Shown piece after piece: positions 1-54,521 of a stretch of 54,521 nucleotides of DNA. The notes below the pieces were generated by a model. It was not told where the DNA came from. It ran no database searches and was given only the letters and a program-made list of their open reading frames with translations. The DNA lies in contig DATLNE010000036.1 of NCBI GenBank assembly GCA_035536915.1, forward strand, positions 1-54,521, given 5' to 3'. The position numbers and the translations under genes were made by a program. Numbering within the stretch: position 1 is the stretch's first letter; each line of letters starts with the position of its first letter. Source of the DNA: Acidimicrobiales bacterium (GTDB taxonomy: Bacteria; Actinomycetota; Acidimicrobiia; Acidimicrobiales; JAHWLA01).

Positions 1-59
1 GGTTGCTTCGGAGTTGGTCGACTGCTTCGTGGCCCAGCGGCTCCCGTAGCGGGCGCCAC

Positions 60-305
60 GCCTCGTACACTGGCTTGGGCCGCGTGCGGGTCTGTGGTTG
101 CAAGTCGATGCCAGTCGCAGGCGAAACGACCCACGTAAGGCAACCCGTGGTTGCTGAGCATGGTGCGGCTTAGAGGTAAGCCCTGCCCGACGATGCACCG
201 ACACCCGGTGTACGCCGGAGAAGGGACGAAGCACGTCGAGGTGTCGATGCCGGACCTGTCCGCAGGTCGCCATCGGCAGGCGTGCCAGTTCCTCGGCAGG
301 CGAGT
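60..305 (+). ncRNA. candidate structured RNA of unknown class
   Basis: No convincing coding sequence lies in bases 1-566. Bases 60-305 hold many perfect stems: GGGTC 88-92 with GACCC 128-132; GCAACC 140-145 with GGTTGC 149-154; GGCTTA 167-172 with TAAGCC 177-182, enclosed by GGTGC 162-166 with GCACC 195-199; ACACC 201-205 with GGTGT 207-211; GACCTG 253-258 with CAGGTC 263-268; CTCG 292-295 with CGAG 301-304; and a long-range ACTGGC 69-74 with GCCAGT 284-289. Seen: the stems. Inferred: a folded RNA. In Actinobacteria the ribosome-hibernation gene often lies near secA, so a raiA-motif RNA is one possibility, but I cannot match its consensus from memory. The 5' end may lie outside the window. 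Confidence 0.35.
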
Positions 306-566
306 GTGGGGTCAAAGACCAGGTCAGCCGCACGCGGCCTCCACATCGGCCCAGAGCCACGACGGGGGGACACCTTGGCGCGGGCGGGTGTCGCGTAGAC
401 TCGCCACCGCACTGACCAGCAGCACGGACTAGCCCAAATGCTTCACTCCGTTCGGACGATGCCGATGAGGGTGTGGTGAGCTTCATCACAAAGAGTTAGT
501 TCGTCAGCGCCGCCGACCCCCCGGCGACGCCAGAAGAAGCCACACGAGAGCAAGGGGAGCCACCGG

Positions 567-1268
567 GTGACCGTGACCGACAACGACAACCGAGTCGAAG
601 GCGACGTCATTCGCGTTCTGATCGCCGACGACCAGGCTTTGTTCCGTCGTGGGCTGTACGTCGTGCTGGGCACCGAAGACGGCATCGAGGTCGTCGCCGA
701 GGCCGAGAACGGCGAGGAAGCCATCGAGCGCGCCCGCGAGCTGGCGCCCGACGTCGTCCTCATGGATGTCCGCATGCCCAAGGTGAACGGCATCGAGTCA
801 GCTCGGGCCATCCGGGCCGACGTGCCCACCACCAAGATCCTCATGCTCACCGTCAGTGACGAAGAGGACGACCTCTACGAGGCCATCAAGGCGGGCGCCA
901 ACGGCTATCTCCTCAAGGAGATCTCCGTCGAAGAGGTGGCCGAGGCCATCCGCGCCGTCGTGCAAGGCCAGAGCCTGATCTCCCCGTCGATGGCCTCGAA
1001 GCTGCTCAGCGAGTTCAACGCCCTCGTGAAGCGGGCCGAGGAGAAGCAGCAGTTCCCGGCACCTGCGCTGACCGCCCGCGAAGTCGAGGTTCTGCGCCTC
1101 GTAGCCAAGGGCATGAGCAACCGCGAGATCGCCGAAGACCTCTACATCTCCGAGAACACGGTCAAGAACCACGTCCGCAACATCTTGGAGAAGCTGCACC
1201 TCCACAACCGCATGGAAGCGGTCATCTACGCGGTCCGCGAGCGCCTGCTCGACATCCGCGAAGACTGA
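567..1268 (+). CDS. NarL/LuxR-type response regulator
   Basis: A 233-residue transcription factor of a two-component system. The receiver domain (about residues 14-130) has the acidic pair in LIADD, phosphoacceptor Asp in VVLMDVRMP and Lys in YLLKE. The C-terminal LuxR-type HTH (about 165-228) reads LTAREVEVLRLVAKG and ISENTVKNHVRNILEKL. The GTG start follows AAGGGGAG at 552-559. No kinase is adjacent, so the partner is unknown; secA follows after a hairpin. An 8-bp imperfect hairpin (472-479 with 483-490) lies in the leader and may be an operator. Family assignment is secure; target genes are unknown. Confidence 0.93.
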   Translation: MTVTDNDNRVEGDVIRVLIADDQALFRRGLYVVLGTEDGIEVVAEAENGEEAIERARELAPDVVLMDVRMPKVNGIESARAIRADVPTTKILMLTVSDEEDDLYEAIKAGANGYLLKEISVEEVAEAIRAVVQGQSLISPSMASKLLSEFNALVKRAEEKQQFPAPALTAREVEVLRLVAKGMSNREIAEDLYISENTVKNHVRNILEKLHLHNRMEAVIYAVRERLLDIRED

Positions 1269-1311
1269 CGCACCCGCCCAACGCGGCCCGGCCGCTACCC
1301 TGGCAACCCTT

Positions 1312-1329
1312 CCCTGCGACGCCGCAGGG
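1312..1329 (+). terminator. hairpin between regulator gene and secA
   Basis: CCCTGCG 1312-1318 pairs perfectly with CGCAGGG 1323-1329 around a 4-nt loop. No U-tract follows, as is common for actinobacterial 3' hairpins. It lies 44 nt past the regulator stop and just before the secA promoter. Confidence 0.5.
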
Positions 1330-1348
1330 CACCACGGGGGGTTCCGCG

Positions 1349-1354
1349 TAGCAT
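1349..1354 (+). promoter_or_regulatory. candidate -10 box of secA
   Basis: TAGCAT fits the TANNNT form of a -10 element. The predicted transcription start (7 nt past the box) is 1361, leaving only 3 nt before the secA ATG. No convincing -35 is visible. Confidence 0.4.
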
Positions 1355-1363
1355 GGGGGCGTC

Positions 1364-4084
<2,721 letters not shown>

Positions 4085-4087
4085 CTC

Positions 4088-5194
4088 GTGAGGGATTTCA
4101 CCGATGACTTGCGCGCGCTCCGACGCCGGCTGACGGAGGCCGAGGCCTACCTCGACATCGAGGGCAAGCGGAAGCGCCTGGTCGACCTGGAGGTCGAGAT
4201 CGGCCGCGCCGACTTGTGGGACGACGCCGACGCGGCACGAGCGGTGACCACCGAGTTCGGCCGGGTCAGTGACGACGTGAAGACCCTCGACGCCCTGCGC
4301 GCCCGCATCGAGGACGCCGAGACCCTGCACGAGCTCGGCGTCGAAGAGGGCGACGACTCGGTGGAAGCAGAGCTGGAGTCGGCCACAGCGGCGCTGGCCA
4401 AGGACCTCGACGCACTGGAGCTTCGCAGCCTGTTCAGCGGCGAGTACGACGAGCACGACGCCGTGTGCGAAGTCCATGCAGGCGCAGGCGGCACCGACGC
4501 CCAGGACTGGGCCGAGATGATGATGCGCATGTACCAGCGCTGGGCCGAGCGGCGGGGCTTCGAGTTCGAGCTCGACGACGTGTCGCAGGGCCAGGAGGCG
4601 GGCATCCTGTCGGCCACCTTCATCGTCAAGGGCCGCTACGCCTACGGGCTGCTGTCGGCCGAGCAGGGCACCCACCGGCTGGTGCGCATCTCGCCGTTCG
4701 ACTCCCAGGCCCGCCGCCAGACGAGCTTCGCCTCGTTGGAAGTGGTGCCGTTCCTCGAAGACCTCTCCGACGAGGTGCAGATCGACGAGAAGGACCTGCG
4801 CATCGACACCTACCGCAGTTCGGGCGCAGGCGGCCAGCACGTCAACGTCACCGATTCGGCCGTGCGCATCACCCACCTGCCCACCAACATCGTCGTCTCG
4901 TGCCAGAACGAGCGCAGCCAGATGCAGAACAAGGCCCGCGCCATGCAGGTGCTGGCGGCCAAGCTGGCCGAGCGCCAGCGGGAAGAGCGGGCCAAGCAGC
5001 TGCAGGACATCAGCGGCCCCACCACCCAAGCCAGTTGGGGCACCCAGATCCGCTCCTACGTGCAGGCGCCCTACCAGTTGGTGAAGGACCTGCGCACCGA
5101 CTACGAGACGGGCAACGTACAAGCCGTCATCGACGGCGACCTCGACCAGTTCATGGAGGCCTACCTCCGCTGGCGCCGCACCCAGGAGGGCTGA
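4088..5194 (+). CDS. prfB: peptide chain release factor 2
   Basis: RF2 terminates translation at UGA and UAA. The 368-residue product has the RF2 anticodon tripeptide SPF in RISPFDSQ (about residue 201) and the peptidyl-tRNA hydrolysis motif GGQ in SSGAGGQHVN (about residue 250). The GTG start is 3 nt after the secA stop, implying co-transcription. The frame is continuous, so the programmed +1 frameshift of many prfB genes is absent. A 50-nt palindrome follows 8 nt after the stop. Confidence 0.97.
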   Translation: MRDFTDDLRALRRRLTEAEAYLDIEGKRKRLVDLEVEIGRADLWDDADAARAVTTEFGRVSDDVKTLDALRARIEDAETLHELGVEEGDDSVEAELESATAALAKDLDALELRSLFSGEYDEHDAVCEVHAGAGGTDAQDWAEMMMRMYQRWAERRGFEFELDDVSQGQEAGILSATFIVKGRYAYGLLSAEQGTHRLVRISPFDSQARRQTSFASLEVVPFLEDLSDEVQIDEKDLRIDTYRSSGAGGQHVNVTDSAVRITHLPTNIVVSCQNERSQMQNKARAMQVLAAKLAERQREERAKQLQDISGPTTQASWGTQIRSYVQAPYQLVKDLRTDYETGNVQAVIDGDLDQFMEAYLRWRRTQEG

Positions 5195-5202
5195 CCCCGG
5201 TT

Positions 5203-5252
5203 GTTCTGGTCCGTGAATCCGGCACCAGGGTGCCGGATTCACGGACCAGAAC
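5203..5252. terminator. 50-nt perfect palindrome, family copy 1
   Basis: A perfect 23-bp stem with loop CAGG begins GTTCTGGTCCGTG at 5203 and ends with its complement at 5252. It starts 8 nt after the prfB stop. A second copy of the same length and layout is at 14777-14826. No U-tract follows. A terminator or mRNA 3'-end stabiliser is inferred. Confidence 0.6.
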
Positions 5253-5294
5253 GGCGGTAGCGTCGGGGCGCGGCGGAGAACCGGGGGTCATTTC

Positions 5295-5710
5295 ATGCAG
5301 GCACGTCGCAACCTCGTCTGGGCGCTCGCCGCGCTGCTCGTCATCCAGGTGCTCCACGGCCTCGACGAACTGCGCACCGAGGAAGGCGCCACGTTCTTCG
5401 GCACACTGGCCGACCCGGGCACCATCCTGGGCGTCACCGGCAACGTCGTCGCGCTGGTCGCCGCCGTCAAGGGAGTCAGTTGGGTCGTCCCGCTGGCCGT
5501 AGCCACCGGAGTGCTGGTGGCCCTGGGCTTCGTCGTCGTGCACGGCATCCCGACAGCGACCGACGCCACCGCCCCGTACTGGGGCGACGGCTCAGCCGAC
5601 GCCCTCCAGTGGGCCGGCGTCATAGCGGTGTGGATCGCCTGCGCCGCCGTCGTGGTGACGGCCCGTGCCGCGGGTACGCAAGGCAGCCCGGATAGCCTTG
5701 CTGCCAACTC

Positions 5711-5714
<4 letters not shown>
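5295..5714 (+). CDS. small membrane protein upstream of ftsE
   Basis: A 139-residue protein with about four hydrophobic segments (roughly residues 7-22, 45-62, 68-88 and 108-126). I recognise no family. The ATG at 5295 has GGGGG at 5283-5287 as a weak ribosome site. Its stop overlaps the ftsE start as ATGA, implying translational coupling with the FtsEX group. Codon use matches the neighbours. Function unknown. Confidence 0.75.
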
Positions 5715-6397
<683 letters not shown>

Positions 6398-6404
6398 GAG
6401 CCCG

Positions 6405-6686
6405 GTGTCCGACCAAGCCACGGCCGACGCCTTCCTGCGCCGCCAGCTCGTCCTGACCTGGCTGGCAGGCGGCGTGGTGCTGCTCGTTTTGGCCGGCGCG
6501 GCGCTGGCGCTGTTCCTGGCGCCGCCCGTCGACGCTGCTTTCCCCGAGGAGTTGCGCGGGCGCTACCGCGGCTTCGTCGCCGTGGCCGTCGCCGGCGCGG
6601 TGGCGCTCGTCGTGCTGCTCGCCGTCCTCGTCCGCCACGCCGTCCGGCTGGCGGGCTTCACGTTCCGCAAAGAGGTGCACGAGTAA
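6405..6686 (+). CDS. two-segment membrane protein between ftsE and ftsX
   Basis: A 93-residue protein with two hydrophobic segments (about residues 17-39 and 57-77) and a basic C-terminus. I chose GTG 6405 because AGGAG at 6397-6401 sits just upstream; an earlier in-frame GTG at 6372 would lie inside ftsE. The stop overlaps the ftsX ATG by one base (TAATG). ftsE and ftsX are usually adjacent, so this inserted gene is a plausible accessory subunit of FtsEX. That role is inferred from position only. Confidence 0.8.
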   Translation: MSDQATADAFLRRQLVLTWLAGGVVLLVLAGAALALFLAPPVDAAFPEELRGRYRGFVAVAVAGAVALVVLLAVLVRHAVRLAGFTFRKEVHE

Positions 6687-7573
6687 TGGCCCTGTCCGTC
6701 GACTACGTCGTGCGCGAGACGTTCACCAACCTCCGCCGCAACATGCTCATGACCTTCGCCGCCGTGCTCACGGTGGCGGTGTCGCTGTCGCTGGTGGGCG
6801 GCGCCCTCCTGCTGCGCCAAGGGGTGAACAACGCCACCATCCAGTGGAAGGGCGGCGTGGAGCTGTCGATCTTCATGCAGCCCGACGCCCCGCCCAACCA
6901 GAGCCAGGCGGTGGAGAGCGAGCTGGCCAAGCTGCCCGAGGTCAAGGACTTCACATACGTCGACCAGGACGCCGCCTACGCGGAGTTCTCGCAGATGTTC
7001 GCCAACTCGCCCGACATGGTGGAGAGCGTCTCGGCCAAGGACCTGCCCCCGTCGTATCGGGTGGTGCCCAAGCAGGCCGAGTTCGTCGAGGTCATCGGCG
7101 AGCGCTTCAAGAAACGCGAAGGCGTGCGCGATGTCGTCTACGCCAAGGACACCGTCGACACCCTGCTGCGGGTCAGCAACATCTTGCAGTGGCTGGTGCT
7201 CGGCGTGGCCGTGGTGCTCATGGGCTCGGCCTCCCTGCTGATCCTCAACACCATCCGCATGGCCATCTTCGCCCGCCGCCGCGAGGTGGCGGTCATGAAG
7301 TTGGTGGGTGCCACCAACTGGTTCATCCGGGTGCCGTTCATGCTCGAAGGACTGGTGCAGGGCGTGGTGGGTGCCGCCCTCGCCTTCGGCGTGGTGTTCG
7401 CCATGCGCACGTTCATCGAACAAGGCGTGCGGCGCTACAAGCTGCAGCTCATCGACCAACTGGTGGTGAGCACGTCGGAGGTCGTCGGCACCGGCATGTT
7501 CCTGCTGTTCGTGGGCGCCGCAGTGGGCGCCATCGGCTCGTTCATCGCCGTGCGCCGCTTCCTCGACGTCTGA
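6686..7573 (+). CDS. ftsX: cell division permease FtsX
   Basis: Membrane subunit of FtsEX. The 295-residue protein has one N-terminal membrane helix (about 22-42), an extracytoplasmic domain (about 45-170) and three C-terminal helices (about 172-195, 226-246 and 263-285), the standard FtsX topology. The motif ARRREVAVMKLVGATNWFIR marks the MacB-like FtsX core. It lies directly upstream of the M23 hydrolase it probably activates. Confidence 0.95.
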   Translation: MALSVDYVVRETFTNLRRNMLMTFAAVLTVAVSLSLVGGALLLRQGVNNATIQWKGGVELSIFMQPDAPPNQSQAVESELAKLPEVKDFTYVDQDAAYAEFSQMFANSPDMVESVSAKDLPPSYRVVPKQAEFVEVIGERFKKREGVRDVVYAKDTVDTLLRVSNILQWLVLGVAVVLMGSASLLILNTIRMAIFARRREVAVMKLVGATNWFIRVPFMLEGLVQGVVGAALAFGVVFAMRTFIEQGVRRYKLQLIDQLVVSTSEVVGTGMFLLFVGAAVGAIGSFIAVRRFLDV

Positions 7574-7635
7574 TTTCGGGCGGTTTGCCCGCCTCCGTCC
7601 CTCAAGATCCTTGACGGCAGGCCGATTCTTACTGT

Positions 7636-8832
7636 GTGCATCGCCGCGTCCTCGCCTCGCTCGCGCTCGTCGTCGCCGTCTTCCTGACGGCGACCGTGCC
7701 TGCGTCGGCTGACCGCAAGGACGAGATCAAGCAGCAGATCCGCACCCTGCGCGAGCAGGTCGAGGAAGCTTCCGAGGCGGAAAGCGAACTGCTGGGCCAG
7801 CTCGACGACGTGCAGAGCCGCCGGCGAACGCTCGACGGCAAGGTCGCCGCCTTCGACAAGCAGATCGCCGCTGCCGAGGTCGACGTGGCCGCCGCCCAGG
7901 CCAACCTCGACACGCTGCAGGCCGAGTTCGTGGGTGCCCAGATGCGCCTGGCCGCCGTCGAAGGCGAAGTGGCAGGCGCCCAGAACGAGCTGCGCAAGCG
8001 GGCCGTCGCCGCCTACGTGGGCCAGCCCACAGCCCACGCCGCCGAGCTCATGCTCAAGGCCGACAGCATGCGCGACCTGGCCGCCACAGCCACCTACCTC
8101 GATGTCATGGTCACCTCGCAGAAGGCCGTGCTCGATCGCTACACCGCGCTGCGTGACGAGATCGTCGCGTTGCGCGAAGCGGCAGCCAAGGTCAAGGACG
8201 AGGCCATGGCGCAGCGCAACGTCGTCGCCTCCCGCGTGGCCGACCTCGAAGGCGCCCGCATGGAGCAAGAGGTCGTGCGCCAAGAGGTGCGCGCCCAGGA
8301 AGGCGAGCAGGCCTCGCTCGTCCAGCAGGTCCGCTCCCGCAAGGCCGAGTTCCAAGCCCAGATCAATGCGTTGCAGGCCGAGTCCGATGCCGTGGGCGGG
8401 CTGCTGCGTGGCGTGCAGGACGGCCAAGCCGTGCAGGGGGGCGCCCCCGGGTCCTTGTCGCACCCGCTGCCCGGCGCCCGTGTGACCTCGCTGTTCGGCC
8501 CTCGCATCCATCCCATCACCGGCGACGCCCGCAACCACAACGGCATCGACTACGGCGCAGGGACGGGCACGCCCATCCGCGCCGCGGCCGACGGCGTCGT
8601 CGTCTACGCCGGCCCCCGGGGGGGCTACGGCAACGCCACCGTGATCGACCACGGCGGGTCGCTCGCCACCCTCTACGCCCACCAGAGCGCCATCGGCGTC
8701 GCCGTGGGCCAGACCGTCGGGCGCGGCCAGGTCATCGGCGCCGTGGGCTCCACGGGCTTCTCGACCGGTCCTCACCTCCACTTCGAGGTGCGCGTGCAGG
8801 GCACGCCGGTCGACCCGATGCGCTACCTGTAG
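7636..8832 (+). CDS. secreted coiled-coil M23 peptidoglycan endopeptidase
   Basis: An EnvC-like hydrolase, probably activated by FtsEX to cut peptidoglycan cross-links during division. The 398 residues comprise a signal peptide (1-25, ending ASA), a long coiled coil (about 27-250) and an M23/LytM domain (about 275-397). The zinc ligands are present: His301 and Asp305 in HNGIDYG, and His382 in HLH (380-382), where His380 is the catalytic partner, so it should be active, unlike degenerate EnvC. The GTG start lacks a good ribosome site. smpB, common after this cluster in Actinobacteria, is absent. Confidence 0.9.
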   Translation: MHRRVLASLALVVAVFLTATVPASADRKDEIKQQIRTLREQVEEASEAESELLGQLDDVQSRRRTLDGKVAAFDKQIAAAEVDVAAAQANLDTLQAEFVGAQMRLAAVEGEVAGAQNELRKRAVAAYVGQPTAHAAELMLKADSMRDLAATATYLDVMVTSQKAVLDRYTALRDEIVALREAAAKVKDEAMAQRNVVASRVADLEGARMEQEVVRQEVRAQEGEQASLVQQVRSRKAEFQAQINALQAESDAVGGLLRGVQDGQAVQGGAPGSLSHPLPGARVTSLFGPRIHPITGDARNHNGIDYGAGTGTPIRAAADGVVVYAGPRGGYGNATVIDHGGSLATLYAHQSAIGVAVGQTVGRGQVIGAVGSTGFSTGPHLHFEVRVQGTPVDPMRYL

Positions 8833-9010
8833 GCGCACGAGAACCCCACGCAGGCCGGGTTCGGCAACGGCCCTGACGGCGCGGAACATCCTGTTCGTCG
8901 GCGCGTGGCCGCCGGCGTTTACCACTCGCAGTAGTGGGAGACAACTTGATCAGACCCCAAAGCCACTAAGACGGGGAGAGCGCTACGCCTCTCCGAAGGA
9001 GGTAACCGCA

Positions 9011-9232
9011 ATGGGTATCGGAGTGAGCGTTTTTCTGATCGCAGTCGGCGCCATCCTCGCCTTCGCCGTCGAAGCCAGTGCCGAAGGCATCGACCTCGAC
9101 ACGGTGGGCATCATCCTCATGATCGTGGGCGCCATCGGCCTCCTTGCCTCCATGCTCTTCTGGAGCAGCGCAGGCGCAGGCTTCGGCCGCAGCCGTGACG
9201 AGGTCGTGGTCCGCGACCGCGAGGTCCTCTAA
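9011..9232 (+). CDS. DUF6458-type small membrane protein
   Basis: A 73-residue protein with two membrane helices (about 4-21 and 33-51) and a charged tail. The opening MGIGVSVFLIAVGAILAFAV matches my recollection of the actinobacterial DUF6458 family; function unknown. AAGGAGGT at 8996-9003 is one of the strongest ribosome sites in the window, so the gene is probably well translated. A large nested hairpin follows. The 178-nt upstream gap holds a 5-bp hairpin (8922-8926 with 8933-8937) and nothing else I can name. Confidence 0.85.
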   Translation: MGIGVSVFLIAVGAILAFAVEASAEGIDLDTVGIILMIVGAIGLLASMLFWSSAGAGFGRSRDEVVVRDREVL

Positions 9233-9240
9233 CCAGCACG

Positions 9241-9298
9241 CAGGGCGCAACGGCGGAAAACGGGCCGGTCCTCAGGGGCCGGCCCGTTTCGCGCCCTG
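9241..9298 (+). terminator. two-layer hairpin terminator or attenuator
   Basis: An outer stem CAGGGCGC 9241-9248 with GCGCCCTG 9291-9298 encloses AAACGGGCCGG 9258-9268 with CCGGCCCGTTT 9279-9289. The TTTC after the inner stem resembles a terminator. It begins 8 nt after the DUF6458 gene and ends 8 nt before the ribosome site of the next small gene. Confidence 0.7.
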
Positions 9299-9314
9299 TG
9301 GCATCAGGAGCGAC

Positions 9315-9464
9315 ATGAACGAACAAGAACGGCAACCGGAAACCACCACCGAGGAACTGCAGGCCCGCACGGCCGCCGCTCCCAGCAACGCGGCGGCCGC
9401 CTTGGACGCCCTCAGCGACGACTCGGTGGCCATCGCCGAGGCCGCACAGGCGAAAGGGAACTGA
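9315..9464 (+). CDS. 49-residue acidic small protein
   Basis: A short frame beginning MNEQERQPETTTEELQ, rich in Glu, Gln and Ala and without membrane segments. AGGAG at 9306-9310 is well placed for the ATG. Codon bias is GC3-rich like the neighbours. It is followed 4 nt later by another small acidic gene. No family recognised; reality is inferred from ribosome site, codon use and tandem layout. Confidence 0.55.
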   Translation: MNEQERQPETTTEELQARTAAAPSNAAAALDALSDDSVAIAEAAQAKGN

Positions 9465-9468
9465 GTCG

Positions 9469-9585
9469 ATGCCCGACAACGACGCGATCGAGCAACCTGC
9501 CGACTTCCTGCCCGACGAGCTCGATGCCTCCGGGGGAGAAGAACTTCCCGACAACGAGCCGATGACACCGGTCACGCCCAGCTGA
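9469..9585 (+). CDS. 38-residue acidic small protein
   Basis: A very short frame beginning MPDNDAIEQPADFLPDE and ending PMTPVTPS, with many Asp, Glu and Pro. It looks intrinsically disordered. AAGGGAA at 9454-9460 precedes the ATG, and the gene starts 4 nt after the previous stop, suggesting a two-gene unit. No family recognised. Confidence 0.5.
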   Translation: MPDNDAIEQPADFLPDELDASGGEELPDNEPMTPVTPS

Positions 9586-9615
9586 TTCGCAGGCGTCCGT
9601 CGTCGGCCGCGCGTC

Positions 9616-10065
9616 GTGAGCCAGTATGTGCACATGGTGCGATGGGTGCGAATAGGGCTGGTGTACGAAGCGGTGAGCGCGGCGCTGATCGGCCTGTGGG
9701 CCTTGCCCGCACCCCGGTCGTTCTTCGACGACTTCCCCGGCATATTGGGGATGAACTGGGCGTCGGCGGCCGGCCCGTACAACGAGCATTACGTGCGCGA
9801 CGTCGGCGCCCTTTACCTCGGTTTCGTGGTGCTGTTCGTGTGGGCGGCCCGACAACCTGTGCGACTGGCGACGCCGGTCGCTGCGGCGTGGGCGCTGGTG
9901 CAGCTGCCGCACCTGGTGTTCCACCTGGCCCACGACGAGAACCTGACGCGATGGGAGTGGGCGACGCAGGGCTTCGGCTTGGCCGCCGTGCTCGCGGTGG
10001 CCGTGGCCATCGCCCTGGCCGGGCGGAACCTCAGCGAAACAGGTTCAGCAACAGCGTCCCGATGA
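9616..10065 (+). CDS. four-helix integral membrane protein, unknown
   Basis: A 149-residue protein with about four hydrophobic segments (roughly 14-31, 62-80, 86-104 and 118-138) and the polar motif YNEHYVRDVGALYLG between helices 1 and 2. The start may be GTG 9616 or ATG 9634. The 3' end overlaps the convergent tiny gene on the other strand by 35 nt. Function unknown. Confidence 0.75.
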   Translation: MSQYVHMVRWVRIGLVYEAVSAALIGLWALPAPRSFFDDFPGILGMNWASAAGPYNEHYVRDVGALYLGFVVLFVWAARQPVRLATPVAAAWALVQLPHLVFHLAHDENLTRWEWATQGFGLAAVLAVAVAIALAGRNLSETGSATASR

Positions 10066-10153
10066 CCGAGATGGCGATGGAGAAGGCGATCATCGCCAGG
10101 CATCCCGGCATGCCCCCCAGCGGGCGAACCTCGACGTTGCGCCCGATCCGCAC
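10031..10153 (-). CDS. 40-residue single-pass membrane protein
   Basis: A GTG-started frame beginning MRIGRNVEVRPLGG, then a hydrophobic helix (about residues 19-38) and the end NLFR. The in-frame codon just before GTG is the TAG stop of the upstream tiny gene, so the two abut with no gap. Third positions are G/C-rich. It overlaps the 3' end of the opposite gene. Unknown function; a small membrane partner of the Cys-rich peptide is possible. Confidence 0.55.
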   Translation of the reverse strand: MRIGRNVEVRPLGGMPGCLAMIAFSIAISVIGTLLLNLFR

Positions 10154-10246
10154 CTAGCAGGAACAGGCGCCGCGGTCGGCGCAGTCGCACAGCAACGGGA
10201 GGTCGTCGGTGAGTCCGCGGCAGACGCGGACCAGTCGGGAAAGCAT
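10154..10246 (-). CDS. 30-residue Cys-rich micro-protein
   Basis: The frame begins MLSRLVRVCRGLTDD and ends CDCADRGACSC. Cys occupies positions 9, 20, 22, 28 and 30, a density suggesting metal or redox-cofactor binding. A TAATAC box at 10255-10260 (minus strand) puts the predicted transcription start 2 nt before the ATG. The stop codon directly touches the GTG of the next gene. No family recognised. Confidence 0.5.
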   Translation of the reverse strand: MLSRLVRVCRGLTDDLPLLCDCADRGACSC

Positions 10247-10254
10247 CCCCACCG

Positions 10255-10294
10255 TATTACCCACCCCGATGCACGACGAATCGCCCGGTAGCCT
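10255..10294. promoter_or_regulatory. divergent promoter region, micro-gene pair / ABC exporter
   Basis: On the minus strand, TAATAC (10260 to 10255) predicts a start at 10248, 2 nt before the micro-gene ATG. On the plus strand, TAGCCT 10289-10294 predicts a start at 10301, 2 nt before the ABC gene ATG. No clear -35 boxes. Both mRNAs would be essentially leaderless. Confidence 0.4.
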
Positions 10295-10302
10295 GCGGCC
10301 AA

Positions 10303-11220
10303 ATGCCCGCTGTGATCGAAGTCGAAGCACTGCGCAAGGAATACCAGCGGTTGCGCGGCGGCACCACCGTTGCCGTCAACGGGCTCGATTTGAGCGTGCC
10401 CGAAGGCGGTGTCTTCGGCTTCCTGGGCCCCAACGGCTCAGGCAAGACCACGACCATCCGCTGCCTGCTCGGCTTGGTCCGGCCCTCGTCGGGCCGCACG
10501 CGCATGCTCGGCGCCGAGATGCCCGCAGGGCTGCCGTCGGTGGTCGGACGCGTGGGGTCGATCGTGGAGACGCCCGCCCTGTTCCCCACCATGTCGGGAC
10601 GGCGGAACCTGTTGTTGCTCGGCCAGTTGCAGGGCATCGGAGCCTCGGCGGTCGACGCTGCGTTGGAGCGGGTGGGGCTGGCCGAGCGCAGCCGCGACCT
10701 CGTGCGCACGTACTCGCTCGGCATGCGCCAGCGGCTGGGCTTGGCCGCCGCCCTGCTCAAGGACCCGGCCCTGCTCATCCTCGACGAGCCCGCCAACGGC
10801 CTCGACCCGGCCGGCATCAAGGAGATCCGAGGCTTGGTGCGCAGCCTCGGCGCCGAAGGGCGCACGGTGTTCGTGTCGAGCCATCTGTTGAGCGAGATCC
10901 AGCAGACGTGCGACCGGGTGGCCATCTTGTCGCGCGGGCGTTGCGTCGCGGCCGGGCCGGTGGCCGAGGTGTTGCAAGGCGGACGCACGACGGGCGTGCT
11001 GGCCCGGGTGGCCCACCCCCGTGCTGCGCTGCGGGTGCTCAAGGACGCGGGCCTGCCCGCCACCCGAGAGGGCGAACTGCTCGTGGTCGACGTGGCCGCC
11101 ACCGACGCGGCGCGAATAGCGCAGGTGCTCGGTGAGGCGGGCCACTGGGTGTCCGACCTGCGCCCGCGCGAAGTGAGCTTGGAGGACGTGTTCCTCGACC
11201 TCACCGAGGAGCCGTCGTGA
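10303..11220 (+). CDS. ABC-2 type exporter ATP-binding protein
   Basis: A 305-residue ATPase of a DrrA/BcrA-like exporter. Walker A GPNGSGKTT is at residues 42-50, signature YSLGMRQRLGLAAALL near 140, Walker B LLILDEPANGLD near 160 and switch His in SSHLLSE. A C-terminal extension of about 80 residues is typical of the DrrA group. The stop overlaps the permease start (GTGA). Substrate unknown. Confidence 0.92.
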   Translation: MPAVIEVEALRKEYQRLRGGTTVAVNGLDLSVPEGGVFGFLGPNGSGKTTTIRCLLGLVRPSSGRTRMLGAEMPAGLPSVVGRVGSIVETPALFPTMSGRRNLLLLGQLQGIGASAVDAALERVGLAERSRDLVRTYSLGMRQRLGLAAALLKDPALLILDEPANGLDPAGIKEIRGLVRSLGAEGRTVFVSSHLLSEIQQTCDRVAILSRGRCVAAGPVAEVLQGGRTTGVLARVAHPRAALRVLKDAGLPATREGELLVVDVAATDAARIAQVLGEAGHWVSDLRPREVSLEDVFLDLTEEPS

Positions 11221-12095
11221 ACCTCTTCCTGGTCGAGGTGCGCCGCTGCTTATCGCGTCGTTTGGTGTGGGTGCTGCTAATGATCGCCGCCGTCGCCATC
11301 GTCGTCACCGGCGTGCTGGTGTTCGCCAACACGGCGCGCACACAGCCGGGCGAGCAAGTCCTGACATCGGTGTGCGAGGTCGAGGTCGTCACACCGGGGC
11401 AGCCCCCGGTGGAGGAGTGCCGCACCGAGCCGGGCGTGGTCAAGCCCTTCACGCTCACCGACCTGTGGCCGGTCGGTGGCGGCGACCCGGCGTTGGCCGC
11501 CAGCGTCTTCTTCCTGGCCATCGGCGGCCTGCTCGGCGGCGCCTCGATGATCGGCGCCGAGTGGCGGGCGGGCACCATGGCCACGGTCCTGACGTGGGAG
11601 CCGCGGCGGGTGCGCTTGGCCGTGGCCAAGTTGGCCGCCGCCACCGTGCTGGCGTGGGTGTTCGCCATGGCGCTGCAGGTGCTGCTCGTCCTGGCGGTGG
11701 TACCGGCCGCCGCCGCCCACGGTTCCACCGAGGGCGTCGACGGCGAGTGGCTGCGAGTTCTCGCCGGTGGGGTGTTTCGCTCCGGCGCCATGGCTGCCTT
11801 CGCCGCCTTGGTGGGCGGCGCCGTCGCCATGATCGGGCGCAACACGGCCGCCGCCTTCGGTGCCGCCTTCGCCTACATGGTGATCGGCGAGAACCTGGTG
11901 CGGGCGTGGAAGCCGTGGCTGCGGCCGTGGCTGCTGGCCGAGAACGCCGTCATCTTCCTCACCGGCCGGCCGTTGAACGACCCGTTGGTCATGCGGCAGT
12001 TCGGGACCGCCGCGATGACGTTGCTGGCTTATTGCGTGGCGCTGGCCGCCGTCGCGGTGGCGTCCTTGCGCCTCCGCGACGTGGCGAGCAGCTGA
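11217..12095 (+). CDS. ABC-2 type exporter permease
   Basis: A 292-residue membrane protein with a first helix at about 15-35, an extracytoplasmic loop with two Cys (about 58 and 70), then five further hydrophobic segments. GTG overlaps the ATPase stop by 4 nt, so the two form one exporter. An SMIGAEWRAGTMATVLTWEPRR segment fits the EF-like cytoplasmic loop of ABC-2 permeases. Substrate unknown. Confidence 0.88.
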   Translation: MNLFLVEVRRCLSRRLVWVLLMIAAVAIVVTGVLVFANTARTQPGEQVLTSVCEVEVVTPGQPPVEECRTEPGVVKPFTLTDLWPVGGGDPALAASVFFLAIGGLLGGASMIGAEWRAGTMATVLTWEPRRVRLAVAKLAAATVLAWVFAMALQVLLVLAVVPAAAAHGSTEGVDGEWLRVLAGGVFRSGAMAAFAALVGGAVAMIGRNTAAAFGAAFAYMVIGENLVRAWKPWLRPWLLAENAVIFLTGRPLNDPLVMRQFGTAAMTLLAYCVALAAVAVASLRLRDVASS

Positions 12096-12174
12096 AGCCG
12101 GCAGCGCCGGCGGAGCGACCGTCGCAGCAGGTCGTCCCGGTGGGTGGTGGCGATTACTTCTCCGAAGGTGAGCA

Positions 12175-12576
12175 TCAGCAGCATCCTGGGGTGCAGGCCG
12201 CCTCTTGGGGAGCGGGGTTGTCGTCGGTGACCGTGTAGACCTCCCAGCGAGCGCCGTCGGGGTCGGTGACCCAGACCTTGTCCTGGGTGGCGTAGCAACA
12301 GGTGACGCCTTCCTCGGTGGCGGTGGGGAGGTCCTCGTCGTTGAGGCGACGGGTGGCCTCGGTCACCTCGTCGGTGGTGCCGACCTCGACGCCGAGGTGG
12401 TTGAGGGTGCCGCCTTCCGGGGCCTCGAAGAGGACCAGCTTGAGGGGCGGCTCGTTGAGCGCCCAGTTGGCGTAGCCGGGGCGGCGCTTCGACGGCTCGG
12501 CGTTGAAGAGCTTGGAGTAGAAGTCGACGGCCGACTCCAGGTCGGTGACGTTCAGGGCCAGCTGCACTCGGGACAC
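12175..12576 (-). CDS. cadI: CadI/ArsI family VOC protein
   Basis: A 133-residue vicinal-oxygen-chelate protein close to mycobacterial CadI; the related ArsI enzymes break the C-As bond of trivalent organoarsenicals. Visible sites: His60 in NHLGVEV, Glu112 in WEVY, the thiol pair Cys93-Cys94, and three further Cys at 128, 132 and 133. Position 5 is Gln where ArsI has a metal-ligand His. I chose GTG 12576 because AAGGAGGAG lies upstream; the longer frame from 12624 would run into the operator. Divergent from arsR and probably induced by metals or arsenic. Confidence 0.9.
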   Translation of the reverse strand: MSRVQLALNVTDLESAVDFYSKLFNAEPSKRRPGYANWALNEPPLKLVLFEAPEGGTLNHLGVEVGTTDEVTEATRRLNDEDLPTATEEGVTCCYATQDKVWVTDPDGARWEVYTVTDDNPAPQEAACTPGCC

Positions 12577-12603
12577 GGGGTCTCCTCCTTGTATCGATCT
12601 GCG

Positions 12604-12643
12604 TCTATGTATACGTTGGAACATAGATGTGTGTCAATATGTT
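12604..12643. promoter_or_regulatory. overlapping ArsR-type operators, cadI/arsR
   Basis: Two perfect inverted repeats share one arm: TCTATGT 12604-12610 with ACATAGA 12621-12627, and AACATA 12620-12625 with TATGTT 12638-12643 (12-nt spacer). CAATAT 12635-12640 is a -10-like box placing the arsR transcript start exactly on its GTG. Binding of ArsR here would block both divergent genes. Confidence 0.65.
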
Positions 12644-12646
12644 CCT

Positions 12647-13000
12647 GTGGACGTGAAGCAGATCGAGGTGTGCTGTGCGCCGGTGTCGGCGTCGCCCTTG
12701 TCCGACGACGAGGCCGAGGAGCTGGCCGCGGCGTTCAAGGTGCTGGCCGATCCCGTGCGGCTGCGGCTGTTCTCGTTGATCGCCGCGGACCCCGACGGCG
12801 AGGTGTGCGCGTGCGAGGTGGTCGACGTGCTGGGCCGGTCGCAACCCACGATCAGCCACCACCTCAAGGTGCTTTACGAGGCCGGGCTGCTCGACCGGGA
12901 GAAGCGGGGCACGTGGGTTTGGTACCGCGCCGTGCCCGCTCGGCTGGCCGGGCTGCGCGAGGCGCTGGCGCCTACTCGCCGCGCCCGAGCGCGCGCCTGA
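12647..13000 (+). CDS. arsR: ArsR/SmtB-family metal-sensing repressor
   Basis: A 117-residue winged-helix repressor. The recognition helix region reads RSQPTISHHLKVLYEAGLL. Likely thiol ligands for As(III), Sb(III) or Cd(II) are Cys9-Cys10 and Cys54-Cys56 in EVCACE. GTG 12647 is preferred over the ATG at 12545, which lies inside divergent cadI. No ribosome site precedes it, but a -10-like box is ideally spaced for a leaderless mRNA. The 3' end overlaps the convergent DinB gene by 29 nt. Confidence 0.9.
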   Translation: MDVKQIEVCCAPVSASPLSDDEAEELAAAFKVLADPVRLRLFSLIAADPDGEVCACEVVDVLGRSQPTISHHLKVLYEAGLLDREKRGTWVWYRAVPARLAGLREALAPTRRARARA

Positions 13001-13445
13001 TCTGATCGGCGTGGTCGTGGGCGTGGGCTGCGTAGGTCTCCAGCCAGATCGCCACTGAGTACGCACCCGATTCGGCGTGGGTGCCTTCCCGGTTCCACTC
13101 GTCGTCGCTGAGGTGGTCGAGCAGCTCTGCGGTCGATGCCCGCACCGCTTGCAGCACGTCGAGCGAGGTGGCGACGGGCCGGGCCTCGTAGTGCAGGCGC
13201 CGAGCGAAGAGGTTCTCGTCGTAGCCCGGGATCGCCGGGTTGTCCTCGGCCACCAGGCGGCGCAGGCGGAGATACGAGGTCGTCTCGCTGTCGGCCAGGT
13301 GATGCACCACCTGTCGGGCGCTCCACTCGCCGGGCTCGGGGATGCGGTCGAGTTCGTCGTCGGTCGCACCGGCCAACGCTTCGACAACCACCCGATGGCC
13401 GTCGCGGTAGCGGGTGATCAACTCCTGCCGGCGAGCGATATCCAT
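12972..13445 (-). CDS. DinB-superfamily protein
   Basis: A 157-residue four-helix-bundle protein of the DinB/YfiT-like superfamily, members of which are metal-dependent and often thiol-linked transferases or hydrolases. Candidate metal ligands are His in RQVVHHLADSE and in AAHAHDHADQIRRAL. WSARQVVHHLAD is typical of the family. The ATG at 13445 gives the expected start; a longer frame reads into low-quality Arg-rich sequence. Substrate unknown. Confidence 0.82.
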   Translation of the reverse strand: MDIARRQELITRYRDGHRVVVEALAGATDDELDRIPEPGEWSARQVVHHLADSETTSYLRLRRLVAEDNPAIPGYDENLFARRLHYEARPVATSLDVLQAVRASTAELLDHLSDDEWNREGTHAESGAYSVAIWLETYAAHAHDHADQIRRALGRGE

Positions 13446-13681
13446 AGCGGGCCATCCTCGCGTGTGGTGCAGGCTGGGGCGATGGAGATTCGGCCGGTTC
13501 GCCGCACAATGACGCCGCGGGAGCGCACGATCCTGCGAGGCGTGGTGCGCAAAAACCGGCCGACGTGGCTCATCCACGTCGAGAACGCCACCGTGTCGAG
13601 TGCGACGCCGCCTCCGAAGGGGCCGCCGCCTGCTCCGCGCGGCCACCAGGGCGCTTCGCAACACCGCGAGGACCACTTAGA

Positions 13682-13903
13682 TTGGCCAACGTGCTCGTCG
13701 GGTTTGTGGTCTTCTGCGGTGCAGTGGGGTACCTCGTGCTGCGCCATCATGCGCTGGACCCGATGAGCGTCGTAGAACGGAAGCTACGGCTCAAACTCAA
13801 GCACGACCCCTTCCGCGACATCATGGAGGTCGGCGTAGCCCTCGTCTTCGCCGGCGTCGGACTTCTCGGCATGGCGAACGCGGTCTTTCACTTCGGGAGC
13901 TAG
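13682..13903 (+). CDS. two-helix small membrane protein, unknown
   Basis: From TTG 13682 this is 73 residues: a helix (about 3-20), a basic-acidic loop with MSVVERKLRLKLKHDPFRD, and a second helix (about 50-67). GAGGA at 13668-13672 supports the TTG; GTG 13691 is an alternative. Longer frames reach into Arg/Pro-rich sequence. Its stop overlaps the convergent TetR stop by 4 nt. Bases 13446-13681 contain nothing I can support. Confidence 0.6.
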   Translation: MANVLVGFVVFCGAVGYLVLRHHALDPMSVVERKLRLKLKHDPFRDIMEVGVALVFAGVGLLGMANAVFHFGS

Positions 13904-14484
13904 TCCCGGGTGATGCCTCGCAGCCCCGCCCAGGCCAACTCGGCCATGCGGCGGGCGAGCACGTCGGGGTCGAGGTCGAGGTCGTGGGCCATCCAGTGGC
14001 GGCTGGTGCCCTCGGCCAGGCCGACGATGCCGTGGGCTAAGAGCCGCCGGTGCTCGTCGTCGATGTCGGCCTCGATGAACTGGGCGACGGTCTCGGCGAT
14101 GCCTTCTTCCACCCGGCGTACGGCGTCGGCGAACTCCTCGTCGCGGCGGGCGCCGCCGCCGAAGAGCAGCCGGTAGGCCGACGGCTTCTCGGCCACGAAG
14201 CGGAAGTAGGCGGCACAACCGGCCTGCACCTGCTCCCGCGGCCCGCTGGCCTCCACCGACGCCTTGGTGATGGCCTCCCGCAGCTGCGTGCCTACCTCGT
14301 CGAGCAGCTCCAGGTAGAGCGCCCGCTTGGAGCGAAAGTGCTGGTAGAGGACGGGCTTGGTGACGCCCGCAGCGATGGCCACGTCGTCCATCGACGTGGT
14401 GTGGAATCCGTTGGCGGCGAACACCTCGAGGGCGGTGTCCAACAACTGGTGGCGGCGGCGTGCAGCGGGGAGGCGAAGCGACAT
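13900..14484 (-). CDS. TetR-family regulator
   Basis: A 194-residue repressor. The N-terminal HTH (about 10-58) includes DTALEVFAANGFHTTSMDDV and AGVTKPVLYQHFRSKRALY, and the rest is the helical ligand domain. TACTGT at 14495-14500 (minus strand) predicts a transcript start 4 nt before the ATG. The target is not obvious; it is divergent from a 52-residue gene. Ligand unknown. Confidence 0.9.
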   Translation of the reverse strand: MSLRLPAARRRHQLLDTALEVFAANGFHTTSMDDVAIAAGVTKPVLYQHFRSKRALYLELLDEVGTQLREAITKASVEASGPREQVQAGCAAYFRFVAEKPSAYRLLFGGGARRDEEFADAVRRVEEGIAETVAQFIEADIDDEHRRLLAHGIVGLAEGTSRHWMAHDLDLDPDVLARRMAELAWAGLRGITRD

Positions 14485-14602
14485 GGGGTACCGGACAGTA
14501 ACAAGGAGTGGTCGTGCCGGTCACGCACAGTGTCGTCCGAAGTGACAGAAATGTCCATGATGTGCGCTTGCACAGGGAGGACTAGTCATCGCGCCGAAAA
14601 CC

Positions 14603-14761
14603 ATGGGCGTGAGCGCTTCCCGACCGGCCCGGACCACCCCGATGGCCGACAGCCGTCGCCCGCCGGAGCCCATCCGGCCGCTGCCCGCCAAGCACACGGG
14701 CATCACGCTGCTGGCAGCGCGCGCCCGCCGCCGGCGCTACCGCCGCTCCGACCTGCGCTAG
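14603..14761 (+). CDS. 52-residue Arg-rich small protein
   Basis: The frame begins MGVSASRPARTTP and ends ARRRRYRRSDLR, so it is strongly basic. An in-frame TAG lies 21 nt upstream of the ATG. GGGAGGA at 14576-14582 is about 20 nt away, too far for the ATG unless initiation is upstream at a non-standard codon. A 50-nt palindrome begins 15 nt after the stop, as after prfB, which supports a real 3' end. Function unknown. Confidence 0.35.
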   Translation: MGVSASRPARTTPMADSRRPPEPIRPLPAKHTGITLLAARARRRRYRRSDLR

Positions 14762-14776
14762 CCGCAGAGAGCCGCC

Positions 14777-14826
14777 GTTCTGGTCCGTCAATCCGGTGCT
14801 GTGGCGCCGGATTGACGGACCAGAAC
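14777..14826. terminator. 50-nt perfect palindrome, family copy 2
   Basis: GTTCTGGTCCGTC at 14777 opens a 20-bp perfect stem that extends to 23 pairs (one G-T wobble) with a 4-nt loop, ending at 14826. It has the same length and layout as 5203-5252, with paired compensatory changes. It lies between convergent genes and could end both. Confidence 0.6.
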
Positions 14827-14837
14827 GACTGGAACGG

Positions 14838-15944
14838 TCAGTAGACGATCACGCTCCGGGCCAGTTCGCCCGTCTTCATGGCCTCCATGGCCTCGTTGAC
14901 CTCTTCCAGCGGGATCTCTCGCGAGATGAGCTCGTCGAGCTTCAGCTCCCCCCGCTGGTAGAGCTCCACCAGCTTGGGCACGTCCTTGTGCACGTTGGAC
15001 GACCCGTACCAGCAGCCCTTGACCGTCTTCTCCTGCAGCACCAGGCCGAGGAAGGCGGGCAGGGTGACCATCACGTCCATGCGGGGGACGCCGACCAGGA
15101 TGGCCTGGCCGCCCCGGCGGGCCATTGTGATCGTCTGCTCGATCGTCTGCTGCAGGCCGATGACCTCGAAGGCCACGTCGACGCCCCGCTGCTCGGTCAT
15201 CTCCATGACCTTGCCGACCGGGTCGCCCTGGGAGGCGTTGACTGTGGCGGTGGCCCCGAAGTCCTTGGCCATGGCCAGCTTGGTCTCGTTCATGTCGACG
15301 GCGATGATCTCGCCCGCCCCGGCGATGCGGGCGCCCTGGATCACGTTGAGCCCCACCCCGCCGCATCCGACGACGGCCACGCTGTCGCCCTTGCGGATGG
15401 TGGCCGTGTTCAACGCGGCGCCCACGCCGGTCAGCACGCCGCAGCCGATGAGCGACGCCGCCTTGAGGTCGATCTCCTTGGGGATCTTCACCGCACCGAT
15501 GGCGGGGATCACCGTCGACTCGGCGAAGGTGCCTGCCGCAGCCATGTGGTGCAGGGGCTGCCCTTCGAGGCTAAACCGGGGCGTGCCGTCGAGCATGCCG
15601 CCTGTCGACAACGCCAGGTTGGCGTTCTCGCACAGGTAGGCCTGGTCCTTGTCGCAGAAGAAGCAGGCGCCGCACTGGGGGATCCACGAGATGACGATGT
15701 GGTCGCCCACCTCGAGCCCGTCGACGCCTTCGCCGACCTCCTCGATCACCCCTGCGCCCTCGTGGCCGATGATGGCGGGCAGGGCGTTGTAGAGCGTGCC
15801 GTTCTGCACGGAGACGTCGGAGTGGCACACGCCGGAGGCGGCCATGCGCACCTTGACCTCGCCTGCCTTGGGGGCGTCGACGACGACGTCGTCACGGATC
15901 TCCAGGCGCTGGTCGATCCCTGACAGCACTGCAGCCTTGGTCAT
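14838..15944 (-). CDS. zinc-dependent alcohol dehydrogenase (MDR family)
   Basis: A 368-residue medium-chain dehydrogenase/reductase oxidising an alcohol to an aldehyde with a nicotinamide cofactor. Catalytic zinc residues are Cys40 in GVCHSD and His61-Glu62 in GHEGAG. Structural zinc Cys are 91, 94, 97 and 105. The Rossmann motif is VVGCGGVGLN. It resembles the actinobacterial NDMA/mycofactocin-type group (TIGR03989-like), but no mycofactocin genes are nearby. GGGGGAG just upstream supports ATG 15944. Confidence 0.9.
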   Translation of the reverse strand: MTKAAVLSGIDQRLEIRDDVVVDAPKAGEVKVRMAASGVCHSDVSVQNGTLYNALPAIIGHEGAGVIEEVGEGVDGLEVGDHIVISWIPQCGACFFCDKDQAYLCENANLALSTGGMLDGTPRFSLEGQPLHHMAAAGTFAESTVIPAIGAVKIPKEIDLKAASLIGCGVLTGVGAALNTATIRKGDSVAVVGCGGVGLNVIQGARIAGAGEIIAVDMNETKLAMAKDFGATATVNASQGDPVGKVMEMTEQRGVDVAFEVIGLQQTIEQTITMARRGGQAILVGVPRMDVMVTLPAFLGLVLQEKTVKGCWYGSSNVHKDVPKLVELYQRGELKLDELISREIPLEEVNEAMEAMKTGELARSVIVY

Positions 15945-15985
15945 TTGTCGCACTCCCCCTGCAAAGAAAACGGTTGGCCGGAACT

Positions 15986-16243
15986 CTAGCGACCTTGCTG
16001 CCGGTCCTCCCGTTCGGCCGCCTTCACGGCGTACCCGAACACGATGGCCGGTGCCAGCACGACGGTCATGGCCAGCAGTGAGCCGATCACGACCACGGTG
16101 ATCAGCCCGGTGAACTCGGTGGCCAGGCCGACGAAGAAAGCGACGACGGCCACCAGCAACAGCGAATAGCCGACCCGCTGGCCCACCTCGACGAGCCGGG
16201 CGATACGGGCGCGCTGCACGAGGACAGGATCGGAGTCGTTCAC
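15986..16243 (-). CDS. small two-helix membrane protein
   Basis: An 85-residue protein from GTG 16243, which overlaps the glycosyltransferase stop as GTGA; ATG 16252 is an alternative. It has two hydrophobic segments (about 26-44 and 46-67) and a charged tail EREDRQQGR. Coupled to the glycosyltransferase, it may be its membrane partner. No family recognised. Confidence 0.7.
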
Positions 16244-17268
16244 CACGACCATCCTGCCTCGTTGAACAAAGCGGCCAGCCGTCCCGGCAGGTCGTGCAGC
16301 GAGAAATGCGTGCGAGCGACGATGCGGTTGTGTTCCAACAACGACGGGCCGGGAGCCGCCAGCCACGCCCGCACCGCCTCCGGGTCGTCGGCGTCGAACC
16401 ACCGGAACCCGTACGCCTCCAACTCGAGGGCGACGGGGTAGCGGCGCAGCGCCAGCGGCTTGCCGTATAACGCCGCTTCCACGACCGGGTTCCCGAACCC
16501 CTCCCACGACGACGGGAACGCCACCACGTCGGCGGCCGCATAGGCATTGGCTACTCGACCGGAGGGCAGCCCCCGCATGATGCGGACCTTCGCCCGTTCG
16601 AGCACCCGCTCCAGTTCCCCCTCGTAGCCCTCCTCGGTGGGACCGAGCAGCCAGTACGCCGCGCCCAGCGCCTCGGCCAGACGCAGCGCCACGGGCACGC
16701 CCTTGCGGGGGATGGCCCGCGTCGGCTGCATGACGAGCAGGTCGTAGGGGCCGAGGTCCAACGCCGCCCGCGTGCCTCTGCGGTCACCCTCAGGCGGGTC
16801 GGGGTCGAAGGCGTTGCGCACCGTCACCGCAGTGATGCCGCGCTCGGCCAACTGGTGGCGGCTCAAATCGTTGATCGTCACGTGGAGCCACGCCGGGTCG
16901 TCGGGCGGCGGCGGGTAGCCGGCGAAGCGCTCCCGTTGCCACGGCAGGTCGTGGTGGCGCAGCACGGCCCGCCGACCGGCGAGCACCGACGCCACCACGT
17001 CGGCGGCGGGCGGGTTCAAGGGGAGGGAGCAGAGGTTCTCGACGACCACCAGGTCGGCGCCGTCGAGGGCGCGTGCCACTTCGGGCGCGGCAGGCGGGCG
17101 TTCGGCGGCCAGTGCCAAGCCGGGAACGAGCACGTCGGCGGCGCCTTCGCCGGCCACGGTGCGGACGTCGAAGCCGAGCCGGCCGAGCGACCACGCCCAC
17201 TTGCCCGCTTCCACTGACACGCCGTCGGGCCCGCCTAGGCGGAACGAGAGGATCGCTGCGGTGGGGAT
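16240..17268 (-). CDS. GT4-family glycosyltransferase, probable AUC start
   Basis: A GT-B fold glycosyltransferase. The N-terminal half begins [20 protein letters not shown]. The C-terminal half has [11 protein letters not shown] and the nucleotide-sugar motif [20 protein letters not shown] with the E-x7-E acid pair. An open frame extends to ATG 17391, but the added 41 codons have many A/T third positions and no family similarity. A TACCGT box predicts a transcript start exactly at ATC 17268, giving an N-terminus [12 protein letters not shown]. No ATG, GTG or TTG is available between 17268 and the conserved core. Acceptor unknown. Confidence 0.85.
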
Positions 17269-17274
17269 TGCGGG

Positions 17275-17280
17275 ACGGTA
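17275..17280 (-). promoter_or_regulatory. candidate -10 box of the glycosyltransferase
   Basis: TACCGT on the minus strand; 7 nt past its last base is 17268, the A of the in-frame ATC. The same hexamer and spacing occurs before ATG 20863. Confidence 0.45.
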
Positions 17281-17389
17281 GCCCAGGCCATTGCCACCTA
17301 CGTAGTAGCAGGCGTATCCTTCGCTTCGGAGTGGGGGCCTGCTGGGGGCCGGGCGGACTTTCGCTACGACGAACCGCACGGAGGGACAC

Positions 17390-18208
17390 ATGGTTGGCTG
17401 GGCCCGGGAGAACGCAACGCGTCTCCTCCTCGCGTCCTGCGTGTCGGCGGTCGCAACTGCCGCGACGGCACTCGTCGCTCACCCCGTCGCGGCCGGAGCG
17501 TGCTGGGCTGTCCTCGTCACCTGCCTCGCCCTGCTCGCCGTTGCCGGGCACGCCGAACACGAAGCGGCCCGGGCCGCCGCCGTCGCCGGCCTGGTGCGGG
17601 CGCTGGCCGTGAAAGACCCCTACACCGGCGAGCACACCGCGCGGGTGGCCCGCTACAGCGCCTACATCGGCGAAGAGCTCGGCCTGTCGCGGCGGCGCCT
17701 GGCGCGGTTGCACCAAGCAGCCCTCCTGCACGACATCGGCAAGCTCTCGGTGCCCGCCGACCTGCTCAACAAGCCGGGCCGCCTCACCGACGAAGAGTTC
17801 GCCCGGGTGCAACAGCACGCCCACACCTGCGACGACGTGCTCGGCCGGGTCGACGCCCTGCGCCCCTTGCGGGCCGCTGCCGCCGGGCACCACCTGCGCT
17901 TCGACGGCGGGGGGTACGGCGCAGGCGAGCCGTCGCAGCAGGCCGCCATCGTGGCCGTGGCCGACGCCTACGACGCCATGACCTCGACCCGGGCCTACCG
18001 CCGGGCGCTGCCACAGGACGTCGCCTTCGAGGAGCTTCGCCGCCGGGCGGGCACCCAGTTCGACCCCCGGTGCGTGGCCGCCTTGGTCGCCGCCGTCGAG
18101 CGCCGAGGCGAGCGCCACGGCATGGGCCACGAGCGCAGCGCTGTCGTCTTCGCCGTCGATCCGCCTGCGCTGGGCGTGTTCACCTCCCGCCGCGAGGTGT
18201 CGTCGTGA
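17390..18208 (+). CDS. membrane HD-GYP domain protein
   Basis: A probable cyclic-di-GMP phosphodiesterase. Of 272 residues, two membrane segments lie at about 11-30 and 35-53 and an HD-GYP domain at about 65-235. Metal-site residues His114-Asp115 in [11 protein letters not shown] and the pair His167-His168 are intact. The diagnostic GYP tripeptide is GYG (175-177) inside [23 protein letters not shown] follows as usual. ATG has GGAGGG at 17380-17385. The stop overlaps the next gene (GTGA). Confidence 0.87.
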
Positions 18209-18762
18209 TCGTTGCCCTGCTGCTCGTCTCCACCCTCGTGGTGGCCGGCGTGGCCGCAGGGGCATGGGCGCGTGCCCGTCGCACCCGACGCCAGACCGTC
18301 GACGCCCTTGCCATGGTGCCGGAACTGGCGGGCGTCGCCGCCCCCGGGGCAGCGGAGCGGATGTCGGCGACAGCAACGGCGCTGAGCGTGCGGCTGGGTG
18401 TGAACCCGCGGGAGGCCGAGCACGTGGCCGCCGCCGCCCGCCTGCAAGGGCTGGCCGACCTGGGGGCGGGCGAAGACGGCGTGGCCCGAGCTCGGGTTGT
18501 CACCCAAATCGCCACAGAGAGCGGTTTGTCACCCTCCGTCACGGGGCTCCTGAACGAAGTCTTGACCACGAGCGGTGGCCGGGCTGGTCGAGCTGCCGCG
18601 GCCGTGCGGGTGGCCGCCACCTTCGAGCGGAAGCGCACGGAACCGCACGTGGCAACGGCCGGCGCCTTGTTCGCCACCGTTTCCGCCCACGGCGCAGGCA
18701 ACGATCGACGGGCCGCCGCCGAACTTGTGGCTCTGATGCAAGAGGGCATCGCCCCAGCTTGA
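18205..18762 (+). CDS. membrane-anchored degenerate HD-GYP-like protein
   Basis: A 185-residue protein with one N-terminal helix (about 1-18) and a helical cytoplasmic part. The segment LSVRLGVNPREAEHVAAAARLQGLADLG lines up by eye with the HD-GYP segment of the preceding gene, but the HD pair is missing (QGLADLG instead of LLHDIGK). I infer a non-catalytic paralog, perhaps a partner or c-di-GMP effector. GTG overlaps the upstream stop by 4 nt. Confidence 0.7.
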   Translation: MIVALLLVSTLVVAGVAAGAWARARRTRRQTVDALAMVPELAGVAAPGAAERMSATATALSVRLGVNPREAEHVAAAARLQGLADLGAGEDGVARARVVTQIATESGLSPSVTGLLNEVLTTSGGRAGRAAAAVRVAATFERKRTEPHVATAGALFATVSAHGAGNDRRAAAELVALMQEGIAPA

Positions 18763-18856
18763 CGCAGCAGGAAAACGCGCCCAGAGTGGCGAAAACCCGG
18801 TTTGACGGCGCAGCTCAGCCTCTGCCGGAACAAGCTCGTTGAAGTTGAGGTGAACG

Positions 18857-19711
18857 GTGAGCGCCAGCGCGAACCCGTCACGCCGGCGTTGGCTTCGGCC
18901 GCGCGATACCGGGGCGGAGGACCAAGAGGTCGAGGGGTCGACTGGGACCGCCGGCTTCGACGCGCTGGCAGCCGAGTTGGCCACCGCAGCGTCGGGTATC
19001 GCCTTCATCTACCGAGCCCTCGACCGGGTGGCGCACGACGGTGGCTACGACGACGTGGTGCTCGTCCTCGACGACCCCTCGGCCGGGCGCCAGGTGTTCC
19101 GCAACCGCCGCCGCCCCCCCTGGGAAGCGACGTCGGTCGACCCGCGGGAGGCCGAGGCCGGCGTCTACGGCGACGGCCGCCCCGTCGAGGCCGGGTTGGC
19201 CGTCACCGTGTCACGGCTGTGCACGGTGGCGCTTCGCATGGACCTTTTACGCCACGACGCCTCGCACGATGCCCTGACCGGGTTGCTCAACCGACGGTCG
19301 TTCGACGAGCTGCTGGTGCAGTCGGCGTCGCGCAGCGTGCGCTACGGCTGGCCGTTTGCCCTCGTCCTCATCGACATCGACCGCTTCAAGGCGCTCAACG
19401 ATCGCTTGGGCCACGACGGCGGCGACCAGGTGTTGCGGGCCGTGGGCGCCGAGCTGCGCCAGTCGCTGCGGGCCGGCGACGTGGCTGCCCGCTTGGGCGG
19501 CGACGAGTTCGCCCTCATCCTGGCCAAGGGCGACGGCAACCTGGTCACCGCGTTGGTACGGCGACTGGAGGCGGCCGTGACCACGGCAGTGGCAGGGGCG
19601 GCCGACATGGGATTCTCAGCCGGCGTTGCCTTGGCCCCTCAGGAGGCGACCGACGTGACCGAGCTGTACCGCCTGGCCGACCGCCGGCTCTACGAGGCCA
19701 AACGCCGGTGA
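18857..19711 (+). CDS. GGDEF diguanylate cyclase
   Basis: Makes cyclic-di-GMP from two GTP. Of 284 residues, the first ~130 form an unassigned sensory part and the GGDEF domain spans about 135-284. The active-site loop GGDEF is intact at 214-218. An RxxD inhibitory site (Arg205-Asp208) lies exactly five residues upstream, so product inhibition is expected. No transmembrane helix. GTG start with a GAGGTGA-like site upstream. Stop overlaps the next gene by 4 nt. Confidence 0.93.
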   Translation: MSASANPSRRRWLRPRDTGAEDQEVEGSTGTAGFDALAAELATAASGIAFIYRALDRVAHDGGYDDVVLVLDDPSAGRQVFRNRRRPPWEATSVDPREAEAGVYGDGRPVEAGLAVTVSRLCTVALRMDLLRHDASHDALTGLLNRRSFDELLVQSASRSVRYGWPFALVLIDIDRFKALNDRLGHDGGDQVLRAVGAELRQSLRAGDVAARLGGDEFALILAKGDGNLVTALVRRLEAAVTTAVAGAADMGFSAGVALAPQEATDVTELYRLADRRLYEAKRR

Positions 19712-20313
19712 ACGAGGCCCTCGACACCCTCGAGCTCGAACTGCGCCGGCTGCCCGGGATCGTCGGCGTCGGCTACTCCGACGAAGGCGACACGGTGGTG
19801 GTGCACGTGCTGGCCGACGTGCCCCAGGTCGGCCCCAGCGAACTGCGCAGGCAGGTGTCGCAGCGGGCCCGGGCGCACCTCGACAAGCCGTTGGTCATCG
19901 AGGTGGAGGACCTGGCCGCACCGCGGCCGACCCGCTACCCGGCTCGCGTGCGGCTCGACGGCGTACGGGTCGACGCCTTCTCGCAGGAGCTCGACGTGCA
20001 CCTGGCCCTCGGTTCCCGCCGAGTGGTCGGCAGGGGAGAGGCGGGCTCGCCCGCCGAGGCGGCAGCGGCCACCCTGGTGGCCCTGGCCGAACTGGGCGCC
20101 GAGCTGCCGTTCCGCATCGACGCCGCCACCGCCGCCCTGCGCCAGAGCCCCGACCACGCCGTGGTCGTGGTGCTGGAGCCCGACGAGCGGGCCCCCAAGC
20201 TCTACGGCGTGGCCCGTGCCCCGTCGATGGAAGAAGCGGCCGCCCGGGCCACCCTCCACGCGCTCAACCGCTACCTCTCACGCGACGACGCGTTCGTGCC
20301 GTCCTCCTCGTAG
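19708..20313 (+). CDS. unknown protein coupled to GGDEF gene
   Basis: A 201-residue soluble protein. The N-terminal part has GIVGVGYSDEGDTVVVHVL, resembling an ACT- or BON-like alpha-beta fold; the C-terminal part has two stretches rich in Ala that read like double-stranded-RNA-binding or carrier folds (GSPAEAAAATLVALAEL and SMEEAAARATLHALN). No firm family. GTG overlaps the diguanylate cyclase stop, implying a linked role. The end overlaps the convergent DUF5317 gene by 43 nt. Confidence 0.72.
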   Translation: MNEALDTLELELRRLPGIVGVGYSDEGDTVVVHVLADVPQVGPSELRRQVSQRARAHLDKPLVIEVEDLAAPRPTRYPARVRLDGVRVDAFSQELDVHLALGSRRVVGRGEAGSPAEAAAATLVALAELGAELPFRIDAATAALRQSPDHAVVVVLEPDERAPKLYGVARAPSMEEAAARATLHALNRYLSRDDAFVPSSS

Positions 20314-20837
20314 CGCCGCCCCGGCGGGGGCCGCAGCAGGTGGAACAACACGTCCGCCACGCCGACGCTCATCACCAGGTCGCCGAAGCTGAGCACCTCG
20401 CCCAGCACAGGCACGGGGATGATGTCGGACAGGAACATGAGGTCGTCGTCGGACCGTTCCAGGTGGCGCTTGTCGTGGATCTCCAGGTCGTCGAGCTCGT
20501 GCCACTCGGCGATGCCGGCCGCCACCACCGCTGAGCGCCGCACGGGCATGCCGCCGTTCACGGCGATGGTGGTGAAGTTCATGGCCAGGCCGAGCAGGAC
20601 CACGCCCATGCCCACCAGGCGCAGGTTGGCGGCGCAGAAGGCCATGAGGAACAGGTACGACACGATCACCAGTGCCACCGTGCCCCCGCCGAAGCGCCCG
20701 CTGGCCGCTTGCACGACCAAGCCCGCCGCCAACAGGGCGGGGGCGCGGAAGCGTCGGTTCCCGAGGTGCTCGAGGCGTCCTCCGGTGAGGAGCCCCAGTG
20801 CGAGGCCGACGACGACGGCGACGGCCGTGAAGAACAT
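20271..20837 (-). CDS. DUF5317 membrane protein
   Basis: A 188-residue membrane protein with about five hydrophobic segments and the conserved central motif AMNFTTIAVNGGMPVRRSA, followed by RHLERSDDDLMFLSDIIPVP, which I recognise as DUF5317. Function unknown. TAGCGT at 20847-20852 (minus) predicts a transcript start 3 nt before the ATG. Divergent from an enoyl-CoA hydratase gene only 25 nt away. Confidence 0.85.
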   Translation of the reverse strand: MFFTAVAVVVGLALGLLTGGRLEHLGNRRFRAPALLAAGLVVQAASGRFGGGTVALVIVSYLFLMAFCAANLRLVGMGVVLLGLAMNFTTIAVNGGMPVRRSAVVAAGIAEWHELDDLEIHDKRHLERSDDDLMFLSDIIPVPVLGEVLSFGDLVMSVGVADVLFHLLRPPPGRRYEEDGTNASSRER

Positions 20838-20846
20838 GGCGGGTTC

Positions 20847-20856
20847 ACGCTACCGT
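20847..20856. promoter_or_regulatory. bidirectional overlapping -10 elements
   Basis: TACCGT 20851-20856 (plus) and TAGCGT 20852-20847 (minus) share one TA step. Predicted starts are 20863 (the A of the hydratase ATG) and 20840 (3 nt before the DUF5317 ATG). Confidence 0.5.
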
Positions 20857-20862
20857 CCGGCG

Positions 20863-21645
20863 ATGGCATCGGATGAGGTCCTGTACGACGCCGCGTCCGG
20901 GGTGGGCCGCATCACCATCAACCGTCCCGAGCGCCGCAACGCCATGTCGTGGACCGTCATCCGCGACATCAGGGCGCGCGTGGCCGAGGCCAAAGCCGAC
21001 CCCGAGGTGCGCGTGGTGGTGCTGACGGGCGCGGGGGAGAAGGCGTTCTGCGCGGGCGCCGACCTGGGCGGCATGGGCGAAGGGGCGAGCTACCTCGACC
21101 TCCACAACGCCCGGGGCGAGCTGGCCGGCCTGTTCGACGACCTGTGGTCGCTGGGCAAGCCGACGGTGGCCCGGGTGCGGGGGTACGCGCTGGCGGGCGG
21201 GTTCGGGCTGGCCCTGGCGTGCGACTTCGTGATCGCCGCCGACGACGCCCAGTTCGGCACGCCGGAGATCGACGTGGGCCTGTGGCCGTACATGATCACC
21301 GTGCCCCTGGCCCGGTCGATGCCCCCCAAGAAGGTGCTGGAGCTCATGATGACGGGCTGGCGGGTCGACGCCGCCGAGGCCGAGCGCATCGGCTTCGTGA
21401 ACCGCGTCGTGCCCGTCGACGCCCTCGACGAGGCGGTCGACTCGTTCGCCGCCGTGCTGGCAGCCAAGTCGCCCGCGGTGATGCAACTCGGGCGCGACTC
21501 GTTCTACGCGGTGTGGGACTTGGGCGCCCGCGACGCGCTGGCCCACCTGCACGCAATGCTCACGCTTACGACAGGGACGGAGGACTCGCGCGAAGGCATC
21601 AAAGCCTTTGTCGAGAAGCGGCCGCCCGAATGGAGAGGGCGATGA
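20863..21645 (+). CDS. enoyl-CoA hydratase/isomerase family protein
   Basis: A 260-residue crotonase. The oxyanion-hole segments are AFCAGADLGGMGE and ALAGGFGLALACDFVIAA. In place of the two catalytic Glu of classic hydratases, the second site reads FGTPEIDVGLWPYM, so the Glu of TPEI is present; exact reaction uncertain. No ribosome site, but a -10-like box is spaced for a leaderless start. Stop overlaps the carboxyltransferase ATG (ATGA), suggesting joint acyl-CoA metabolism. Confidence 0.9.
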   Translation: MASDEVLYDAASGVGRITINRPERRNAMSWTVIRDIRARVAEAKADPEVRVVVLTGAGEKAFCAGADLGGMGEGASYLDLHNARGELAGLFDDLWSLGKPTVARVRGYALAGGFGLALACDFVIAADDAQFGTPEIDVGLWPYMITVPLARSMPPKKVLELMMTGWRVDAAEAERIGFVNRVVPVDALDEAVDSFAAVLAAKSPAVMQLGRDSFYAVWDLGARDALAHLHAMLTLTTGTEDSREGIKAFVEKRPPEWRGR

Positions 21646-23222
21646 CCGACCCCGCCGAACTGCACGACTGGAAGCCCCTCGTCGACGACCTGCAGTCGCG
21701 GCGTGAGAAGGCCTACGCCATGGGCGGGCCCGAAAACGTCGAGCGGCAGCGATCGCTCGGCAAGTGGCCGGTGCGCGAACGGGTGGAGGCGCTGCTCGAC
21801 CCCGGCACGTTCGTGGAGTACGGCTTGCTGGCCGACTCCATGGACCGCGTGCTGCGCGAGCAGAAGGGCTACCTGGCCGCCGACGGCATGGTGGCCGGCG
21901 TCGGGGAGATCGACGGGCGGCGCGTGGCCGTGTGCGCCTACGACTTCACCGTGCTGGCCGGTTCGATGGGCGCGGTGGGCGAGCACAAGACCGCCCGCAT
22001 GCGCGAGCTGGCGCTGCGCCAACGCATCCCCATCGTGTGGCTGCTCGACTCGGCGGGCGCCCGCGTCAGCCAGACAACCGGCTCGACCTTCGCCGCCGCA
22101 GGCGCCCTGTTCCGCGAGCAGGTGATCCTCAGCGGGGTGGTGCCGCAGGTGGCCGCCATGCTCGGGCACTGCGCGGCGGGCACCGCCTACATCCCGGCGT
22201 TGGCCGACTTCATCCCCATGGTGAAGGGCACCTCGTCGATGGCGTTGGCAGGCCGCCACCTGGTCAAGGCCGCCACCAATGAGGACGTGACCGAAGAGGA
22301 CATGGGCGGCTCGGCCGTGCACACAAAGGTCAGCGGCGTGGCCGACATGGAAGTGGCCGACGACGCCGACTGCCTGCGGGTGGTGCGCCAGTACCTGTCG
22401 TTCTTCCCGTCGAACAACACCACGCCGCTGCCGGAGAAGGAGACGTCCGACCCCGTCGACCGGCGCTGCGAGGAGCTCTACGACATCGTGCCCACCGCGC
22501 CGCGGCGGGCCTACGACATGTACCGGGTCATCGAGACCGTCGTCGACGACGGCGAGTTCTTCCCCATGAAGGCGGAGTGGGCCAAGAACGTGATCACCGG
22601 CTTCGCCCGCTTCGGGGGCCGTCCCGTCGGCATCGTGGCCTCGCAGCCCAAGGTGCTGGGCGGCACCCTCGACGTGAACTCGGCCGACAAGGCGGCCCGG
22701 TTCGTGTGGCTGTGCGACGCCTTCGGCATCCCGCTGGTGTTCCTGCAGGACGTGCCCGGGTTCATGGTGGGCACCGCGGTGGAGAAGCAGGGCATCATCC
22801 GCCACGGCGCCAAGATGCTCTACGCCATCTCCGAGGCCACCGTGCCCAAGGTGACGGTGGTGCTGCGCAAGGCGTATGGGGCGGGCTACTTCGTCATGAA
22901 CGGGACGGCCTACGAAGCCGACTACATCGTGGCCTGGCCCACCGCCGAGATCGCCGTGATGGGGCCCGACGGCATGGTGAACATCATCATGCGCAAGCAG
23001 CTCGAAGCCATCCCCGAGGGCAAGGAACGCAACGACGCCCGCATCAAGATGGCCGAGGAGCTGCGCAAGAACATCGACCCCTACATCGCCGCGGGCCATG
23101 CCCAGATCGACGACATCATCGACCCGGCCGAGACCCGCCACGCCATCTGGCGGGGGCTGCAGGTGTCGCAGTCGAAGGTGGTGCAGCGCCCCTGGCGCAA
23201 GCACGGCGTCCTCCCCGTCTGA
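21642..23222 (+). CDS. acyl-CoA carboxylase carboxyltransferase subunit
   Basis: Transfers CO2 from biotin to an acyl-CoA (propionyl-, acetyl- or methylcrotonyl-CoA type). The 526 residues hold both crotonase-like halves: the N-half with GSMGAVGEHKTARM and LLDSAGARV, the C-half with LQDVPGFMVGTAVE and the oxyanion region RKAYGAGYFVMNG. Length is normal for PccB/AccD-type subunits. A separate biotinyl carrier gene is at 25372. The biotin carboxylase is not in the window. A 45-nt palindrome follows. Confidence 0.93.
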   Translation: MTDPAELHDWKPLVDDLQSRREKAYAMGGPENVERQRSLGKWPVRERVEALLDPGTFVEYGLLADSMDRVLREQKGYLAADGMVAGVGEIDGRRVAVCAYDFTVLAGSMGAVGEHKTARMRELALRQRIPIVWLLDSAGARVSQTTGSTFAAAGALFREQVILSGVVPQVAAMLGHCAAGTAYIPALADFIPMVKGTSSMALAGRHLVKAATNEDVTEEDMGGSAVHTKVSGVADMEVADDADCLRVVRQYLSFFPSNNTTPLPEKETSDPVDRRCEELYDIVPTAPRRAYDMYRVIETVVDDGEFFPMKAEWAKNVITGFARFGGRPVGIVASQPKVLGGTLDVNSADKAARFVWLCDAFGIPLVFLQDVPGFMVGTAVEKQGIIRHGAKMLYAISEATVPKVTVVLRKAYGAGYFVMNGTAYEADYIVAWPTAEIAVMGPDGMVNIIMRKQLEAIPEGKERNDARIKMAEELRKNIDPYIAAGHAQIDDIIDPAETRHAIWRGLQVSQSKVVQRPWRKHGVLPV

Positions 23223-23231
23223 CGTGGCCCG

Positions 23232-23276
23232 TCCCGAGTACATGGCGTAGGGAATCCCTACGCCATGTACTCGGGA
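23232..23276. terminator. 45-nt perfect palindrome
   Basis: Arms of 21 nt (23232-23252 and 23256-23276) pair perfectly around loop AAT; the left arm opens TCCCGAGTACATG. It starts 9 nt after the carboxyltransferase stop. Sequence differs from the 50-nt family, but placement is the same. No U-tract. Confidence 0.6.
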
Positions 23277-23331
23277 AATGGCCCGGTTGGGCCATGGCGT
23301 GTCAACGCTGTCGGTCCGTACCGTCGTGCCC

Positions 23332-25323
<1,992 letters not shown>

Positions 25324-25371
25324 GGGGGGTACTGTGCCCGTCCGCCCGGACGGCGAACCAGGAGGGGACTC

Positions 25372-25584
25372 GTGACCGAAGTGAAGGCCGAGATCACGGC
25401 CAACGTGTGGCAGGTGCCGGCCGAGGTCGGCCAAGAGGTGGCCGAGGGCGACACGCTCGCCATTCTGGAGTCGATGAAGATGGAGATCCCGGTCGAGGCG
25501 CCGGTCGGCGGGGTGGTGCGCGAGGTGCGGGTGAAGCCCGACGACCAAGTGCAGGAGGGCGACGTCATCGCCGTGATCGAGTGA
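25372..25584 (+). CDS. biotinyl/lipoyl carrier protein
   Basis: A 70-residue single-domain carrier with the biotinylation motif ESMKMEIP (Lys about residue 35). It resembles stand-alone BCCPs of acyl-CoA carboxylases and probably serves the carboxyltransferase at 21642. GTG 25372 has GGAGGGG at 25361-25367. TACTGT 25330-25335 is a possible -10. The stop overlaps the next gene (GTGA). Confidence 0.9.
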   Translation: MTEVKAEITANVWQVPAEVGQEVAEGDTLAILESMKMEIPVEAPVGGVVREVRVKPDDQVQEGDVIAVIE

Positions 25585-26303
25585 TCGCCGCCGAGTCCCG
25601 CGGGGTGGTGGGGCAGGTCACCATCGACCGTCCCGACCGGCGCAACGCCTTGGACGTGTCGCACTGCGAGGACCTGCTCGATGCCGTCTCGTCGCTGGCG
25701 TCGTCGTGCCGGGTGGTGGTGCTGACCGGCGCAGGCGGGCACTTCTGCGCGGGCGCCGACCTGTCGACGGTGGAAGACGAGCGGTTCACCGCCGCCCTGC
25801 GGGCGTTGCTCGACGCGCTGGTGGCCGTGCCGGTCCCGGTGATCGCCGCCGTCGAGGGGGCGGCGTTGGGGGCGGGCACGCAGTTGGCGGTGGCGTGCGA
25901 CCTGCGGGTGGCGGTGCCGACTGCTCGTTTCGGCATCCCCGCCGCCAAACTGGGCTTGATGGTCGACCACTGGACGGTGCAGCGGCTGGCGCTGCTGGCG
26001 GGGCACGGGCCGGCGCGGCAGATGCTGCTGACGGCCGAGGAGCTCGACGGCGACGCCGCGTTCCGCTTGGGGTTGGTGCAGCGGCTGGGGTCGTGCGACG
26101 ACGCCCTGGAGTGGGCCGAGCGCATCGCCTCGTTGGCGCCGCTGACCATCGCCGGGCACAAGCTGGCGCTGAACCGGCTGGAGCCTGCGCTCGACGATGC
26201 CGACGTGGCCGCCGCTCGGGTGCGGGCGTGGTCGAGCGACGACTTGGCCGAGGGCATGGCGGCGTTCCGGGAGCGGCGGGCGCCCCGGTTCGAGGGGCGC
26301 TGA
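25581..26303 (+). CDS. enoyl-CoA hydratase/isomerase family protein
   Basis: A 240-residue crotonase with HFCAGADLSTVED and AALGAGTQLAVACDLRVA as oxyanion-hole segments. The second site reads FGIPAAKLGLMVD, lacking the usual catalytic Glu, so it may act as an isomerase, decarboxylase or other crotonase. GTG overlaps the biotin carrier stop, linking it to acyl-CoA carboxylation. Start and frame follow from the overlap. Confidence 0.88.
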   Translation: MIAAESRGVVGQVTIDRPDRRNALDVSHCEDLLDAVSSLASSCRVVVLTGAGGHFCAGADLSTVEDERFTAALRALLDALVAVPVPVIAAVEGAALGAGTQLAVACDLRVAVPTARFGIPAAKLGLMVDHWTVQRLALLAGHGPARQMLLTAEELDGDAAFRLGLVQRLGSCDDALEWAERIASLAPLTIAGHKLALNRLEPALDDADVAAARVRAWSSDDLAEGMAAFRERRAPRFEGR

Positions 26304-26312
26304 GCGGCCGTC

Positions 26313-27071
26313 GTGCTGCTGGGCCTCTCCACCGGGCCCACCGGTTGGGTCGTTGCCTTCGCGGCGGGCATGGTGTCGTTCCTGTCGCCGTGCGTGCTGC
26401 CGATGGTGCCGGGCTACCTGTCGTTGATGTCGGGCGTGTCGGTCACCGAGGTGGTGGCGGGGTCGTCGTCGGACGTGCGGCGGCTGGTGCGCTCGACGCT
26501 GTTGTTCGTGGCCGGCTTTACGGTGGTGTTCACCGCGCTGGGCGCCACTGCGTCCGCGGTAGGCAGCGCGTTGCTGGAGCACCAGCGCACGTTGAACGCA
26601 GTGGCCGGCGTGGTCGTCATCGTCATGGGCTTGTTCCTGGCCGGGATGGTGTCGCCTCGGTTGCTCCAGCAGGAGCGGCGCTTCCACGTGGTGCCGTCGA
26701 AGCTCGGCGTGTTCGCCGCACCGGTCATGGGCATGGCGTTCGCCTTCGGGTGGACGCCGTGCATCGGCGCCGTGCTCGCCCCGATCCTCACCTACGCGGC
26801 GGCCGACGGGACGGTGACCTCCGGTGTGGTGCTGCTGGTGTTCTACTCACTGGGGCTCGGCGTGCCGTTCGTGCTCAGCGGCGTGGCCTTCGGCCGGCTG
26901 GCCGGTGCCTTCGGATGGGTCAAGCGTCACTTCCGGGTGATCAACGTCGTCAGCGGCCTGCTGCTCGCCGGGTTCGGGTTGCTGCTCCTCACCAATCAAG
27001 TGGGGCAGGTGTCGGGCATGGTGCTCGACGCCATGGACCGCCTGGGCCTGGATTTCCTCACGACGAGCTAG
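26313..27071 (+). CDS. ccdA: cytochrome c biogenesis protein CcdA
   Basis: A membrane thiol transporter (DsbD/CcdA family) that passes electrons from cytoplasmic thioredoxin outward to keep CcmG and apocytochrome c reduced. The 252 residues form six helices. The redox Cys lie in helices 1 and 4: SPCVLP and TPCIG. It lies 9 nt after the hydratase but belongs functionally with the ccm operon 3 kb downstream. Confidence 0.92.
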   Translation: MLLGLSTGPTGWVVAFAAGMVSFLSPCVLPMVPGYLSLMSGVSVTEVVAGSSSDVRRLVRSTLLFVAGFTVVFTALGATASAVGSALLEHQRTLNAVAGVVVIVMGLFLAGMVSPRLLQQERRFHVVPSKLGVFAAPVMGMAFAFGWTPCIGAVLAPILTYAAADGTVTSGVVLLVFYSLGLGVPFVLSGVAFGRLAGAFGWVKRHFRVINVVSGLLLAGFGLLLLTNQVGQVSGMVLDAMDRLGLDFLTTS

Positions 27072-27561
27072 GCATGTCGGGCATCCACGGCGGCCCGTGC
27101 ACCTTGTGGATGACGCAATCGGGCGGACCCCATGTCTGGTGGCGGGGCTTGGCGTGTAGCCGCTGTTCTTCGAGCCGACGCAGCTCGTCGCGGAAGTCCT
27201 CGAAGGTCGGGTGCTCGCACATATCGCGGCACTCCTCGTCCCAGCCTCCGTACTCGCAGAGGGCGTACCAGCGCCTCCTGGATCGAAGCGTCGCCCGCTC
27301 TGCGACATGGAGGACCGCGTCCTCCTGTTCGCGATCGCCCCAGCGGATGCCGTCCCCGTAGTGAGGGGGGACGCGGCTGAGCCGCAGGAACAACCCGTCG
27401 CCGCGACTGTCGAACCAGGCCATCGGGTTGTGCCAGTAGTCGTCGTTGGCGACGACCTGCACGTTCCCGGCGGCGAGGATGGCCAGGTCCTCGACGTCGA
27501 GTGCGCACGCGGGGTCGGGAAGGAACAGCAGCGTGCCTGCGGACGAACCCCAATAAGTCAA
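27058..27561 (-). CDS. unknown soluble protein
   Basis: A 167-residue protein beginning at TTG (reads LTYWGSSAGTLLFLPDP), with ILAAGNVQVVANDDYWHNPMA, an acidic HYGDGIRWGDREQED stretch, and a C-terminal Cys-containing tail. It looks like an immunity- or SUKH-type protein, but I cannot assign it. TACCGT at 27570-27575 (minus) predicts a start 2 nt before TTG. The longer frame upstream is Arg/Pro-rich and rejected. The stop region overlaps the ccdA 3' end. Confidence 0.6.
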   Translation of the reverse strand: MTYWGSSAGTLLFLPDPACALDVEDLAILAAGNVQVVANDDYWHNPMAWFDSRGDGLFLRLSRVPPHYGDGIRWGDREQEDAVLHVAERATLRSRRRWYALCEYGGWDEECRDMCEHPTFEDFRDELRRLEEQRLHAKPRHQTWGPPDCVIHKVHGPPWMPDMPSSS

Positions 27562-27569
27562 CAGGGACG

Positions 27570-27575
27570 ACGGTA
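27570..27575 (-). promoter_or_regulatory. candidate -10 box, leaderless
   Basis: TACCGT on the minus strand; predicted start 27563, 2 nt before TTG 27561. Confidence 0.35.
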
Positions 27576-27680
27576 GCGATCTGGCCGGACGGTGACCCCC
27601 GGGATTATCGGAACGCGCCGACGCCCACTGCGTGACCGACCGAACACTTGACCTCGCAGTAGTGCACATCCTGGTGTGCA

Positions 27681-28805
27681 TTACTGCGCGGTCAACGCAC
27701 CGGGTGGTCGAGTGGTGCGCGTACGGCCTCTTGGGTCCGTGACCACCAGGGTGCCGTCGGGCTTGAGCTTCTCCGACCAACCGGGTTGGTGGCCCATGTG
27801 GTGGTGCCGGCTGCACTTCAGTACCAGGTTGTCGAGGCTCGTCGTGCCTCCGTCGTGCCACGGGACCACATGGTGCGCCTCGCACCACTGCGACGGCCGG
27901 TCGCACCCCTCGAACCGGCAGTGCCGATCCCGCAGCACCAGCGCCGACCACAGCGGGGCCGGGATCGTCCGGGTGGAGGTGCCGTAGTCGAGGATCGTGC
28001 TGTGGCCGTCGGTCACCACTCGATGGATCGCCGCATCACACGCCAGGGCCTGCACGGACGCACCGTCGAGCAGGCCCCCGCCGACAAAGCCGCCGGCCTT
28101 GCCGGCACGCAGGGCTTCGTAGTCGACCACCACGTTGAGGTGCGGGCGGTGCCGTCCGCCCCGCTTGCCGCTCTGATGGTCCAAGAAGAAGCGGCACACG
28201 TCGACCAGCGCATCGGCCCGGCGCTGCGACGGCAACACGTCGGGGTCGTCGACCATGGCCAAGCGCAACGCGGTAGCAACGGTCTCGCCGCCCAGCGGGT
28301 CGAGCGAGCCCGACAGTTCCCATTGGCCGTCCAACGTCTGCGACAGGTGGACGCCCTTCTCGAACTTCGGTTCGATGTCGAGCATGGCCTTCCACTGCTG
28401 CATGGCCAGCGCCGTGTCGGCTACTGACAGGTCGACCAGCGCCGGCACCACCGTCGCTTCGTGGTCGCTGAACTCCGGCGTGGCGTTGCGCACAATGGCC
28501 TGCACCTGGCCGCCCGACAAGGTGCCCGACAACCAGCATTCCGCGGTCATCGGCAACGTGCGGAGCTTCTTCGCCGTGGACGCCGTCGACTTGGCGGTGC
28601 TCGAGGTCATGCCTGCGTGGTGCCGCAGCCAGGCCGTCATCGACGTCGCTCCGTCGAATTCCCACATTGCCTCGGCGTCGAACTCGGCCACGGCCTTCGA
28701 AGCCTTCGCCGTCAGTGCGTCGATGAGCGAGAACACTTCTGCCAGGACGTTGCCGTCGAGCGGAATTTCCAACTCCTCGACGACCTTCCGCAGTTCCCCA
28801 ACCAC
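27681..28805 (-). CDS. DUF222/13E12-type protein with HNH nuclease domain
   Basis: A 374-residue protein common in many copies in actinobacteria. The N-terminal DUF222 region has ATSMTAWLRHHAGMTSSTA and ECWLSGTLSGGQVQAI; the C-terminal HNH region has DRHCRFEGCDRPSQWCEAHH and LVLKCSRHHHMGH with Cys pairs for zinc. The physiological role is unclear; copies are often suspected mobile. TACGAT at 28812-28817 (minus) sits exactly 6 nt before the GTG, predicting a leaderless mRNA. Confidence 0.9.
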   Translation of the reverse strand: MVGELRKVVEELEIPLDGNVLAEVFSLIDALTAKASKAVAEFDAEAMWEFDGATSMTAWLRHHAGMTSSTAKSTASTAKKLRTLPMTAECWLSGTLSGGQVQAIVRNATPEFSDHEATVVPALVDLSVADTALAMQQWKAMLDIEPKFEKGVHLSQTLDGQWELSGSLDPLGGETVATALRLAMVDDPDVLPSQRRADALVDVCRFFLDHQSGKRGGRHRPHLNVVVDYEALRAGKAGGFVGGGLLDGASVQALACDAAIHRVVTDGHSTILDYGTSTRTIPAPLWSALVLRDRHCRFEGCDRPSQWCEAHHVVPWHDGGTTSLDNLVLKCSRHHHMGHQPGWSEKLKPDGTLVVTDPRGRTRTTRPPGALTAQ

Positions 28806-28811
28806 CCTTTA

Positions 28812-28817
28812 ATCGTA
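28812..28817 (-). promoter_or_regulatory. candidate -10 box, leaderless
   Basis: TACGAT (minus strand) is separated by 6 nt from GTG 28805, placing the predicted transcript start on the G of GTG. Confidence 0.4.
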
Positions 28818-28861
28818 CATGTGTTCGATACTGAAATCAACTGAAAAACACTGAAATTCCG

Positions 28862-29743
28862 CTAATAGTTCGCCGGGAGCAACCGGCTGAAGTTCTCGAA
28901 GAACACGAACAGCACGACCAAAAACACCGGCGTCCCCACGGCATATGCAGGCCACTTCCGCCACCGCTTCGACACGGCCCACGTCACCAGCCACACGAGC
29001 GCCGCCAGCAGGCCCCACAGCACCGCAGGCCCGTTGCTCGCCTCGTCCCCTGACAGCCCCGCATCGAGCGACCGAGAATCCCCCGGGATCGTCCCCGGCG
29101 GCACCGTGGTGGTCGACGAAACCGGCGCAGGAGCGGCCGGCCCCAACAGCGCCGCCACCACGATCAGCCGTTGCCGGGCGCTGAAGCGGGGGTGGCACGT
29201 GGTCAGCGTGAGCCGGTTGTCGGGCGTGGGGTCGAGCACCGACACCTCGCTAGGCCGCACGATCTTGGTCTCTCGCACCTCGTAGTCGAAGGTGCCCTGG
29301 CGGGTCGCCACTGTGATGCGGTCGCCGGGCTCCAGCTCGTCGAGCCGGTAGAACGGCGCCCCGTAGGTGGTGCGGTGCCCGGCGATGGCGGCGTTGCCCG
29401 GCTGCCCCGGCATGGGCGTATCGCGGTAGTGCCCCGGGCCCTTCTTCAGGTCGCCAAGCGCTACCCCCTCCACGACCGCCTTCTCCACCCCGATCTTGGG
29501 GATGCGGATGACGGCCACCGCCTCGCCGTCGGGCACGGGCGGGGGAGCGGCGACGGGCGGCGCCGTTGTGCCCGGCGTGGTGGGGGGCACCGGCACGTCG
29601 ACGAAGTCGCCCTTCAGCGCCCGTTGGCTGCGGGCCTCGGCCACCCCCGTCCCCCACAGTTGGTAGGCGACGAACAGCAGGATGAGCACGCCCGCCGAGA
29701 TCAGCGCCCGGCCCGTTCCTCGCATCATCCGTCGCCAGTCCAC
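28862..29743 (-). CDS. class E sortase
   Basis: A transpeptidase that anchors secreted proteins to the cell wall. Of 293 residues, helix 1 (about 12-30) is followed by a Pro/Thr linker, the sortase domain (about 75-200) and two C-terminal helices. Catalytic residues are His123 in AGHRTTYG, Cys183 in TLTTCHPRF and Arg in ARQRLIVVA. GTG 29743 is favoured because TACCCT at 29750-29755 lies exactly 6 nt upstream (leaderless); ATG 29728 and 29725 are alternatives. No LPxTG- or LAxTG-type substrate is seen in the window. Confidence 0.9.
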   Translation of the reverse strand: MDWRRMMRGTGRALISAGVLILLFVAYQLWGTGVAEARSQRALKGDFVDVPVPPTTPGTTAPPVAAPPPVPDGEAVAVIRIPKIGVEKAVVEGVALGDLKKGPGHYRDTPMPGQPGNAAIAGHRTTYGAPFYRLDELEPGDRITVATRQGTFDYEVRETKIVRPSEVSVLDPTPDNRLTLTTCHPRFSARQRLIVVAALLGPAAPAPVSSTTTVPPGTIPGDSRSLDAGLSGDEASNGPAVLWGLLAALVWLVTWAVSKRWRKWPAYAVGTPVFLVVLFVFFENFSRLLPANY

Positions 29744-29749
29744 GGCCGG

Positions 29750-29755
29750 AGGGTA
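29750..29755 (-). promoter_or_regulatory. candidate -10 box of the sortase gene
   Basis: TACCCT (minus strand), 6 nt before GTG 29743; the predicted transcript start coincides with the start codon. Confidence 0.4.
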
Positions 29756-29809
29756 CCGGCCTCGCATGGAACTAACGCGACGGCCCCCCGTAGCATGGAA
29801 GGCGCAGCC

Positions 29810-30451
29810 ATGGCCCCTGCCATCCGCCTTCGATCCGCTGTCGCCCTCCTCGGCCGCTTCCCCGCCCTCGCCGGCGTCGATCTCGACGTCCAACGGGGAG
29901 AGATCGTGCTCGCGCAAGGGCCGAACGGCGCGGGCAAGACCAGTCTCCTGCGCGCCTGCGCGGGCCTGCTGGCAGTCACCGACGGCGAGGCCGTGGTGCT
30001 GGGCCACGACCTCCGCAAGGAACGGCGCCAGGTGCGCCGCCACGTCGGCTTCCTCGGCTCCGAGGGCTTCCTCTACGACGACCTGACCGTCGACGACAAC
30101 GTGCGCTTCGCCGTGCGCGCCGCCAAAGCCGACACCGCCCGCATCGAGCCCACGCTGGAACGTCTGGGATTGTCGGGACGCCTCCGCTCGGTCGCCGCAG
30201 GCAAGCTCTCCACCGGCCAGAAGCGCCGCGTCGCCCTCGCCACCGTGGTGGCCAAGGACGCCGACCTGTGGCTGCTCGACGAACCCCACGCCGGGCTCGA
30301 CGCCGAGGGACGCAACACGCTCGACGACCTGATCCGCGACGCCGCCGCCCGCGGCCGCACCGTCGTGGTCGCCTCCCACGAAGCCGTGCCTGCGCACCGG
30401 ATCGTGCACGTGGCGGGCGGCGAAGTGAAGGAGCCCGCCCGTGTGGCGTGA
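29810..30451 (+). CDS. ccmA: heme exporter ATP-binding protein CcmA
   Basis: ATPase of the CcmABCD complex that releases holo-CcmE in System I cytochrome c maturation. The 213-residue protein has Walker A GPNGAGKTS, signature LSTGQKRRVALA and Walker B LWLLDEPHAGLD. ATG 29810 is preceded by GGAAGG at 29797-29802; an in-frame ATG at 29795 overlaps a TAGCAT box. First gene of the ccm operon. Confidence 0.93.
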   Translation: MAPAIRLRSAVALLGRFPALAGVDLDVQRGEIVLAQGPNGAGKTSLLRACAGLLAVTDGEAVVLGHDLRKERRQVRRHVGFLGSEGFLYDDLTVDDNVRFAVRAAKADTARIEPTLERLGLSGRLRSVAAGKLSTGQKRRVALATVVAKDADLWLLDEPHAGLDAEGRNTLDDLIRDAAARGRTVVVASHEAVPAHRIVHVAGGEVKEPARVA

Positions 30452-31097
30452 CGCCGTGCTGGTGGCAGGAAAGGACCTGCGCATCGAGGCCCGCTCCCGC
30501 GTGACGACCAACCAAGTCGCCCCTTTCGCCGTCCTGGTGCTCGTCCTCTTCGGCTTCGCCCTCGACCCCGACCGGGGCACTCTCACCCGGGCCGCCGCCG
30601 GCCTGTTCTGGGTGGCCGTGCTCTTTGCCGGCCTGCTCGCCGTGCAACGCAGCTTCACCCTGGAGTCGGCCGACGGCCTGCGCATCTCCGGCCTCGACCC
30701 GGCGGGCATCTTCCTGGGCAAGGCCGCCGCCGTGGCCGTCGAGCTGCTGGCGCTGCAAGTGCTGCTGGCCGTCGGCGTGGCCGTTCTCTACGACGCCCGC
30801 CTCGACGGGCCGTTGCTCCTGCTCGCCACCTGCCTGGCCGCCACCGTCGGCATGGCTGCCGCGGGCACTGCCTACGGCGTGCTGGCCGCAGGACTGCGAG
30901 TCCGGGAAACCCTCTTGCCCCTGCTGCTCCTGCCCGTCCTCGCCCCCGTCCTGCTCGGCGCCACCAAGGCGTGGGAGGCGGCCATGGGCATCGGCATCGA
31001 CGACGGCCGCCCGTGGCTGCAACTGCTGGCCGTGTTCGCCGTCGTCTACACCGCCTTCGGCGTGCTCGCCTTCGGCCCCCTGCTGGAGGACGCATGA
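30441..31097 (+). CDS. ccmB: heme exporter permease CcmB
   Basis: A 218-residue membrane subunit of CcmABCD with about six helices. The segment FTLESADGLRISGLDPAGIFLGK is characteristic of CcmB. GTG 30441 has AAGGAG at 30428-30433. It overlaps ccmA by 11 nt and ccmC by 4 nt (ATGA). Confidence 0.92.
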   Translation: MWRDAVLVAGKDLRIEARSRVTTNQVAPFAVLVLVLFGFALDPDRGTLTRAAAGLFWVAVLFAGLLAVQRSFTLESADGLRISGLDPAGIFLGKAAAVAVELLALQVLLAVGVAVLYDARLDGPLLLLATCLAATVGMAAAGTAYGVLAAGLRVRETLLPLLLLPVLAPVLLGATKAWEAAMGIGIDDGRPWLQLLAVFAVVYTAFGVLAFGPLLEDA

Positions 31098-31813
31098 CCG
31101 GCCTCGGCACCAAGGTGCTCGGTTTCTTCGCCATCGTCGCCCTCGGCTCGACGATCGCCCTCGGCCTCGCCCTGCCGCCCACCCGCGAGCAGGACGTCTT
31201 GGCCCGCCTCATCGCCGTGCACCCGCCGCTGGCGTGGGCCGCTTATCTGTCCTTCGCCGTCACCGCCTTGGCCAGCGTGCTGTGGCTCCTCCCGGCCACC
31301 CGCGCCCGGCGGTGGGACCAACTGGCGGCGTCGTCGGCCGAAGTCGGCGTCGTCTTCACCTTCCTTACCTTGGCCACCGGCTCCATCTGGGGCCGCCCGA
31401 CGTGGGGCGTGTGGTGGACGTGGGACGCTCGCCTCACCCTCACGGCGCTGATGTTCTTCATGTACCTCGGCTACCTCGCCCTGCGGCGGGTGCCCGCCGA
31501 TGTCGACGTGCGCGCCCACCGGTCCGCCGTCGCCGCCCTGCTCGCTGTCTCCGTCGTGCCCATCAACCACTTCGCCGTGGAGTGGTGGCGCACGTTGCAC
31601 CAGGGCCGTTCACTGGCCGACATCGCCCCCAAGGACAGCCTCGACGGCGAGTACATCACCGTCATGCTGCTCGGCTTCTTCGCCATGACCCTGGTGTACG
31701 GGTGGCTTCTGGCCCAGCGCTTCCGCATCGAGAAGCTCGAGGAGCGCAGCGACGCCGACGCCCTCGAACAGGCCCTGGCCGAGCGCCGGGCCGAGGCGGC
31801 GGTGGCCTCATGA
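31094..31813 (+). CDS. ccmC: heme exporter protein CcmC
   Basis: Loads heme onto CcmE. The 239-residue, six-helix protein has the tryptophan-rich heme motif WGVWWTWDARLT at about 98-109, flanked by His residues in loops (AVHPPLAW and SVVPINHFAVEWW). Overlaps ccmB and ccmD by 4 nt each. Confidence 0.95.
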   Translation: MTGLGTKVLGFFAIVALGSTIALGLALPPTREQDVLARLIAVHPPLAWAAYLSFAVTALASVLWLLPATRARRWDQLAASSAEVGVVFTFLTLATGSIWGRPTWGVWWTWDARLTLTALMFFMYLGYLALRRVPADVDVRAHRSAVAALLAVSVVPINHFAVEWWRTLHQGRSLADIAPKDSLDGEYITVMLLGFFAMTLVYGWLLAQRFRIEKLEERSDADALEQALAERRAEAAVAS

Positions 31814-31896
31814 GTTACGTGTGGGCCGGCTACGGCATCACCGTCGTCACCCTGGTCGCCTACGCGGCACGCCTGCTGCAGCGAGGCCGTCGATGA
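31810..31896 (+). CDS. ccmD: small CcmD protein
   Basis: A 28-residue single-pass peptide beginning MSYVWAGYGITVV and ending in basic residues. Size, topology and place between ccmC and ccmE identify it as CcmD, which retains CcmE on the CcmABC complex. Both ends overlap neighbours by ATGA. Confidence 0.85.
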   Translation: MSYVWAGYGITVVTLVAYAARLLQRGRR

Positions 31897-32282
31897 AGCG
31901 GACGACCGTTGCCATCGCCGTCATCGTGCTGGCCCTCGGCTTCCTCGTCTTCCGCGGCCTCGGCAATGCCACCGTCTACTTCAAGACGGTCGACGAAGCC
32001 GTCGCCCAGAAGCCGCAGCTGGCCGACGAGCGCTTCCGCATCGAAGGCACCGTCGTCGACGAACCCAAGGACGGCCGCTTCACCATCAAGGGCACCCAGC
32101 ACAGCGCGGCAATCGTGCACACGGGCGACATCCCGCAGCTCATGCAGGTGGGCATCCCCGTCGTGCTGGAAGGCCGCTGGAAGGCCGACCACTTCGCCAG
32201 CGATCGGGTGATGGTCAAGCACACCAGCGAGTACCGCGAGAAGAACCCGGACCGGGTCGAGGACTACAGCCCGCCGCAATGA
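31893..32282 (+). CDS. ccmE: cytochrome c maturation heme chaperone CcmE
   Basis: A 129-residue membrane-anchored heme chaperone: one N-terminal helix (about 5-21) and an OB-fold domain. The covalent heme site is His in VKHTSEY near residue 110, matching the HxxxY form rather than the Cys variant. Overlaps ccmD and ccmF by 4 nt. Confidence 0.94.
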   Translation: MKRTTVAIAVIVLALGFLVFRGLGNATVYFKTVDEAVAQKPQLADERFRIEGTVVDEPKDGRFTIKGTQHSAAIVHTGDIPQLMQVGIPVVLEGRWKADHFASDRVMVKHTSEYREKNPDRVEDYSPPQ

Positions 32283-34240
32283 ATGCTGCCATCGGCCTCG
32301 GCGCCGTCTTCCTCGGGTTCCTGTCCGCGCTCGCCGGCGTCGGCACGTTGGTGGTCGGCCTGCGCCGCAAGCGGCCGATCCTGCTGCGCACGGCGCGGGT
32401 GTACGCCTTCCTCGTGCTCGGCGCCGCGGTGGTGGCGACGTTCGCCATGCAGCGGGCCTTGCTGACGCACGACTTCTCGTTGAAGTTCGTGGCCGAGAAT
32501 AACGCTCGGTCGACCCCGTGGCTCTACAGCGTCACCGGCATGTGGTCGGCCCTGGAGGGCTCGATCCTGTTGTGGGCGCTGGTGCTGGCGGGCTACGTCG
32601 CCGTGATGGTGCGCCACTTCCGCCACCGCGCCGCCGACCCGCTGGTGGCGTGGGCGACGCTGACCGCGCTCGTCGTCACCGTCTTCTTCTTCGGGCTCAT
32701 GCTCGGCCCGGCCAACCCCTTCGAACAGTTGGCCACCGTGCCCAGCGACGGCATGGGCCCCAACCCCCTGCTGCAGAACCACCCGCTGGTGGCCTTCCAC
32801 CCGCCGATGCTCTACCTCGGCTACGTCGGCTTCACCATCCCCTTCGCCTTCGCGGTGGCGGCCCTCGTCACCGGCCGGGTGGGCGAGGGCTGGTTGATCG
32901 AGACGCGCCGGTGGACCTTGTTCGCCTGGGGCTTCCTCACCAGCGGCATCATCCTCGGCGCCTGGTGGTCGTACGAGGTGCTGGGCTGGGGCGGCTTCTG
33001 GGGCTGGGACCCCGTGGAGAACGCGTCGTTCCTGCCGTGGTTGACCGGCACCGCCTTCATCCACTCGGTGATGGTGCAGGAGCGCCGGGGGATGCTGCGG
33101 GTCTGGAACCTGTCGCTGCTGCTGTCGACGTTCAGCCTCACCATCCTCGGCACCTTCCTCACCCGCTCCGGCGTGCTCGACTCGGTGCACGCGTTCACCG
33201 AATCGGCCATCGGCCCGCTGTTGCTCGGCTTCTTCGCCGTGGTGGTGGCCGTGGGCGTCGGCCTCATCGGTTGGCGGGGCGACAAGCTGCGCTCGCCCGG
33301 CGCCATCGACTCACCGCTGTCGCGCGAAGGCGCCTTCCTGGCCAACAACGTGGCCTTCGCAGCGTTCGCCTTCGTGGTGCTGCTGGGGACCGTCTTCCCG
33401 CTGTTGGCCGAGGCACTCGGCGACGACCGCATCTCGGTGGGGCGCCCGTACTTCGACCGCATGACGCGGCCCATCGCCTTGGTGCTGCTGTTCCTCATGG
33501 CGGTGGCGCCGGTGCTGCCATGGCGCAAGGCCTCGGGCGAATTGCTGCGGCACCGGTTGCTGTGGCCGTCGTGGGCCGCCACCGCGACGCTCGTGGCGTG
33601 CGTGGCCTTCGGGTTGCGCGGCTTCAGCGCACTCGTGGCCTTCGGGCTCGGCGCCTTCGCCGCGGGCGCAGCAGTGCGACAACTGGCGCTGTCGACGCGA
33701 CGGGCCGGTTGGCGAGGACTGATGGGGCGGGCCAACGGGGGCATGGTCGTGCACCTCGGCGTCATCGTGCTCGCCGTGGCCTTCGCCGCCGCCCAGTCGT
33801 ACGGCCACCGGGCCGAGTTCCGCCTGGCGCCGGGCCAGTCGGCCGTGCTGGCGGGCCATCGCGTCACCTACCTCGGCATCGAGAACCGCACGTTCCCCAA
33901 CCGAACGGCGGTGCAGGCCCTGGTGCGGGTCGACGACGACGGCGTCTACCGCCCGGCGTTGAACCGTTTCCCGTTCGCCACCCAAGCCATCGGCACGCCG
34001 TCGGTGCGCGTGGGCCCCATCGAGGACGTCTACCTCACGCTCATCCAGGCGCCTCGCACCCCCGAGGGCGAGGCGGTCATCGCCGTCGTGGTGCAGCCGC
34101 TGGTCATGTGGCTGTGGGTGGGTGGCGTGCTGATGGCAATTGGCACCGCCATGGCGGCGATCCCCGGCGGGCGTCGCCGGCCCACCGCGCCCGCGTCGGA
34201 GGCGCCCCTCGAAGAAGAGAAGGTCGAGACGTTGGTATGA
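32279..34240 (+). CDS. ccmF: heme lyase CcmF
   Basis: Holocytochrome c synthetase that attaches heme to CXXCH apoproteins. The 653-residue polytopic protein has the WWD domain WGGFWGWDPVENASF starting near residue 237, and HPPMLYLGY with a conserved His near 177. Length is normal for CcmF. Coupled on both sides by 4-nt overlaps. Confidence 0.96.
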   Translation: MNAAIGLGAVFLGFLSALAGVGTLVVGLRRKRPILLRTARVYAFLVLGAAVVATFAMQRALLTHDFSLKFVAENNARSTPWLYSVTGMWSALEGSILLWALVLAGYVAVMVRHFRHRAADPLVAWATLTALVVTVFFFGLMLGPANPFEQLATVPSDGMGPNPLLQNHPLVAFHPPMLYLGYVGFTIPFAFAVAALVTGRVGEGWLIETRRWTLFAWGFLTSGIILGAWWSYEVLGWGGFWGWDPVENASFLPWLTGTAFIHSVMVQERRGMLRVWNLSLLLSTFSLTILGTFLTRSGVLDSVHAFTESAIGPLLLGFFAVVVAVGVGLIGWRGDKLRSPGAIDSPLSREGAFLANNVAFAAFAFVVLLGTVFPLLAEALGDDRISVGRPYFDRMTRPIALVLLFLMAVAPVLPWRKASGELLRHRLLWPSWAATATLVACVAFGLRGFSALVAFGLGAFAAGAAVRQLALSTRRAGWRGLMGRANGGMVVHLGVIVLAVAFAAAQSYGHRAEFRLAPGQSAVLAGHRVTYLGIENRTFPNRTAVQALVRVDDDGVYRPALNRFPFATQAIGTPSVRVGPIEDVYLTLIQAPRTPEGEAVIAVVVQPLVMWLWVGGVLMAIGTAMAAIPGGRRRPTAPASEAPLEEEKVETLV

Positions 34241-34797
34241 CGGCGCCGGCGCGCAGCCGCAAACGCGTCGCTCTTTACGTGGCCCCTGCAGTGGGCCTCA
34301 TCCTCGCGGTGTTCGTGGGCGTCCTCGCCACCCGTTCGCCTGCCATCGACACCGCGGCGGCCACGCCGTTGCTGGGCAAGCCCGCGCCCGCAGTGGAAGG
34401 CCCCGGGCTCGAGGGCGGTACCGTCCGCTTGGCCGACTACCGGGGCAAGTTCGTGCTGGTGAACTTCTTCAACTCGTGGTGCGTGCCGTGCCGCCAGGAG
34501 CACCCCGAGCTCCAACGGTTCTCCACCCGCCACGCGGCGGCGGGCGACGCCGTGGTGCTCGGCGTCATCCACGACGACACCGCGGAGGAGGTGCGCAGGT
34601 ACCGGGCCGAGCACGGCGGCGACTGGCCGGTGGTCGACGATCCGCGCGGCACCATCGCCTTGGAGTTCGGCGTGCGGGGCCAGCCCGAGACGTTCGTGAT
34701 CTCACCCGAAGGTGTCGTGCTGGCCCGCTACATCAGCCGCATCAGCGCCGACGGCGTCGACCGCGACCTGCGGCGCTACCTGGGGAGCGCGCCGTGA
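34237..34797 (+). CDS. ccmG: thiol:disulfide oxidoreductase CcmG/DsbE
   Basis: A 186-residue membrane-anchored thioredoxin-fold protein reducing apocytochrome c thiols; reduced by CcdA. Helix about 11-31, active site WCVPC near residue 82, cis-Pro in GQPETFVI. Overlaps ccmF and ccmH by 4 nt. Confidence 0.93.
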   Translation: MTAPARSRKRVALYVAPAVGLILAVFVGVLATRSPAIDTAAATPLLGKPAPAVEGPGLEGGTVRLADYRGKFVLVNFFNSWCVPCRQEHPELQRFSTRHAAAGDAVVLGVIHDDTAEEVRRYRAEHGGDWPVVDDPRGTIALEFGVRGQPETFVISPEGVVLARYISRISADGVDRDLRRYLGSAP

Positions 34798-35249
34798 TGC
34801 GCAAGTGGCTGCCCTGGCTGACGATGGCCGTGCTCGTCGTCAGCGCGTTGGCGGTCGGCTCCAGCGGCGACGGCGGCGGCCGCACCACCGAGTCCCGGGT
34901 CACCGCCATCGCCAAGGAAGTCCGCTGCCCCACCTGTGAAGGGCTGTCGGTCGAGGAGTCCGACGCCGCCACCGCCCGGGTCGTGCGCGACGAGATCCGC
35001 CGCCGGGTGGAGGCGGGGGAGAGCGACGGCGACATCCGCGCCTACCTGGTGAGCCGCTTCGGCAAGGACATCCTGCTCAAGCCGGAAGCCTCAGGCGTGA
35101 GCGGCTTGGTGTGGGCGCTTCCGGTGGTGGCCGCCGTGTGCGCGTTGGGCGGGTTGGCCTTCGCCTTCCGCCGCTGGCGCGCCGACGGCGACGCGGGCGT
35201 GAGCGACGAGGACCGGGCGCTGGTGGAGCAGGCCAGGCAGGCGCGGTGA
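34794..35249 (+). CDS. ccmH: cytochrome c maturation protein CcmH
   Basis: A 151-residue thiol oxidoreductase with the motif VRCPTCEGLSV (RCxxC, near residue 44), signal-anchor at the N-terminus and a C-terminal helix (about 103-122). Works with CcmG on apocytochrome. GTG 34794 overlaps the ccmG stop; ATG 34797 is an alternative. Confidence 0.93.
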   Translation: MMRKWLPWLTMAVLVVSALAVGSSGDGGGRTTESRVTAIAKEVRCPTCEGLSVEESDAATARVVRDEIRRRVEAGESDGDIRAYLVSRFGKDILLKPEASGVSGLVWALPVVAAVCALGGLAFAFRRWRADGDAGVSDEDRALVEQARQAR

Positions 35250-35974
35250 GCGTCGACGAGCTATTCGAGGAACGGGAGTTTCTGCTGCGCTCGCTCGACG
35301 ACCTCGAGCGCGAACGGGCGGCGGGCGACATCGACGACGACGACTACCGCACGCTGAAAGACGACTACACCGTGCGCACCGCGGCGGTGCTGCGGGCCAT
35401 CGACCAAGCGGCGCAGCCGTTGCCGCCCCCACCTGCGGCTCGCAGTTGGGTGCGGCCTGCCGCCTGGGTGGTGAGCGTCGCCGTCTTGGCCGTGACGGCG
35501 GGGCTGGTGGTGGCGGGCTCGTCAGGCGAACGGCTGCCCGGCGACCCCAGCGCGGGCGGCATCACGGCCACCGGCCCGTCGCGCAAGCTCACCGAGGCCC
35601 GTGCGCTCATCGGCCAGGGCAAGGCAGCCGAGGCCATCGAGCGCTACGACGAGGTGCTCGACATCGACCCCCGCAACGCCGAAGCGCTGGCCTACCGGGG
35701 TTGGTTGGTGCGGCTGGCCGGGCGCCAAGCGGGCGAAAAGGCCTTGCTCGACAAGGGGTTGGAGTACGTCAGCCGCGCCGTCGAGGTCGACCCGGCCTAC
35801 CCCGACGCCCACTTCTTCAAGGGCATGATGCTCTTCGAGGACCGCAACGACCCCGCCGCCGCCGTGCCCGAGTTCCGGGCCTTCCTGGGGCTGAACCCGC
35901 CCCAGGAGATGGTGCCGATGGTGGAGGGCGTGCTCAAGCAGGCCCTGCAGGCGAGCGGCCAACCCAGCGGCTGA
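35246..35974 (+). CDS. ccmI: CcmI-like TPR protein
   Basis: A 242-residue protein with an N-terminal helical segment resembling the CcmI start (DELFEEREFLLRSLDDLERE), one membrane helix (about 73-91) and TPR repeats (about 112-215) that bind apocytochrome c in relatives. GTG overlaps the ccmH stop, completing the operon. Confidence 0.85.
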   Translation: MSVDELFEEREFLLRSLDDLERERAAGDIDDDDYRTLKDDYTVRTAAVLRAIDQAAQPLPPPPAARSWVRPAAWVVSVAVLAVTAGLVVAGSSGERLPGDPSAGGITATGPSRKLTEARALIGQGKAAEAIERYDEVLDIDPRNAEALAYRGWLVRLAGRQAGEKALLDKGLEYVSRAVEVDPAYPDAHFFKGMMLFEDRNDPAAAVPEFRAFLGLNPPQEMVPMVEGVLKQALQASGQPSG

Positions 35975-35994
35975 CCGCTCGCCTGCCGACGAGA

Positions 35995-36744
35995 TCAGGC
36001 GGCGCCCACCGTGACGGTGCGGCCGACGCACCCGGGCGGCGTCGCCAGGGTGATGATTTCGTAGGCCGTGTTGTCGGTGTAGTCGGTCTCCAGCAGTTGC
36101 CCGTCCACGTTCGACTTCACCACCAAGGCGTATGTGCCGTCGGGGATGTCCTTGACCACGATCTGCTGGCCGGGCAGCGAGAAGTCGTACACGTCGGCCC
36201 ATCCGGCGCTGATGCCTTGGTACACGCCGGTGCACGTGTTGTAGAAGCCTGTCTGTGTCTGGTTCGGGTCGTAGCCGCCGACGGGCTGGGAGTCCATCAT
36301 GCAGAACGAGACCTTGCCGCTGGTGGCGACCAGGCCGGTGCCGGTCATGTCGACGGCCCCCTTCCTGGTGACCTTGCGCAGCTCGTAGGCGGCGAAGCTG
36401 TCGAGGTGCCAGTGGCCGTGCAAGGGGTGGAACACGAACTCGCCCGCTTCCTGGCGCTGCGTGCACACCTTTTCGACCCAGGCCACGCACTGGTTGGCGG
36501 TGGTGCGTTCTTGGTCTTTGGGCGGCGCGCCCAGGAGGTCGAGGGCGTAGGCGCCGACGTTCCCGCTGGCCATCGAGAACCGGAGTGCCTCCGTCGGGTT
36601 GTTGATGTTGAACTCGTCGGCGTACCCCAATTGGATGTCGTAGGGCTTGTCCGGTCGAAGGTTCGGCAGCGTCGGCTCGTCGGCGTCGGCATGGGGTACA
36701 AGAACAACAGAAAGCAGTGCAAACAGCGCAAGAAAACGTTTCAC
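35995..36744 (-). CDS. secreted lysyl-oxidase-like protein, paralog 1
   Basis: A 249-residue exported protein. GTG 36744 gives a clear signal peptide (VKRFLALFALLSVVLVPHADA). The His cluster in FHPLHGHWHLDSFAAYELRKV resembles the copper site of lysyl oxidases, which oxidise primary amines. Five or more Cys suggest disulfides. A GGGGGG tract precedes the start. About 40% similar by eye to the protein at 45772. Substrate unknown; copper binding is inferred. Confidence 0.8.
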   Translation of the reverse strand: MKRFLALFALLSVVLVPHADADEPTLPNLRPDKPYDIQLGYADEFNINNPTEALRFSMASGNVGAYALDLLGAPPKDQERTTANQCVAWVEKVCTQRQEAGEFVFHPLHGHWHLDSFAAYELRKVTRKGAVDMTGTGLVATSGKVSFCMMDSQPVGGYDPNQTQTGFYNTCTGVYQGISAGWADVYDFSLPGQQIVVKDIPDGTYALVVKSNVDGQLLETDYTDNTAYEIITLATPPGCVGRTVTVGAA

Positions 36745-36833
36745 GGCAAAGGCCCCCCGGATTTGGGAAATGGATTCGTCCCAGAAGGTTTCGTGCATTT
36801 GACCGAAGACTCCTGCGGCTACTGTCGCCGCTC

Positions 36834-38138
36834 GTGATTCGTCTCGGGGGCGGACAGGGCTTCTACGGCGACGGCATCGGCCCGGTCGAGGACCTGTTGG
36901 CCGACGGGATCGACTACCTGGTGTGCGAGGCGCTGGCCGAGCTGACGCTGGCCATCCTCCAGAAGGACCGCCAGCGCGATGAGGCCCTGGGCTACACCCG
37001 CGACCTGCCTCTCTACGTGCACCAGGCGGTGCCGTACCTGCTCGACGGTCGCACGAAGTTGATCACCAATGCAGGTGGCATCAACCCCATCGCCGCCGGG
37101 CGAGCCGTCGTCGCCGCGGCACGACAAGCAGGGGTCAGCGGCCTTCGCATCGCCACCGTGGTGGGCGACGACGTCCGTCCTCATGCCGGGCAACTCGGGT
37201 TGCCCGGCGACGCCTTATTTGCCAACGCCTACTTGGGCGCCCGTCCCATTGTCGACGCCCTCGACCAAGGCGCCAACGTCGTCATCACCGGTCGGGTCGC
37301 CGATGCTTCGCTGTTCCTGGCCCCCTTGGTGCACGAGCACGGCTGGTCTTGGGACGACTGGGATCGCCTGGCTGCAGGGGTGGTCGTCGGCCACCTGTTG
37401 GAGTGCAGCGGCCAGGTCACGGGCGGCAACTACTCGGGCCGCTGGTGGGAGAACCCCGACCCGCAGCGCATCGGTTTCCCCATCGCCGAGGTCGACGCCG
37501 ACGGCACCATGGTGATCACCAAGCCCCAGGGCACCGGTGGCATGGTCACCTTCGACACCGTGCGCGAGCAGCTGCTCTACGAGGTGCACGACCCGGCTCG
37601 CTACCTCAACCCCGACGTGGTGGCCGACTTCACCTCGCTCACCCTCGCCGACGAAGGCGACGACCGTGTGCGCATCACCGGCACCCGCGGTGCCCCCGCG
37701 CCCGAGTCGTACAAAGGCTTGGTGTGCACGCCGGCGGGGTGGGCCGGGGAGGTGCGCTTGGCCTACTCGTGGCCCGACGCCGAGGCCAAGGCCCGGGCCG
37801 CGCTGCGTTTCGTGCGGGAACGGGCCGCCGACCTCGCCGTGGAGGAATGGCGCGAGGAGTACTTCGGGGCCGGTGCCTTCGGCGGGCCGACCGTCCCCGA
37901 CGACGAGTGCGAGCCGCCCGAGGTCGTCGGCCGCCTGGCCTGGCGCACGGCCACGCCCGACGGTGCCTCCCGCGTGGCCCGCAACGTCGGTGTGCTCGGC
38001 CTCTCCGGGCCGCCGACGATCTCGTCGACGGGGCGCTCCCGCGACGGCAAGCCCTCGCAGTTGCTGGCCGTCGAGCCCTTCTACGTCGACAAGGCGCTGG
38101 TCGACGCCCAGGTGCGCGTGCAGGTGGAGGACGTCTGA
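36834..38138 (+). CDS. AtuA-family (DUF1446) protein
   Basis: A 434-residue protein matching the acyclic terpene utilisation AtuA N-terminal family: IRLGGGQGFYGDG, then ITNAGGINP and TGRVADASLFLAPL. Family members occur in acyl-CoA catabolic loci; exact reaction unknown. GTG 36834 has TACTGT at 36820-36825, predicting a 2-nt leader; the longer frame (36717) overlaps the divergent gene's signal peptide. Followed by the separate small domain. Confidence 0.88.
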   Translation: MIRLGGGQGFYGDGIGPVEDLLADGIDYLVCEALAELTLAILQKDRQRDEALGYTRDLPLYVHQAVPYLLDGRTKLITNAGGINPIAAGRAVVAAARQAGVSGLRIATVVGDDVRPHAGQLGLPGDALFANAYLGARPIVDALDQGANVVITGRVADASLFLAPLVHEHGWSWDDWDRLAAGVVVGHLLECSGQVTGGNYSGRWWENPDPQRIGFPIAEVDADGTMVITKPQGTGGMVTFDTVREQLLYEVHDPARYLNPDVVADFTSLTLADEGDDRVRITGTRGAPAPESYKGLVCTPAGWAGEVRLAYSWPDAEAKARAALRFVRERAADLAVEEWREEYFGAGAFGGPTVPDDECEPPEVVGRLAWRTATPDGASRVARNVGVLGLSGPPTISSTGRSRDGKPSQLLAVEPFYVDKALVDAQVRVQVEDV

Positions 38139-38500
38139 TGGCCCGCATCCAGTTGCGCGACCTGTGCGGCGCCCGTTCCGGCGACAAGGGCGATATCAGC
38201 GACCTGTCGTTGTTCGCCGACGACGAGGCTGCCTACGAGGCCATCCGTCGCGAGGTCACGGCCGAGCGCGTGAAAGCTCATTTCGGCGAGCTGGTACAGG
38301 GCGACGTGGAGCGCTACGAAGCGCGCAACGTGCTGGCCCTGAAGTTCGTCATGCACGACGCCTTGGGCGGCGGGGCCCCGCGCTCCCTGCGCAGCGACAA
38401 CCTGGGCAAGACCCATGCCGCCTCGCTGTTGCGCATGGAGATCGACGTGCCCGACGAGGTGGCGGCAAGCGCTCGCCGCCGAGCCCGCCCGCCTCGCTAG
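38138..38500 (+). CDS. AtuA C-terminal-like domain protein
   Basis: A 120-residue protein beginning MARIQLRDLCGARSGDKGD. The ARSGDKGD motif is typical of the C-terminal domain of AtuA-like proteins, here a separate gene. It overlaps the upstream stop by one base (TGATG), so the two probably form one complex. Confidence 0.82.
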   Translation: MARIQLRDLCGARSGDKGDISDLSLFADDEAAYEAIRREVTAERVKAHFGELVQGDVERYEARNVLALKFVMHDALGGGAPRSLRSDNLGKTHAASLLRMEIDVPDEVAASARRRARPPR

Positions 38501-39579
38501 GCGCCCAGCGAACGCAAGCGGGCGACTACACGCGGGAAGGCGTCGGCGAAGGCATCGACGTCTTCCTCGGTCGTGGACCACCCGACCGAGAGCCGCAGGG
38601 AGCGCTCGGCCTCCACGCCCATGGCGGCCAACACGGGCGAGGGTTCCAGCGACTCCGACGAACAGGCCGAGCCGGAGTGGGCGGCGATGCCTGCTTGGTC
38701 GAGGCCCAGGAGGACCGCCTCGGCTTCCACGCCGTCGATGCCGACGCAGAGGATGTGGGGGAGGGCGTCGTCGGGGTCGCCGTAGCGGGTGACACCGTCG
38801 ACGGCGCAGGCGGCGGCGGCCAACCGCTGCACCAATGGACGGGTGTCGACCAGTGGCGCTTCGGCGGCAGTGCCGAAGCCGATGATGGCGGGCACGTTCT
38901 CCATGCCCGCCCGCCGAGCCCGCTCCTGCTCGCCACCCACGATGAAGGGGTCGAGGCGCAGGCCCCTGCGCACCACCAGTGCGCCGATCCCCTTGGGTCC
39001 GCCGAACTTGTGGGCGCTGACCGACAGGAGGTCGGCTTCGAGGCCGCGGAAGTCGACGGGCACCCGCCCCACAGCCTGGGCGGCGTCGACGTGCACGAGC
39101 ACGTTGCGCTCCCGGCAGCGCTCGACCACCTCGCGCACCGGCTGCAACGTGCCCACTTCGTGGTTGCCCCACTGGCAGTGCACGAGGCGGGCGCTGCGGT
39201 CGAGCGCCTCGTCGACCGAGGCGAGGTCGATGCGACCAACGCCGTCGACGGCAAGGTCGATCATCTCGTGGCGGGCGGCGGAGTCGCGCACCGCCGAGTG
39301 CTCGACGGGCGCCAGTGCGACCGGCCCACCTGCGCCGAATGACACGGCGTTGATGGCTTCGGTGGCGCCGCTGGTGAACACGACCTCGCGGGGCCGGGCA
39401 CCGACCAGTGCGGCCACCTGCTCCCGGGCGTGCTCGACAGCGGCGCGGGCCATGCGTCCCTCGGTATGCACCCGGCCGGGGTCGGCGGCCTGCTCGCCGA
39501 CCAGCCAGGGCAGCATGGCCTCGACCACCTCGGGTCGGGCTGGCGAGGTGGAGGCGTGGTCGAGGTAGTGGCGGCCCAC
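38497..39579 (-). CDS. cysteine desulfurase
   Basis: A PLP enzyme that takes sulfur from cysteine for Fe-S clusters or tRNA thiolation. The 360-residue IscS/NifS-type protein has PLP Lys191 in SVSAHKFGGPKG and the persulfide Cys306 in HSGSACSSES. Convergent with the AtuA gene (4-nt overlap). Downstream of the SufR-like regulator on the same strand, 14 nt apart, so likely one operon. Confidence 0.93.
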   Translation of the reverse strand: MGRHYLDHASTSPARPEVVEAMLPWLVGEQAADPGRVHTEGRMARAAVEHAREQVAALVGARPREVVFTSGATEAINAVSFGAGGPVALAPVEHSAVRDSAARHEMIDLAVDGVGRIDLASVDEALDRSARLVHCQWGNHEVGTLQPVREVVERCRERNVLVHVDAAQAVGRVPVDFRGLEADLLSVSAHKFGGPKGIGALVVRRGLRLDPFIVGGEQERARRAGMENVPAIIGFGTAAEAPLVDTRPLVQRLAAAACAVDGVTRYGDPDDALPHILCVGIDGVEAEAVLLGLDQAGIAAHSGSACSSESLEPSPVLAAMGVEAERSLRLSVGWSTTEEDVDAFADAFPRVVARLRSLGA

Positions 39580-39593
39580 TCGGCCCTCTACGC

Positions 39594-40289
39594 CTAGGCC
39601 AGCGAGGTGACGCAGGCGTCGTCGCCCAGCGCGCGCGAGGCGGTTGTGGTCGGCACGGCGTTGCCGTAGAGGCCGGCCAGCATGCCGCGCACCATGCCGC
39701 GGTCGACGGCGCAGATCACCGGGTGCTGGGTGGCCGTCTCACCGAAGGGGCAGTGGTCGGCGATGATCGCCAGCGACCCGCCGCGGGCCTCGGCGTGGGC
39801 GGCGAAGCCGTGGGCGGTGAGGGCGTCGGCCACGGCGTGGAGGGCGTTGCGGAACGAGCGTTGCCCTTCGCCGGGCGCCATGTGCTCGGCCAGGGAACGG
39901 CCGTATTGCTCGCCCACCTGCTCGGCCATGGCCTCGGCCTGCTCGGCCGGGATCAGCGCCAGCGCCTTGCCCAGCAGGGTGACCAACAGGTCGTCGCGGG
40001 GAGCGGGGAACTCGAGGGCGGTGTCGCGCGCCGCGCTGCGGTACCGCTTCGACGGGCGCCCGGCGCCGGTGCCGCCCCGTGCGACGTGCACTTCGAGGTA
40101 CCCGCCGGCGGCCAGCTTGTCGAGGTGGTGGCGGGCCACGTTGGGGTGGAGCTCGAAGCGTTCGGCCACTTCGGCGGCGGTGACGCCCCGTTCGCCTTCA
40201 CGGGCGAAGAGGTAGATATCACGCCGGGTCGGGTCGCCGAAGGCCGACGTGACCGCGATGACTGCGGCCGAGAACTGAGCGTCGTCCAC
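39594..40289 (-). CDS. SufR-like Fe-S-sensing transcriptional regulator
   Basis: A 231-residue regulator with an N-terminal winged helix (FGDPTRRDIYLFAREG and HPNVARHHLDKLAAGGYLEV) and a C-terminal Cys motif: Cys180-x12-Cys193 plus Cys226, as in SufR-type proteins that bind an Fe-S cluster. It probably represses Fe-S biogenesis genes when clusters are plentiful. TAGAAT at 40296-40301 (minus) lies 6 nt before the GTG, predicting a leaderless mRNA. Divergent from mrp. Confidence 0.85.
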   Translation of the reverse strand: MDDAQFSAAVIAVTSAFGDPTRRDIYLFAREGERGVTAAEVAERFELHPNVARHHLDKLAAGGYLEVHVARGGTGAGRPSKRYRSAARDTALEFPAPRDDLLVTLLGKALALIPAEQAEAMAEQVGEQYGRSLAEHMAPGEGQRSFRNALHAVADALTAHGFAAHAEARGGSLAIIADHCPFGETATQHPVICAVDRGMVRGMLAGLYGNAVPTTTASRALGDDACVTSLA

Positions 40290-40295
40290 CCCGGT

Positions 40296-40314
40296 ATTCT
40301 ACCTATCGAGATAG
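40296..40314. promoter_or_regulatory. sufR -10 box and adjacent operator palindrome
   Basis: TAGAAT (minus, 40301 to 40296) places the transcript start on GTG 40289. CTATC-GA-GATAG at 40303-40314 is a perfect inverted repeat upstream of it and 23 nt before the mrp GTG, well placed to control both genes. Confidence 0.5.
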
Positions 40315-40336
40315 TGGAAATCCCCCCGGAGGCTTG

Positions 40337-41494
40337 GTGCCCACCGAAGCGCAGATAATCGAGGCATTGCGGCCGGTCGAGGACCCGGAGCTCCACCTGA
40401 GCATCGTCGACCTCGGCATGGTCAAGAAGGTCGACCTCCGGCGGGGCACGATCTCCGTCCTCATCGCCCTCACCGTTCCCGGCTGCCCCCTGCGGGCCGA
40501 GATCACCTCGCGGGTCACCGCCGCGCTGCTGCCGCTCGACGGCGTCAAGGACGTGAAGGTCGACATGACCGTCATGACCGACGAGGAACGGGCCGCCGTG
40601 CGCGAGCGCATGGGCGCGGCCCAAGGCGGCGGCGGCCACGCGGGCCACTCGCACGCGGGCGGCGGGCAGAAGCTGGGCCACGAGGACGGCCGCCCCAATC
40701 CGTTCATGGCCGCAGGCTCGAAGACTCGGGTGCTCGGTATTTCGTCTGGCAAGGGTGGGGTCGGCAAGTCGTCGGTCACCGTCAACGCCGCAGTGGCACT
40801 GGCCCGCCAGGGCTACGACGTGGCCGTGCTCGACGCCGACGTGTACGGGTTCTCGGTCCCCAAGATGCTCGGCATCACCCAGGACCCCGTCGTCATCGAC
40901 GACATGATCGTGCCGCCCGAGGCGCATGGCGTGAAGGTCATCTCCATCGGGTTCTTCGTGGAGGAAAACCAGCCGGTGATGTGGCGGGGGCCGATGCTGC
41001 ACAAAGCGCTCGAGCAGTTCCTGGTCGACGTCTACTGGGGCGAGCCCGACTACCTGCTGATCGACATGCCGCCCGGCACCGGCGACGTGGCGCTGTCGAT
41101 GGCGCAATACCTGCCCAAGTCGGAGATGTTCGTGGTGACCACCCCGCAGGCCGCTGCCCAGCGGGTGGCCCAGCGCACGGCGTTCATGGCCAAGAAGGTC
41201 AACCTGCCGCTGCGGGGGGTCATCGAGAACATGGCGTGGTTCACCGGCGACGACGGCAAGCGCTACGAAATCTTCGGCCGCGGCGGCGGCGCTGCGCTGG
41301 CCCAGGAGTTGGGCGTGCCGCTCATCGGCCAGGTGCCGCTGGTGCCCGACCTGCGCGAGGGCGGCGACATCGGCCTGCCGGTCACGGTGTCCGATCCTGA
41401 CGGCGAGGCCGCGCAGGCCTTCGACGTCATCGCCAAAGAGCTGGTGAACATGGGCCCGGCGCGCATCTTCCGCCCGGAGCTGAAGATCACCTGA
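40337..41494 (+). CDS. mrp: Mrp/ApbC Fe-S carrier P-loop ATPase
   Basis: A 385-residue Fe-S cluster carrier. The N-terminal DUF59/MIP18 domain (about 1-75) is joined by a His/Gly-rich linker (GGGGHAGHSHAGGG) to the ParA-like domain with deviant Walker A SSGKGGVGKSS. The C-terminal CxxC of many Mrp proteins is not present. GTG 40337 has GGAGG at 40328-40332. The stop overlaps the next ATG (TGATG). Confidence 0.93.
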   Translation: MPTEAQIIEALRPVEDPELHLSIVDLGMVKKVDLRRGTISVLIALTVPGCPLRAEITSRVTAALLPLDGVKDVKVDMTVMTDEERAAVRERMGAAQGGGGHAGHSHAGGGQKLGHEDGRPNPFMAAGSKTRVLGISSGKGGVGKSSVTVNAAVALARQGYDVAVLDADVYGFSVPKMLGITQDPVVIDDMIVPPEAHGVKVISIGFFVEENQPVMWRGPMLHKALEQFLVDVYWGEPDYLLIDMPPGTGDVALSMAQYLPKSEMFVVTTPQAAAQRVAQRTAFMAKKVNLPLRGVIENMAWFTGDDGKRYEIFGRGGGAALAQELGVPLIGQVPLVPDLREGGDIGLPVTVSDPDGEAAQAFDVIAKELVNMGPARIFRPELKIT

Positions 41495-42180
41495 TGGAGA
41501 GCGAGGGCGTCCCGGTCGGCCGGCGGGTCGTCCTCGGGATGCTCGGGCTGGGCGCCGTCGGGGTGCTGTTCGGCTCCAAGGTCACCGACACCGTGAACGG
41601 CCTGTTCTCGCCGCTCGGGGCCGCGCTGCCTGCGGCAGGCGGCTTCCGCATCTACACGGTGACCGGCTCCTTGCCTGCGCGCTCGGAGGCGGAGTACCGG
41701 CTCAAGGTGACGGGCCTGGTCGACCGGCCGTTGGAACTGACGGTGGCCGACCTGCGGGCGATGCCTCGCACCCGGTTCGTCAAGGACTTCCAGTGCGTGA
41801 CCGGGTGGCGTGTGCCCGACGTGCCGTGGACGGGCGTGGCCTTGTCGGCCCTGCTCGACGCCGCCGGGGTGCAGGCGGCAGGCAAGGCGCTGCGCTTCGT
41901 GTCGTTCGACGGCGCCTACACCGAGAGCCTCACCCTGGAGCAGGCCCGCCGGCCCGACATGGTCGTGGCCTACGAGATGTACGACAAGCCGGTGACCCGG
42001 GCCCACGGGGGGCCGGTGCGGCTCTATACGGCGCCTATGTACGGCTACAAGTCGTGCAAGTGGCTGGCCGAGATCGAGGTCACGCCTCGGGTGGTCCCGG
42101 GCTACTGGGAGTTGCGGGGCTACGACATCGACGCCTGGATCGGGAAGTCGAACGGGCGGGACGATGCTCCCGTCGACTGA
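41494..42180 (+). CDS. molybdopterin-dependent oxidoreductase (YedY/SUOX family)
   Basis: A 228-residue sulfite-oxidase-fold protein with a Tat-like N-terminus (Arg10-Arg11 then a hydrophobic stretch) and Mo-ligand Cys101 in DFQCVTGWRV. YGYKSCKW is also conserved in the family. In relatives this partners with a heme-b membrane protein; here the next gene is one. Substrate unknown; methionine-sulfoxide or sulfite-type chemistry is possible. Confidence 0.9.
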   Translation: MESEGVPVGRRVVLGMLGLGAVGVLFGSKVTDTVNGLFSPLGAALPAAGGFRIYTVTGSLPARSEAEYRLKVTGLVDRPLELTVADLRAMPRTRFVKDFQCVTGWRVPDVPWTGVALSALLDAAGVQAAGKALRFVSFDGAYTESLTLEQARRPDMVVAYEMYDKPVTRAHGGPVRLYTAPMYGYKSCKWLAEIEVTPRVVPGYWELRGYDIDAWIGKSNGRDDAPVD

Positions 42181-42751
42181 GGGCGTGCGCTTCGACCGGG
42201 TGGAGCGGTGGTTCCACTGGGCCAACGCCGTGCTGTTCCTCGTGCTGCTGGCGAGTGCCGCCGCCCTCTACCTCGACCCGCTATCGCGGCTGGTGGGCCG
42301 CCGGGCGCTGGTGCGCGACATCCACGTGTACTCCGGGCTGGCGCTCCCGGTGGTGTGGGTGCTGGCGTTCGGACCTCTGCGCACGGTGGCGCTGCGCGCC
42401 GACGTCCGTCGCCTCAACCGGTGGACGGCAGACGACTGGCATTGGGTGCGGTCCTTTGGGCGCGACCCCTACGCCAAGGTCGGCAAGTTCAACCCCGGCC
42501 AGAAGCTGAACGCGGCGATCATCGCCGGTGCCGTCCCCGTCCTGCTCGGCACCGGCGTGATCATGCGCTGGTTCACCCCGTTCCCACTGACGTGGCGCAC
42601 GGGCGCCACCTTCGTCCACGACTGGTTGGCCGTGGTCGTGTTCGCCTTCACCGTCGGCCACATCGGCAAGGCGCTCTCCCACCCGAGTGCGCTGCGAGCC
42701 ATGTGGTCGGGGTCGGCGAAGCCCGTCAGTCCTCCGGCTCGATCCCGCTGA
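42164..42751 (+). CDS. cytochrome b561-type membrane subunit
   Basis: A 195-residue four-helix protein of the cytochrome b561/formate dehydrogenase gamma type. Candidate heme ligands: His in ERWFHWANA, DIHVYSG, FVHDWLA and VGHIGKALSHP. It overlaps the Mo enzyme by 17 nt and probably passes electrons between quinone and the Mo protein. Confidence 0.88.
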   Translation: MLPSTEGVRFDRVERWFHWANAVLFLVLLASAAALYLDPLSRLVGRRALVRDIHVYSGLALPVVWVLAFGPLRTVALRADVRRLNRWTADDWHWVRSFGRDPYAKVGKFNPGQKLNAAIIAGAVPVLLGTGVIMRWFTPFPLTWRTGATFVHDWLAVVVFAFTVGHIGKALSHPSALRAMWSGSAKPVSPPARSR

Positions 42752-42974
42752 TCAAGGTGCCGGGGTCGACCCCCAGCGCCTTGCCCAGCCGCACGATGTT
42801 TATGAGCGCCACGTTGCGTTCGCCGCGCTCCAGCGAGCCCACGTAGGTGCGGTGCAAGCCCGCCCGTCGTGCCAACGCCTCCTGTGACAGTCCCAGCTCG
42901 ATACGTCGCGTCCTGACCCGTTGCCCGAAGGCAAAGGTAGGCGCGCCCGCGTTTTCGGTTCCCATGTCACCCAT
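42726..42974 (-). CDS. XRE-family small regulator
   Basis: An 82-residue HTH protein: RVRTRRIELGLSQEALARRA and LHRTYVGSLERGERNVALIN. It is a stand-alone Cro/CI domain. ATG 42974 has GGGG about 9 nt upstream; ATG 42965 is also possible. The 3' end overlaps the cytochrome b gene by 26 nt. Targets unknown. Confidence 0.85.
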   Translation of the reverse strand: MGDMGTENAGAPTFAFGQRVRTRRIELGLSQEALARRAGLHRTYVGSLERGERNVALINIVRLGKALGVDPGTLISGIEPED

Positions 42975-43074
42975 TCGAGACGCCCCGCCGTCTATGTGTC
43001 GACAGCCCATGCGTAGCAGTTTGCCTACTCCACGCCTCCTTCGGCGCGTCCTGGGGCGCTTCGGGGGTCGATTT

Positions 43075-43100
43075 CCGGGGTGACGGGGCTGTCACCCCGG
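43075..43100 (+). promoter_or_regulatory. strong hairpin with T-tracts upstream of kinase gene
   Basis: CCGGGGTGAC 43075-43084 pairs with GTCACCCCGG 43091-43100 (6-nt loop). Downstream lie T5 (43113-43117) and T6 (43125-43130) runs, rare in this GC-rich DNA. It may terminate leftover transcription or act as an attenuator before 43234. Confidence 0.45.
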
Positions 43101-43233
43101 GCGGCGGCGTTCCTTTTTCCAAAGTTTTTTCGCGACGTGAGGGCGGTTCGTACGAGCTACTGGGTGCAGGTGGAGTCAACGAAGGGGTCGCCCAGTGGGA
43201 CGCACGGAGACGGTAAGAGGAGGGCGGGGGAGC

Positions 43234-45168
43234 GTGCAGCGCTCGACGCCGCCCCCTGGCGCCGTCGGGCTGCTCACCCAGGTGGCCATGGCAGCCAACT
43301 CGGCGTTGTCGCCGCCCGAGCTGCTGTGGAGCATCGCCCGGCTGACCATGGAGGCCTTGGCCGCCGAGGGGGCGTCGGTCCTGTTGGCCGACGCCGAACG
43401 GGGGGCGCTGGTCCCCATGTGCACCGTGGGCCACGGCGTCGAGGTCCAGTCGGTTCCCTTGGTGGAGGCGCCGATGGCGCGGGGTGCCGACGTGTTGGCC
43501 CCCTTGGCCGTCGACGGCCGGCCTGTCGGCGTGTTCGTCGTGGTGGGGGCGGGTGCCGACGCCGCCGATGTGGTGGCTGCCGTGGCGGCGCTGGCCTCGA
43601 TCGCCCTGCGCAACGCCCGATTGGTGGAGCGGTCCGAGGCCAAGGCGGCGACGCTGGCCCGGCTGGTGGCCGTGGCCGCCGAGCTGAACGCCACGTCGTC
43701 CCTGGCCGGCGTGGTCGAACGCGTGCGTGCCGCCTATGCAGACCTGTTGGGAGCGGCGGCGTGCGACGTGCGCGTGCGGCCGTCGAATACTCCGGCGAGT
43801 GGGGCCGATCGGGTTCCCGGAACCACTCGTCGGGCGGTCCCGTCCGTGTCCCACCCCGTCGCGGACGGCGACCACCGGACCGTCGAGCTCGAGCCTTCCC
43901 AGCCCTCGAGCTCGACGGTCCATTTCCCTTTGCGCACGGCCGACGGATTCCTCGGCTACGTGGTGGTGGAGCGGGGGCAGGTGGCGATCGACGACCTGGA
44001 GACGGGCCAAGCCTTGGCTGACCTGGCCGCCGCGGCCATCGCCCGGGCGCAGATGGGCGACCGGCTGCGCCTGCAGTTGCACGAGGCCGAGGCGCTGGCC
44101 CGGTTGTCGGAGGTGGTGGCGGGCGCCGGGGGGCTGACCGTCGCCGTGCGTGAGCTCAACCGCACGCTGCCCCGTGACCTGGGGATCAGGCTGCGGTCGA
44201 TCTCGCTGGCCAACGCCGAGTTGCGCCTGGCCGTGGGCGGACGGGTGCCCGACGCCGATGAGTTGGAGGCCATCCGATCGTGGCGGGCCGTGCTGGGCAA
44301 GGGCGGTAAGCCGTTGGCGCCCCGACCGGTGGCCGGCGGCTTGTTGGTGCCTGTGGCCCATCGGAGCAAGGTGCACGGGGCCCTGCGCGTGTCGCTGGCG
44401 GGCGGTCCGACGGTGGATGTGGTGACCGAGGATCTGCTCCTCGCCATCGGCGCCGGGTGCGCGGAGCTGGTGCACAAGGCGGGGCTGCAACGAAGCCTGG
44501 CCGAGAGCGAGCGGCGCCTGGCGGTGGCGGTCGAGCGTGACCGCATCGCCCAGGACCTGCACGACTCGGTGGGGCAGCTCATCACCGCCATGGGCATGCG
44601 GTTGGCCCAGTACGTGGCGGACGCGCCCGACAAGGTGTGGCGGGCGCGGTTGGAGGAGCTGCTGCAGATGGCGGGGCGGGGCAACCGTGAGGTTCGGCAG
44701 TCGGTGTATGCGCTGCTGTTCCTGCAGGCACGGGGGGCTGCCCTGCCCTCGTCCATCCGCGAGCTGTGCAACAAGTTCGAGACGACGACCGGCCTACCGG
44801 TGCGGTTCGTGCTGCACGGCACGCCAGTGCCGCTGGCGGCACCAAAAGAGGATGCGCTGTTCCGCACTGCGCACGAGGCATTGGTGAACGTCGAGCGGCA
44901 TGCCCGAGCGTCGATGGTCACGGTGCACCTGACGTACGGGCCGGAGGGCGCGCTGCTGACGATTCGAGACGACGGGGTGGGATTGGGCCACCGCGACCCG
45001 TTCGGCCGGTCGGGCCACTTCGGCATCCGGGCCATGCAGCGGCGGTTGGAGGACACCGGCGGCGAATTGCGGGTCCGCAATGCCGCGCCGCGTGGGGTGT
45101 TGGTCGAGGCTCGCATTCCCAAGAAGAAGGGAGCAGCCCGTGCCGCCGGTACGAGTCGTGGTCGTTGA
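43234..45168 (+). CDS. GAF-containing NarL-type sensor histidine kinase
   Basis: A 644-residue soluble kinase. The N-terminal region contains two GAF-like segments (about 10-140 and 145-290) and a further variable domain, then HisKA_3 with phosphoacceptor His in RDRIAQDLHDSVGQ, and an ATPase with N-box HEALVNVERHARAS and DDGVG. No membrane helix, so it senses a cytoplasmic signal. GTG 43234 follows AGGAGGG/GGGGGAG; an earlier GTG at 43195 is possible. Overlaps the response regulator by 29 nt. Confidence 0.9.
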   Translation: MQRSTPPPGAVGLLTQVAMAANSALSPPELLWSIARLTMEALAAEGASVLLADAERGALVPMCTVGHGVEVQSVPLVEAPMARGADVLAPLAVDGRPVGVFVVVGAGADAADVVAAVAALASIALRNARLVERSEAKAATLARLVAVAAELNATSSLAGVVERVRAAYADLLGAAACDVRVRPSNTPASGADRVPGTTRRAVPSVSHPVADGDHRTVELEPSQPSSSTVHFPLRTADGFLGYVVVERGQVAIDDLETGQALADLAAAAIARAQMGDRLRLQLHEAEALARLSEVVAGAGGLTVAVRELNRTLPRDLGIRLRSISLANAELRLAVGGRVPDADELEAIRSWRAVLGKGGKPLAPRPVAGGLLVPVAHRSKVHGALRVSLAGGPTVDVVTEDLLLAIGAGCAELVHKAGLQRSLAESERRLAVAVERDRIAQDLHDSVGQLITAMGMRLAQYVADAPDKVWRARLEELLQMAGRGNREVRQSVYALLFLQARGAALPSSIRELCNKFETTTGLPVRFVLHGTPVPLAAPKEDALFRTAHEALVNVERHARASMVTVHLTYGPEGALLTIRDDGVGLGHRDPFGRSGHFGIRAMQRRLEDTGGELRVRNAAPRGVLVEARIPKKKGAARAAGTSRGR

Positions 45169-45775
45169 CGACCACGAGATCGTTCGGGCGGGCCTGGCGG
45201 CCATGCTCGGGCGAGAGCCCGATATCCACGTGGTGGCCACGGCATCGACGGGCGAAGAGGCGTTGGACCTGATCACCGAGCTCCGGCCGGAAGTGGCAGT
45301 TGTCGACTACTCGCTGCCGCGCATGAGCGGCGTCGAGGTGTGCGAAGAAGTGACACGCCGTTTCGAAGAAGTGGGCGTGGTGATGCTCACGAACTTCAGC
45401 CACGACGAAGTGATTCTCAAGGCGGTCGAAGCCGGGGCGCGGGCGTACGTGTGCAAGGACGTCGACGGGTTCGAGCTCAAGCGCGCTATCCGCGCTGTCG
45501 CAAAAGGAGATGCGGTCTTGGACCCGAAGGTGACGGGCCGGGTGCTCCGCTGGGCCCATCGGCGCAACACAGGCTACGGCGACGACTCGTTGTCGATGCG
45601 AGAGATCGAGGTGCTCCGCCTGGTGGCCAAGGGCGGCACCAACAAGGACATCGCCGCCGCCATGTGCGTCAGCGAGAACACGGTCAAGACCTACTTGCGC
45701 CGTGCATTGGAAAAGCTCAATTGCCACAGCCGGTCGGAAGCGGCGGCGACGGCAGCAAAGAGGGGGTTGCTGTGA
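45140..45775 (+). CDS. NarL/LuxR-type response regulator
   Basis: A 211-residue partner of the preceding kinase. Receiver: VVVDDHE, phosphoacceptor Asp in AVVDYSLPRM, and Lys in YVCKD. C-terminal LuxR HTH with SMREIEVLRLVAKG and SENTVKTYLRRALEKL. GTG 45140 has GGGAGCA upstream. The stop overlaps the lysyl-oxidase-like gene (GTGA), suggesting one operon. Confidence 0.93.
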   Translation: MPPVRVVVVDDHEIVRAGLAAMLGREPDIHVVATASTGEEALDLITELRPEVAVVDYSLPRMSGVEVCEEVTRRFEEVGVVMLTNFSHDEVILKAVEAGARAYVCKDVDGFELKRAIRAVAKGDAVLDPKVTGRVLRWAHRRNTGYGDDSLSMREIEVLRLVAKGGTNKDIAAAMCVSENTVKTYLRRALEKLNCHSRSEAAATAAKRGLL

Positions 45776-46659
45776 GGACGTCAAAAAGACAACGCCGACT
45801 CGTCGGGGCGCTCGTGGGATCCGTCGTCGTGCTCATACCGTGGTACCCGGCGCAGAGCGCGGCGCCTGTGCCGCCGTCGTGCGATCCGACGACACCGACC
45901 GTCGGGGCGGAGGCATGTATCGGGGTGCTGACAGGCGACCCGGGCGACCCGTTTGCGCCCCAGCGCACATATCCCGATCTCAGCCCAAACGTCACAGAGG
46001 TCGAGGCCTACCCGCCGGTGCTCGGGTACGACGAGGCCACCCAGACGTTCACATACGGTCCGAACGACCTGTATTTCGACACCCACGCCCGCAACCTGGG
46101 CTCCGTCCCCCTCGACCTGGTAGCCGACGATCCGAGCAACGTCAACGGTTCGTCGGTGTCGCAGTGCGTGTCGTGGACGACGAACCTCGGCTGTCGGGAG
46201 CGCGTCACAGTCGGCGGCTTTGTGTGGCACGACATCCACACACATTTCCATTTTGAGGATTTTGCCAGTTACGAACTGCGCCGTCTGCGCCGCAATGGCA
46301 CGGTCGACTACCGTCAGCGCGGCCTCATCGCCACCAGCGAAAAAGTCTCGTTCTGCCTCCTCGACTCGATCCGGATACGCGACGACAGCTCGCCGGTGCT
46401 GCGTTACACGAGTTGCACACACGCCCAGGAAGGCATTTCCCCAGGCTGGGCCGACATCTACGGCAGCAACCTGGAAGGCCAGTCTGTGTCGTTGGCGGGC
46501 GTCTCCGACGGTCGATACGCCCTGGTCATAAACATGAATCCGGGAGGCCACGTGCTGGAGACCGACGCCACCAACAACCGGGTCGTCGCCATTGTGGAGA
46601 TGACGAACCTGGCTACCCCGGAGCCCACAGTGTCGATCGTCGATCGGTTCTGGAATTGA
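45772..46659 (+). CDS. secreted lysyl-oxidase-like protein, paralog 2
   Basis: A 295-residue exported protein with a signal peptide (about 1-29, ending AQSA). The His cluster FVWHDIHTHFHFEDFASYEL matches paralog 1 and resembles the lysyl oxidase copper site. Shared downstream motifs include GLIATSEKVSFCLLDS, EGISPGWADIYG and HVLETDATNN. GTG overlaps the response regulator stop, so its dose is tied to the two-component system. Copper and amine-oxidase activity are inferred. Confidence 0.82.
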   Translation: MRTSKRQRRLVGALVGSVVVLIPWYPAQSAAPVPPSCDPTTPTVGAEACIGVLTGDPGDPFAPQRTYPDLSPNVTEVEAYPPVLGYDEATQTFTYGPNDLYFDTHARNLGSVPLDLVADDPSNVNGSSVSQCVSWTTNLGCRERVTVGGFVWHDIHTHFHFEDFASYELRRLRRNGTVDYRQRGLIATSEKVSFCLLDSIRIRDDSSPVLRYTSCTHAQEGISPGWADIYGSNLEGQSVSLAGVSDGRYALVINMNPGGHVLETDATNNRVVAIVEMTNLATPEPTVSIVDRFWN

Positions 46660-46671
46660 CCAAAAAGTTTG

Positions 46672-46685
46672 CCGCCTCTCGGCGG
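46672..46685 (+). terminator. hairpin after lysyl-oxidase-like gene
   Basis: CCGCC 46672-46676 pairs with GGCGG 46681-46685 around TCTC, followed by TTTC. An alternative overlapping stem is CCTCTC 46675-46680 with GAGAGG 46690-46695. Confidence 0.45.
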
Positions 46686-46785
46686 TTTCGAGAGGACAAC
46701 CTCAGCGGCCCGGCGAACCGTCTAGTGGCGGAATCCAAGGAGCCATCCGCGCGCCCCTCAGTAGGCCGACCATCGAAGGAGCAGC

Positions 46786-48225
46786 ATGAATCGCAACAAC
46801 GGCCTTAAGACCTTCGCACTCGTCGCAGCAGTGTTCCTGGTGCTGTCGTGGTTGCGGCTCGACCCCGGATCAGGGGAGCAAACAGTGCGCGGTGGGAGCG
46901 CGGGCCAAGACGGCGGGACCGCGGGTGACGACGACGGCGATATCGGTGCGCTCGACGAAGTCGTCGACCCGACAAACCCGCAGAGCAACCTCGTCAACGA
47001 CCCCACCGCAACAGGGCCCGATCCCAAGGGCCTGGAGTGCGCTCGCGGAAAGAACGGCGGCGCCACCGACAAGGGCGTGACGCCGACGTCGATCCGCCTG
47101 GCTTCGACCGCCGTGCTCGACGGGCCCGCCAAGAGCCTGCTCGAGGACTCGCCCAATGCCATGAAGGCCGTGGTCGACAAGGTCAACAAGGCGGGCGGCA
47201 TCTGCGGCCGGCTGCTTGAGCTACGGATCGTGAACGACTCGTTCAAGGCCGACGACGGCCTGCGCATCATCAAAAACTTCATTGCCGAGGGCTACTTCGC
47301 GCTGCCTGTGGTGCCGTCGGCCGAAGGCCTCGGCTCGGCCATCACCTCCGGTGAGATCGCCAAGGCCAAGATCCCCGTGGTCGGCAGCGACGGCATGCGC
47401 AAAGAGCAGTACGCCGAGCCGTATGTCTGGCCGGTTGCCTCGGCCACCGTAACGGCCATGCGGGTGATGGCGAAGTACGGCTATGAGAACCGGGCTGCCC
47501 GCTCGTTCGCCATCGTCTACGACAGCAAGTACCGGTTCGGCATCGAAGGACGCGACGCATTTCGCGACCAAGTCAGGGCCTTGGGCGGCGAGGTGAAGGC
47601 CGAAATCGACCTCGATCCCGACCTGCCTTCCTACGGCTCCAAGGTCGCCGAGTTCAACGGGGCCGGGAAGTGCGGGCAGGGCAAGTGCGACATGGTCGCC
47701 ATGCTCCTGCTGCCGGAGACGGCAACCAAATGGCTGAAGGGCAACCCCGAGCGCGCCCTGCGGTACACCGCCGGGGCCCAGACGCTGTTCACCGACCGGT
47801 TCGCGGCGGACTGCGTGCAGCAGTACGGCACAAAGTGCGAAGGCATGGCCGTGTGGACGGGCTACAACCCGCCTATCGGCCCGCTGGCCTCGTTGCCTGG
47901 CGTGTCCACCTATGTGAACGACGTGCGGGCAGTGAAGGCCAACATCGACGTGACCAACCAGTTCGTCGAGGGTGCCTACCTGGGCATGTCGGTATTCGTC
48001 GAGGCCCTACGGAAGGTCGGGCCCAACCTGACGCGCGAGCGACTCAAGGCCGTCATGGACTCCATGACGTTCACCTCCGACCTGTCGTCGCCGCTCACGT
48101 GGGCACCGGGCCGCCACTACGCCAACACCCGGGCGCAGTCGTTCGCCATGACCGTGAGCCAGGGCACCTTCCGCGGCTGGCGCAACGAGGGCACCGGGTT
48201 CTTGCAGGACCCGGCGTTCGGGTAG
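46786..48225 (+). CDS. branched-chain amino-acid-type substrate-binding protein
   Basis: A 479-residue periplasmic-binding-protein type I (LivJ-like) for the adjacent ABC importer. An N-terminal hydrophobic segment (about 7-22) without a lipobox Cys suggests a signal anchor, followed by a Gly/Asp-rich linker (to about 75). The binding fold starts at TPTSIRLASTAVLDGPA. Extra Cys pairs (AGGICGR, GKCGQGKC and DCVQQYGTKCEG) may form disulfides. Strong ribosome site GAAGGAG before ATG. Ligand unknown. Confidence 0.88.
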   Translation: MNRNNGLKTFALVAAVFLVLSWLRLDPGSGEQTVRGGSAGQDGGTAGDDDGDIGALDEVVDPTNPQSNLVNDPTATGPDPKGLECARGKNGGATDKGVTPTSIRLASTAVLDGPAKSLLEDSPNAMKAVVDKVNKAGGICGRLLELRIVNDSFKADDGLRIIKNFIAEGYFALPVVPSAEGLGSAITSGEIAKAKIPVVGSDGMRKEQYAEPYVWPVASATVTAMRVMAKYGYENRAARSFAIVYDSKYRFGIEGRDAFRDQVRALGGEVKAEIDLDPDLPSYGSKVAEFNGAGKCGQGKCDMVAMLLLPETATKWLKGNPERALRYTAGAQTLFTDRFAADCVQQYGTKCEGMAVWTGYNPPIGPLASLPGVSTYVNDVRAVKANIDVTNQFVEGAYLGMSVFVEALRKVGPNLTRERLKAVMDSMTFTSDLSSPLTWAPGRHYANTRAQSFAMTVSQGTFRGWRNEGTGFLQDPAFG

Positions 48226-48229
48226 GCGC

Positions 48230-51200
48230 GTGCTCACCGACATCGTCGTCTCGCTCGTCCTGTCGTTGCCCCTGATTGGGGCCTATGCCATCTTCGCCAT
48301 CGGGATCGTCCTCATCTACCGGGCGTCCCACATGCTGAACCTGGCACACGGGGCGATGGCGATGCTCCCGGCGTACCTGCTTTACACAATCGTGCAGTGG
48401 GGCGTTCCCACCGCCATCGCCTTCCCGCTGGCGCTCGTCTGCGGGGCAGCGTTGGGGCTGGGGGTCGAAAAGGTCTTTGTCGGCCGGCTGCGCGCCGACG
48501 GACCGACCGCGCAGACGGTGGGCACCGTCGCCGCCCTCGGCATCATCGTTGCCGTGGCGGCCCGCATCTGGGGCACCTCAGGCCTGCCCGCCGTCACCAT
48601 CTTCCCCGAGGGCCGCGTCTCGATCGGGGCGTCGAGCATCCAGTACGGCGAGCTCGGGCTGTTCGCGGTCATGCTCGTGGTGGCCGCTGCGCTGTATCTG
48701 CTGGTGCAGCGCACCGACCTCGGGCTGATGATGAGAGGGACGGCCGAGAGCCGTCTGGCTGCCTCGTTGATGGGCGTCAACCCGGACGGCATCACCTCGT
48801 TGACGTGGGCCATGGGCGGCGCGCTGGCTGCGCTGGCGGGCGTCCTGTTGGCGGCGGTCACGTCGCTGCATCCCTACACGTTGGCCCTCCAGGTGCTCCC
48901 GGCGTTCATCGCCGCCCTCATCGGCGGACTGGGCAGCCTGCCCGGCGCGCTGGTCGGGGCCGGCATCGTCGGCACCGTCCAGGGGTTGGTGCCGCTCCTC
49001 GGCGCCATCGGCGACCTCCAGGGTGCTCCCCAGTTGCTTCTCTCGGTGCTCGCCGTGGTGGTCATGGCGACCCGGGGCAAGAGCCTGGCCGGCGCCGACG
49101 ACGGCGCCGAAGCCCGCGCCCTCGGCGGCGGCGGTGGTGGAATGCCGCGGGCGCGTCGGCGGCGGAGCCGCGTGCGCTTGGTCGTCGGCATCGTCGCGCT
49201 GGTTGCGTTCCCCTACCTGCCCGGCATGCCGTCGTCCATCGTGGGAACGGCAAACCAGGCCGCCATCTACGCCATCATCGGCGTATCGATCGTCCTGTTG
49301 ACGGGCTGGGTCGGTCAGATCTCGCTGGGGCACGCCGCACTCGTCGGCGTCGGTGCCTACCTCACCGGCCACATCGTCGAGGGCGCGGGCATCGTGTTCC
49401 CGCTGAGCCTGCCCATCGCCGCCGTCCTGTCGGGCGGCGTGGCGGCGATGCTCGGCGCCGTCGCGGTGCGGGTCCGAGGCCTCTACCTGGCGGTGGCCAC
49501 GCTCGTGTTCTCGTGGATGGCGAGCGAGTTCCTCTTCCGGCAGGACTGGTTCACCCAGCACGGCGAGATCGGCGAGCGCGCCATCGGAGAGAAGGGGCAG
49601 CTTCCGTTCTTCGACTTCAGTGACCGCCGCACGTTCTTCCTCGTGGCCTTGGCCGCCTTGGGGCTGGTCGCTTTCGGCGCCGCCAACGTCCGCGACTCGA
49701 AGACGGGGCGGGCGTTCTTCGCCCTGCGGGGCTCGGAGATGGCGGCGGCGTCGCTCGGCATCGACGTCGTCCGCTACAAGTTCCTGGCCTTCGTGACCTC
49801 GGGTGCTATCGCAGGCATCGCGGGCAACCTGATCATGACCGAGGCCCGGGTGGTGACGCCCGACCAGTTCTCCTTCAACCGCTCGCTGTTCTACGTCGCC
49901 ATCGCCGTCGTCGGCGGGCTCGTCAGCCTTCCCGGCGCAGTGGCCTCGGGGATCGTGTTCGCGGCGTTGTCCGAGGTCTTCTATCGGGTCGAAGTCCTGG
50001 GAGCCTTCCTGGAGATCGTGTCCAGCCTGCTGCTGGCGGTGGTCCTCATCGCCTATCGAGGCGGGCTGGCGTCGTTCCCCGATCGCGCTCGGCGGATCGT
50101 GGAGCTGTTACGGCCGCGGATCGAGCCGGTGGTTGCCCCGCTGGTCGCTCGTATCCCCGAGCGGTGGCGCCATCGGCCCGAAGCCGAGCGAGCCTGGTCG
50201 GTCGACCTGTCCGGGGTGGGCGAGCGCATCCGCGACCGGCGCCATCAGGTGGCGACAGCCACACGCCGCCTCCGGGCCCGGCTGCCGATCGCCCAACTTC
50301 AGCCGCCGCCCGAACTGGCGCCGGAGGCGCCCTTGGACTTCAAGGCGGCGGTGCGGGCGACCACGCCTGCAGTCAACGGCCACAGCGCCGAGGAGGCCCA
50401 TCCGGAGCCGGTCGTCGACCATCAGGCCGAGCTGGCCGCCCTACGGGCGCGGCTGTCGGAGGTGCGGCCCCTGGGAGACCGGTCGGAGCGGCGGCCGCTG
50501 ATCGAGGCCGATCACGTCACCGTGCGCTTCGGCGGCCTGACCGCCGTCGACGACGCGTCGCTCCAGGTGTGCGAAGGCGAGATCGTCGGGCTCATCGGTC
50601 CCAACGGAGCGGGCAAGACCACCTTGTTCAACGCGGTGGCGGGCTACAACACACCGGCTGCGGGCATCATCCGGCTGTACGGCCAGGACGTCACCAACCT
50701 GCCGGTCCACCGTCGGGCCCGGGTGGGCGTGGCCCGGACGTTCCAGCTCATCCAGTTGTTCCGCCAGCTCTCGGTTTACGAGAACCTCCTGGTGGCCACC
50801 CATGTGCACAACCCGACCGGCTTCGGATCCCACCTGGTGGTGTCGGGGCGGGCCATCGAGCAGGAGGAGGCGGCGGTCGACCGGGTCAACGAGATCCTCG
50901 ACCTGCTCGACCTCACCGACATCGCCTATCGGCCGACGGGCGACCTGCCCTTCGGCGTGCTGCGCATGGTCGAGGTGGCCAGGGCGCTGGTGACCGGGTT
51001 CCGGGTGATCATGCTCGACGAGCCCGCGTCGGGCCTCGACAACACCGAGACCGACCGGCTGATCGAGGTGCTGCGCTTCGTGCGCGGCCTCGGGGTGACG
51101 CTGCTGCTGATTGAGCACGACGTGCGGATGGTCACCGGCGTGTCCGACTACATGTACGTCCTGGAACAGGGGCGCATAATCGCCGAAGGGGTGCCCGAGG

Positions 51201-51279
51201 ACATTCAGCGCAACCCGGCGGTCATTGCCGCCTACCTTGGCGAGCCCGCCGACGCGTCCGAGAAGGAGATGGTGGGCTG

Positions 51280-51280
<1 letters not shown>
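48230..51280 (+). CDS. fused LivH-LivM-LivG ABC importer protein
   Basis: A 1016-residue fusion of two permeases and one ATPase, normally three genes. Residues about 1-290 form the LivH permease (MLNLAHGAMAMLPAY); 315-620 the LivM permease (GQISLGHAALVGVGAYLTGH); 620-755 a charged linker; and 755-1016 the LivG ATPase with Walker A GPNGAGKTT near 791 and Walker B VIMLDEPASGLD. The signature is LPFGVLRMVEVARAL, unlike LSGGQ or the Liv form LAYGQQR. GTG start 4 nt after the binding-protein gene; stop overlaps livF (TGATG). The frame is continuous through all domain joins. Confidence 0.9.
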
Positions 51281-52077
<797 letters not shown>

Positions 52078-52357
52078 GGCATTCGGCGAAAAGACCGCCA
52101 GTTTCTGCCGAGGCGCCCGTTCACCGCTGGTATAGGTGACAAACGGGAGGCAGGGTGACCTGAATATCACCTGATCGGGGGTCGTTAGAGGGGACTGGTA
52201 CCCGTAGGGTCAAACAGGGGGAAATCGGGGGGATCCGAACTCCTGGCGCAGCAGCCGCCCGCCCCTGCAGTGCGCCAAGCGTCGTCGCGCCATTCCGTCT
52301 CCTCAGTCGCGCCGCGTCGCTGCTCGAGCAAGCAACATCGACCATAAGGAGATAACC

Positions 52358-53032
52358 GTGAGATCACGGCTCGCACGCCTCGGCATCCTTGCCGCGGGCG
52401 TCATCGGACTGCTGGCGACGGGCACCCCGTCGGCCAGTGCCCAAGAAGCGGGAAGCATCGCCTTCTCGGGGGAAGCGACTCTCAGCGCCCCGCTCGGCTA
52501 CCCGTGCACACCGAACGACGTGAACACGCCGAAGTGTCCGCCGAACGCGACGACAACAACAAAGAACGGCCTCAAGGACACACCGAAGGCGAACGTCGAT
52601 CCCGGTGGGCAGTCGGTTGCCTTCGCGTTCGGCGCAACCGTCTGCACAGGGGCCAACGCCACAGTCGGCAAGGCCCCCAAGGCGCCGGCGACAGCAGGTG
52701 CGTGCGCGATCACCGCAAGCGGCCGCGTCGACGGCTACTGCGGACTGAGCATGCTCAAGGGCACCGCCACAATCCGATTCGGCCCTCAGACGTACAACGT
52801 CACATTCTGGGGCCAGGGCGTCGGCGGCACACTTGTCCTGAAGATCGAGGGCACAAAGGCGACAGGCGGTGGACAGGTACAGGGCGAGGTGACCGCCGAG
52901 GCCGTCCCCGTGCCTACCGTCACAGTGGGACCTCCTCCTACTACGACCAACAGCTGCGCCGGGAAGACCGCAAACAACTTCACCATCGCGGCCGAAGGCA
53001 ATTACATCGTGAAGAACCCACCGCTGCCGTAG
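52358..53032 (+). CDS. secreted Thr/Ala/Gly-rich protein, unknown
   Basis: A 224-residue exported protein with a signal peptide (1-28, ending ASA). The mature part has several Cys (in GYPCTPND, PKCPPN, TVCTGAN, GACAITA and GYCGLSM), likely disulfides, and a Pro/Thr stretch (GPPPTTT) near the C-terminus. ACA Thr codons are more frequent than in neighbours. AAGGAG at 52340-52345 precedes GTG. The 280-nt upstream gap has TATAGG at 52131 and an imperfect GGTGA-repeat but no named element. Confidence 0.75.
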   Translation: MRSRLARLGILAAGVIGLLATGTPSASAQEAGSIAFSGEATLSAPLGYPCTPNDVNTPKCPPNATTTTKNGLKDTPKANVDPGGQSVAFAFGATVCTGANATVGKAPKAPATAGACAITASGRVDGYCGLSMLKGTATIRFGPQTYNVTFWGQGVGGTLVLKIEGTKATGGGQVQGEVTAEAVPVPTVTVGPPPTTTNSCAGKTANNFTIAAEGNYIVKNPPLP

Positions 53033-53054
53033 CAGCCGTTATTCGCTGTAAGAT

Positions 53055-53086
53055 CCTGGGGCCGCCTCTTTTGAGGCGGCCCCAGG
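53055..53086. terminator. 14-bp stem terminator
   Basis: CCTGGGGCCGCCTC 53055-53068 pairs perfectly with GAGGCGGCCCCAGG 53073-53086 around TTTT, followed by TTTC. It lies 22 nt past the stop of the secreted protein gene. Confidence 0.85.
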
Positions 53087-53250
53087 TTTCGCGTTTGACG
53101 ACCCGGCAGGACAGCAAAGAATTGCGTCGAAGTACTAGGGCAGCGCTCGCCGCAATATCGTCGGATACTCCGTCATCAGCAGGGGGCTCGTCAGTCAACG
53201 AGTCGGCCACGATGCACGATCCGCGATTCGACATATCAAGGAGAATCCAG

Positions 53251-54521
53251 TTGAAGCCGCAGCAGCGCCGCACCCCAGGTTCTCGTAGGTCCGTCCGAGT
53301 CGGGCGCATCGTCGTAGTCGTCGCCGTCCTCTACGCCCTCGTCGGCGCGTCGCACGGCGCGCAGGCCGACGAACAAAGGCGCCCGAAGGCCTTCAAGGAG
53401 GTGGCGCAGTTGCAGCTCCCCGCGGACGCCGAGATCGATGCAGCGGCCGTGACTCGATCGGGGTGGCTGATCCTCAACCCGGAGAGCCGACGCGGCTACC
53501 AGGTTCTGGAGGGGTTCTCGACGACGGTGATCCGCTCGTTCGACCTCGACACCCTGAAGCCTTTGCGACGGGTGGTGCTCGACGGCGTGCCGATCACCTC
53601 GGGGGTGGCCGCCGTCTCCGCTCCGACCGGGACACTGATGGCGGGCGAGATCGTGCACGCGGTCGACGGGCCGGGCCGCCGCATCTATCTGGCCATGAGC
53701 GACCCCGGCCAGAACCCGGCGGGAACGTTCGTCGGTGGCGCGGGCTTCCCGCCGGACGGCCAACGCCCGCTGCGGCGGTTCGTGGCCATCGACGAGGACC
53801 GTCTCGACGATGGCAAGGACGATTTCGCGGCGTCGTTCCGCGAGCCGGTCGACCAGGTGCGGCTCCACTCCTACTTCATGCTGGGCCTGAAGGTCGACCG
53901 GGCGCATGCGAAGCCGGCCGAGCCGGGGCGGCTCCTGGCGCTCTTCGCCATGCCCCAGGGCCCCACCCACGTCTCGCCCTTCTACGACCACACGCTGGCG
54001 GGCTGGGACGTGAGCGGCCTGAACTTCGACGCGGGGGCCCCGTCGGCGGGCGAGGTCCCGCCGGGGACGACCCCGGTGACCGGAAACGCCTGGGCCCGGC
54101 GCCTGGACGTCTGCAGCGGGGCGCCGATGGCCAGCACGGGCGGGTTCGGCCAGGGCAACTACCAGTGGGGGATGCTGGCGACGAGGGACGCCGTCTACAC
54201 GGCGTGCCAGGCGTCGGACGCGGCGGGCGGGGTGGCGCGCATCGGCGTGGACAGCTCCACGGGGGTGCCGCGGGCGGTGGGGGGCCAGGAGTTCTTCCCG
54301 CTGGGCCAGCGCATCTCCGACGTGTTCGTCGACGACGGGGGCGAACGGGTGCTGGTGCAGTCGTGGGGGGGCGGGCACAGCTGGTGGGTCTTCGACACCG
54401 GGCTGGGGCGCTTCACGGGGGCCGTCTCGGCCCGGGCCACGGACTCGTACACCATGTCGGCGGGCATCGACGCCACGACGGGCCGCCTCTACCAACTGGT
54501 GCAGGACTACGTGGGGGTCGA
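53251..54521 (+). CDS. secreted beta-propeller-like protein, 3' end cut
   Basis: An uninterrupted frame from TTG 53251 to the window edge (423 codons). AAGGAGA at 53238-53244 supports TTG. The N-terminus is basic then hydrophobic (VGRIVVVVAVLYALVGASHGAQA), a signal peptide. The body has recurring beta-type segments such as RIYLAMSDPGQNP, RRFVAIDEDRLDD, GMLATRDAVYTACQA and SWWVFDTGLGRFTGAV, resembling a beta-propeller. A long frame on the other strand here is a shadow of this gene. Function unknown. Confidence 0.75.
   Translation, partial: MKPQQRRTPGSRRSVRVGRIVVVVAVLYALVGASHGAQADEQRRPKAFKEVAQLQLPADAEIDAAAVTRSGWLILNPESRRGYQVLEGFSTTVIRSFDLDTLKPLRRVVLDGVPITSGVAAVSAPTGTLMAGEIVHAVDGPGRRIYLAMSDPGQNPAGTFVGGAGFPPDGQRPLRRFVAIDEDRLDDGKDDFAASFREPVDQVRLHSYFMLGLKVDRAHAKPAEPGRLLALFAMPQGPTHVSPFYDHTLAGWDVSGLNFDAGAPSAGEVPPGTTPVTGNAWARRLDVCSGAPMASTGGFGQGNYQWGMLATRDAVYTACQASDAAGGVARIGVDSSTGVPRAVGGQEFFPLGQRISDVFVDDGGERVLVQSWGGGHSWWVFDTGLGRFTGAVSARATDSYTMSAGIDATTGRLYQLVQDYVGV

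Follow-up and report, generated by a model that had tools for sequence, protein, structure and literature searches.

The palindromes that follow many genes in this actinobacterial genome are best read, with a probability of roughly 0.6, as copies of a REP-like, non-autonomous mobile element that lies almost exclusively within ~20 nt 3′ of stop codons, where it is tolerated or used as a 3′-end hairpin. This reading draws on the multicopy state of the element, its boundaries, the conservation of pairing at the DNA level, the placement at gene 3′ ends, and presence or absence specific to one species. The element is real, multicopy, and structured, and in kind it is a variant of REP/SLS. The window (the whole stretch of 54,521 nt that was analyzed) is contig C36 of a 3.23-Mb genome (G000; 99.5% complete). 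It contains two copies of the main family, A, and one of a second family, B, in the following surroundings:

4088..5194, plus strand: peptide chain release factor gene with PCRF and RF-1 domains, upstream of copy 1
5203..5252, unstranded: family A palindrome, copy 1, GTTCTGGTCCGTGAATCCGGCAC–CAGG–GTGCCGGATTCACGGACCAGAAC, perfect 23-bp stem (23/23 pairs)
5295..5714, plus strand: gene downstream of copy 1 in the same direction, starting 42 nt beyond the palindrome
14777..14826, unstranded: family A palindrome, copy 2, GTTCTGGTCCGTCAATCCGGTGC–TGTG–GCGCCGGATTGACGGACCAGAAC, 22/23 Watson–Crick pairs
14838..15944, minus strand: zinc-binding dehydrogenase gene, convergent on copy 2, with its stop 11 nt from the end of the copy
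23232..23276, unstranded: family B palindrome (TCCCGAGTACATGG... arms, 21–22 bp), 9 nt past the stop of a carboxyltransferase gene

The sequence-only reading had described the first two as 50-bp palindromes with 23-bp arms and a 4-nt loop, which differ at stem positions 13, 21, and 22 and lie just past gene ends without a U-tract, and all of this was borne out. The only non-Watson–Crick pair of copy 2 is a T-G at position 21, and neither copy has a T-run on either side. Copy 1 starts 8 nt past the release-factor stop codon, and the gene behind it, which has no Pfam match, is followed by an ABC transporter ATPase gene. Copy 2 starts 15 nt past the stop of a putative 52-codon ORF, also without a Pfam match. 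Both copies fold far better than shuffled sequence (z ~ −8; RNA folding z-scores of −8.0, −7.7, and −8.5, with 0 of 200 shuffles equally stable). A known RNA family was ruled out as their identity, since neither palindrome was matched above the Rfam gathering score in the window; copy 1 gave sub-threshold matches, nearly all to miRNA-type hairpins. The one Rfam match above that score is a raiA structured RNA (RF03072, 156 bits) at the window start (81–336).

The sequence-only reading would have been refuted had these two copies stood alone, and they do not. An arm pattern search of G000 with up to two mismatches matched 49 arms (0 in the control), and a search requiring both arms returned 23 palindromes, each exactly 46 nt from TCTGGTCC to GGACCAGA. 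Combined, the searches place family A at ~30 sites in the genome, whereas the reversed-pattern control gave none. The congener G001 contains 73–76 copies, at matches that coincide with those of the Actinomycetota MAG 0813_bin7; reversed-pattern controls for the copy counts gave 0–2 matches. The ~30 sites include four truncated by the beginnings of contigs C17, C26, C30, and C52, whose first 10–35 bases lie within a GTCGATCCGG-type palindrome (L014, L017, L019, L027), and the hairpins thus seem to break assemblies. C26 and C30, with reverse-complementary loops (TGGA/TCCA), may be the two sides of one site.

The element is a perfect inverted repeat of 48–50 bp. Its outer arm, GTTCTGGTCC, is constant, the base pairs in the middle are exchangeable, the inner arm is partly constant, and the 4-nt loop is hypervariable. 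Among 96 copies, stem positions 2–10 (TTCTGGTCC) are nearly invariant, positions 12–14 carry several alternative Watson–Crick pairs, positions 15–17 are mostly ATC, positions 18–19 set the subtypes, and positions 20–23 are mostly GCGC. Position 1 is frequently mismatched, and the loop varies with a tendency to begin with a pyrimidine. Two subtypes occur in G000, GTNNATCCGG and GGNAATCCCG, and the 26 copies of the largest G001 subfamily have nearly identical arms, yet their loop bases reach 1.4–1.9 bits of entropy. One alignment admitted only sequences with exact CTGGTCC and GGACCAG, so that the invariance of these words is partly by construction; the looser search that yielded the 96 copies gave the same picture. 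Some palindromes are chimeric, with arms from different subfamilies (L123:426-475, L127:7948, G001 C145:25688), pointing to a possible exchange of arms between copies.

Pairing is kept while the sequence changes. Across 24–96 copies, 95–98% of pairs are intact even as stem positions 12–14, 19, and 22 vary. In the 24 distinct copies of G000, 97.6% of cells are paired and 49 are double-changed, compared with 16.1 (sd 2.8) in shuffles, none of 500 reaching 49; in the 96 copies, 2095 of 2208 pairs are Watson–Crick, all of these figures coming from paralogues that are not independent of one another. The flanks share a consensus (YC on the left, GR on the right) but show no covariation outside the 50 bp (p 0.06–0.99 per position, 96 copies). 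This fixes the boundary of the element, and a stem extending into the flanks was rejected. Selection for an mRNA hairpin should favor G-U over A-C mismatches. The 113 mismatches in 96 copies comprise 19 G-U, 22 A-C, and 72 others, and where a copy has a single clear sense strand, the 50 mismatches include 9 G-U and 12 A-C, showing no preference for G-U on the transcribed strand. RNA folding alone is therefore insufficient to account for the pairing, which is maintained at the DNA level. Template switching between arms has been argued to produce double changes in one step (PMC8794818), and the combination of invariant arms, variable loop, and absent wobble bias agrees with the palindrome itself being copied, through a mobile process based on the hairpin, through template switching, or both. 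The sequence-only reading had left two options, selection for the fold or replication of the element as a palindrome. Of these, the latter is the better one, given the multicopy state, the paired changes, the covariation confined to 50 bp, and the presence/absence at orthologous junctions, while selection of an RNA fold draws no support from the mismatch spectrum. Compensatory changes are usually held to prove that an RNA fold is under selection. Here they occur in a dispersed element that shows no sign of tolerating G-U, and so they suggest that it is the palindrome itself that is copied, which is a caution for covariation-based RNA discovery, as covariation here need not mean RNA.

The copies are located 1–20 nt downstream of stop codons. 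Placement statistics cover 53% of G000 (1.72 Mb), use the gene calls of a simple home-made caller, and were computed relative to the same sampled stretches. Long hairpins number 68 in the 1.72 Mb of G000 and 64 in 0.41 Mb of G001, with none in 360 kb of shuffled sequence; per-megabase counts of family A are not unbiased, because some of the sampled sequence was picked for containing its copies. Of 105 family hairpins, convergent gaps hold 41 and divergent ones 11 (31% expected by length, p 5e-7), so that convergent gaps are favored and divergent gaps avoided (p < 1e-6 each way). Where gaps measure at least 150 nt, 9 of 10 hairpins lie within 25 nt of a stop, compared with 1.45 expected.

Such placement, right after stops and enriched between convergent genes, also fits the main rival explanation, in which the palindromes are U-tract-free (I-shaped) bidirectional terminators or 3′-end stabilizers, with the RNA hairpin under selection and the family spread by recombination. 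Actinobacterial U-tract-free terminators have a strong GC hairpin right after the stop, and the palindromes resemble them in exactly this. The folding energy of ~ −49 kcal/mol per element is in line with the explanation, as is one junction at which the congener has an unrelated GC hairpin in the place of a family C palindrome of G000. We nevertheless consider it rather unlikely. Downstream T content is 1.12 per 8 nt versus 1.24 in the background, and only 2 of 138 ends have four or more T, so that the U-tract of an intrinsic terminator is missing, whereas some other gene-end hairpins in these genomes contain A/T at the foot of the stem, as ordinary bidirectional terminators typically do. Only 132 such hairpins accompany about 2,100 genes read, and some are inserted between tightly packed, probably co-transcribed genes, which argues against strong obligatory termination. 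The G-U excess is absent as well, and unlike I-shaped terminators the palindromes form a common sequence family, turn over at orthologous sites, and pair in a DNA-level, not wobble-tolerant manner.

Turnover was seen by comparing G000 with G001, for which 248 reciprocal best hits gave a median protein identity of 77%. Among 21 comparable syntenic junctions, 17 have a hairpin in one species only and four share it, and at the former the median gap is 73 nt with the hairpin versus 6 nt without. By this pattern of occupied and empty junctions, the majority of these copies postdate the split of the two species. Of nine empty tandem junctions, seven either have overlapping genes or leave no more than 25 nt between them, and it is this tightness that argues for insertion rather than loss. 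A gain would typically be an insertion of roughly 55–110 bp that comprises the 50-bp palindrome with a C-rich left and a G-rich right flank; C makes up 58% of the bases between stop and element, compared with 38% in the background, and these flanks are probably part of the inserted piece. In a few places where a start and a stop codon formerly overlapped, the bases of the overlap are found on both sides of the element (C30:31914, L127~5). Otherwise a search for target-site duplications found none beyond chance, as flanking direct repeats are no longer than in shuffles, and at a median protein identity of 77% the two species are too far apart for exact empty sites to be read. Two of the shared sites differ between the species: one shows a G-C to A-T exchange (C44~104/L244~9), and at another the outer arms are the same and the inner arms differ (C52~19/L253~5). 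Presence/absence polymorphism at orthologous sites and the form of a short, multicopy, mostly intergenic palindrome, both observed here, are marks of a REP-like mobile palindrome in the broad sense. Neither a transposase nor an insertion intermediate was found for the palindromes.

A purely mutational origin of the perfect pairing, with template switching during replication keeping old palindromes perfect without mobility or function, is improbable. It would produce the double changes, the scarcity of intermediates, and the missing wobble bias, a mechanism for which RNA stems (PMC8794818) and quasipalindromes provide precedents. A tandem duplication of ~50 nt in G001 (L240:1700-1830), which begins at the end of a gene, whose TGA it includes, and extends into a palindrome's left arm, likewise fits hairpin-induced replication slippage. 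But this origin leaves unexplained the 30–76 dispersed copies with common outer arms and the 17 occupied/empty junctions, and both the chimeras with unmatched arms (L123:426, G001 C145:25688) and the unpaired stem middles of a more distant relative (G397) have stayed uncorrected.

The hairpins of this relative belong to a wider set of elements that share the outer arm. Among the 397 genomes of the order, only five contained the combination TTCTGGTCC...GGACCAGAA. Three more genomes, of which at least two belong to the same order, have elements 43–44 nt long whose outer arms are unchanged but whose inner arms differ; CTGGTCC...GGACCAG, at a constant 43 nt and with inner arms that are unrelated, was found in G004 (n = 6), G327 (n = 18), and G397 (n = 13). 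G397 is an Ilumatobacter MAG, and G327, whose element and coordinates are the same as in the MAG Acidimicrobiales SS_bin_33, is thereby placed in the order. In the G397 stems, the middle four positions are mostly unpaired and random, so perfect pairing is not required of every member of the wider group. What stays constant is thus the outer arm, the behavior one would expect of a recognition site, although its sharing describes multicopy recurrence and not measured conservation, since the search itself demanded that arm. In the Ilumatobacter MAG, some hairpins lie at the center of arrays (L152:1809-2005, L174:2784-2896, L178:4072-4199) in which the arm GTTCTGGTCC(A/G)C is repeated directly on either side, in units of ~16 nt that all face inwards. 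These nested palindromes seem to have grown by arm duplication.

An outer arm that is nearly invariant, symmetric, and common to distant genomes, together with the 16-nt tandem arm arrays, could also mark binding sites of a homodimeric DNA-binding or nucleoid protein recognizing GTTCTGGTCC...GGACCAGAAC. A dimer would not need complementarity at the varying inner positions 12–14, 19, and 22, however, and G000 and G001 contain few solo arms, which makes a protein binding site hardly more than a slim chance. Classical REPs mobilized by a RAYT (IS200/IS605-type Y1 transposase) are the least probable of all, for although the palindromes share the life style of GTAG/CGTC REPs, being short, intergenic, and at times providing a stop codon (PMC3733652), and although Y1 (IS200/RAYT-type) genes are present in G327 (C372, C278) and G397 (C235, C68), distant carriers of related palindromes, a Y1 gene is absent from G000, even at 99.5% completeness, from G001, and from G004, and the two G397 contigs are not among the contigs listed with the motif. 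With 0 matches to the Y1 transposase (PF01797) in G000 and G001, the GTAG tag in 0 of 96 copies, and CGTC at 12 of 192 ends (8 left, 4 right), a RAYT-driven REP was rejected, as gene and tag are both missing.

Three further identities were discarded. An insertion sequence with the arms as terminal repeats is contradicted by the solo arms, which are few and none of which, among those listed for the examined half of G000, pair at IS distance. A phage origin found no support, as a strict pattern had 0 matches in viral contigs. A DNA uptake word would be too rare, as GTTCTGGTCC occurs only 50 times in the whole of G000, mostly inside palindromes, unlike DUS with hundreds to thousands of solo copies; DUS terminators, which an SLS survey mentions as inverted DUS pairs after genes (PMC2267715), are nonetheless similar in using one common word in inverted orientation behind genes. 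That survey (Cozzuto 2008, PMC2267715) covers 40 genomes, apparently few of them high-GC actinobacteria, and its repeated families with a common stem-loop resemble the present ones in general build. Further parallels are found among GTAG- and CGTC-tagged repeats, the CGTC class of which has no known transposase (Di Nocera 2013, PMC3733652). Like these REPs, the palindromes are short, multicopy, and intergenic, with paired subfamily changes, variable small loops, and a TAG stop sometimes supplied. Unlike them, they have perfect 23-bp stems (REP stems are mostly 6–13 bp; PMC3733652), no unpaired end tag, no GT pairing preference, and an actinobacterial host without a Y1 transposase.

The REP-like mobile element that we favor would move as a single-stranded hairpin, recognized through its outer arm by an enzyme other than a Y1 RAYT of its own genome. 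What keeps its arms complementary would be copying from a folded strand, template switching between the arms in replication, or both. The vicinity of stop codons may be where copies land or are tolerated, and a resident hairpin might shield mRNA 3′ ends or partly insulate convergent genes, which would explain the closeness to stops even in long gaps. The hosts represent an uncultured group of actinobacteria in which such elements behave as tiny mobile DNA after stop codons. The elements amount to a naturally occurring collection of portable gene-end hairpins, for which many junctions can be compared in occupied and empty form, and raise the question of how REP-like palindromes are mobilized in hosts without a RAYT.

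Several other hairpin families in the same genomes behave like family A. A2 (TTCTGGCC...), B (CCCGAGTACATRG...), and C (TTGCGTANG...) share its build, and G001 contains two more, D (TTCTCGTTGCGG...) and E (GAAGTGTGCGGAGTTG...). Family B has 17 copies in the examined half of G000, and its arm often provides the TAG stop of the host gene (ACATAG; distances of about −11 to −16), as in GTAG REPs (PMC3733652). A broader proposal, which we offer tentatively and well short of even odds, is an Acidimicrobiales superfamily of mobile hairpins that share (GTT)CTGGTCC as outer arm and have a core of constant length, 43–44 nt. It would spread without a Y1 transposase, target the first few bases past stops, and be copied as a folded strand, so that arms change together and the loop is re-made, with the sequence-unrelated families A–E using one machinery.

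Other hairpins were seen alongside these families. Ordinary-looking terminators with A/T-rich stem feet are present in G000 at C1:21249-21285 and C47:48492-48526, and the unrelated GC hairpin of G001 at the site of a family C palindrome in G000 lies near gene 8 of L244. In G015, another genome of the order, the reversed pattern CCTGGTC...GACCAGG has 22 matches, which possibly represent another palindrome family.
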